Assembly (NCBI RefSeq): GCF_900128965.1
Contig: NZ_FQUL01000026.1
Location: 1-32,490, forward strand
Direction of reading: 5' to 3'
Length of the DNA stretch: 32,490 bases
Origin: Ferrithrix thermotolerans DSM 19514
Lineage (GTDB): Bacteria > Actinomycetota > Acidimicrobiia > Acidimicrobiales > Acidimicrobiaceae
In this document: piece after piece, positions 1-32,490 of the stretch
How the letters are laid out: each line of letters begins with the position of its first letter
Numbering within the stretch: the stretch's first letter is position 1
The notes under the pieces: generated by a model
Told to the model about the DNA's origin: nothing
Database searches by the model: none
The model's input: the letters and a program-made list of their open reading frames with translations, nothing else
Program-made: the position numbers and the translations under genes

Positions 1-840
1 CCTATGGCTATACCAAGAAGTTGGGCTATCACCCACTCTTGGCCGTTCGCTCCGACACTGGTGAGGTACTTCATCAACGGATGCGCAAAGGTTCAGCCAA
101 TACCTAAGAGGGGAACCAAGCGCTTTGTTCAAGAGCTCATCGCTCGGTGTCGACGCATCGGTGCAACGGGCAAGATCACCATCCGCTTTGACTCTGGGTA
201 CCAATCAGAGGCGACACTCAAGGAGCTAGAACGACTAGGAGTGTCCTACACCATGGCAGTTCATGCCAATGCCAAGGGGATAAAGTCGCTGGTAGAGGAC
301 ATTAGTAAGGACTGCTGGACACCGATTGACTACACCGAGAACGGTGAAGCCCAAGTAGCAGAGACCACCTATAAGGGGAGACGTCTCATTATCCGTCGTA
401 CCCGCCTCATTGGGGACCAGGCAGAGCTCTTTCCTAACTGGCGCTACTTCGGCTTTGTTACTGACCTGTTAGGTTCAGCTGTTGAGCTGGATCAGTTCCA
501 CCGTAACCGAGCACCAATTGAACTCTCCATCAAAGATCTCAAAGAGGGAGCCACTATGGAACACGTCCCCTCTGGTAAGTTTCATGCCAATGGAGCATGG
601 CTAGCCCATGCGGTGATCGCCCATAACCTCACCCGTCAGGTGAGCTACCTTGGTACCATTACCCCTCGAGAGTCCATGGTCATAGCTCGTAGCTTTCGCA
701 ACCACTTCATCTCGCTTGTGGGACGACTCGTCAACCGATCGGGAAAGATTACACTGCGTACTCCGGCTCGTTGGCCATGGGCTAAGGCCTTCATGAGAGC
801 ACTCTCGACTCTTCGGGCACTCGAACCAGTTCCCATCTAG
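1..840 (+). pseudogene. IS1380-family transposase, C-terminal part, frameshifted
   Basis: This is the catalytic half of a DDE transposase of the IS1380 family; its 5' end lies outside the window. Bases 3-104 read in frame 3 as a typical IS1380 stretch (GYTKKLGYHPLLAVRSDTGE, then the segment ending KGSANT) and then meet a TAA at 105-107. Homology resumes one frame over from 106 (KRGTKRFVQELIARC, then FDSGYQSE and the ELSIKDLKEG glutamate region) and runs to the stop at 838-840. Removing the single T at 105 would restore one continuous frame, so a one-base insertion is the simplest explanation. Family assignment rests on motif recognition. A sequencing error cannot be excluded. A programmed shift is less likely because no slippery run is visible at the site. 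Confidence 0.85.
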
Positions 841-997
841 GGAACTCCTCCGACTCCAAGCGCGGTCGGGAAACACTCTCCATGCGCCCCACAAATGAAA
901 CACCAAATCAGATCCTTAACCCACCACGTCCCAACTCGGGCCAGAACCGATCCAGAACCACGGGTTAACTCAACGGCACAAAATCACAGCCTGAGGG

Positions 998-1033
998 CCA
1001 CCGACGCACCCCGAAACCGGGGTGCGTCGGTGG
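998..1033. repeat. Perfect 15-bp inverted repeat (hairpin) at IS1380 3' flank
   Basis: CCACCGACGCACCCC (998-1012) is followed by a six-base loop and its exact reverse complement (1019-1033). It lies 157 bp after the transposase stop and overlaps the extreme 5' end of the methyltransferase reading frame. There is no T-run after it, so it is not a classic intrinsic terminator. It could be a terminal structure of the insertion element or a transcription barrier for it. The exact IS end was not determined. Confidence 0.7.
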
Positions 1034-1045
1034 ATCCAGGCTAAG

Positions 1046-1915
1046 ATGTTGCAGATGGAACATGTTGAAGCACCTAGAACCAACGGATCCTATCTAGAGG
1101 AACTGGATGATAGGTGGAATAAGGAGATACTTACCTGGGCAATTCCGCAAAATGTGGTCAGCAAGTTTCAAAGACCCCCCTTCCACCTAGACCCCGGGAC
1201 GTTTTCGCCAAGGGATCAAAAAGTGACGGACCGACGTCTTGAGATCATCAAGGACAGAGTCTTAGCTAAAAAGGCAGCAGATAAGAAAGATACAACGCCT
1301 CTTACGCTCATAGACGTCGGCGCCGGCGCCGGTTCATCGCTCGCTCCCATAAGAGAGCCGTTCTCCAAGATCACTTGCATCGAGGGTGCTCCTCACATGG
1401 CAAAGGCACTCAGGGACAATCTTGCATTGATGTACTCTGACAGCTCAAGCTATGAAGTAGTGGAAGGAATCTTTCCGGATATAGCAAGTACGGTTAGACC
1501 TGCATCGGTGGTGAACTGTTCCAACGTCGTCTACAACGTCGTACGCCTCATACCGTTTTTAAAGGCTCTCAACGACCTTGCACGTGACCTGGTTCTCTTA
1601 GAGGCAACGCTAAGGCACCCTTTCTATCGATCGAATCCTGCCTTCAAATACTTTTGGGATCTTGATCGACCCAACCAACCGACCGCCGCTGATATCTTCG
1701 AGGCCACCTGCGCACTTGGATTTGACCCTAAATTCGAATCACTACCACTTGACTATCGCCGTTCCACCATGTCAACAGAGGCGATGGCAACTCGGCTCGG
1801 TCTTGGAGAGAACCGATTCGAGGAACTAGAGCAGTTCATGGCAACCAGCCCTACTCCTGAGAACCCATCGGTGATTATTTGGTGGGAACCTCCAGGTAAT
1901 ACAACGGGAGACTAG
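1046..1915 (+). CDS. Class I SAM-dependent methyltransferase
   Basis: The protein is about 289 residues. It carries the glycine-rich SAM-binding motif I (LIDVGAGAGSS, about residue 90), an acidic residue after the next strand (ITCIEGAPHM), and later strands compatible with a Rossmann methyltransferase. The substrate cannot be read from the sequence. The frame extends up to a GTG at 1022, but that start lies inside the perfect hairpin. ATG 1046 (or ATG 1055) is preferred, although neither has a good ribosome binding site. The upstream region is insertion-element DNA, so the native promoter or even the true N-terminus may have been lost. It is convergent with the next gene, with a 31-bp gap. 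Confidence 0.75.
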   Translation: MLQMEHVEAPRTNGSYLEELDDRWNKEILTWAIPQNVVSKFQRPPFHLDPGTFSPRDQKVTDRRLEIIKDRVLAKKAADKKDTTPLTLIDVGAGAGSSLAPIREPFSKITCIEGAPHMAKALRDNLALMYSDSSSYEVVEGIFPDIASTVRPASVVNCSNVVYNVVRLIPFLKALNDLARDLVLLEATLRHPFYRSNPAFKYFWDLDRPNQPTAADIFEATCALGFDPKFESLPLDYRRSTMSTEAMATRLGLGENRFEELEQFMATSPTPENPSVIIWWEPPGNTTGD

Positions 1916-1946
1916 ATAAGTCAACAAGCGAACTTAGGTCAAGTCG

Positions 1947-2663
1947 TTATCTGGTACGACCTCGCCAAGAAGGATAGTCAAAGGCTCGATCTCCCATTCT
2001 TCGCTCAAGCAGGAACACGACGTTCAAAGTGGCAATCTGATATCCGCCAACCCTGAGGGGTCGAGACATCGTCTTGATGATAGCTCTGGACTCTCCTACC
2101 ATACCCGAGGTGGTCTCTAAGGTACCTTCATCGTCTTTAGGGTTGTACTCTTTGTAGCTCTGAAGAAAATCCTGCCCCTCGACTAATTTACGATCACCAC
2201 TTATTTGATCGATCCGGTAGGCGAAAAAGGGCTTTGAGGTCATAAACAAAGCTCCGTGCTCTCGGAAGATCAGACTCGCTCCAAGAGAAAGTGGTGTAAG
2301 TTCAGAAAGTTCCGTCAGGACATCTTCCATCTCCTGACGGAACACCGGTTCATCAACAAAAACCTCTACAGTTGTCAAGACTGAGGCAGAGTTGCCCAAA
2401 TCTTTGGACACCGAAAGCACACGTTCTTTGAGTCGCATCTCAACTAAGTCACCCACCTCCTTGGTAGCAACCCAATAGGGGGTGTCGGCAGTGAAGACAC
2501 CAAGTTTTGCAGTCAACCTTGAGACCCTATCTAAATTATCTCTGAGTTCAGAGAGGTCCCCATAGGTAATCTCCAAATTGCCCCAACGATTCTTTGCATC
2601 TTTTTGATCCAGTAGGTCGTAAAACCGACGGACGAGAGTAGTCATGTCATCCACGAAGCTCAA
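1947..2663 (-). CDS. Hypothetical protein, no family recognised
   Basis: I do not recognise this protein. The frame is open from 2816 to the stop at 1947. The first 50 or so codons of the long version are glycine/valine-rich and not convincing. A TTG at 2663 follows AAGGAG with nine-base spacing and is taken here; ATG 2645 is another option. The product (about 238 residues) looks soluble and mixed alpha/beta, with helical charged stretches (for example around SELRDNLDRVSRL) and no signal peptide, membrane span or metal motif. Its start region faces that of the DCC-family gene, so the two are divergent. Confidence 0.55.
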   Translation of the reverse strand: MSFVDDMTTLVRRFYDLLDQKDAKNRWGNLEITYGDLSELRDNLDRVSRLTAKLGVFTADTPYWVATKEVGDLVEMRLKERVLSVSKDLGNSASVLTTVEVFVDEPVFRQEMEDVLTELSELTPLSLGASLIFREHGALFMTSKPFFAYRIDQISGDRKLVEGQDFLQSYKEYNPKDDEGTLETTSGMVGESRAIIKTMSRPLRVGGYQIATLNVVFLLERRMGDRAFDYPSWRGRTR

Positions 2664-2877
2664 AGCAACAGACTCCTTGATCAGCACCTCGCGCTCTGAC
2701 GCCTTATGCACCACGCCTGCACTGTTCGAACTCTGGCGCAAAAATCCACCCCTTCCTACGGCGAGTACGCCAACTCCACCTCTATAAGTGACAACACTAC
2801 TACAACTCGAATCCAACGAGAGACACTCGAGAGGATAACCAAGAAAAGATCAGCTAAAACTTTTACAGTATTTGGTG

Positions 2878-3360
2878 ATGAAGCACTTTAGGGCGTCAGA
2901 GATCAGCAAGGCAAGTTCGTACCAATTGGATACGAACGCTGAGGTTCAAGCGGACACAAAGAGGATGGAGAAAGTGTTGCTTTTCGATGGCGAGTGTTCC
3001 TTGTGCTTCCTCGCTCAAGGATTTGTAAAGGCTTCTATTTCCGATAACGCAACAGATTTCAGGGCCTATCAAGGCGTCCAAATCTCAGAGGGGATCGTAT
3101 TTGACCCGGAGATGGCCAAGCGTTACGTCGCTCTCTTTGACGCCAGCACCCTAGCTACCTTCTATGGAGTCGACGCAGTAGTCCAGCTTCTTTTCAGTTC
3201 AGATAGACACATTGCGAGACTTTGCGCAGCACTGCTATCGCATCCCAAGCCTTACAAGCTCGCATCCTATGCCTATGACTACATATCCAAGCACCGAAGA
3301 TCGATATCACTATTGATGTCGCCGTTTCGTTCAGCAAGCTTCATAGGTCGGAGAAGTTGA
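2878..3360 (+). CDS. DCC-family (DUF393) thiol-disulfide oxidoreductase-like protein
   Basis: The diagnostic D-G-x-C-x-x-C signature (VLLFDGECSLCF, Cys 40 and Cys 43 from this start) opens a thioredoxin-like domain, followed by the family's usual weakly conserved helical part (DAVVQLLF and onward). The family is named for its conserved D/C/C residues; its substrate is not established. Two starts are possible. ATG 2878 gives 160 residues with a 30-residue extension. ATG 2965 places the methionine six residues before the DG motif, as is common in the family. Neither has a clear Shine-Dalgarno sequence. It is convergent with the following membrane-protein gene, 24 bp away. Confidence 0.8.
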   Translation: MKHFRASEISKASSYQLDTNAEVQADTKRMEKVLLFDGECSLCFLAQGFVKASISDNATDFRAYQGVQISEGIVFDPEMAKRYVALFDASTLATFYGVDAVVQLLFSSDRHIARLCAALLSHPKPYKLASYAYDYISKHRRSISLLMSPFRSASFIGRRS

Positions 3361-3384
3361 AGGTTGCACCTAGCTCCACCGCAA

Positions 3385-4335
3385 CTAGGACTTAAGCCCC
3401 TGTCCATCTGATACTGCGTTTGCTTGTTCATTTACGGCTAAACCTAGAGTCCTTACCTCTCTTATCGTCTTTTTGAAAGACCAGAGCGCCACAGCAAAGA
3501 GAAGTACGACTGCGAGGAAGAATCCCACACCTATGTTATGAAGGTTGTGAATGTGTATCGGTGTAACAAAACTAATTGAGCTAAGAACCTCTGGGAAAAA
3601 GACACCCAACATACCGACTACAACGAAGCCGAAGCCGGCTCCGAGCAAAGTTCGAGCGCTCATCATTCTCGCTAGATACTCTTTCGCCTTTGAACCCAGC
3701 TTTCTTCTCTGCATCCATGCTCCAAAGAGCGATCCTAAAATGATCTGCATAATCATCGTTCCGACTCCAAATAGCGCTCCGGGAACCCATCCAACAAAGC
3801 CATTAGGCATCTCCGGCGCCAGGACTGTATAGATAATTACCGCAAAGGCACCTACACCCCATCCGGCGATAAATCCATGAACCAAAGGCATGTACCAAGG
3901 AAGTTCTTTTGGAATCACGAACTCGGGGTGATTGTGCTTCCCAGAGATCTCGGCTCTTATGTCCCTAAGTGTGAGATGAAGTGGATGACCCCGTCGCAAC
4001 ACGTGCCAACCTGAAAGAGCCATTACAACACCGACAACGATGTAGATCTCAAAGTTCCACCTTAGAGCAGAATCAAAGCTGGTGAGGGCGAAGTACGCGA
4101 GCTCAGAAGCTAAAGCTCTTTGGAGCGTAAAGGCTAGTGAGAACAGAAAGCCAACACGCCTTCCTCCTTTTGAGGAGTAACTGCCCACGGAGTAAGAAAA
4201 GGTAATCGGCCACGTATGTTCATCTGGTGTAACGCCATGTACCAAACCTAACAACAGAGCAGTAACAAGTGCAAGGGTCACAGATCCCCTTGTCGGATTG
4301 AAGAGATTGATAGCTCCCGGCACCTCGACCTCCAT
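3385..4335 (-). CDS. NicO/UreH-like polytopic membrane protein, putative metal transporter under Fur/Zur-type control
   Basis: The 316-residue protein is strongly hydrophobic with about six to seven membrane spans. The first span ends in HGVTPDEHTW (residues 33-42), which resembles the histidine/acidic signature of the NicO/RcnA/UreH-type metal permeases. More histidines occur near the third and last spans (LVHGF, HIHNLHN). Transport of a divalent metal such as zinc, nickel or cobalt is inferred from this motif and from its position behind a Zur-like gene with an operator in between. ATG 4335 has a poor ribosome binding site. GTG 4323, preceded by GGAGGT, is an alternative that shortens the protein by four residues. 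Direction of transport is unknown. Confidence 0.7.
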   Translation of the reverse strand: MEVEVPGAINLFNPTRGSVTLALVTALLLGLVHGVTPDEHTWPITFSYSVGSYSSKGGRRVGFLFSLAFTLQRALASELAYFALTSFDSALRWNFEIYIVVGVVMALSGWHVLRRGHPLHLTLRDIRAEISGKHNHPEFVIPKELPWYMPLVHGFIAGWGVGAFAVIIYTVLAPEMPNGFVGWVPGALFGVGTMIMQIILGSLFGAWMQRRKLGSKAKEYLARMMSARTLLGAGFGFVVVGMLGVFFPEVLSSISFVTPIHIHNLHNIGVGFFLAVVLLFAVALWSFKKTIREVRTLGLAVNEQANAVSDGQGLKS

Positions 4336-4354
4336 GGTTTCTTAGTTTTGATAT

Positions 4355-4369
4355 TGATAACCATTATCA
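4355..4369. promoter_or_regulatory. Fur/Zur-type operator
   Basis: TGATAACCATTATCA is a palindrome with TGATAA/TTATCA arms in a short AT-rich gap between the Zur-like gene and the membrane-protein gene. It differs at one base from the well-known Fur-family 7-1-7 pattern TGATAAT-N-ATTATCA and resembles mycobacterial Zur boxes. It sits about 20 bp upstream of the membrane-protein start, where bound repressor would block initiation. Confidence 0.75.
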
Positions 4370-4393
4370 TATTTAATTATTCCAAACCATCGG

Positions 4394-4783
4394 TCAGGTT
4401 TGACACTTTGGGCATATACCTACGATGTCAAAGGTATGACTCACCTCTACGTATCCGTACTCCCTAGCCACAGACGCAGTCCATCGCTCCGCCTCTTCAC
4501 TATCGATCTTCACTGAAGCACCGCAACGCTTGCACCTTAAATGATGGTGGTGCGTACCGTCCTCACACGCGCTATAAATCGTCTCAGAGTCGTCCCCCCT
4601 TGCAATTACGACTGAACCCGACTCACTAAGACTCTGGAGGCTTCGGTAAACGGTTGCAAGACCAATATTTTCACCTCGGTCCTTGAGCTTTCTGTAGAGA
4701 TCTTGCGCGCTAACAAAACCCCCCTCCGATACCAACGCCTCGTACACGAGATCCATCTTGGTGCTACGCCTACCAGTGCTCAT
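4394..4783 (-). CDS. zur: Fur-family metalloregulator, Zur/FurB-like
   Basis: A 129-residue repressor with the Fur winged helix (SAQDLYRKLKDRGENIGLAT, then VYRSLQSL, residues 25-52), a metal-binding HHHHLRCKRC block (residues 78-87) and a terminal CPKC (124-127), giving two CxxC structural zinc motifs. The GENIGLATVYR helix and the C-terminal SHTFDIVG stretch resemble actinobacterial Zur more than iron Fur, so zinc is the favoured co-repressor by family similarity. It lies 58 bp upstream of the membrane-protein gene on the same strand, with a Fur/Zur operator in the gap. This suggests that it represses that transporter. Confidence 0.85.
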   Translation of the reverse strand: MSTGRRSTKMDLVYEALVSEGGFVSAQDLYRKLKDRGENIGLATVYRSLQSLSESGSVVIARGDDSETIYSACEDGTHHHHLRCKRCGASVKIDSEEAERWTASVAREYGYVEVSHTFDIVGICPKCQT

Positions 4784-4967
4784 AAGGGCTTTCTTTCGTT
4801 ATCTACTGAGTCAAGAACAGACTAACTCGCCCAAAGCGCAGACAAAGCCTTGACGAAAGCACTAGGACAGGCGAAAGTGACTAAGTCCACCCTTTCAGCA
4901 AAGATCAAAGTAGACAATACCCAAACAAGCACCAGGAACTCGAAGTCCATAGAGGCATCGCCTTCTT

Positions 4968-5813
4968 CTATCCAACCACCCGCCGGTTGAGTCCCTTTAT
5001 CGATACGTAGCCCAGAACTAGTGCAAATACAATTAAAGCCAGGTACACATATCCGATCTCCATGTGCGGAACTCCGGTAGTCAAGGCAGCCCGCAAGCCT
5101 TCGTTTATGTAGACGAGCGGATTCACAAGAACAACGTCCTTTAACCATGATATCGGTGTAAGGGAAGCCCATGGGTAATACACCGCCCCTAAAAAGGTAA
5201 TGGGGAGCACGATGATCGCAAAGATCAAAGCTACCTGATTAGGAGGGATCAGAGTGCCAATCGTTAACCCCAAAGTACCAGAGACGATTGCAGCTAACGG
5301 GACAAGAGTGATCAGAACTGGCCAGTCTATATGGAGATGAACAGGTGTAGCCGGGACAAATAGGACGATGGGAAATACCACCGCACCAGCAAACACCGCT
5401 TGAACAGCTCCAGAAAGAATCTTCTCAATCGCCAAACCCCAAGTCGGCATCGGGGCCAATGCTCGGTCTTCGATCTCCTTTGTGTATCCGAACTCCTGTA
5501 CAAGCGGTAGCGCAACGGCCTGTATCGCTTGGAAGATGATTGAAATACCAACAACTCCAGCGACTAGGAGCGTCGAGAACTCAGCCTCTTTGCTACCACC
5601 ACCACCAACGCCCTGACCTATCTTGGGAAATACATAAGTAAAGACGAATACGAACAAAAGGGGTTGCATTACCACTCTTATCACAAAAAATGCGGCGGTC
5701 TTACGAAGAACCGCAAGATCTCTAGCTAAAAGAGCAAAAATTACTCTAACGTAACTCATACGTCCTACGGAGCCTCCCTGAGCTTTGATGCTTTCATCTA
5801 TCGTCTTGGCCAT
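4968..5813 (-). CDS. ABC-2 type exporter permease
   Basis: The 281-residue inner-membrane protein has about six spans and the layout of the daunorubicin-resistance/ABC-2 permease family. A cytosolic N-terminus is followed by a first span (FFVIRVVMQPLLFVFVFTYV), a glycine-rich periplasmic loop and a late ITFLGAVYYPW region typical of this family. Its ATG shares one base with the stop of the upstream ATPase gene (TGATG), a sign of translational coupling. The cargo is unknown; drug or lipid-like molecules are usual for this family. Confidence 0.88.
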   Translation of the reverse strand: MAKTIDESIKAQGGSVGRMSYVRVIFALLARDLAVLRKTAAFFVIRVVMQPLLFVFVFTYVFPKIGQGVGGGGSKEAEFSTLLVAGVVGISIIFQAIQAVALPLVQEFGYTKEIEDRALAPMPTWGLAIEKILSGAVQAVFAGAVVFPIVLFVPATPVHLHIDWPVLITLVPLAAIVSGTLGLTIGTLIPPNQVALIFAIIVLPITFLGAVYYPWASLTPISWLKDVVLVNPLVYINEGLRAALTTGVPHMEIGYVYLALIVFALVLGYVSIKGLNRRVVG

Positions 5814-6781
5814 CAGTCTCTTAGCTCTCTTCCCGTCAGATTAATGAACACCGTCTCAAGCGATGGCTGCACCAAAGAGAGATCGTAGACTTTCAGACCC
5901 AGCCCTTCAGCAGATGAAACCACCTTTGAGATCAACTGCGCCACATCTTTCCCAATGATCTTTACCCCCGACTCAGACATAACGATCTTCACCCTTTCGT
6001 CTACCCCTATTGCGTTCTCCAACTTCTGAATAAGTTCGCCTGGATCACCCGATACCTTGACCAAAAGTGTCGAAGCTCCGCCCGCCTTGGCTTTTAGCTC
6101 CGACGCCGACCCTAGTGCTAGTATCTTCCCATGATCCATGATGGCGATGCGGTCGCATAACTCGTCTGCCTCCTCCATATAATGGGTGGTAAGGAGAACG
6201 GTCTGTCCAGCACCATTTAGGTCCCTCAAGATATCCCAGAGCGCCAGCCTGCTTTGTGGATCCAGTCCCGACGTGGGTTCATCTAAGACCAAAACGGTTG
6301 GCTCGTGCATAATCGCCCTCGCTACCATAAGCCTCTGGGCCATCCCCCCAGACAACGCGGACACCGACAACTTAGCTCGATCCTCGAGTCGAAAACGCGT
6401 CAGCAGCTCGTCGGTCTTCTCTTTTGCCACCCTCTTTGACATCCCGAAGTAGCGGCCGTGAAAGTAAAGATTTTGCGCAACACTTAACGCCCTGTCCAAG
6501 GTGTTGGACTGCGGTACCACTCCTATTTTTGCCTTAGCCTCCGCAGGATGCGCCACAACATCAACATCGCCAACAAAGGCTTGTCCCGAGGTTGGCAACA
6601 CCCTCGTCGTTATCATTCCGCCTGTCGTCGTCTTACCAGCGCCATTTGGTCCCAAAAGACCAAATATCTCGCCGCCATTTACAGTAAGGTCGAGATCATC
6701 GACTGCTACGTTGTTTCCATAAACCTTGCGTAGCTTTACGGTCCTTACCGCAGCAGTAGGGACATCAGATCTATCGTTCAC
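5813..6781 (-). CDS. ABC transporter ATP-binding protein (drug-resistance/ABC-2 type)
   Basis: A complete 322-residue ABC ATPase. It has Walker A GPNGAGKT (44-51), the Q-loop VPQSNTLD, signature LSGGM (143-147), Walker B VLVLDEP (163-169) and the H-loop histidine in LTTHYMEE (200). A C-terminal extension of about 100 residues ending in LETVFINLTGREL is typical of DrrA-like exporters. The start is GTG. It is the first gene of a two-gene operon with the overlapping permease and would form the (ATPase)2-(permease)2 complex. Divergent from the acyltransferase-like gene across a 181-bp gap. Confidence 0.92.
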   Translation of the reverse strand: MNDRSDVPTAAVRTVKLRKVYGNNVAVDDLDLTVNGGEIFGLLGPNGAGKTTTGGMITTRVLPTSGQAFVGDVDVVAHPAEAKAKIGVVPQSNTLDRALSVAQNLYFHGRYFGMSKRVAKEKTDELLTRFRLEDRAKLSVSALSGGMAQRLMVARAIMHEPTVLVLDEPTSGLDPQSRLALWDILRDLNGAGQTVLLTTHYMEEADELCDRIAIMDHGKILALGSASELKAKAGGASTLLVKVSGDPGELIQKLENAIGVDERVKIVMSESGVKIIGKDVAQLISKVVSSAEGLGLKVYDLSLVQPSLETVFINLTGRELRD

Positions 6782-6891
6782 AACCTATACACTATACGGA
6801 TAAAGGGGAAGTTAGGTGAGCTTTCGTGCGGCAAACACTAGACCGCTGACATAGAAGCGCGTCTTGGTCCGCAACTTTGACTTCCAAGGGG

Positions 6892-6916
6892 AGAGTCTTT
6901 GACCTAAAGAGTCTTT
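6892..6916. repeat. Tandem 9-bp direct repeats upstream of the acyltransferase-like gene
   Basis: AGAGTCTTT occurs at 6892-6900 and again at 6908-6916, a 16-bp period. The second copy runs into AGTCTTTTTCAGACT (6910-6924), a short inverted repeat. The site lies 50-70 bp before the GTG at 6963 in a divergent promoter region. It may be an operator, but chance is not excluded. Confidence 0.35.
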
Positions 6917-6962
6917 TTCAGACTATCTTTTAGTAAGTTACAAATTTGACATTCACCCTGGA

Positions 6963-7820
6963 GTGCAGTTGCCTTCAACACTAAGAGACATCGACGACTC
7001 ACGTAAAGATCGAGTACCGAGGTTCGTTGCCTATACATGCGGCAGAGACGCTGAGCTTGCACATATTCCGAGGGCTTTGGAGGCAAAGGTATTTCTTGAG
7101 ACCTTCGGCAATACGAAGAATGATCTTGATCGCGAGTACTCACCTTACGAAGCCAGAAGTTTCTTCTTGTTCGTCTACGATCACGCCGATAGTCGTGCCG
7201 CCGCAATGGCGCGTATCATCATTCCAAACGCCGTCACAAACCTACAGACAAAGACCACCGACGATATCGAGAGTCTATGGGGTCTTAGGGGTACGGATAT
7301 AGCCCTAGGAGGACGCTTCCTGAAAGACGAGAACTACTGGGATGTCGCCACACTTGCCGTAGATCGAACCTACAAAGGACCGGGGCGAGCTGGGATCGTA
7401 TCTTTAGCCATCTACAACACCATAATGACCTCGGCGATGCACTGCGGAGTCGATGTTGTGATAGCCATATTGGATGAGGTTGCATACAGGACCTCAAAGT
7501 GGCAGTATCACGAGCCTTTCAAGCCGCTAGATACCCTATCAGCCCTTCCTTACATGGGGTCGTCTTCTTCTCTTCCGGTCTACTGTGAGTTCTCTGCGGT
7601 AAAAGCCCGGCTGGAGATGCAAAAGCCTGACATCGCCAAGATGCTCTTTACGACCAAAGATATCGGAGATGCAATTCAACACGTCGACCTGGAAGAAGTA
7701 CGGTTGCTTCATAAGGACCTTGCAGCTCGCAACAGACACGTAATCGATATCGGCCTCGAAGACCAAACTACACAGACCCACGAGTCTTACCACGGCGCTA
7801 CTCGCACCGTAGAACCGTAG
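6963..7820 (+). CDS. GNAT-fold acyltransferase-like protein resembling autoinducer / N-acyl amino acid synthases
   Basis: A 285-residue soluble protein. Residues 38-135 follow the order of landmarks in LuxI/FeeM-type acyltransferases: an FxxTFGNTKNDLDREYSPYE segment, a FLFVYD strand, an arginine after a small strand (AMARIIIP), a tryptophan-glycine turn (SLWGL), then a WDVATLAVDRTYKG strand-turn like the 'ISRLAVDPxxRG' of GNAT enzymes. The C-terminal half (VVIAILD, then YMGSSSSLPVY) is consistent with a modified GNAT core. These resemblances are pattern-level only. The acyl donor and acceptor are unknown, and no luxR-type gene is adjacent. GTG start, weak ribosome binding site. Convergent with the GGDEF-EAL gene. 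Confidence 0.5.
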   Translation: MQLPSTLRDIDDSRKDRVPRFVAYTCGRDAELAHIPRALEAKVFLETFGNTKNDLDREYSPYEARSFFLFVYDHADSRAAAMARIIIPNAVTNLQTKTTDDIESLWGLRGTDIALGGRFLKDENYWDVATLAVDRTYKGPGRAGIVSLAIYNTIMTSAMHCGVDVVIAILDEVAYRTSKWQYHEPFKPLDTLSALPYMGSSSSLPVYCEFSAVKARLEMQKPDIAKMLFTTKDIGDAIQHVDLEEVRLLHKDLAARNRHVIDIGLEDQTTQTHESYHGATRTVEP

Positions 7821-7874
7821 ATTGCTCTCGTGGCACGACCCAAAACGAATAGCAAACAGATCTTGTGGACTTCG

Positions 7875-10235
7875 CTAGGGACCAGACCTATCAATTCTTG
7901 CAGGCCTGCGTTGCAAAAACCTTAATCGCTCCTCGATCGCTGAGACCGTTGCTTCAAAGTCGGCTGCTCTAAGCGGCTCTGAGAAGTAAAACCCTTGAAC
8001 CAAGTCGCATCCAAGTTCATAGAGGCTTTCAAGCTGAGAGCGACGTTCGACCCCTTCCGCAATTACCTTCACCCCTAGGGCCTTAGCCATGGCAATAATA
8101 GCTGCAACTATCGAGTTTCCGGTTCCGCTTCGATCATCTCCTAGAGCATCTACAAAGCTCTTATCGATCTTCAAGATGTCAAACGACATATCTTTCAGAT
8201 AGGCCAGCGAAGAGTAGGCTGTGCCGAAGTCATCGACAGCCACAGCTATGCCCAGGTTTCGAATGCTACGAAGCGTGCACTTACTTTGTTCGTAGTTTTT
8301 CATAACCGAAGACTCCGTAACCTCAACCGTAACGCCTAGGCCGCGTAGGTTATTCGTATCCATCGCTTCCTGCAGGTAAACCACGACCTCCTGACCAACT
8401 AGTTGCAGAGCGGAAAGGTTAACGGATATGTAAAAGTCTTCAGACACCAGCCCCCTTTGATTCCAGAGTCCTCTTTGTCTTAGTGATTCTTTGATAGCCC
8501 ATCTTCCCAGGTCCCCTATCAGTCCCATCTCTTCTGCAACCGGGATGAACTCGCCGGGAGATACCTGTCCAAAACTAAGACTTTGCCACCTGGAAAGAGC
8601 CTCCACGCCTACGACTTCTTTCTGTTCAAGCGAGACGATCGGCTGATAAACCAGGGAGAGATCGCTCGCAGATACCGCCTTTGCTAACTCATTTCTAAGC
8701 GCGAGTTTTCGACTCATGGTGGTATGCATAGAAGGCTCAAACAAAACAGCCGAGTTACGTCCTCTACTTTTGGCTTCATACATGGCGGTGTCTGCACCTT
8801 GAAGAATCTGTTCAGGCGACATATCGGTCTTGGAATCAACGATCGAAAGGCCGATGCTTGCGCTTACGTACACCAAAGTTCCATCTAAGTCGACAGGATC
8901 CCCTAAGGCCATCTGAAGTGACCTTGCTCTCGCCTCAATTACCTGCAGGCTACGCTCTGGTCTAAAGACCACTACAAACTCGTCACCGCTTAGTCTCCCA
9001 ACCTCACCAACAGATTTGAGGTGCTCTGAAAGACGTCGACCTAGCAGACACAGCAACTTATCACCAACGCTATGGCCGTAGCTGTCGTTCACCATCTTGA
9101 ACTGGTCTATGTCAACAAAGGCAACCGTTAGATACTCTCCCTGCCTCAACTGAACCAACGAAGCGTCGAGCGTCTCTAACAGCCTTCTTCTATTTGGCAG
9201 CTTTGTCAGCTCATCTTCATTGGCGATCCTTCGCAACCTCTCTTCGGTAGCCTTGGCAAAGGTCATAGCCCTTCGAAATCGCACTACCGCCACAAACACA
9301 AGCGAAAGGTCGATCAAGAACCATGCGACGTGATCCGCAAATCCGCTACTACCATCTCCCCAGGCAAGTACCGCAGGCAACACCAGAGCTATCGATATGA
9401 GAGCAATCTGAGAACTTCTGTAGGACTTGGGTTTGTTCTCCAGATACTTCGGATCGACCAATAACACCATCGATGGATCGGTAACGCCGATGGAAGCAAG
9501 TATCGTAGCAACTACGTACGGCAAAAAAGACTCTATGAGGGAAATAGGTAAGTCATAGACGGCCACCACGAGGGTAAGGATATCACCAGCAAAAATCGAT
9601 ATCATCGCAAATAGTAAGAACCAATATGCGCGCCCTCGGACTCTGCGTTCAGAGAGAACGACCCGTACAAATATAACCACCAGCAAAATAGAGAGCATGG
9701 GGTAAAGAGCAAAGAACAACTCGTTCTCGATACCAATATCTCTACCGGTAAGGGTTGGGTTCACTAGAAATAGCCACACAACCGCTAGGACACTTAGTGC
9801 CGCCATCGTTCCATCGAGGACAAGATCTAAACTACCTCCATCCTTAGAGGAGTCGCTCTTCCCAAACCGGCCAACAGCAACCAGCAACAGAACATACCCT
9901 ATGGTGGCAAAAAGATTTACTAGAACTGAATGTTTGTCTATCCGAAGATAGATACCTACTCTCCACATCGCTCGCAAGTACATCTCTGCCGCAAATACTA
10001 AACCGGACGCTACGAGCACCTGAAACGGCCACTTCACCTTAGGACTGTAGCGTCTAACTCCCCAAGCGATTGCCACAACGTAAAAGAGGATAAGTAGCCC
10101 AAAAGCTAAGTCTTCGATTACCTGTCCCGGATAGATTAGGGCAACTAATAAGAGGACAACCTCAGAGATCAAAAGAGCCAACCTGAAGGCGCAAATAGAG
10201 CCACTGAACCTCAACCTGAACAGTAGTTTACCCAC
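7875..10235 (-). CDS. Membrane-bound GGDEF-EAL cyclic di-GMP signalling protein
   Basis: The 786-residue protein has an N-terminal half with about nine hydrophobic segments (residues 15-320), then a GGDEF domain (about 335-500) and an EAL domain (about 515-770). The GGDEF signature reads SGDEF (416-420) with DxDxFKxxNDxxGHxxGD upstream, so cyclase activity is possible but the first glycine is replaced. No RxxD inhibitory site is seen before it. The EAL half looks fully catalytic: EALSRW (545), Asn 607 in SVNLS, the Glu in EVTES, DDFGT (668-672), LKIDK and the glutamate in AEGVE, followed by VQGFYFS. It therefore probably hydrolyses c-di-GMP, with the GGDEF part acting as cyclase or as a GTP sensor. 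The sensing input is the unrecognised membrane domain. GTG start. Confidence 0.9.
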   Translation of the reverse strand: MGKLLFRLRFSGSICAFRLALLISEVVLLLVALIYPGQVIEDLAFGLLILFYVVAIAWGVRRYSPKVKWPFQVLVASGLVFAAEMYLRAMWRVGIYLRIDKHSVLVNLFATIGYVLLLVAVGRFGKSDSSKDGGSLDLVLDGTMAALSVLAVVWLFLVNPTLTGRDIGIENELFFALYPMLSILLVVIFVRVVLSERRVRGRAYWFLLFAMISIFAGDILTLVVAVYDLPISLIESFLPYVVATILASIGVTDPSMVLLVDPKYLENKPKSYRSSQIALISIALVLPAVLAWGDGSSGFADHVAWFLIDLSLVFVAVVRFRRAMTFAKATEERLRRIANEDELTKLPNRRRLLETLDASLVQLRQGEYLTVAFVDIDQFKMVNDSYGHSVGDKLLCLLGRRLSEHLKSVGEVGRLSGDEFVVVFRPERSLQVIEARARSLQMALGDPVDLDGTLVYVSASIGLSIVDSKTDMSPEQILQGADTAMYEAKSRGRNSAVLFEPSMHTTMSRKLALRNELAKAVSASDLSLVYQPIVSLEQKEVVGVEALSRWQSLSFGQVSPGEFIPVAEEMGLIGDLGRWAIKESLRQRGLWNQRGLVSEDFYISVNLSALQLVGQEVVVYLQEAMDTNNLRGLGVTVEVTESSVMKNYEQSKCTLRSIRNLGIAVAVDDFGTAYSSLAYLKDMSFDILKIDKSFVDALGDDRSGTGNSIVAAIIAMAKALGVKVIAEGVERRSQLESLYELGCDLVQGFYFSEPLRAADFEATVSAIEERLRFLQRRPARIDRSGP

Positions 10236-10805
10236 TACCTTACCAACCTAGACACCATAGATCGAAGATGGAAAGTGGACTGGGAGGCGCCATTTTTATC
10301 CTTTTTCTGAGGAACTCCTGAATTGAGTCGCACTACCGGTGCCAACCATTGCAAGGCCATCGCGTCAACTGCACGCACCCACACCCCTGACCGAGATCAC
10401 ACAGGTAAAGCTGAGGACTGTCGTTTAGCTCAAACATACAAAGAGTCTCAAATTCAAATAGCGGCCAAAGTTTACTATTCTTCGACCATTTCTTTGGACA
10501 ACTTGAGACTTAACAATAACACACAAAGTACCAATTGCTAGCGAACCGCTGTGGCAAAAAGAGTAAAGCTCTCTCTACGACTTGATGCGGAGACTAACAC
10601 AGTTTTGCCTTCCCTTTGCGAGACTGAAGTTTCCGCTCCAACCTTCAGAACCGGGTTACGAGTTAGTCAGCAAGGATTGAGTTGAATCCCTATGCGAAAA
10701 TTATTGTCACCTTACAGTACTTCTAGACGAATCGGCACGCGACCACCCCTATAGAACTATGAGGATATCGTTGAGGAGGTTCTGAGGGTGCACCACACAG
10801 ACTAG
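10236..10805. other. Long intergenic region upstream of the GGDEF-EAL gene
   Basis: This 570-bp gap holds no convincing full gene, RNA or terminator. The left part is the 5' region of the GGDEF-EAL gene. The right part contains one small plus-strand frame that is listed separately. No known riboswitch fold was recognised by eye. Confidence 0.5.
10551..10685 (+). CDS. Possible small protein of 44 residues
   Basis: A GTG-initiated frame beginning MAKRVKLSLRLDAETNTVL has the beta-strand-then-helix look of the N-terminus of ribbon-helix-helix proteins, but it stops after 44 codons, so it may be a truncated relic. There is no ribosome binding site before the GTG. This is a weak call, made because the amino-terminal pattern is unusual for random frames. 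Confidence 0.2.
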   Translation: MAKRVKLSLRLDAETNTVLPSLCETEVSAPTFRTGLRVSQQGLS

Positions 10806-11309
10806 TTAGTAACCACCGTAGCTGCTAGAGGCAGTGGTGGCTGTGCTTGCGGCAACGGAAGTCACTGGAGACCCTGAGGACGACACGACATACCAGGAAC
10901 CACCAAAGGACTTGATGCCCTCTCCGCTCGCCACACCGGCGGTTGTGTCGTCTGCGAAGTAGTAGAGCGGATGACCGTTATAGGCCACTTGCTCTCTCCC
11001 TGAACCCCTCTTGATATAGGTTACAAGAGAGGAATTCAACCCCGAGCCAACAGTTACCTTAGACGCTATAAACGGACCCCAGACTGCAGCACAGGACCCA
11101 GTGCAGTTTGACTTTGTAGGCGAATCTGCAGTAAACGCGTACAGAACCATACCGTTTGGAGCCACCACAATGGACCCGTATTTCGATGAGTTTGTGACCG
11201 AGAGTTTCGGAGTAGCGGCCACAGTAGTGGACGGCGCCGCAGAGCTTCCACAGGCAGCTGCCAACAGGGAGACCGATGACAACGCAACCATAGCTTTGAA
11301 CCTTTTCAT
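10806..11309 (-). CDS. Secreted lipoprotein with Yx(FWY)xxD repeats (COG4315-like)
   Basis: The 167-residue protein has a lipoprotein signal (MKRFKAMVALSSVSLLAAAC) and is then Ser/Thr/Ala-rich. It carries two copies of the family's Y-x-aromatic-x-x-D motif (LYAFTAD and LYYFADD) with the CTGSCAAVWGPF cysteine pair between them. The family is widespread in actinobacteria and proteobacteria as an outer-surface lipoprotein of unknown function. The start is fixed by a very strong Shine-Dalgarno AAGGAGGT at 11314-11321, four bases before ATG 11309; a longer upstream frame to 11372 is rejected for that reason. The tail is low-complexity and ends in SSSYGGY. It appears to be a single-gene unit. Confidence 0.88.
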   Translation of the reverse strand: MKRFKAMVALSSVSLLAAACGSSAAPSTTVAATPKLSVTNSSKYGSIVVAPNGMVLYAFTADSPTKSNCTGSCAAVWGPFIASKVTVGSGLNSSLVTYIKRGSGREQVAYNGHPLYYFADDTTAGVASGEGIKSFGGSWYVVSSSGSPVTSVAASTATTASSSYGGY

Positions 11310-11313
11310 ACGT

Positions 11314-11321
11314 ACCTCCTT
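11314..11321 (-). promoter_or_regulatory. Strong ribosome binding site of the lipoprotein gene
   Basis: AAGGAGGT on the minus strand, four bases before ATG 11309, a near-perfect anti-16S match. It decides the start over an in-frame upstream candidate at 11372. Confidence 0.85.
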
Positions 11322-11520
11322 GGGCTTACAGCTTCGTGATAGTCGAATTACGACGAATCCGCCTAACTCCATAATTAAAGACGCTGGATACTTTGTATCA
11401 GTTCAACAGTCCACAAAATATCGACTGATTATCGCTAAACCCATCCCAGTGGCGAAAATAGACGATCTCGCCAGCGCAAGACCTTACAAAGTTGTAATTC
11501 CCGGAGTGTAAAGTTATGAC

Positions 11521-12261
11521 ATGTCAACATCACAGTCGACCTCCAGCCTGTGGAGCCGGGATAAGGTGATCTTAGTATTCGATCTTGAGACGACCGGCGT
11601 GAACGTGGAAGACGATCTGCCAGTCTCGTACTCCCTAGTTCAATACGCCTTCGGACAAGTTGTCTACGAGGCTCACCAGATCGTCGATCCTGGTAGACCC
11701 ATCCCAAAAGAGACAACGGCAATTCATCGAATTAGCGACGAGATCGCCCAGTCTTTCGGAATTCCTCTAAAGAGCGCTCTGACCCAGCTTCGGGAGGCGC
11801 TGATAAATGCATCAAAGATGCAGTGGATAGTCTTAGGAATGAATGTGAGTTTCGATCTAACGCTGGTGGATAGAGCATGCAAGCGACACCTCGGGTCTGG
11901 ACTCTTAGACCTTGGGTATAACGCTCCGACCCTCGACGTCTTGGTAATAGACAGACATCTGGATCGGTACAGCAAGGGAAAACGCCGCTTAAGCGAATTA
12001 GCCCACACATACGACGTGCACACGAACGATAATCTCCATAACTCTCTAGTAGATGCAAAGGTTACTCTTTCGGTTCTCCTTGCAATCTTGGACAGATTTC
12101 CGGAGATGACAACAGTCGACATCAGGGACTATCAAGATACCATGACAAAGTATCACGATGAGTGGCTTGAGAGCTATAACCACTGGCGACAGAGCCAAGG
12201 ACAGGCTCCCCTGCCTCGTAGGGTCTGGCCAATAGATCAACCATATTCAGGCCTCTCTTAG
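11521..12261 (+). CDS. DnaQ-like 3'-5' exonuclease (DEDDh family)
   Basis: A 246-residue protein with all DEDDh residues: Asp 21 and Glu 23 in FDLETTG, Asp 112 in NVSFDLTLVD, and His 173/Asp 178 in HNSLVDA. An HRISDEIA stretch after the second strand is also typical of epsilon-like exonucleases. It is a stand-alone exonuclease (proofreading-like or RNase T-like) without polymerase or helicase domains. Similar actinobacterial proteins are annotated as '3'-5' exonuclease' of uncertain substrate. ATG 11521 lacks a well-spaced Shine-Dalgarno sequence. It is followed by the decayed IS3 element, so any original downstream partner is unknown. Confidence 0.87.
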   Translation: MSTSQSTSSLWSRDKVILVFDLETTGVNVEDDLPVSYSLVQYAFGQVVYEAHQIVDPGRPIPKETTAIHRISDEIAQSFGIPLKSALTQLREALINASKMQWIVLGMNVSFDLTLVDRACKRHLGSGLLDLGYNAPTLDVLVIDRHLDRYSKGKRRLSELAHTYDVHTNDNLHNSLVDAKVTLSVLLAILDRFPEMTTVDIRDYQDTMTKYHDEWLESYNHWRQSQGQAPLPRRVWPIDQPYSGLS

Positions 12262-12419
12262 CCCCAAAACCGGTCAAAGACAAACACGCATTGGAGTGAG
12301 TTTTGAAGTGTAAAGACCCACGACCTCGTCCCGAGGAGGTCGATTGTCAAAATTGCACACTAAATAGATAAAGATGCCGAAGGATAGCCACAACAAATAT
12401 CCCAAGTTCGAAATAAGAC

Positions 12420-13600
12420 GTATGAATTGCCCGAGGGAGAGCAGACATATTGCCTGGGCTGCCTGAACGGCTACTGATAACGACAGCTCATAGTTGACCG
12501 AAGAGATGTTCCCTATCTCCAAGTATCGGTGTTGTAGAAGTCAACGTAGCTCGAGAGTTAGCGCCAAAGATCATCGAGGATCTCCAAGGGTGTCGGTAGA
12601 GGTACTCGTGTTTGTAGATGGACCAGAGGGACCCTGCGGTCCCATGACCATAACAAGAGCCAGTTCGCCCCTTAAACCGCTGCATGCCAGCTGCCTCACA
12701 CGGAGCTGTGACCTTGCGATCGGCGAATCGAGCACCCTGTCAGTACTAAGACCTACCTGAGATTGCTCCGTTGTGTAGCCCAATTGCTTGTCCAAGCGCC
12801 TCTGTGACGATCTCAGTTTTTATGTGCTAGCAACAGAGACGCCAAGGACTCTGCCCAAATCTTCCTTGCGGATAGTACTGCGATGGGCGAAGCGTGATCC
12901 AATCTCTAAGTAGGTGATGTCCGACGTCAACACCGCATTCAGTCTTTTCTGGTCAAAGTTACGCTGAACTTCACCCGGCGGGTAGCTAGCACCCAGATCA
13001 TGGAGCGTCGTGGTCCCGTGAGGCGCCGGAGAGGCCCGCCATTTACGCCAAGCTCTCTCATCTATGAAGCTATGGTATTGTGACTCACAGATTCATCCAT
13101 GCCGGAGAGGTCCGCAATGATTTGCCATGCTCCATGGGTGCGGTTCTAGCGCTAGGGAGTGTCAAAATCATGACGGCGAGATCCCTCCTGTGCTGTTTGG
13201 CTACAGATGGGTGCTTGCAATGCAAGAGCCAGCGACATTACCCAGCGCAGCAGGCGTGCAATAGTTGTGTCATGGGTGTGATCTCACAGTGGGCACACTT
13301 ACGCTTTTATTAGTGCGAATCTCTCGTGCTTAGTGGCTTAGCTTCTAAGTATGCCCCCGCTTTTCCAAGGAACTCGTTATCTGAGGACAGCTTGACAGCT
13401 CCTGACGCTCGGCTGGGGTGAGCGGTTCTGCACCTTCGACAGGCGCCTCTTCGAGGCGTCTTCTTTCATCCCGAACCCAACGATAGAGCAGCTTTTGACC
13501 AATAGAAAAGTTCCCATTCGACCTCTACAACCTTTTTTTCCAGTCGATCACCCGATGCACAGTTCCGATCCTAAACTCGAGAGTAAACCGCCCTTTTGCT
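12420..13600 (-). mobile_element. Decayed IS3-family insertion element (orfA and orfB remnants)
   Basis: The 1.5-kb stretch between the exonuclease and peroxiredoxin genes contains no intact gene. Translating the minus strand with frame changes recovers an IS3 element. The orfA part (about 13600 to 13312) reads RFTLEFRIGTVHRVID, a stop, then GQKLLYRWVRDERRRLEEAP and LTPAERQEL, then in another frame DNEFLGKAGAYLEAKP. The orfB part (about 13280 to 12450) reads VSHNTIAS, stop, MRELGVNGG, then NAVLTSDITYLEIGSRFAHR and DLGRVLGVSVA. After a frameshift it gives TEIVTEALGQAIGLHN, QGARFADRKVTA, and RTGSCYGHGTAGSLWSIYKH. It ends IGNISSVNYELSLSV. At least four frame changes and several stops show long inactivity. 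Terminal repeats were not identified; limits are approximate. Confidence 0.85.
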
Positions 13601-13759
13601 CCCTAGCTTACATCATCTCGACCAACATCGTAGGCTGGCTCAGTTAGTGTCTATTTCCCGTGCGGCACCTCAGTAGCTAAATTTGGTCACCTCGGAATTT
13701 AGTCAGGTGCACTACAGTTTGGAACTACGTTAGCAATACTACATGTAAAGGAGAAGTGC

Positions 13760-14242
13760 GTGGCCTTAGAGGTTGGTAGCAGTTTACCGGAAATGAAGCT
13801 TACCGTCGTCACAAACGGTGAGACCGAAGAGCGTTCCTCAATAGATCTGCTTGGAAAAGGAAAGGTCGTTCTATTTGGAGTCCCGGGCGCCTTTACGCCC
13901 ACATGCTCAGACTATCATCTCCCAGGGTTTGTACTTCGCTCCGAAGAACTCAAGGCAAAGGGCGTAGGACTGATCGCTTGCCTATCAGTAAACGACTCCT
14001 TCGTAATGTCTGCATGGGCAAAGGCTCAAAACGTGGAAGATCACGTGGTGCTAATAGCCGACGGCAACGGAGACTTTACCAAGTCCCTCGGACTCGAGAT
14101 GGACGCCTCTCCATTTGGAATGGGTCTAAGATCCAAGCGATTCGCTATGGTGATTGAGGACGGTAAGGTTACTCACTTGGCAGTCGAGCCAGGCGGTGGT
14201 CTGGATGTTTCATCGGCCGAGGCCATCTTACAGGTGCTGTAG
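13760..14242 (+). CDS. Peroxiredoxin (Prx5/AHP1-like)
   Basis: A 160-residue thioredoxin-fold peroxidase that reduces hydrogen peroxide and alkyl hydroperoxides. The catalytic motif PGAFTPTCS carries the peroxidatic Cys 49, and a second cysteine (Cys 74 in IACLSVND) is at the usual Prx5 position. WAKAQNV and FGMGLRSKRFAMVIEDG follow as in the family. The start is GTG, fixed by AAGGAG six bases upstream (13748-13753). Monocistronic; separated from the convergent bioY by a hairpin. Useful in an aerobic iron-rich acid habitat, though that is inference. Confidence 0.92.
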   Translation: MALEVGSSLPEMKLTVVTNGETEERSSIDLLGKGKVVLFGVPGAFTPTCSDYHLPGFVLRSEELKAKGVGLIACLSVNDSFVMSAWAKAQNVEDHVVLIADGNGDFTKSLGLEMDASPFGMGLRSKRFAMVIEDGKVTHLAVEPGGGLDVSSAEAILQVL

Positions 14243-14282
14243 TCGGCGCCAGAGCCCAATTGGCTTTCGCTTTAATCTTAGA

Positions 14283-14328
14283 TGATCCAGCTCCCTCGCG
14301 CTAATACTTGCACGTAGGTGCTGGATCA
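14283..14328. terminator. Hairpin between convergent genes
   Basis: TGATCCAGC (14283-14291) pairs perfectly with GCTGGATCA (14320-14328) across a 28-base loop whose ends can extend the stem by two G-C pairs. It sits between the ends of the peroxiredoxin and bioY genes and may stop transcription from both sides. There is no T-run, so this is tentative. Confidence 0.45.
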
Positions 14329-14353
14329 CTCCAATGCGTGTAGGCCTGATTAC

Positions 14354-14950
14354 TTAGTGCTCCTGATCGAATCTTTGAACGACTCTCCATGTCGTAGGAA
14401 GAACAATATCTGCGACCAATGCCTTGAGCCCGTCTCCGATGAGGAACGGTAGAACGCCCAACACAATCGCTTCCTTCACGCCTAGGCCTGAGACAAAGGC
14501 AAGCCATCCCGCACCTAAGACATAGATACCCAAGTTACCAACAACCATCACGCCAAGGGTTCCGAGAAAGTATCGGTCTAATCTCATCTCTGCTAACGCC
14601 CCGACCAGGAAGGATGCAAGAATAAAGCCCAAGATATACCCAAAGCTCGGAGCTGCGAGCGCCCTAACTCCCCCTGTTGCTCCTGCAAACCAGGGTACCC
14701 CAGCCAGACCCAAAGACAGATAAGCTAAAGACCCTGCCATAGCTCTCTTGGAACCTAGAACCATAGCTCCGACTAAAACGGCAAAAGTTTGCCCGGTTAA
14801 AGGTACTGGAGTAAAGGGTAGCCGGATGACAATCTGAGCACTGAGTCCGATAAACGCAGCGTACCCCAAGACCAAGATGGCTTGAGAGATAAAGGTATGA
14901 CTTAAAAAATCAGCAAGAACGACTCTCTTGCTAAGAGGCTGTGAACTCAA
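14354..14950 (-). CDS. bioY: Biotin transporter substrate-binding protein BioY
   Basis: A 198-residue membrane protein with six spans and the BioY signature (IRLPFTPVPLTGQTFAVL and the GxGxxxPxFAGxxGG-like stretch SLGLAGVPWFAGATGG). BioY is the S-component of the energy-coupling-factor biotin importer and can also work alone; no ecfA/ecfT genes are nearby. TTG 14950 is the start of the open frame; no ATG/GTG is near in frame. An ATG a few bases upstream opens only an eight-codon frame that overlaps the start, so it is unlikely to be the true one. Likely induced by biotin limitation, but no recognised BirA/BioQ site was found. Confidence 0.92.
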   Translation of the reverse strand: MSSQPLSKRVVLADFLSHTFISQAILVLGYAAFIGLSAQIVIRLPFTPVPLTGQTFAVLVGAMVLGSKRAMAGSLAYLSLGLAGVPWFAGATGGVRALAAPSFGYILGFILASFLVGALAEMRLDRYFLGTLGVMVVGNLGIYVLGAGWLAFVSGLGVKEAIVLGVLPFLIGDGLKALVADIVLPTTWRVVQRFDQEH

Positions 14951-14989
14951 CTGTCATTCTCACTTTCTGTATAAAACGGCAATTTCCTT

Positions 14990-15003
14990 AGATAAAGTTA
15001 TCT
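14990..15003. promoter_or_regulatory. 14-bp palindrome upstream of bioY
   Basis: AGATAAAGTTATCT is a perfect inverted repeat (arms AGATAA/TTATCT, two-base centre) about 40 bp before the bioY start, near where a -35 region would lie. It may be an operator. It is not a good match to the BirA, BioQ or BioR boxes I know. Confidence 0.35.
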
Positions 15004-15043
15004 GAGACTAACCACTAGAGCAACACTATTGAGGAGATTTCTC

Positions 15044-16201
15044 TCAAATTTGAAGACCGTAGAGTTTGTCTGCATTTCTGTACGCAATCAGCTCAGCTGT
15101 TTCAACGGCCATAGACTCGCTACAGACACCGCAGCTCACCCATGTCTCTAAGGTAGAGCCCAAGGCCTCGCGAAAAAGTAACTGACCGAGAAAGTGGAGT
15201 TCTGGCAGACCGTACGCGTCGGAAGAGTACATAAGTCTTACAAAGGGTGCAAGTTCCAGCGTCTCTTTTAGGATTTCACTGGACCGTGAGCCCACGTAGT
15301 TCATCGTCAGGCCAAGATCCAGATAAACGTTTTCAAACGCATGTGCGAGATATGCCGCAGAGCGATGGTAGGGGTAACAGTGCAAGAGCACGATCTTTCG
15401 GCCCATTGACGCTGCCCTTTTGATTACCGGAGTTAGCAGTGATGGATTTGTCTGATCCAACTGGATGTCTGGATCACCGAATCCAATATGAAACTGAATC
15501 GGTAGGTTACAAACCTCAAGCGATGTGTGAACGAGGTACGACTCGACTAAGGTACCCTCCATACGTGGTAGTGCTCCCCGAAGTTTGGCCTCACCCAAAA
15601 TACGATCAAGAGCTAGCTTGACATCTCCTTTATCGGGAGGTACAGCACTTAGACTCAAACCTCCCCGATATGCTGCTACGGACTTTAGTGCGATCGCGTT
15701 CTGAGCTCTTGACCCAAGACGAGACGGGAACAGATTCATAAACTCGGCGGATCCAACCTCAGCAAGCAGACTCTCAGCGACCGCTTCAACCCTTACAATC
15801 TCAAGGCAGTTGGTGCCACTATAGATCGAAAGATCCTCGATCGAGATGAGGTCTGAAGAGTTAAACCCCGTATCGACCAGATGCGTTCTGACGCCCAAGG
15901 CGCTCATGAACCGTGTAATTACATCCGACGGCGATAACTCACCTCTTCGAGATACATAGGTCTGTGGTGACTCAAAACTTTCACCACCTAAAACCTGAGG
16001 GCAGTGTTTCAGCAAAGTCATGCCCACCATAGACCGAAACGCATCCAGCTCCCCCGATCTCCTTGGAGGAGACTCTCTTAGAAAGTTACTGAACCCCAAA
16101 AGGCTAAGTTCAGATCCGCTTACTGAGTGACAGTGATTATCGACTAGGGATAAGCTTCTTACATAGTCTTTGATCTCAGATCCACCGTTATCTTTCGTCA
16201 T
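15044..16201 (-). CDS. Amidohydrolase of the FluG N-terminal type
   Basis: The 385-residue metal-dependent hydrolase has the amidohydrolase-2 pattern: HxH after the first strand (VDNHCHS, His 23 and 25), a histidine in FHIGFGDPD, another in VLLHCYPYHR and a terminal metal aspartate in MYSSDAYGLPE. The last motif is characteristic of the N-terminal domain of FluG/NodGS proteins, which are fused to a glutamine-synthetase-like domain in fungi and plants. Here the synthetase is a separate gene two positions upstream in the same minus-strand group. A role in hydrolysing a gamma-glutamyl or related amide is inferred from that context. It ends the three-gene group, 29 bp after the RpiR gene. Confidence 0.82.
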   Translation of the reverse strand: MTKDNGGSEIKDYVRSLSLVDNHCHSVSGSELSLLGFSNFLRESPPRRSGELDAFRSMVGMTLLKHCPQVLGGESFESPQTYVSRRGELSPSDVITRFMSALGVRTHLVDTGFNSSDLISIEDLSIYSGTNCLEIVRVEAVAESLLAEVGSAEFMNLFPSRLGSRAQNAIALKSVAAYRGGLSLSAVPPDKGDVKLALDRILGEAKLRGALPRMEGTLVESYLVHTSLEVCNLPIQFHIGFGDPDIQLDQTNPSLLTPVIKRAASMGRKIVLLHCYPYHRSAAYLAHAFENVYLDLGLTMNYVGSRSSEILKETLELAPFVRLMYSSDAYGLPELHFLGQLLFREALGSTLETWVSCGVCSESMAVETAELIAYRNADKLYGLQI

Positions 16202-16230
16202 CTATCTCCATATCTGATTGAACTTGATAT

Positions 16231-17169
16231 CTAAGACTCAACCGGGGAGACACCGCCTCTCCCCAGCAACATCCCGTGAGAAAGATCAACGTATCTATTT
16301 AGCCGGGAATCGTCCTTCCCAAATATGTTACGAGCCACAAGAGCAGTCAGCAGCTCAACAAGAGCCAAGGTCGGAACCATAGTATTAAATGGCGACAGTC
16401 CTTCGATCTCGGAGGTAAGAACGACGTCGGCGTAAGCTGACGCTGGTGAAAGGAACGGATCTGTCATCACGATCAAAGACGCTCCCGCCTCCTTTACCGA
16501 TCGTGCAAACTCTACGGCTTCTCTCTGGTATCTCCGGTAGTCCAAAAGCAGCACCGTTGTCCCCTTTGATATGTCCAAGAGGGCATTGATTCGTGCACCT
16601 TCTGAGTCTTCAAGAAACCTTACCTTCGGTCTTATGACCTCCATTGTCCAGCTAGCCTGCATCGCAACAGTGCGGGACGCCCGACCACCTGTGATGTATA
16701 GATCCCTTCTAATATCCCCAAGAAGATCGACAGCGCGTTTGATCTCCTCGTCCAAAAGTCCGTTCATCGACCTCTGGATCTGATTAGCAAGCTCCATAGC
16801 GGCGCTCACTCCAAACTCTTTGAAGGTTCTATCACCTCGCAGAGGGTCGCTGTATCTGGGTGGGGCGAGACGTAGCTCGAGCTCTTTTAGCAAGGAGTCA
16901 CGCATCTCAGAGAAGCTAGCGAAGCCGAGACGAGCTACAAGGCGAGTAACGGTTGGATCAGAGACACCCGCTTGTGCCGCTAGCGCAGAGGCTGTAGTAA
17001 TTCCAGATACCGGATAGTTCGATAGGAGTGCTTCAGCAACTCTAAGTTCCGCCTTTGATAGCGAGGGCTTTATCGAGCGTAACGCCGACGATACAGTTGC
17101 ATCTGTAGTCGACGACTGCTTATCTTCTTCTGCTTCTAGATCATCGGACATGTCCCCTGAAAACGTCAT
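16231..17169 (-). CDS. RpiR-family transcriptional regulator (HTH + SIS domain)
   Basis: 312 residues. The N-terminal HTH_6 domain (about 30-105) carries the helix-turn-helix SALAAQAGVSDPTVTRLVARLGF, and the C-terminal SIS domain (about 135-275) carries YITGGRAS and VLLLDYRRY. Most RpiR proteins sense phosphorylated sugars through the SIS fold, but in actinobacteria they also control amine and purine catabolism. Here it lies between the glutamine-synthetase-like and amidohydrolase genes (gaps of 30 and 29 bp), so it is likely to be the local regulator of the whole amine cluster. The effector is unknown. The start region is Asp/Glu-rich and the exact ATG is not certain. Confidence 0.9.
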   Translation of the reverse strand: MTFSGDMSDDLEAEEDKQSSTTDATVSSALRSIKPSLSKAELRVAEALLSNYPVSGITTASALAAQAGVSDPTVTRLVARLGFASFSEMRDSLLKELELRLAPPRYSDPLRGDRTFKEFGVSAAMELANQIQRSMNGLLDEEIKRAVDLLGDIRRDLYITGGRASRTVAMQASWTMEVIRPKVRFLEDSEGARINALLDISKGTTVLLLDYRRYQREAVEFARSVKEAGASLIVMTDPFLSPASAYADVVLTSEIEGLSPFNTMVPTLALVELLTALVARNIFGKDDSRLNRYVDLSHGMLLGRGGVSPVES

Positions 17170-17199
17170 CAGTGGTCTCTCCCATCTCTGCTCTTACGC

Positions 17200-18582
17200 T
17201 TAGTAACGCCATCTTGTCGCGCTTACGATCTCCTCTGGCGTCATCTCCTTGGTTAGTAAGATCTCACCATATTTCACAGCCACAAAGGCTTCTAAGAGTT
17301 CTTCACCCATAGAGTCCCTCAGAACGTCGGATTTTGAGAGCATATCTACCGCCTCGCTTAGAGAATGAGGTAGCTCATTCACTCCGAGGCTTTCCCTCTC
17401 CGATTCGCTAAGAGACCCCGGGTCTACAGATATCGGTTCTCCAACCTCTAACTTGCTATCGACATAAGACCCAGCAACGGCGCATATCGACCCGGTCGCA
17501 AGATATGGGCTGCTGGAAAGGTCAAAGGGCTTTATCTCTACGTTAGCTCCTTCTTTACTGACAAGGTTAGTCTCCGCAACAAGGCGGAGTGCGGCCTCCC
17601 TGTTGTCCAAGCCCCAGCATTGAAATGCTCCAGCCCATCGGTGAGGAACGAGCCTTAGGTAAGAAGCCGGCGACGACGCCCCAACCGCACACAGTGCTGG
17701 CAACTCCATTAGCAATCCAGCAAGCAAGGATCGAGCCTTTGGATTTAGAGCAAACCGCTCCTCTTCTGCGCGAGCGAAAATAGGTCCTGCTTCATCTTTG
17801 AAGGACACATGAAGATGGCCGCCGTTGCCGACCCCGCCAGCGGTTACCAAAGGCGCAAAACTAACCCGGTAACCATGCTTTTTAGACACCAGCTTTATCG
17901 TGTGTCGCACAACGACTCTTAGATCCGCTGCTCTAATAGGGTCGCTGGCCTCGATGGATATCTCAAACTGCCCCGGTGCATACTCAGGATGAATCTGCTC
18001 CACCGATATCTGCTGAGCGGTAAGGGCGTTGTAGATATCCATTACGTAGCTATCCAGTTCGCCCAAGCGGTCAAGACTATAGGCTGGAGCCTGTGTCGTT
18101 GGGATGAACTCATCTTCTCGATCTAAGGAGATAGCCCACTCAATCTCGAACGCCATCTTAGATGAGATGCCTCTTTCACATAAGCGCTGATAGGAACGCC
18201 TGACGTACTGGCGATGACAAAGTGGATGTGGCTTTAGATCTTGTCTAAATCTTTCCACTGGCACCATAGCCCAACCTGGGGATGCCTCTAAGGGGATGAG
18301 GCAGGACAGGTCCGGCACGAGTCTTAGCTCTCCTATGGGTCCACCTGAATACCGAGAAGAGGTAATCGAATCATCAAACAAGAACGCATCAAAGACCGGT
18401 GACATACCGATACCGGATCTAGCGGCTCCCCTTAGTCGTTCCACTGGAATACTCTTGACACGAGTAATTCCAGAGTTTTCGGTGTAAAAGAGCCCTACCG
18501 CTCTTACACCATTACCTATGACTTGGGAGTGGACATGCTCCCACAGCTGATCGTTTTGTTCTTGCAACTCCTCAAAGCGCAT
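17200..18582 (-). CDS. Glutamine-synthetase-like gamma-glutamylamide synthetase (GlnA3/GlnA4/PuuA-like)
   Basis: 460 residues with a complete GS catalytic fold: the EIEW pair (about 146-149), HPEYAPGQFE (199-208), the NGGHLHVS ammonia-site strand (253-260) where true GS has NGSGMH, a WGLDNREAALR nucleotide/glutamate site (about 323-333) and EIKPFDLSSSPYLA (about 349-362). NGGHLHV and NREA-type variants are typical of PuuA-type enzymes that ligate glutamate to polyamines, ethanolamine or other amines rather than to ammonia. The neighbouring permease, gamma-glutamyl hydrolase and amidohydrolase fit that role. ATG 18582 is fixed by GGAGGAAG five bases upstream; the preceding GTG at 18585 is too close. 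The amine is not predictable from the sequence. Confidence 0.85.
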   Translation of the reverse strand: MRFEELQEQNDQLWEHVHSQVIGNGVRAVGLFYTENSGITRVKSIPVERLRGAARSGIGMSPVFDAFLFDDSITSSRYSGGPIGELRLVPDLSCLIPLEASPGWAMVPVERFRQDLKPHPLCHRQYVRRSYQRLCERGISSKMAFEIEWAISLDREDEFIPTTQAPAYSLDRLGELDSYVMDIYNALTAQQISVEQIHPEYAPGQFEISIEASDPIRAADLRVVVRHTIKLVSKKHGYRVSFAPLVTAGGVGNGGHLHVSFKDEAGPIFARAEEERFALNPKARSLLAGLLMELPALCAVGASSPASYLRLVPHRWAGAFQCWGLDNREAALRLVAETNLVSKEGANVEIKPFDLSSSPYLATGSICAVAGSYVDSKLEVGEPISVDPGSLSESERESLGVNELPHSLSEAVDMLSKSDVLRDSMGEELLEAFVAVKYGEILLTKEMTPEEIVSATRWRY

Positions 18583-18587
18583 CACGA

Positions 18588-18595
18588 CTTCCTCC
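18588..18595 (-). promoter_or_regulatory. Ribosome binding site of the GS-like gene
   Basis: GGAGGAAG on the minus strand, five bases before ATG 18582. It selects the ATG over the adjacent upstream GTG 18585. Confidence 0.75.
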
Positions 18596-18745
18596 CCTGC
18601 AACCTCTAGAAAATAACACGATGTAAGGCATCTCTCGGCTACTTGATAGAACTTCTTCGATCTGTAACATTATTAACGGGAGCATCAGGCACGAGATAAT
18701 GATAAAACATTGCATAGGACTATAAGAGCAAGGGGGATCCATAAG

Positions 18746-20254
18746 GTGGAAACTGTGCAGTCTGAACAGAGGCATCTAAAGAAAGAACTCTCTATCTGGC
18801 AGGTGGTGGGGCTATCGGTGGCGCTCATGGCTCCCTCAATGGCAGCCAACATCAACCCACAAGGTTCTGCCAGCGCAGCCGGTAGAGCGGTACCCCTGAC
18901 GTTCTTGTTTGCAGCTATTGGCATCATGTTCATCGCATACGTATTCGTAAGGCTTACACAGCACTTCAACCATGCTGGATCTGTATTTGGATTCGTAGGA
19001 GCCACTATCGGTCCAAGATTTGGGGTAATAGCGGGATGGTCCTTGATGGGTACCTATATCTCCTATGCCTTGGTGACCTCAATCGCTTCGTCTATATTCG
19101 CCACATCGCTTCTTCAAAGTCTTGGAGTTATGAAGAATCCGCCTTCTTGGACACCGTTTTTAATTCAGGCGATAGAGCTCTCCCTGGTACTCATGCTTGC
19201 AGTAAGGCCGGCAAAGAAAGGGACACACTTTCTGCTAAGTGTCGAGGGGCTAACAGTTCTCATGATCGTTGCGATATCGGTAGTCATCTTGATAAAGCTC
19301 ATAGTAGGACATGGGCCTCAAGGTCAGCACTTTACACTTTCGGTCTTTACACCGGCAAAAGGCGTGACGTCTTCAGATCTTTTCTTGGGTGTGGTATTTG
19401 GTTTCTTATCGTTTGCAGGCTTTGAGGCCTCCGCAACCCTGGGAGAGGAGGCAAAGCACCCAAAGAAAGACATACCAAGAGCAATATTATGGACCGCTGT
19501 ATTTGGAGGGATCTACTTTGTCTTTGTTACCTCGGTGGAGGTGATGGGATTTGGTACCTCTTCTAAGCAGATCAATAGCTTCATAAACACTGGCTCGCTT
19601 CTTGGTTCTTTAGGTAGTACCTACGTTGCCTCATGGATCGGAAACCTAATCACAGTCGGCACGGTTATCTCTGCCTTTGGATGTGCGCTTGCCTCTACCG
19701 TTGGAGCCTCCCGTCTTCTCTTTGCCCTAAATAGGGACTCAGTGGAGACGAAGCCATTACTTGTAATCTCACGACGTTACGATACGCCTACCGTCGCCAC
19801 GGCAGCGGTCGTTGCCTTCACCGCTTTAGTCACGTGGTTTGTCGCAGTGATACTAGGTTCATCTGCGTTCGACGAGTTTAACTGGTTTGGAACAATCGGA
19901 ACTCTCATACTTTTAGTGGTCTACCTCTTGGCTACAGCTGGAGCGTTTCACCTACTCTTTATCTCTAAAAAGCTTGAAGTTCCAAAGTACGAGATGGTTA
20001 TGCCAATAATGGCTATCGCAATACTTGGTTACACAATATTTAGGAACGTCTACCCCTATCCAACAGGTGCTCTAGCGTGGTTGCCCGCTGCCAGCGGGGG
20101 TTGGGTCCTCGTATCTTTGGTTGTAGTGGCTCTCAGACCCAAACTGGCAAAGAAGGCTGGGTTACGCCTAACCCAAAACGAGGGTCTCATACCCCAGGAC
20201 TCCGCCTATGAGTTAGATCACGGTCACGAAGCTCTAGATTTGGAGACGAGGTAG
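18746..20254 (+). CDS. APC-family amino acid/amine permease (PuuP/YfnA-like)
   Basis: About 502 residues and twelve predicted spans. The first span begins ELSIWQVVGLSVALMAPSMA and contains the APC substrate-site glycine/alanine pattern. Later come FAGFEASATLGEEAKHPKKD, the APC signature at the end of TM6, and RLLFALNRD in the TM8 loop. It imports an amino acid, polyamine or related amine by proton or sodium coupling. GTG 18746 is chosen because AGGGGG lies nine bases upstream (18731-18736); the longer TTG 18710 frame has no such site. It is divergent from the GS-like gene across a 163-bp promoter gap and runs straight into the PuuD-like gene. Confidence 0.86.
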   Translation: METVQSEQRHLKKELSIWQVVGLSVALMAPSMAANINPQGSASAAGRAVPLTFLFAAIGIMFIAYVFVRLTQHFNHAGSVFGFVGATIGPRFGVIAGWSLMGTYISYALVTSIASSIFATSLLQSLGVMKNPPSWTPFLIQAIELSLVLMLAVRPAKKGTHFLLSVEGLTVLMIVAISVVILIKLIVGHGPQGQHFTLSVFTPAKGVTSSDLFLGVVFGFLSFAGFEASATLGEEAKHPKKDIPRAILWTAVFGGIYFVFVTSVEVMGFGTSSKQINSFINTGSLLGSLGSTYVASWIGNLITVGTVISAFGCALASTVGASRLLFALNRDSVETKPLLVISRRYDTPTVATAAVVAFTALVTWFVAVILGSSAFDEFNWFGTIGTLILLVVYLLATAGAFHLLFISKKLEVPKYEMVMPIMAIAILGYTIFRNVYPYPTGALAWLPAASGGWVLVSLVVVALRPKLAKKAGLRLTQNEGLIPQDSAYELDHGHEALDLETR

Positions 20255-20289
20255 ACTCCAGGAAGATCATCCAAACAGGCCCTAGTTAT

Positions 20290-21018
20290 ATGAAGTCAGG
20301 ATGGGATTTGCATAAAACAGCTGTTGTATTCGGGACAATGAGTACCGACCGATACGGTGTGCATCGGGGGTACATCGAGTCACTGGGCGCTGTTGGCGCA
20401 GTGGCCATTCCAGTGTCATCTCTAACTGTGGTCGGTTTGGAGGCGGGAGGAGTTCCCGACTCTGTTAGGGACTATGCCATGGCAGTAGCTAGTTCATGTG
20501 ACTCTCTGCTTCTAACCGGCGGTGGGGACGTCGATCCACTTCGCTACGGACAAGAACGCTCTGAGAAGACCGCTGGCGTCGAGCCACATAGAGACGACCT
20601 TGAAATTTCTCTCCTTCGTGCCTTTATGGCGGCTAACAAGAAGATACTTGCTGTCTGTAGAGGGGTACAGATACTAAATGTTGCTTTGGGCGGTACCTTA
20701 ATCCAGGATTTGGTAGGCGGAGGCTATCGAGACCACATGGTAACAGAGAAGGAGTATAGTTTCGCCCATCCAGTCCACTTCGAGCAAGGAACAAAGATAT
20801 CTCGGCTTAGCCACGGCATTACCGAGGTGAACTCTCTTCATCATCAGGCTATCGACGTTTTGTCCTCTGCTCTAAAGGTGTCCGCTTACTCCGATGACGG
20901 AGTTGTCGAAGCCGTTGAAACCGACAACGTCATAGGGCTTCAGTGGCACCCCGAGCGAATGATTGAAGCTGACAGAAACGAGCTGACTTACTTTGAATGG
21001 CTAATCGACAAAGACTAA
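20290..21018 (+). CDS. puuD: Gamma-glutamyl hydrolase, class I glutamine amidotransferase type (PuuD-like, peptidase C26)
   Basis: A 242-residue enzyme with the complete triad of the family: Cys 123 in AVCRGVQILNVALGG, and His 220 and Glu 222 in LQWHPERM. LLLTGGGDVDP (about 74-83) is the usual oxyanion-region turn. PuuD hydrolyses gamma-glutamyl-GABA in putrescine breakdown; relatives split other gamma-glutamyl compounds. Thirty-five bases after the permease and so most likely in its operon. Together with the divergent GS-like ligase it forms the make-and-break pair of a gamma-glutamylation route. Its preference for GABA or another acid is not shown by sequence. Confidence 0.88.
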   Translation: MKSGWDLHKTAVVFGTMSTDRYGVHRGYIESLGAVGAVAIPVSSLTVVGLEAGGVPDSVRDYAMAVASSCDSLLLTGGGDVDPLRYGQERSEKTAGVEPHRDDLEISLLRAFMAANKKILAVCRGVQILNVALGGTLIQDLVGGGYRDHMVTEKEYSFAHPVHFEQGTKISRLSHGITEVNSLHHQAIDVLSSALKVSAYSDDGVVEAVETDNVIGLQWHPERMIEADRNELTYFEWLIDKD

Positions 21019-21063
21019 CCTACGCACTTTACCTCTCTAAAGGCCACCCTCCCATGCCTGACA

Positions 21064-21870
21064 CTAGTCGGTCACCGGCAAAACTAGCTGTGGTTTGCTG
21101 ATTTTGTGCTCCTTAGAGATAGGAGTCACGGCTGAGCCAACCGCAAAGAACTCAATGGTATGGGAACCCCAACCGTGCGAACCCTCGAAGAGATTGACTC
21201 CGACTATGCCTTCTGCCTGAACTTGCTTTGCCTCTTCACCCATCCTAGCCATGGCAAGTTCTCGAGCATCATAGAGGGCTTGGGTGTAGTTGGTCATCTC
21301 GACGTTCTTCATGGCGTTTCCCAACCCTTGTCTGAGGGTCTGATGAGCTACGTGGTAGACGCAATTTCCCATGACAAGGCTCAGCGGCCGATAGCCGGCT
21401 TGAATAAGAGTCCAAAAGTCCTGCCCTGAAAGGTCCGAGGTGAACGGACGGCCGTCGGGTGCCCTATGCAGCACTCCGTCCCTGTGTTTGATCGCCGTAC
21501 CGATAGCTATAAACTCTGCCAGATCAGCGCCCCACTCGTAGCGTCCCACCTCGAGTCTGACCCCTATTACGCCGTCCGCACCTAACTGATCAGCCTCTTC
21601 TTCCATGCGCGTCATAGCCAGCTCACGAGCGTGGTACATGGCCTGAGTCAAAACAGTGAGCTCCTGGCTCTGCTGCCATCTAGCAAACTGAAACCCTATG
21701 TGATAGATCGAACTCCCCACAACCAGCCCAAGAGGTTCAAAACCCGCCTCTTTGACGAGGAGGAACTCATTTACAGAAAGGTCAGAGGTGAATAGTCCAG
21801 CTCGATTTTGGGCTAAGCGTACCCCCGCGTCTTTTGGAAGACCCTCTGTTGACGTTGGATCGTAGGACAT
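21064..21870 (-). CDS. Tandem YbjQ/UPF0145-like domain protein
   Basis: 268 residues made of two copies of one domain. Copy 1 (about 20-135) and copy 2 (about 140-260) each start with (F)TSDLS followed by a hydrophobic strand with (G)xxPLxLVxGxxxYH. Each then has a long ARELAMxRMxEEA helix, a (L)GADGVIGV or EGIVGVN strand and an FxAxGTAV-like end, as in single-domain YbjQ proteins. YbjQ is an oligomeric beta/alpha protein of unknown role, labelled 'heavy-metal-binding' on limited evidence. No signal peptide. It is the last gene of a three-gene minus-strand group, 61 bp after the related gene. The PuuD-like gene is convergent. Confidence 0.8.
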   Translation of the reverse strand: MSYDPTSTEGLPKDAGVRLAQNRAGLFTSDLSVNEFLLVKEAGFEPLGLVVGSSIYHIGFQFARWQQSQELTVLTQAMYHARELAMTRMEEEADQLGADGVIGVRLEVGRYEWGADLAEFIAIGTAIKHRDGVLHRAPDGRPFTSDLSGQDFWTLIQAGYRPLSLVMGNCVYHVAHQTLRQGLGNAMKNVEMTNYTQALYDARELAMARMGEEAKQVQAEGIVGVNLFEGSHGWGSHTIEFFAVGSAVTPISKEHKISKPQLVLPVTD

Positions 21871-21931
21871 CTATAAAACCCCTTCTAGGTATTCACAGGC
21901 GTTCTGAAACTGCCAGCTGTATTTGGACCTT

Positions 21932-22882
21932 CTATCTCTTCATGCTCATAACCAACTGCGCTTTCTCGAAGGGCTCATGGAGGCTAAGCTCTGCGATCGC
22001 TGTCGCAACCATCTCCGCCGTGTAGATCGCTGAGTCCGGATTCTCACCGTTCATCTGTGAGATTGAATAACCGCGTGACGTTACCTTGAGATCTGCTCCG
22101 ACGACTCCGTGAGCTCCAAGGGAACGAGCGAGCTCGTGGACCCTGGACATAACTGCGTTCCTCGATTCGTAGTAACACTGTGTAAACTCCGCAATCTCAA
22201 AGTTCCCACCACCGCTATATATATAGCTCATCGCCTGGAGCGTTGAGTACGATAAGGCAGTGAAGAGAACAGATGTATGAGCCGCTAGACCAAGAGGGAT
22301 GAAACCACTTGAAACTATCTTGGCTAGCTCTTGACCAGAAAACGTAGTAAGTACTGGTCGTGAGCGCCCTTGACGATCAACTAACACGCTCCGCAGCTTC
22401 GGGAACGACATCGCTGTACCCAATATCGAGTAAGAGATTACGTTACCCCCAACGTCGAGGCGGTTGTCTAACACCTTTACGCCAGTCACCACATCTGCAT
22501 CTACAGCCTCTGCCTCCATGAGCATCCTGGCAAAGGCCGTTGAGCGTGCGTTGTTATATGCGTCTTGCAACGGCCCGATCACACCTCTCCCAAAGCCGGG
22601 AAACTGGTAGTATCCGACCTGATATACGCACGCTCCCAAAACCTGAGTCAACGGAGATAAGCCCGCTTGTCTTAGCAGCAAGAACTCATTTACGGACAGG
22701 TCAGAGGTGTAGGCAGCACCATCCCTATCTCCGACGCTTTTCAGCCTCAAAACTGCGCTGGGAGGAAGTGTTCCAGCCTCAAGTGCAGCTCTAGTCTCCT
22801 CTGCAGACACCCCAAAGGAATCAAGATCAGCTCTACCGCCAGTTGCATCCTGTATCGATCTGGATCTCCGGAAAATTGGCAT
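21932..22882 (-). CDS. Second tandem YbjQ/UPF0145-like domain protein
   Basis: A 316-residue paralogue of the following gene. Its N-terminal 55 residues are unique. Domain 1 (about 56-165) opens YTSDLSVNEFLLLRQAGLSPL and ends YSILGTAMS. Domain 2 (about 175-305) is more diverged (LTTFSGQELAKIVSSGFIPL). It keeps the long helix with VMSRVHELARSLGAHGVVGAD but carries an inserted loop near its end. DNA for the TSDLSVNEF motif is nearly the same in both genes, so the pair arose by duplication. It starts three bases after the stop of the upstream 141-residue gene, so the two are co-transcribed and probably act together. Function unknown. Confidence 0.8.
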   Translation of the reverse strand: MPIFRRSRSIQDATGGRADLDSFGVSAEETRAALEAGTLPPSAVLRLKSVGDRDGAAYTSDLSVNEFLLLRQAGLSPLTQVLGACVYQVGYYQFPGFGRGVIGPLQDAYNNARSTAFARMLMEAEAVDADVVTGVKVLDNRLDVGGNVISYSILGTAMSFPKLRSVLVDRQGRSRPVLTTFSGQELAKIVSSGFIPLGLAAHTSVLFTALSYSTLQAMSYIYSGGGNFEIAEFTQCYYESRNAVMSRVHELARSLGAHGVVGADLKVTSRGYSISQMNGENPDSAIYTAEMVATAIAELSLHEPFEKAQLVMSMKR

Positions 22883-22885
22883 CTT

Positions 22886-23311
22886 TTAGGACGCCCCGAG
22901 GATCTTGAGAATAGCCTCCCGATCTCTGCCGGCCTGCGAAGCCCTTGTGGCCGTCTCTTTGATCAGCTCCTTGAGCCAGACCTCCAAAGTAACCTGCTGA
23001 TTTTTCACCGATACCCCACCAATAACCTTTGAGATAACACACTGAGGCGAAGAACCCGACGCCTGTGGAGTGATGCGAAACACAAGGTCTCCCATCCCCA
23101 GCTCAGCCTTCTCTAAAGATCCTGATCCCAAGAACTTTTTTTTCCTCTTTAGGCTGACAGATCCGATCTGCAACGATGCTATCTTGTCGATTAGTGTGGG
23201 CAGAAAGACATCGAGGTCTCTTAGGTCGTAGCGCAGGGACGATGCGAGCATCTCGATATCGAAAGGCGGAAGGTCGTTCCCGCCTTCCTCAGGAGACTCA
23301 CCTACTACCAT
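22886..23311 (-). CDS. Hypothetical protein of the YbjQ-like operon
   Basis: I do not recognise this 141-residue protein. It is soluble, starts with an acidic leader (ESPEEGG), has a central LKRKKK basic patch and ends in a lysine/alanine-rich amphipathic helix (LIKETATRASQAGRD). No metal or catalytic motif stands out. It is the first gene of the group with the two tandem YbjQ proteins (3-bp gap to the next) and shares a 121-bp divergent promoter gap with the sedolisin gene. Confidence 0.65.
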   Translation of the reverse strand: MVVGESPEEGGNDLPPFDIEMLASSLRYDLRDLDVFLPTLIDKIASLQIGSVSLKRKKKFLGSGSLEKAELGMGDLVFRITPQASGSSPQCVISKVIGGVSVKNQQVTLEVWLKELIKETATRASQAGRDREAILKILGAS

Positions 23312-23432
23312 TACCCTACTATAGCCCCAAATAAGAGTAGAGCAAACCTTGCCGGATCTACCTAGCGAGTATTACTCATCAGTAGTCGCATATGATCTCC
23401 TTAAGTAGCTGGTTTGGTAGCCGATAAACAGA

Positions 23433-25280
23433 ATGGAGAGACTGCCGAGATTGTCCGCAAGCGTTGCACCTGATAAACGTCTGGTCCGTGTTCGTCCTCA
23501 GGTAACTTTGGTTATCGTGGTCGTCGCCTCTTTGGTGCTGGGGTCTGTATCGGCATTGCTCTTGAATCACTATCGACAAGATAGGCTTGCGGCGTCGGTT
23601 ACGCACCACAACGTAGACGCATACCTGATCCTTTCGTCCGCTAACGAGACTGGCCTAATCCACTTCGACGCATCAGTCTCTACGCCTGGTTCTGCTAACT
23701 TCGGAAGGTTCTTGACAACCGCACAGTTCGCAGATCGCTTTGGGGCATCAGAATCAGACATAGGTATGCTACGTAACTACTTCAGCTCGTACCGCATGAG
23801 CACGGAAAGACCTTGGGCAAACCGCCTGGTAATGGAGGTCAAGGGTAGTGTGCCTGAAGCCTCAAAAGCTCTAGGAGTAAGCTTCCACGAGGTCAGGGTG
23901 GGATCCCTGGGCCAGTACCCAGAAGCTGACCAACTTCCTGCTCTACCCCCAAAGATTCAAGGCGCAGTCGTTGCCGTGGTTGGTCTGTTTCCCAACGGCA
24001 ACATACCTTCCGTAAAAAATCAAATAACCGAGAACAAGACCTATCAGTTAGTCAGGTATCGACGATCGACCGCTAAGGGTTTTCCAGCTAAAGCCTCAAT
24101 GATTAGATCCAATCACACCACAGGGTCAGTAAAGGGTTGTGCCGCAGCACAGTTGCAGGCTTATCAACAGGGAGCCTATCTCCCAAATCAGATCTCGGCA
24201 CTTTATCAGATGACTCCGTTTTACAGACTTCAGGACTACGGGCAAAATGTAGTTGCTGCATTTCCCGAGTTTACTAACCCTCAGGCACCAGATAGCGCCT
24301 TTGTTTCATCCGTCAAAGACTATCTGAAGTGTTTTTCGATCTCGCCTCGGTCGATAAGCTACTATCAAGTAGCTGGAGGTTCCGCAAATCACTCGACTAA
24401 CAACCTCGAAGAGGCGTCGTTAGACGTAGAGAACTTTCTCTCTTTGGCACCAAAGGCAAGAGCCATAATTTACTCCTCAACCCAGGCAAACTCAGATCTT
24501 ATGTTCATGCAGATGGTAGCACAGGATCGGGCAGATCTTATAGTTTCATCGTGGGGTTCATGCGAGGCGGACACATTTTCCCCTGATGTACAGGCTGAAA
24601 ATCTAGCCTTCCTAGAAGCTGCTGCACAGGGTCAAAGCGTCATGTCAGCAGCGGGTGACGACGGGTCAGCTGACTGCTGGTCGTCAGGGCACAACACCTC
24701 CCTTTCGGTTGACGATCCAGCTTCACAACCTTACGTAACGGGAGTCGGTGGAGTGCAATACAACGGTCCCCTAGCCTCGACACCGCCGTCAGTGTGGAAC
24801 GATCCGAACTACTCCGGCGGCACTGGTGGCGGCGTTAGCACGTTATGGCCAACTCCCACCTATCAATCCCAGATATATCACAACGATCAAGAGGCGGTAT
24901 CTAACTGCGCCATCCAGCTAGGTTGCAGACTCGTTCCAGACGTCTCTACGTTAGGAGAAGGATTTTTGGTGCACACACCTACTTATGGCTGGGACGTGAT
25001 CGGGGGAACATCAGGTTCCACTCCCATCTTTGCCTCAGGTGTTGCTCTAATGCAAAGCTACATCGGTCATCGACTCGGGTTTTTAAATCCTTTCTTGTAC
25101 AAGGCTTATCAGGACAGCACAGCCACGTTCACCGACGTACAGAGAGGAAACAACGACTACCACCACGTAAATGACGGACTCTACAAGGCAATCAAAGGCT
25201 ACGACGTAGCATCTGGGTTGGGAACGCCTCGATTTTTCGCTCTGGCCTCCTCCTACCTGCGTTTTGATCCTAGCCGCTGA
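23433..25280 (+). CDS. Sedolisin-type serine-carboxyl peptidase (S53), membrane-anchored preproenzyme
   Basis: 615 residues. A basic N-terminus and one span (about 24-45) act as a signal anchor. A pro-domain (about 60-185) has the activation-peptide fold with NANFGRFLT-like segments (SANFGRFLTTAQFADRFG). The mature S53 domain carries the catalytic Glu 327 and Asp 331 (EEASLDVE, spacing four), the oxyanion Asp 409 in AAGDDGSADC, and the nucleophile Ser 527 in GGTSGSTP. The calcium site at the C-terminus (FTDVQRGNND, then GYDVASGLGTP) is intact. S53 enzymes work at low pH outside the cell, which fits an acidophile. ATG 23433 has no clear ribosome binding site. Divergent from the YbjQ-like operon. 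Confidence 0.9.
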   Translation: MERLPRLSASVAPDKRLVRVRPQVTLVIVVVASLVLGSVSALLLNHYRQDRLAASVTHHNVDAYLILSSANETGLIHFDASVSTPGSANFGRFLTTAQFADRFGASESDIGMLRNYFSSYRMSTERPWANRLVMEVKGSVPEASKALGVSFHEVRVGSLGQYPEADQLPALPPKIQGAVVAVVGLFPNGNIPSVKNQITENKTYQLVRYRRSTAKGFPAKASMIRSNHTTGSVKGCAAAQLQAYQQGAYLPNQISALYQMTPFYRLQDYGQNVVAAFPEFTNPQAPDSAFVSSVKDYLKCFSISPRSISYYQVAGGSANHSTNNLEEASLDVENFLSLAPKARAIIYSSTQANSDLMFMQMVAQDRADLIVSSWGSCEADTFSPDVQAENLAFLEAAAQGQSVMSAAGDDGSADCWSSGHNTSLSVDDPASQPYVTGVGGVQYNGPLASTPPSVWNDPNYSGGTGGGVSTLWPTPTYQSQIYHNDQEAVSNCAIQLGCRLVPDVSTLGEGFLVHTPTYGWDVIGGTSGSTPIFASGVALMQSYIGHRLGFLNPFLYKAYQDSTATFTDVQRGNNDYHHVNDGLYKAIKGYDVASGLGTPRFFALASSYLRFDPSR

Positions 25281-25331
25281 CGCAATATGAAGCGCTTCGG
25301 ATGATACCATCACAGATAGAGGAGGTAGGCG

Positions 25332-26774
25332 ATGAGTAAGTACAAGGACGCTCTTGAGACGGCAGAGGACCTTGCGGCGCAGCGTATATCGGCCAAAGAG
25401 CTTGTAGAAAGTGCTATCAAGGATGCCGAGAGGATTAACCCGATCATCAACGCTATAGTTCATGAGCGATTTGAAAAAGCTCTGACCGAAGCGGCAGATC
25501 CAAATCTATCCGCAACGCAATTTAGGGGCGTTCCCATTCTCATAAAAGACCTTGGTGCAGAGATGGAGGGCGAGCCGCATACCCAAGGAGCACAGGTGCT
25601 TAAAGAGATCAGCTATGTGGCTACCAGAGACTCATATATTTACAAGCGACTTAGGAAGGCTGGCTTCATTGCCATTGGTCGCACTAACTGCCCAGAGTTT
25701 GGCACAACGATGACAACGGAGCCACTGGCCTTCGGTCCTACCCTGAACCCTTGGAACACCCAGTTCAGCTCCGGCGGCTCTTCAGGAGGCTCTGCCGCTG
25801 CAGTCGCCGCTGGAGTAGTAACCGTAGCGCACGGTAACGATGGTGGCGGTTCCATTAGAATCCCTGCAAGTCTATGTGGTCTGGTGGGACTAAAACCCAC
25901 TCGAGGCAGAGTATCACTTGGCCCACAGGAAGCTGAACACTGGGGAGGTGCATCGGTTGATCATGTCCTTACAGTAACTGTTAGGGACTCCGCAGCCCTC
26001 TTAGATGTCTTAGCAGGCTACGAAACAGGTGATCCATACGTCGCCCCTCGACACGAAAGCGGTTTTTTATCCTCAACCGACCAGAGACTACCCAAGCTCA
26101 AGATCGGCTTGCTCGACCGCCCACTTATGCCTAACGTATCGCCGGATCCGCAGTGCGCTCGCGTAGTTGCGCAAGCAGCCAGACTCCTTGAGGAGATGGG
26201 GCACACCGTTGAGATCAACCACCCAAGAGCTTTAGAAGACGAGCGTTTTCCGACGAACTTTGTAGACTTCGTAAGTGCGATGGTGGCTGCAGACGTCGCT
26301 CTGTGGAGTGCAAAAACTCAGATCGAGATCGATGTAACCAAGCTAGAACCGACAAACCAGTTCTATTACGCTGTCGGAACGGAGATCAGAGCGCCGAGGT
26401 ATCTAGAGATCCTTTCTTACTTTGGAGATTTTCGTCGTGATGTCCTAGCGTTTTGGGATGAAGACGGTTACGACCTGCTTCTTACTCCAACGTTGGCACG
26501 ACCTCCAGCCAGAGTTGGATACCTAAGCGATCCCATCGAGGGTACGGCTAGGGTCCTTGAAACCCTGCAATTCACAGCTCAATTCAACATCACTGGACAA
26601 CCAGCCATCTCCCTACCGATGGGCTTCTCCGAAGACGGAGTACCTATGGGTATCCAGCTGGTTGCAAACTACGGCCGAGAAGATCTCCTCTTCGCCATAG
26701 CGTCTCGTATAGAGGAAGCTAACTCCTGGATCAACACACTCCAGTTGATGCAAGAACAGCTCAGATCCCACTAG
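25332..26774 (+). CDS. Amidase (amidase signature family)
   Basis: 480 residues with the Ser-cisSer-Lys centre: Lys 72 in GVPILIKD, cis-Ser 150 in SSGGSSGGSAAAVAAG and the nucleophile Ser 174 in GGGSIRIPA, with the 24-residue spacing typical of the family. NCPEFG and GLKPTRGRV are standard. Closest in style to 6-aminohexanoate-cyclic-dimer hydrolase-like and general amidases rather than GatA, since the tail (FTAQFNITGQPAISLPMG) is of the stand-alone kind and no gatB/gatC is near. A strong GGAGGT (25321-25326) fixes ATG 25332. Physiological amide unknown. Begins 51 bp after the sedolisin gene on the same strand, so could be co-transcribed with it. Confidence 0.88.
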   Translation: MSKYKDALETAEDLAAQRISAKELVESAIKDAERINPIINAIVHERFEKALTEAADPNLSATQFRGVPILIKDLGAEMEGEPHTQGAQVLKEISYVATRDSYIYKRLRKAGFIAIGRTNCPEFGTTMTTEPLAFGPTLNPWNTQFSSGGSSGGSAAAVAAGVVTVAHGNDGGGSIRIPASLCGLVGLKPTRGRVSLGPQEAEHWGGASVDHVLTVTVRDSAALLDVLAGYETGDPYVAPRHESGFLSSTDQRLPKLKIGLLDRPLMPNVSPDPQCARVVAQAARLLEEMGHTVEINHPRALEDERFPTNFVDFVSAMVAADVALWSAKTQIEIDVTKLEPTNQFYYAVGTEIRAPRYLEILSYFGDFRRDVLAFWDEDGYDLLLTPTLARPPARVGYLSDPIEGTARVLETLQFTAQFNITGQPAISLPMGFSEDGVPMGIQLVANYGREDLLFAIASRIEEANSWINTLQLMQEQLRSH

Positions 26775-26992
26775 CACACTTTTAGAAAGAACCACTCTTT
26801 CCAGGTCCGTGATAAGGATACCGGAGCTTCCCATCACAGGCGAAGGATACGGTTAGACAAGACAACATCACCGTAAGGTCTACAACCCAACCAAAATGCC
26901 GTGAGACTCCCGTTGCAAAGGAAAAACTCACGGTACATAACTTCTTTGTATCTCAAAGCATCTGCTGCCCAAAGTAGACCGACTGATAACTC

Positions 26993-28339
26993 CTAGTAAG
27001 AACGACGCCGGCTGGGCACCGATCCCTCTCTTGAGCCAGAGCGACCCCTCGAAGAGTAACCGTTGCTCCTAGAGCCCGAGTACCCCCCACTATTACGCCT
27101 TTGAGAACTCCACCTCGACGACGAAGTCGACCTCGTTCGGTCTTGAGGATGGACTTTATACTCCTCGGCTACCGGCTGTTCACCTTGTGCGATTCCTTTG
27201 AGAGCCGGGTCGTCAACATTAACCTTGAGGATTGGTTGCGACAGTCCAAGCGACTCCTGCATTTTAATAAGCGTTCTAACTTGGTTACCCTGTACGAATG
27301 TAACTACAACTCCAGCTTTGCCGGCTCGAGCGGTTCTTCCCGAGCGGTGGACGAAGGCCTTCTCGTCGTCTGGCATGTCATAGTGCACTACTAGGTCAAG
27401 TCCCGAGATATCAAGTCCACGGGCAGCGACATCAGTAGCAACTAGAACCTGGGTCTTACCCTGAGCAAAACGCCTTAGTACTCGCTCTCTACCTGACTGC
27501 CTAATCGCTCCTGTAAGCAGTTCGGCATCAGCACCCTCCTCGTAGAGGAGTTGCGCAACTTCTTCTGCGGAGTCTCTCGTCCTGACAAACACCAAGGAAC
27601 GTTCCGCACCGTGGGTTACTTTGGACAACAAAGCGTTCTTATCACGTGCGTCCACATAAAAGAAGTGGTGCGACATGAGCTCGCTGCGATCTTCCCTCGG
27701 AGCTACCTCGTGAGTGACTGGGTTTTTCATATGTCGTTTACGTAAAACATCTACGTACCCATCCAGCGTCGCCGAAAAGAGCATCGTTTGGTGATCTCCG
27801 CCCACATGGGACAGGATCTCTTCTACATCAGGGAGAAATCCCATGTCGGCCATGAGATCTGCCTCGTCGAGAACGATCCTTTCCAGCGAGTTCATGTACA
27901 TCGCTCCCCTACCGATCAGATCGAGTAGCCTTCCAGGCGTGGCCACTACGACACTCACACCCTTACGTAGGGCCCGAATCTGGCGATCTATCGGAACACC
28001 ACCGTAGAATGCCTCTATCCAAACCTTCTTGGATGGATCGGTCTGGGCCAAAGAGAAAAGTACGTTTCTAACCTGAAGCGCAAGCTCCCTGGTTGGAACC
28101 AGAACGAGTGATCCTGGAGCTAGAGGTTTGGACCTCTTCGCTAGCTGAACGAGGGGAATTCCAAAAGCAAAGGTCTTGCCTGAACCTGTGGACGCCTTAC
28201 CACATACATCCTTGCCTTGCAGAGCCTCAGGAATAGCGGCTGCTTGGATCTCAGAAGGAGTCTCTATGCCAAGCTGAGACAGGGCATGGATAATCGGTTC
28301 GCTGACACCAAGATCCGCGAAAGTTACAGTTTTTTCCAA
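26993..28339 (-). CDS. DEAD-box ATP-dependent RNA helicase
   Basis: 448 residues with all core motifs: Q-motif (TPSEIQAAAIPEAL), motif I ASTGSGKT (49-56), Ia PTRELA, Ib TPGRLLD, motif II DEAD (158-161), SAT (189-191), motif V ATDVAARGLDI and motif VI HRSGRTARAG. The last 60 residues are a Ser/Arg/Gly-rich tail (for example SSRGRSGSREG) of the RGG/RNA-binding type. It unwinds RNA duplexes in ribosome assembly or decay. RhlE/CsdA-like by layout. Monocistronic; upstream gap 224 bp. Cold or stress regulation is possible but not visible. Confidence 0.93.
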   Translation of the reverse strand: MEKTVTFADLGVSEPIIHALSQLGIETPSEIQAAAIPEALQGKDVCGKASTGSGKTFAFGIPLVQLAKRSKPLAPGSLVLVPTRELALQVRNVLFSLAQTDPSKKVWIEAFYGGVPIDRQIRALRKGVSVVVATPGRLLDLIGRGAMYMNSLERIVLDEADLMADMGFLPDVEEILSHVGGDHQTMLFSATLDGYVDVLRKRHMKNPVTHEVAPREDRSELMSHHFFYVDARDKNALLSKVTHGAERSLVFVRTRDSAEEVAQLLYEEGADAELLTGAIRQSGRERVLRRFAQGKTQVLVATDVAARGLDISGLDLVVHYDMPDDEKAFVHRSGRTARAGKAGVVVTFVQGNQVRTLIKMQESLGLSQPILKVNVDDPALKGIAQGEQPVAEEYKVHPQDRTRSTSSSRWSSQRRNSGGYSGSRSNGYSSRGRSGSREGSVPSRRRSY

Positions 28340-28563
28340 AGTTATATCCTATTCCTTACTATTTCAGTCAACAAGTGCGGCTTCTAAGCTCCCTTGCTGA
28401 CCTGATCGAATAAGGAACAACGAAGGCACTCTCACGTCTCAATACAACGTTCACTACAAGATACACGCTTCAGTCCGGTTTCCGTCATCTTGGTAGGAGT
28501 AATGTTATCAAGGCGTTGCTAACATCCCCTACCATAACGAGATCTTGCTCCCGAGATGCAATG

Positions 28564-29157
28564 CTACCGGTGCCGTTTCATCTCCGAGAAGCTAGGAGTT
28601 CTAACTAAGGTAGACACGGCGTCGAAGACGTCGAGCGCTTCTTGACCACTTAGTGTTTCCGTTAGAATCGGTCCATAGATGGCACGCTGATCAGCTATTT
28701 CAAGCACGGGTGATCCCGTTCCATCTCCGGCAAGTTTGTGAGCGTAGGAGTGCATCGCTCGAAGCAGGTCATCGATACTCTCATCTTTGAGATGCACTCT
28801 GCATCCGTCTAAGCCGACTTCACTTAGACATCTCTCAACGACGTCAAGTGATACTTGTTCTTCACCTTCAAACCATGCCTCACCTAAGGCCCTATAAAAC
28901 CTCCCGATATCTTCATATCGCGCATCTTCACAGAGCTTGGCAATGACCCTCAAGGCAAACAGAGAAACATTTAGCGCATCTGCGTACTCTTCGGGGATGG
29001 CTCCCTCGTTCAAGAAATAGAGAGAGAAGGGCCTCCACATAATCTCTATCTCCTTTGAGTTGGAAATTTCGACCAGCCAACGGGAAGTCTTCCAGGTCCA
29101 GGGGCATACAGGATCAAAATAAAAGGCAACCTGGCCTTCTGCAGGTTTTTCAAACAT
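28564..29157 (-). CDS. DsbA-fold thiol oxidoreductase, mycothiol-dependent nitroreductase-like (Rv2466c type)
   Basis: 197 residues, cytosolic, with the active site DPVCPWTW (Cys 18) after the first strand, then the helical insert and the cis-proline strand GTGSPVLEI typical of DsbA/HCCA-isomerase-like proteins. The (F)DPVCPWxWxTSRW opening resembles mycobacterial Rv2466c, a mycothiol-dependent reductase with CPWC. Here the second cysteine is replaced by threonine (CPWT), which would leave a single-cysteine, thiol-S-transferase-like mechanism. The likely thiol cofactor is mycothiol, from the family. Divergent from the AlaX gene with a short gap. Confidence 0.75.
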   Translation of the reverse strand: MFEKPAEGQVAFYFDPVCPWTWKTSRWLVEISNSKEIEIMWRPFSLYFLNEGAIPEEYADALNVSLFALRVIAKLCEDARYEDIGRFYRALGEAWFEGEEQVSLDVVERCLSEVGLDGCRVHLKDESIDDLLRAMHSYAHKLAGDGTGSPVLEIADQRAIYGPILTETLSGQEALDVFDAVSTLVRTPSFSEMKRHR

Positions 29158-29246
29158 TGGATAGCCTTCCTCTCTTTAAGCTGAGTGTTTCATCAGTCAC
29201 CGCTGAACTACTCACTTCATACTACGTCGCCTACTATATTGCAACT

Positions 29247-29987
29247 GTGGAAGAGCACTACGTAGAGCACTATGGACCTACCCAAAGACTCGAACTCAAC
29301 GATCCCTATCTCTCAACTAATCGCGCCACCGTCATAAGGACCGGTCCAGATGGCATCGTCCTAGACAGATCATGCATCTACCTAGGCGGAGGGGGACAGC
29401 CCCACGACACTGGAAAGATCCTCCGTGAGAATAAAGAGTTTCTTATAACCAATGTCAAAAAGGTCGAGGGGAACGCCTATCTAACACTCTCTGAAGACGG
29501 CAGCGACCATCTCCAGCCAGGGGACGATGTCGAGGTAGCTGTCGACTTTGAAAGACGTTATCAGCTGATGAGAACTCACACGGCAATGCACCTCGTGGCA
29601 GCAGTTCTCAACAAGATCGTCGATGCACCGGTAAGCGGATCGGCCATGGAGCCACTTAGCGGTCGACTTGACTTTGACCTCGGGTCGTTATCTATGCCCC
29701 CAACCGAAGAGTTGTCCGAAATGTGCAACTTGGAGGTGCAAGCCGCAAGAGAGCTTCGTTGGTACCACATATCCGCTGACGATCAAAGTGATGATCTGAT
29801 AAAGACCGCTGCAAACCTCCTACCAAAGGGGCTCACACATATTCGGATAGTCGAGATAGAAGGACTAGATCGACAGGCTGACGGTGGAACTCATGTGAAG
29901 AATACATCCGAGATAGGTAAAATCAGTATCGATAAAGTAGAAAGTAAAGGGAAAGGTTTCAAACGAGTACGAATCTCCCTGTCGTAA
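29247..29987 (+). CDS. Alanyl-tRNA editing protein, AlaX type
   Basis: A trans-editing enzyme that hydrolyses Ser-tRNA(Ala) or Gly-tRNA(Ala). About 246 residues: an N-terminal beta domain with GGGGQPHDTG, the zinc histidines of RTHTAMHLVAA and a third site in DRQADGGTHVKNT, where the usual cysteine of CGGTHV is replaced by aspartate. The frame is open back to 29055, overlapping the divergent DsbA-like gene. Because the conserved core begins at about RLELNDPYLS, GTG 29247 is preferred; no Shine-Dalgarno sequence supports either end. No alaS is near. The medium-length domain set fits AlaX-M. Confidence 0.8.
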   Translation: MEEHYVEHYGPTQRLELNDPYLSTNRATVIRTGPDGIVLDRSCIYLGGGGQPHDTGKILRENKEFLITNVKKVEGNAYLTLSEDGSDHLQPGDDVEVAVDFERRYQLMRTHTAMHLVAAVLNKIVDAPVSGSAMEPLSGRLDFDLGSLSMPPTEELSEMCNLEVQAARELRWYHISADDQSDDLIKTAANLLPKGLTHIRIVEIEGLDRQADGGTHVKNTSEIGKISIDKVESKGKGFKRVRISLS

Positions 29988-30432
29988 CTTCAATATCAAC
30001 CCTCGCCACCTAACAAGCGAACCTCTCAATAGACACTGTGAGTTCGCTCAAACTATAGGCGAAGTTCAATGAATGCGTGGGTTGTCTGAGGTTTTCGCCT
30101 CGAAACTCCTCCCACCAAAGAGAGCTCCTTCTCAAACCAATGTTAAACCATTTGCAGGGTATAACAGTATCCAGAGGACTCTGTGGTGCTCTTTAGACAG
30201 CAGTTGTATCATTAAATGGCTGTTACATACGCCGAAGCCACCTTATGTATCGAAATTTACATCCTGTTTACACCCTACGTGATAAAGACTGTGTACAATT
30301 ATGTTCGTGCATACCCAACCAGAAAGGTCTCATCAAAGTTGCACTGTCTAACGAATGCGATCTAGGATCAAGACTGATCGTTGCAACCTAAGTCGGTGTT
30401 ACTCGTCCTATTGAATCGAAAGGAAGCTCAGT
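29988..30432. other. Intergenic region upstream of sqdB
   Basis: A 445-bp gap with no convincing gene. At 30016-30048 a hairpin (AGCGAA...TTCGCT with an inner CTCA/TGAG, one three-base bulge) could follow the AlaX gene; it lacks a T-run. The part near 30433 holds the promoter of sqdB, but I see no unambiguous -35/-10 pair. Confidence 0.4.
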
Positions 30433-31596
30433 ATGAAGGTATTGGTTTTAGGAGGAGATGGATTTTGCGGATGGCCAACCTCTCTGCACCTGTCTGCTCA
30501 AGGACATGAGGTCAAGATCGTAGACAATCTAAGCCGCCGCTTCATCGACACGATACTGGAAGTTGAGTCGCTCACCCCAATTAGTTCAATTGGAAGAAGA
30601 GTGGCAGCGTGGAAGGAGATCTCAGGAGCTGAAATAACCTTTGATAACCTGGACATTGCACAAGAGTACGATGCGTTTGTAGCATTACTTAAATCCTTCA
30701 AGCCCGACGCAGTCGTACACTTTGCGGAACAGCGCGCAGCTCCTTACTCCATGAAGAATCCCAAAGCCAAGCGATACACGGTGGACAATAACGTAAATGG
30801 AACTCACAACCTACTCTGCGCTCTCGTAGAGGCCAAGATAGACGCGCACGTTGCTCACTTAGGAACCATGGGAGTATACGGTTATGGATGGTCAGGCTCT
30901 GCTCCAATACCAGAGGGCTACCTACCTGTAAAGGTGAACACACCGGAAGGTGAGATTACAAGAGAGATACTTCATCCCGCAAACCCTGGCTCAGTCTATC
31001 ATCTGACAAAGACGCTAGATCAGCTCATGTTTGCATTCTATGCGAAAAACGACGGTATAAGAGTAACCGATCTTCATCAGGGAATCGTATGGGGCACACA
31101 GACCCCAGAGACAGGGAAGGACGAGCGGTTGATCAATCGCTTTGACTATGATGGCGACTATGGTACGGTTCTCAACAGATTTCTTATGCAGGCAGCCTAC
31201 GGTCACCCGCTAACCGTTCACGGTACCGGCGGACAGACCAGAGCGTTCATTCACATAAGGGACACCGTCAAGTGCATTGAGATCGCACTCAATAACCCCC
31301 CCGAAAAAGGTGAGAAACCCGCAATCTTCAACCAAGTCACGGAGACCTTCCGCGTCCGAGACCTAGCCAAGCTCATAGGGGACATGACCAACACAGAGGT
31401 TATGTACATGGAGAACCCCAGGAACGAGGCGGAAGAGAACGAACTCATCGTTGAGAACTCGCAGTTTCTCAGTCTCGGTCTTGAACCAACTACACTGTCC
31501 ACAGGACTATTAGAGGAGATCCAAGAGATCGCATCGAAGTACAAAGACAGAGCTGATCGCACGAAAATTCTTGCAACATCTAAGTGGAAAAGCTAA
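30433..31596 (+). CDS. sqdB: UDP-sulfoquinovose synthase (SqdB/SQD1-like)
   Basis: The enzyme converts UDP-glucose and sulfite to UDP-sulfoquinovose, the head group donor of sulfolipids. The 387-residue SDR protein begins MKVLVLGGDGFCGWPTSLHL with the GxxGxxG NAD site; it then has Thr 145 (HLGTMGVYG) and the Tyr 189/Lys 193 pair (SVYHLTK). RFDYDGDYGTVLNRF and GGQTRAFIHIRDT are hallmarks of the SQD1 group. Start ATG 30433 is supported by AGGAAG six bases upstream. The partner glycosyltransferase (SqdX/SqdD) that usually follows is not in the window; an insertion element begins 158 bp downstream instead. The product may be a sulfolipid or a sulfosugar on a glycan. Confidence 0.93.
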   Translation: MKVLVLGGDGFCGWPTSLHLSAQGHEVKIVDNLSRRFIDTILEVESLTPISSIGRRVAAWKEISGAEITFDNLDIAQEYDAFVALLKSFKPDAVVHFAEQRAAPYSMKNPKAKRYTVDNNVNGTHNLLCALVEAKIDAHVAHLGTMGVYGYGWSGSAPIPEGYLPVKVNTPEGEITREILHPANPGSVYHLTKTLDQLMFAFYAKNDGIRVTDLHQGIVWGTQTPETGKDERLINRFDYDGDYGTVLNRFLMQAAYGHPLTVHGTGGQTRAFIHIRDTVKCIEIALNNPPEKGEKPAIFNQVTETFRVRDLAKLIGDMTNTEVMYMENPRNEAEENELIVENSQFLSLGLEPTTLSTGLLEEIQEIASKYKDRADRTKILATSKWKS

Positions 31597-31753
31597 GCCG
31601 CCGGATTTAGTACGGAACCTTTTGCTACTTGGTATCGCCCAGTACCCTAGGAGCTGCGTAGTTAGCAGGCAAACGTGTTTGGTTGGGATTGCTTTGTTAT
31701 CTCAACACAAGCGGGACGTATTGCTTACAACGCGCCTAGCTCCTTGGTGTCGT

Positions 31754-32490
31754 TGAGGGGTCCCCAATAGCTGATCCACTGTCTCTGTGAGTTCTGCCTT
31801 TGGTTATCGTTGTTGAGAGTATCACCCTACCCATCCTGCTCGTCTTTCCACTAAAGGAAACATCCAAGAGAGCAGGAGGGGTTGGGGGGAGTATAGCTTT
31901 CTTCGGTTGTGCTGCTTTCGCCTTCTCCTCCCGTACTTCCCATTACATATGTGGTCGTTCTTTGGCGCTTCGTAGTCGCCGTCGCTGCTTCACAACAGGG
32001 AGCGCCAAGAACTCCTTGGGAGAGAGATAGCCCAAGGAGCTGTGGAAATATGAAACTATGAGGACGATACTAGTTGTACTTTACTTGTCAATTCTCCAAG
32101 AGGAGCTGAGCTTCAGAGATGCTGTCGAAGAGCTCTCCGTTTATCATCTCATCTCGTAATCTCTTATTGAAGGACTCGACCTTGCCGTTTTGCCATGGCG
32201 ATCCTTAGATGGTAAAGCACAAGGTCACCCCTAACTCATCACAGAACTCCGAGAGGGCGTGTGCAATGAACTTCGGACCATTATCAACCCGGAGGTACTT
32301 CGGTGCTCCTCTGGTGGCAACCAGATCATCTAAGTGCACAAGCACTCCTTCTTTGTCGATGGACCTTGAAGCAGAGATACAGAGGCTTTCTCTTTTAGTA
32401 CTCATCAATAATGTTCAAGAGCTTGATGGGATAGGTATCGGTGCTTTGGCAAAGGAGGAAGTCCATAGCCCAACACACATCAACTGACGT
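31754..32490 (-). mobile_element. IS3-family insertion element, 3' part (terminus at 31754)
   Basis: The element starts here with TGAGGGGTCCCCAATAG, a TGA-type terminus of the kind seen in IS3 elements, and continues past the window end. It holds an rve-type transposase on the minus strand (listed separately). About 190 bp lie between the transposase stop and the terminus. The other end and the target duplication lie outside. Confidence 0.8.
31943..32490 (-). pseudogene. IS3-family transposase (integrase core), decayed
   Basis: The minus strand, read with corrections, gives an IS3 integrase core: CWAMDFLLCQSTDTYPIKLL, LNIIDEY, then after a frameshift near 32395 TKRESLCISASRSIDKEG and RGAPKYLRVDNGPKF (catalytic Asp of DNGP), GVTLCFTI, a TAA at 32205-32207, then SPWQNGKVESFNKRLRDE (catalytic Glu). 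It continues to two more in-frame stops and a last frame change, HSSLGYLSPKEFLALPVV, ending at 31943-31945. Three stops and two shifts make it non-functional. It is not the same element as the relic at 12.4-13.6 kb. Confidence 0.88.

What the first reader, a model, noticed from the sequence alone, without database searches (positions are those of the whole stretch)
21064..23311. Operon with four YbjQ-like domains in two duplicated genes plus a new small protein
Each of two proteins contains two YbjQ-like domains. The motif TSDLSVNEF and its DNA are almost identical in both genes, so one arose from the other. The co-transcribed 141-residue leader protein is unknown. YbjQ normally forms ring-like oligomers of single domains, so fused double domains could make a hetero-oligomeric shell or ring.
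Basis: partly seen in the sequence, partly recalled or inferred. Interest (0 to 1): 0.6.

Follow-up and report, generated by a model that had tools for sequence, protein, structure and literature searches.

The report
Three-gene double-YbjQ system beside PspA
Three neighbouring bacterial genes, two that each carry a pair of YbjQ domains and one small protein of no known family, form a conserved unit found together in several bacterial phyla, sometimes beside the membrane-repair gene pspA, so they probably act as one machine that may serve the cell membrane.

Summary
Window 21064-23311 (minus strand) carries three adjacent genes: P3 (141 aa), P2 (316 aa) and P1 (268 aa). P1 and P2 each hold two YbjQ domains; P3 matches no family searched. 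The unit is widely conserved. In 201 Chloroflexota genomes P1 occurs in 31 and P3 in 33, and all 31 have both. Of 80 P1 loci (the best 80 of a capped scan), 64 have P3 near P1, and 15 of the other 16 genomes also encode P3. Trees show that the domain fusion came first and that the P1/P2 split predates the spread over several phyla, so the near-identical TSDLSVNEF DNA is not a recent copy. P1 keeps an invariant C-x-x-H in its second domain; P2 has mostly lost it. The most recurrent outside neighbour is pspA (17 of 139 regions, about 0.45 expected), in three phyla and several arrangements, but not in the window. Best reading: P1 and P2 form a mixed YbjQ assembly, P3 is its adaptor, and the machine helps PspA maintain the membrane. 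The system is solid; the mechanism is inferred. A shell is unsupported.

The parts
22886..23311 (-). P3: 141-aa protein of an unnamed family, first gene of the unit
   Evidence: no family match; predicted helix - five strands - helix - helix, pLDDT 79.7; co-occurs with P1
21932..22882 (-). P2: 316-aa divergent double-YbjQ protein
   Evidence: Pfam YbjQ_1 44.5 bits, 2 stretches
21064..21870 (-). P1: 268-aa strongly conserved double-YbjQ protein
   Evidence: Pfam YbjQ_1 80.6 bits, 2 stretches; model matches 1vr4 and 1y2i
21481..21792 (-). P1 N-domain, about residues 27-130
   Evidence: limits approximate
21121..21444 (-). P1 C-domain, about residues 143-250; holds invariant C170 and H173
   Evidence: limits approximate
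22403..22711 (-). P2 N-domain, about residues 58-160
   Evidence: limits approximate
21998..22351 (-). P2 C-domain, about residues 178-295, divergent
   Evidence: limits approximate
21763..21789 (-). TSDLSVNEF motif of P1
22682..22708 (-). TSDLSVNEF motif of P2

Best explanation
The three genes encode one cytosolic machine. P1 and P2, each a tandem of two YbjQ domains, assemble into a mixed ring-like oligomer in which P1 carries the conserved ligand site and P2 is a fast-evolving partner that has mostly lost it. P3 is a small adaptor. The assembly works at the inner face of the membrane as a regulator or helper of PspA (the bacterial ESCRT-III-type membrane-repair protein) during envelope stress. 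Shown: gene anatomy, YbjQ identity, co-inheritance of P1 and P3, ancient paralogy, and repeated pspA adjacency. Inferred: physical assembly, cytosolic place, ligand binding, the adaptor role, and the functional tie to PspA.
For: Co-inheritance: in 201 Chloroflexota genomes P1 is in 31 and P3 in 33, with 31 in both, 2 P3-only and 0 P1-only (Fisher p 2e-34 without correction for kinship). P3 lies near P1 in 64 of 80 loci, and 15 of the 16 genomes whose P1 locus lacks it encode P3. All 21 P3 matches among 60 relatives lie next to double-YbjQ genes. Three of 3 plasmid records with P1 also carry P3. PspA: 17 of 139 regions hold a pspA gene near the unit, against about 0.45 expected (my arithmetic, from 28 PspA matches in 16 genomes of about 83.8 Mb, and 1.34 Mb of regions). 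It is just downstream of P1 in 12 of 14 Bacillota loci, divergent upstream in three Chloroflexota genomes, beside the unit in a fourth, and upstream in line in one genome of the window's order. Division of labour: C170 and H173 are kept in 42 of 42 P1 but in 7 and 1 of 24 P2. Fold: P1's model also matches the envelope-stress protein RcsF (Foldseek E 8.7e-3, probability 0.99).
Against: 122 of 139 regions, the window included, have no pspA nearby; the one PspA found in the window's genome lies on another contig. The 12 Bacillota cases mostly share a neighbourhood, so I count perhaps three to five independent events. The 139 regions include some contigs fetched twice. The expected rate rests on 16 hand-picked genomes and on the Pfam model, while the count used a profile built from three unit-side PspA proteins. 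PspA is common in any case (15 of those 16 genomes). Fourteen of 64 loci, as I read, have P3 and P1 without a nearby P2. One genome (G010) has a weak P3 match with no YbjQ gene nearby. No oligomer, binding or expression data exist here. The 2024 survey of PspA neighbourhoods does not mention YbjQ in its main text (PMC11237479, term search).
Confidence: 0.42

Rival explanations
1. A metal-handling system: P1 binds a metal or thiol-reactive ligand through C170, H173, H232 and H237, and the unit buffers or senses heavy metals. PspA adjacency is incidental.
For: C170 and H173 are in 42 of 42 P1, H232 in 40 and H237 in 41. Pfam calls YbjQ_1 putative heavy-metal-binding. Some hosts are acidophiles by name, such as Sulfoacidibacillus and Alicyclobacillus, or come from bog and palsa by isolate name (their metal exposure is my recall).
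Against: None of the 22 largest neighbour clusters has a representative that Pfam names as a metal transporter or metal regulator (one of the 22 had no match, smaller clusters were not scanned). YbjQ is only predicted to bind metals in the paper whose passages I saw (PMC4092069). Hosts include Kutzneria and Streptomyces, soil bacteria by recall.
Confidence: 0.25
2. A hetero-oligomeric shell or compartment, with P3 as cargo or cap.
For: Solved YbjQ entries hold five chains; two paralogous tandem proteins lie in one gene run.
Against: The encapsulin match is 12.7 bits against a cut-off of 90. Apart from PspA, most of the large neighbour clusters stay within one or two lineages, and none looks like a cargo enzyme that travels with the unit. 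P3 matches neither YbjQ nor any solved fold clearly.
Confidence: 0.07
3. A mobile accessory or defence-like module whose benefit is unrelated to the membrane.
For: Patchy spread (8 of 396 genomes of the phylum; 33 of 201 Chloroflexota) and presence on Streptomyces and Aulosira plasmids.
Against: No PADLOC match for any of the three proteins. The neighbour clusters that were scanned are mostly metabolic; neighbours were not themselves run against PADLOC.
Confidence: 0.1

Closest known systems
YbjQ / UPF0145 family (Pfam PF01906; 1vr4, 2gtc, 1y2i)
   Same: Same domain by profile and by fold.
   Different: The solved chains are single domains (103-133 residues); here two domains are fused, in two paralogs, with a dedicated third protein.
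PSP envelope-stress systems with PspA partners such as PspAA (PMC11237479, passages only)
   Same: Recurrent pspA neighbour and a partner-protein logic.
   Different: YbjQ is not mentioned in that paper's main text. P3 is not PspAA: no Pfam hit, profile comparison 0.6% probability. 122 of 139 regions are not linked to pspA.
RcsF / DUF1471 stress domains (PMC4092069, passages only)
   Same: The paper groups YbjQ with RcsF and DUF1471 by fold; the P1 model matches RcsF weakly.
   Different: RcsF is an outer-membrane lipoprotein with redox-active disulfides; I see no export signal in P1, but ran no predictor.
Frataxin-like sandwich
   Same: P3's helix - five strands - helix order; best Z 6.8 to 3oeq.
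   Different: Z is under 8, the tool's own line for common arrangements; frataxin is not among the sequence-profile matches.

Membership tests
YbjQ / UPF0145 (PF01906) | Profile score above the curated cut-off of 23 bits | tested here: met
   P1 80.6, P2 44.5 bits; each of four domains over the cut-off
YbjQ / UPF0145 (PF01906) | YbjQ fold | tested here: met
   P1 model to 1vr4 E 1.7e-4 and 1y2i E 2.0e-4; P2 was not modelled
YbjQ / UPF0145 (PF01906) | One domain per chain, as in the solved members | tested here: not met
   Two stretches per protein; so these are a fused variant of the family
YbjQ / UPF0145 (PF01906) | Pentameric assembly | not testable with these tools
   No multi-chain prediction was available
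PspAA (PF22743) | P3 matches the PspAA profile | tested here: not met
   No Pfam hit for P3; hhalign of the P3 alignment with 20 PspAA domains, probability 0.6%
PSP system component | Conserved gene neighbourhood with pspA | tested here: inconclusive
   17 of 139 regions, expected about 0.45; absent at the window
Encapsulin family 4C | NF041192 score of at least 90 | tested here: not met
   P1 12.7 bits; no hit for P2 or P3
Frataxin fold (P3) | Clear structural match | tested here: inconclusive
   Z 6.8, rmsd 3.8, 80 residues
Anti-phage defence systems | PADLOC model match | tested here: not met
   None for P1, P2, P3 and three P3 relatives

The most novel reading that the evidence does not exclude
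An undescribed three-protein machine, spread across several phyla and carried on plasmids, in which a mixed ring of tandem YbjQ proteins and a small protein of a new family controls the assembly of PspA, that is, a dedicated regulator of a bacterial ESCRT-III polymer.
Probability: 0.3. Interest if true: 0.75.

Novelty: new variant of a known kind. Interest (0 to 1): 0.58.

Why it matters
The YbjQ domain is called uncharacterized in the one structure paper whose passages I saw (PMC4092069), and no title among the 17 listed papers that hold the name is about it. A conserved partner protein and a repeated link to pspA give these proteins a testable context, in organisms such as Alicyclobacillus, Sulfoacidibacillus and Streptomyces. 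P3 would be a new protein family. If the PspA link is real, it adds a regulator to the bacterial ESCRT-III system.

Tried and rejected
Recent duplication of P1 and P2: rejected by the domain tree (P1-as-one-clade p-AU 0.036) and by the whole-protein tree. The domain tree has long branches and an unsettled bootstrap, and its P2 rows all come from the window's phylum; the whole-protein tree has P2 from several phyla but also flags long P2 branches and uses a simpler model.

P3 as a YbjQ or PspAA relative: rejected by profile comparison. P3 against solved structures: Foldseek gave no match with E below 0.001; the second look peaked at Z 6.8; a sequence profile search gave nothing below E 0.12. 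Absence of a clear match does not show a new fold.

Acyltransferase after P3-P1 in 7 Solirubrobacterales loci, aspartokinase in Bacillota, PIG-L and GGDEF genes in one genus of the window's family, and the other large neighbour clusters: kept as lineage synteny only. Two upstream plasmid genes had no Pfam match.

P3 without an adjacent YbjQ gene: G010 and, within 1.5 kb, L156, L168 and L170. For the last three, P1 lies on another contig of the genome.

Literature: YbjQ gave 17 papers (listing; [quoted passage not shown] The latter two, seen as passages, only list such proteins in expression tables; in PMC10533852 a PspA and a heavy metal-binding domain protein stand in one list of raised genes, with no sign that the latter is a YbjQ. 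Open-licence papers only; no supplements were read.

Full report
What is in the window. Three genes lie head to tail on the minus strand: P3 (22886-23311, 141 aa), P2 (21932-22882, 316 aa) and P1 (21064-21870, 268 aa). P1 and P2 each hold two YbjQ_1 domains, at 80.6 and 44.5 bits against a cut-off of 23, and each of the four passes alone in the whole-genome scan. P3 matches nothing in Pfam, NCBIfam, PHROGs or PADLOC. P3 and P2 are 3 nt apart, P2 and P1 61 nt, with no terminator-like site. The genes on either side point the other way and are a class-I amidotransferase and a kumamolisin-like protease.

The three genes are one unit. A P3 search of 60 relatives found 21 genomes, the own one included. 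In all 20 loci fetched, P3 lies beside double-YbjQ genes, and so it does in the 21st. In 396 genomes drawn from the phylum 8 had P3, the own one included, and 7 of the 8 had YbjQ genes beside it; G010 is the exception. An iterated P3 profile finds P3 in 64 of these 80, within 2.6 kb of P1 in every case and on the same strand in 63. Seven of the 16 without it have P1 or P2 at a contig end, by my reading (L083, L106, L118, L124, L127, L131, L137). A search of the 16 genomes found P3 in 15; the exception is G677. Some of these P3 genes are ones already counted beside another P1, since several of the 80 loci share a genome. By record title the hosts with both genes include Actinomycetota, Chloroflexota, Bacillota, Chthonomonadaceae, an Abditibacteriaceae genome, Obscuribacterales, a Holophagaceae genome and a Dormiibacterota genome. 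Most are metagenome bins, but isolates such as Conexibacter sp. S30A1, Sulfoacidibacillus thermotolerans, Alicyclobacillus sp. SP_1, Kutzneria sp. CA-103260 and Ktedonosporobacter rubrisoli are among them.

A fairer presence test. In 201 Chloroflexota genomes, drawn by the tool, P3 is in 33 and P1-like proteins in 31 at E 1e-40 (the handles shown indicate the same draw). All 31 have P3. The two P3-only genomes are a 1.1-Mb assembly and one whose P3 match runs to a contig end. Fisher p is 2e-34, without correction for kinship. Only the first 10 to 20 first-look candidates per genome were scored in these searches, so misses are possible. In some genomes the unit is split: G546 has P3 on one contig and P2-P1 on another, and Conexibacter sp. 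S30A1 has P3-P1 at one place and P2-P1 at another. Co-occurrence that outlives linkage argues for joint function.

Order varies. P3 upstream of P1 is commonest; P2-P1-P3 occurs in one genus of the window's family and elsewhere. Fourteen of the 64 loci have P3-P1 with no P2 nearby (my reading). The unit is on three plasmids, two of Streptomyces and one of Aulosira, all with P3 beside P1. [quoted passage not shown] the Aulosira copy looks shortened.

History. A tree of 66 single domains puts P1-N with P2-N and P1-C with P2-C (100/98): two domains fused first, then the fused gene duplicated. A tree of 50 whole proteins separates 25 P1 (97/96) from 24 P2 (100/99), each drawn from several phyla, with the C80 paralog beside P1. 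Identity to the window's protein is 60-94% for 14 P1 and 24-63% for 13 P2. The DNA identity of the motif, 25 of 27, is 19-22 of 27 in five relatives, so it is no sign of recent copying.

What P1 and P2 look like. The P1 model has pLDDT 87.7 and matches the YbjQ structures 1vr4 and 1y2i, then, more weakly, RcsF. A published comparison also groups YbjQ, RcsF and DUF1471 and calls the YbjQ structures pentamers (PMC4092069, passages). Of 42 P1, all keep C170 and H173, 40 keep H232 and 41 keep H237; of 24 P2, 7 keep C170, 1 keeps H173 and 6 keep H237. Both keep R88, E92, G124, N189 and E191 in every row. So P2 keeps the scaffold but not the likely site. The alignment of P2's second domain is the least sure part, and that a site exists is inference.

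What P3 looks like. Its model (pLDDT 79.7, pTM 0.71) is helix, five strands, helix, helix. Foldseek gives nothing below E 0.001. The second look puts frataxin first at Z 6.8, under the line at which the tool trusts a match. P3 is not PspAA and not a YbjQ domain by profile comparison.

The pspA neighbour. After clustering neighbours within 4 kb, the largest family outside the unit is PspA/IM30 (Pfam). Representatives of the other 21 largest clusters are mostly lineage-bound genes such as pyruvate kinase, amidase, aspartokinase, an MFS transporter and acyltransferase; one has no Pfam match. PspA is directly downstream of P1 in 12 of the 14 loci titled Bacillota or by Bacillota genera, divergent upstream of P3 in Ktedonosporobacter and two more Chloroflexota genomes, near the unit in another, and directly upstream of P3 on the same strand in G055 of the window's own order. 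In all, 17 of 139 regions, against about 0.45 expected by my arithmetic. The rate comes from 28 PspA matches in 16 unit-bearing genomes of about 83.8 Mb. Against this, 122 regions have none, the window's genome keeps its one detected PspA (fused to PspAA) on another contig, and the Bacillota cases share ancestry. I count three to five independent cases.

Judgement. That this is a real, conserved three-part system is close to certain (about 0.97). That P1 and P2 assemble together is likely but untested. That it serves PspA or the membrane is the best lead, at about 0.4. A term search of the main text of the 2024 survey of PspA neighbourhoods shows no mention of YbjQ, and in the held library the two joint searches found one paper each, with the names only in expression tables. 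Supplements, web tables and closed papers were not seen, so the system may be described there.

Noticed in passing
G000 contig C80, 9797-10336 (L022, L062): Third double-YbjQ gene in the window's genome, sister to P1 in the tree, with no P3 beside it; the next gene has no Pfam match.
   Followed up: partly
window 15047-21018: Amidohydrolase, RpiR-type regulator, glutamine synthetase-like protein, amino acid permease and a class-I amidotransferase (Peptidase_C26): looks like a polyamine or amide catabolism cluster beside the unit.
   Followed up: no
window 23433-25280: 615-aa protein with a pro-kumamolisin activation domain and a subtilase-type domain, divergent from P3; kept there in same-genus relatives.
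   Followed up: partly
window 28564-29157 and 29055-29987: Mycothiol-dependent nitroreductase-like gene overlapping, on the other strand, an open frame that matches alanyl-tRNA synthetase domains; the start of the latter is probably further in.
   Followed up: no
L089, L091, L095, L096, L097, L101, L103: An acyltransferase gene (PF01553 in L101) follows P3-P1 in these Solirubrobacterales loci.
   Followed up: partly
L061 (G010): A distant P3 relative with no YbjQ gene nearby, beside a PIG-L gene of the kind that also flanks P3 in a sister genus.
   Followed up: partly
L242 (AP018309.1, Aulosira laxa plasmid): P3 and P1 relatives that look shortened or broken in a cyanobacterial conjugative plasmid.
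   Followed up: no
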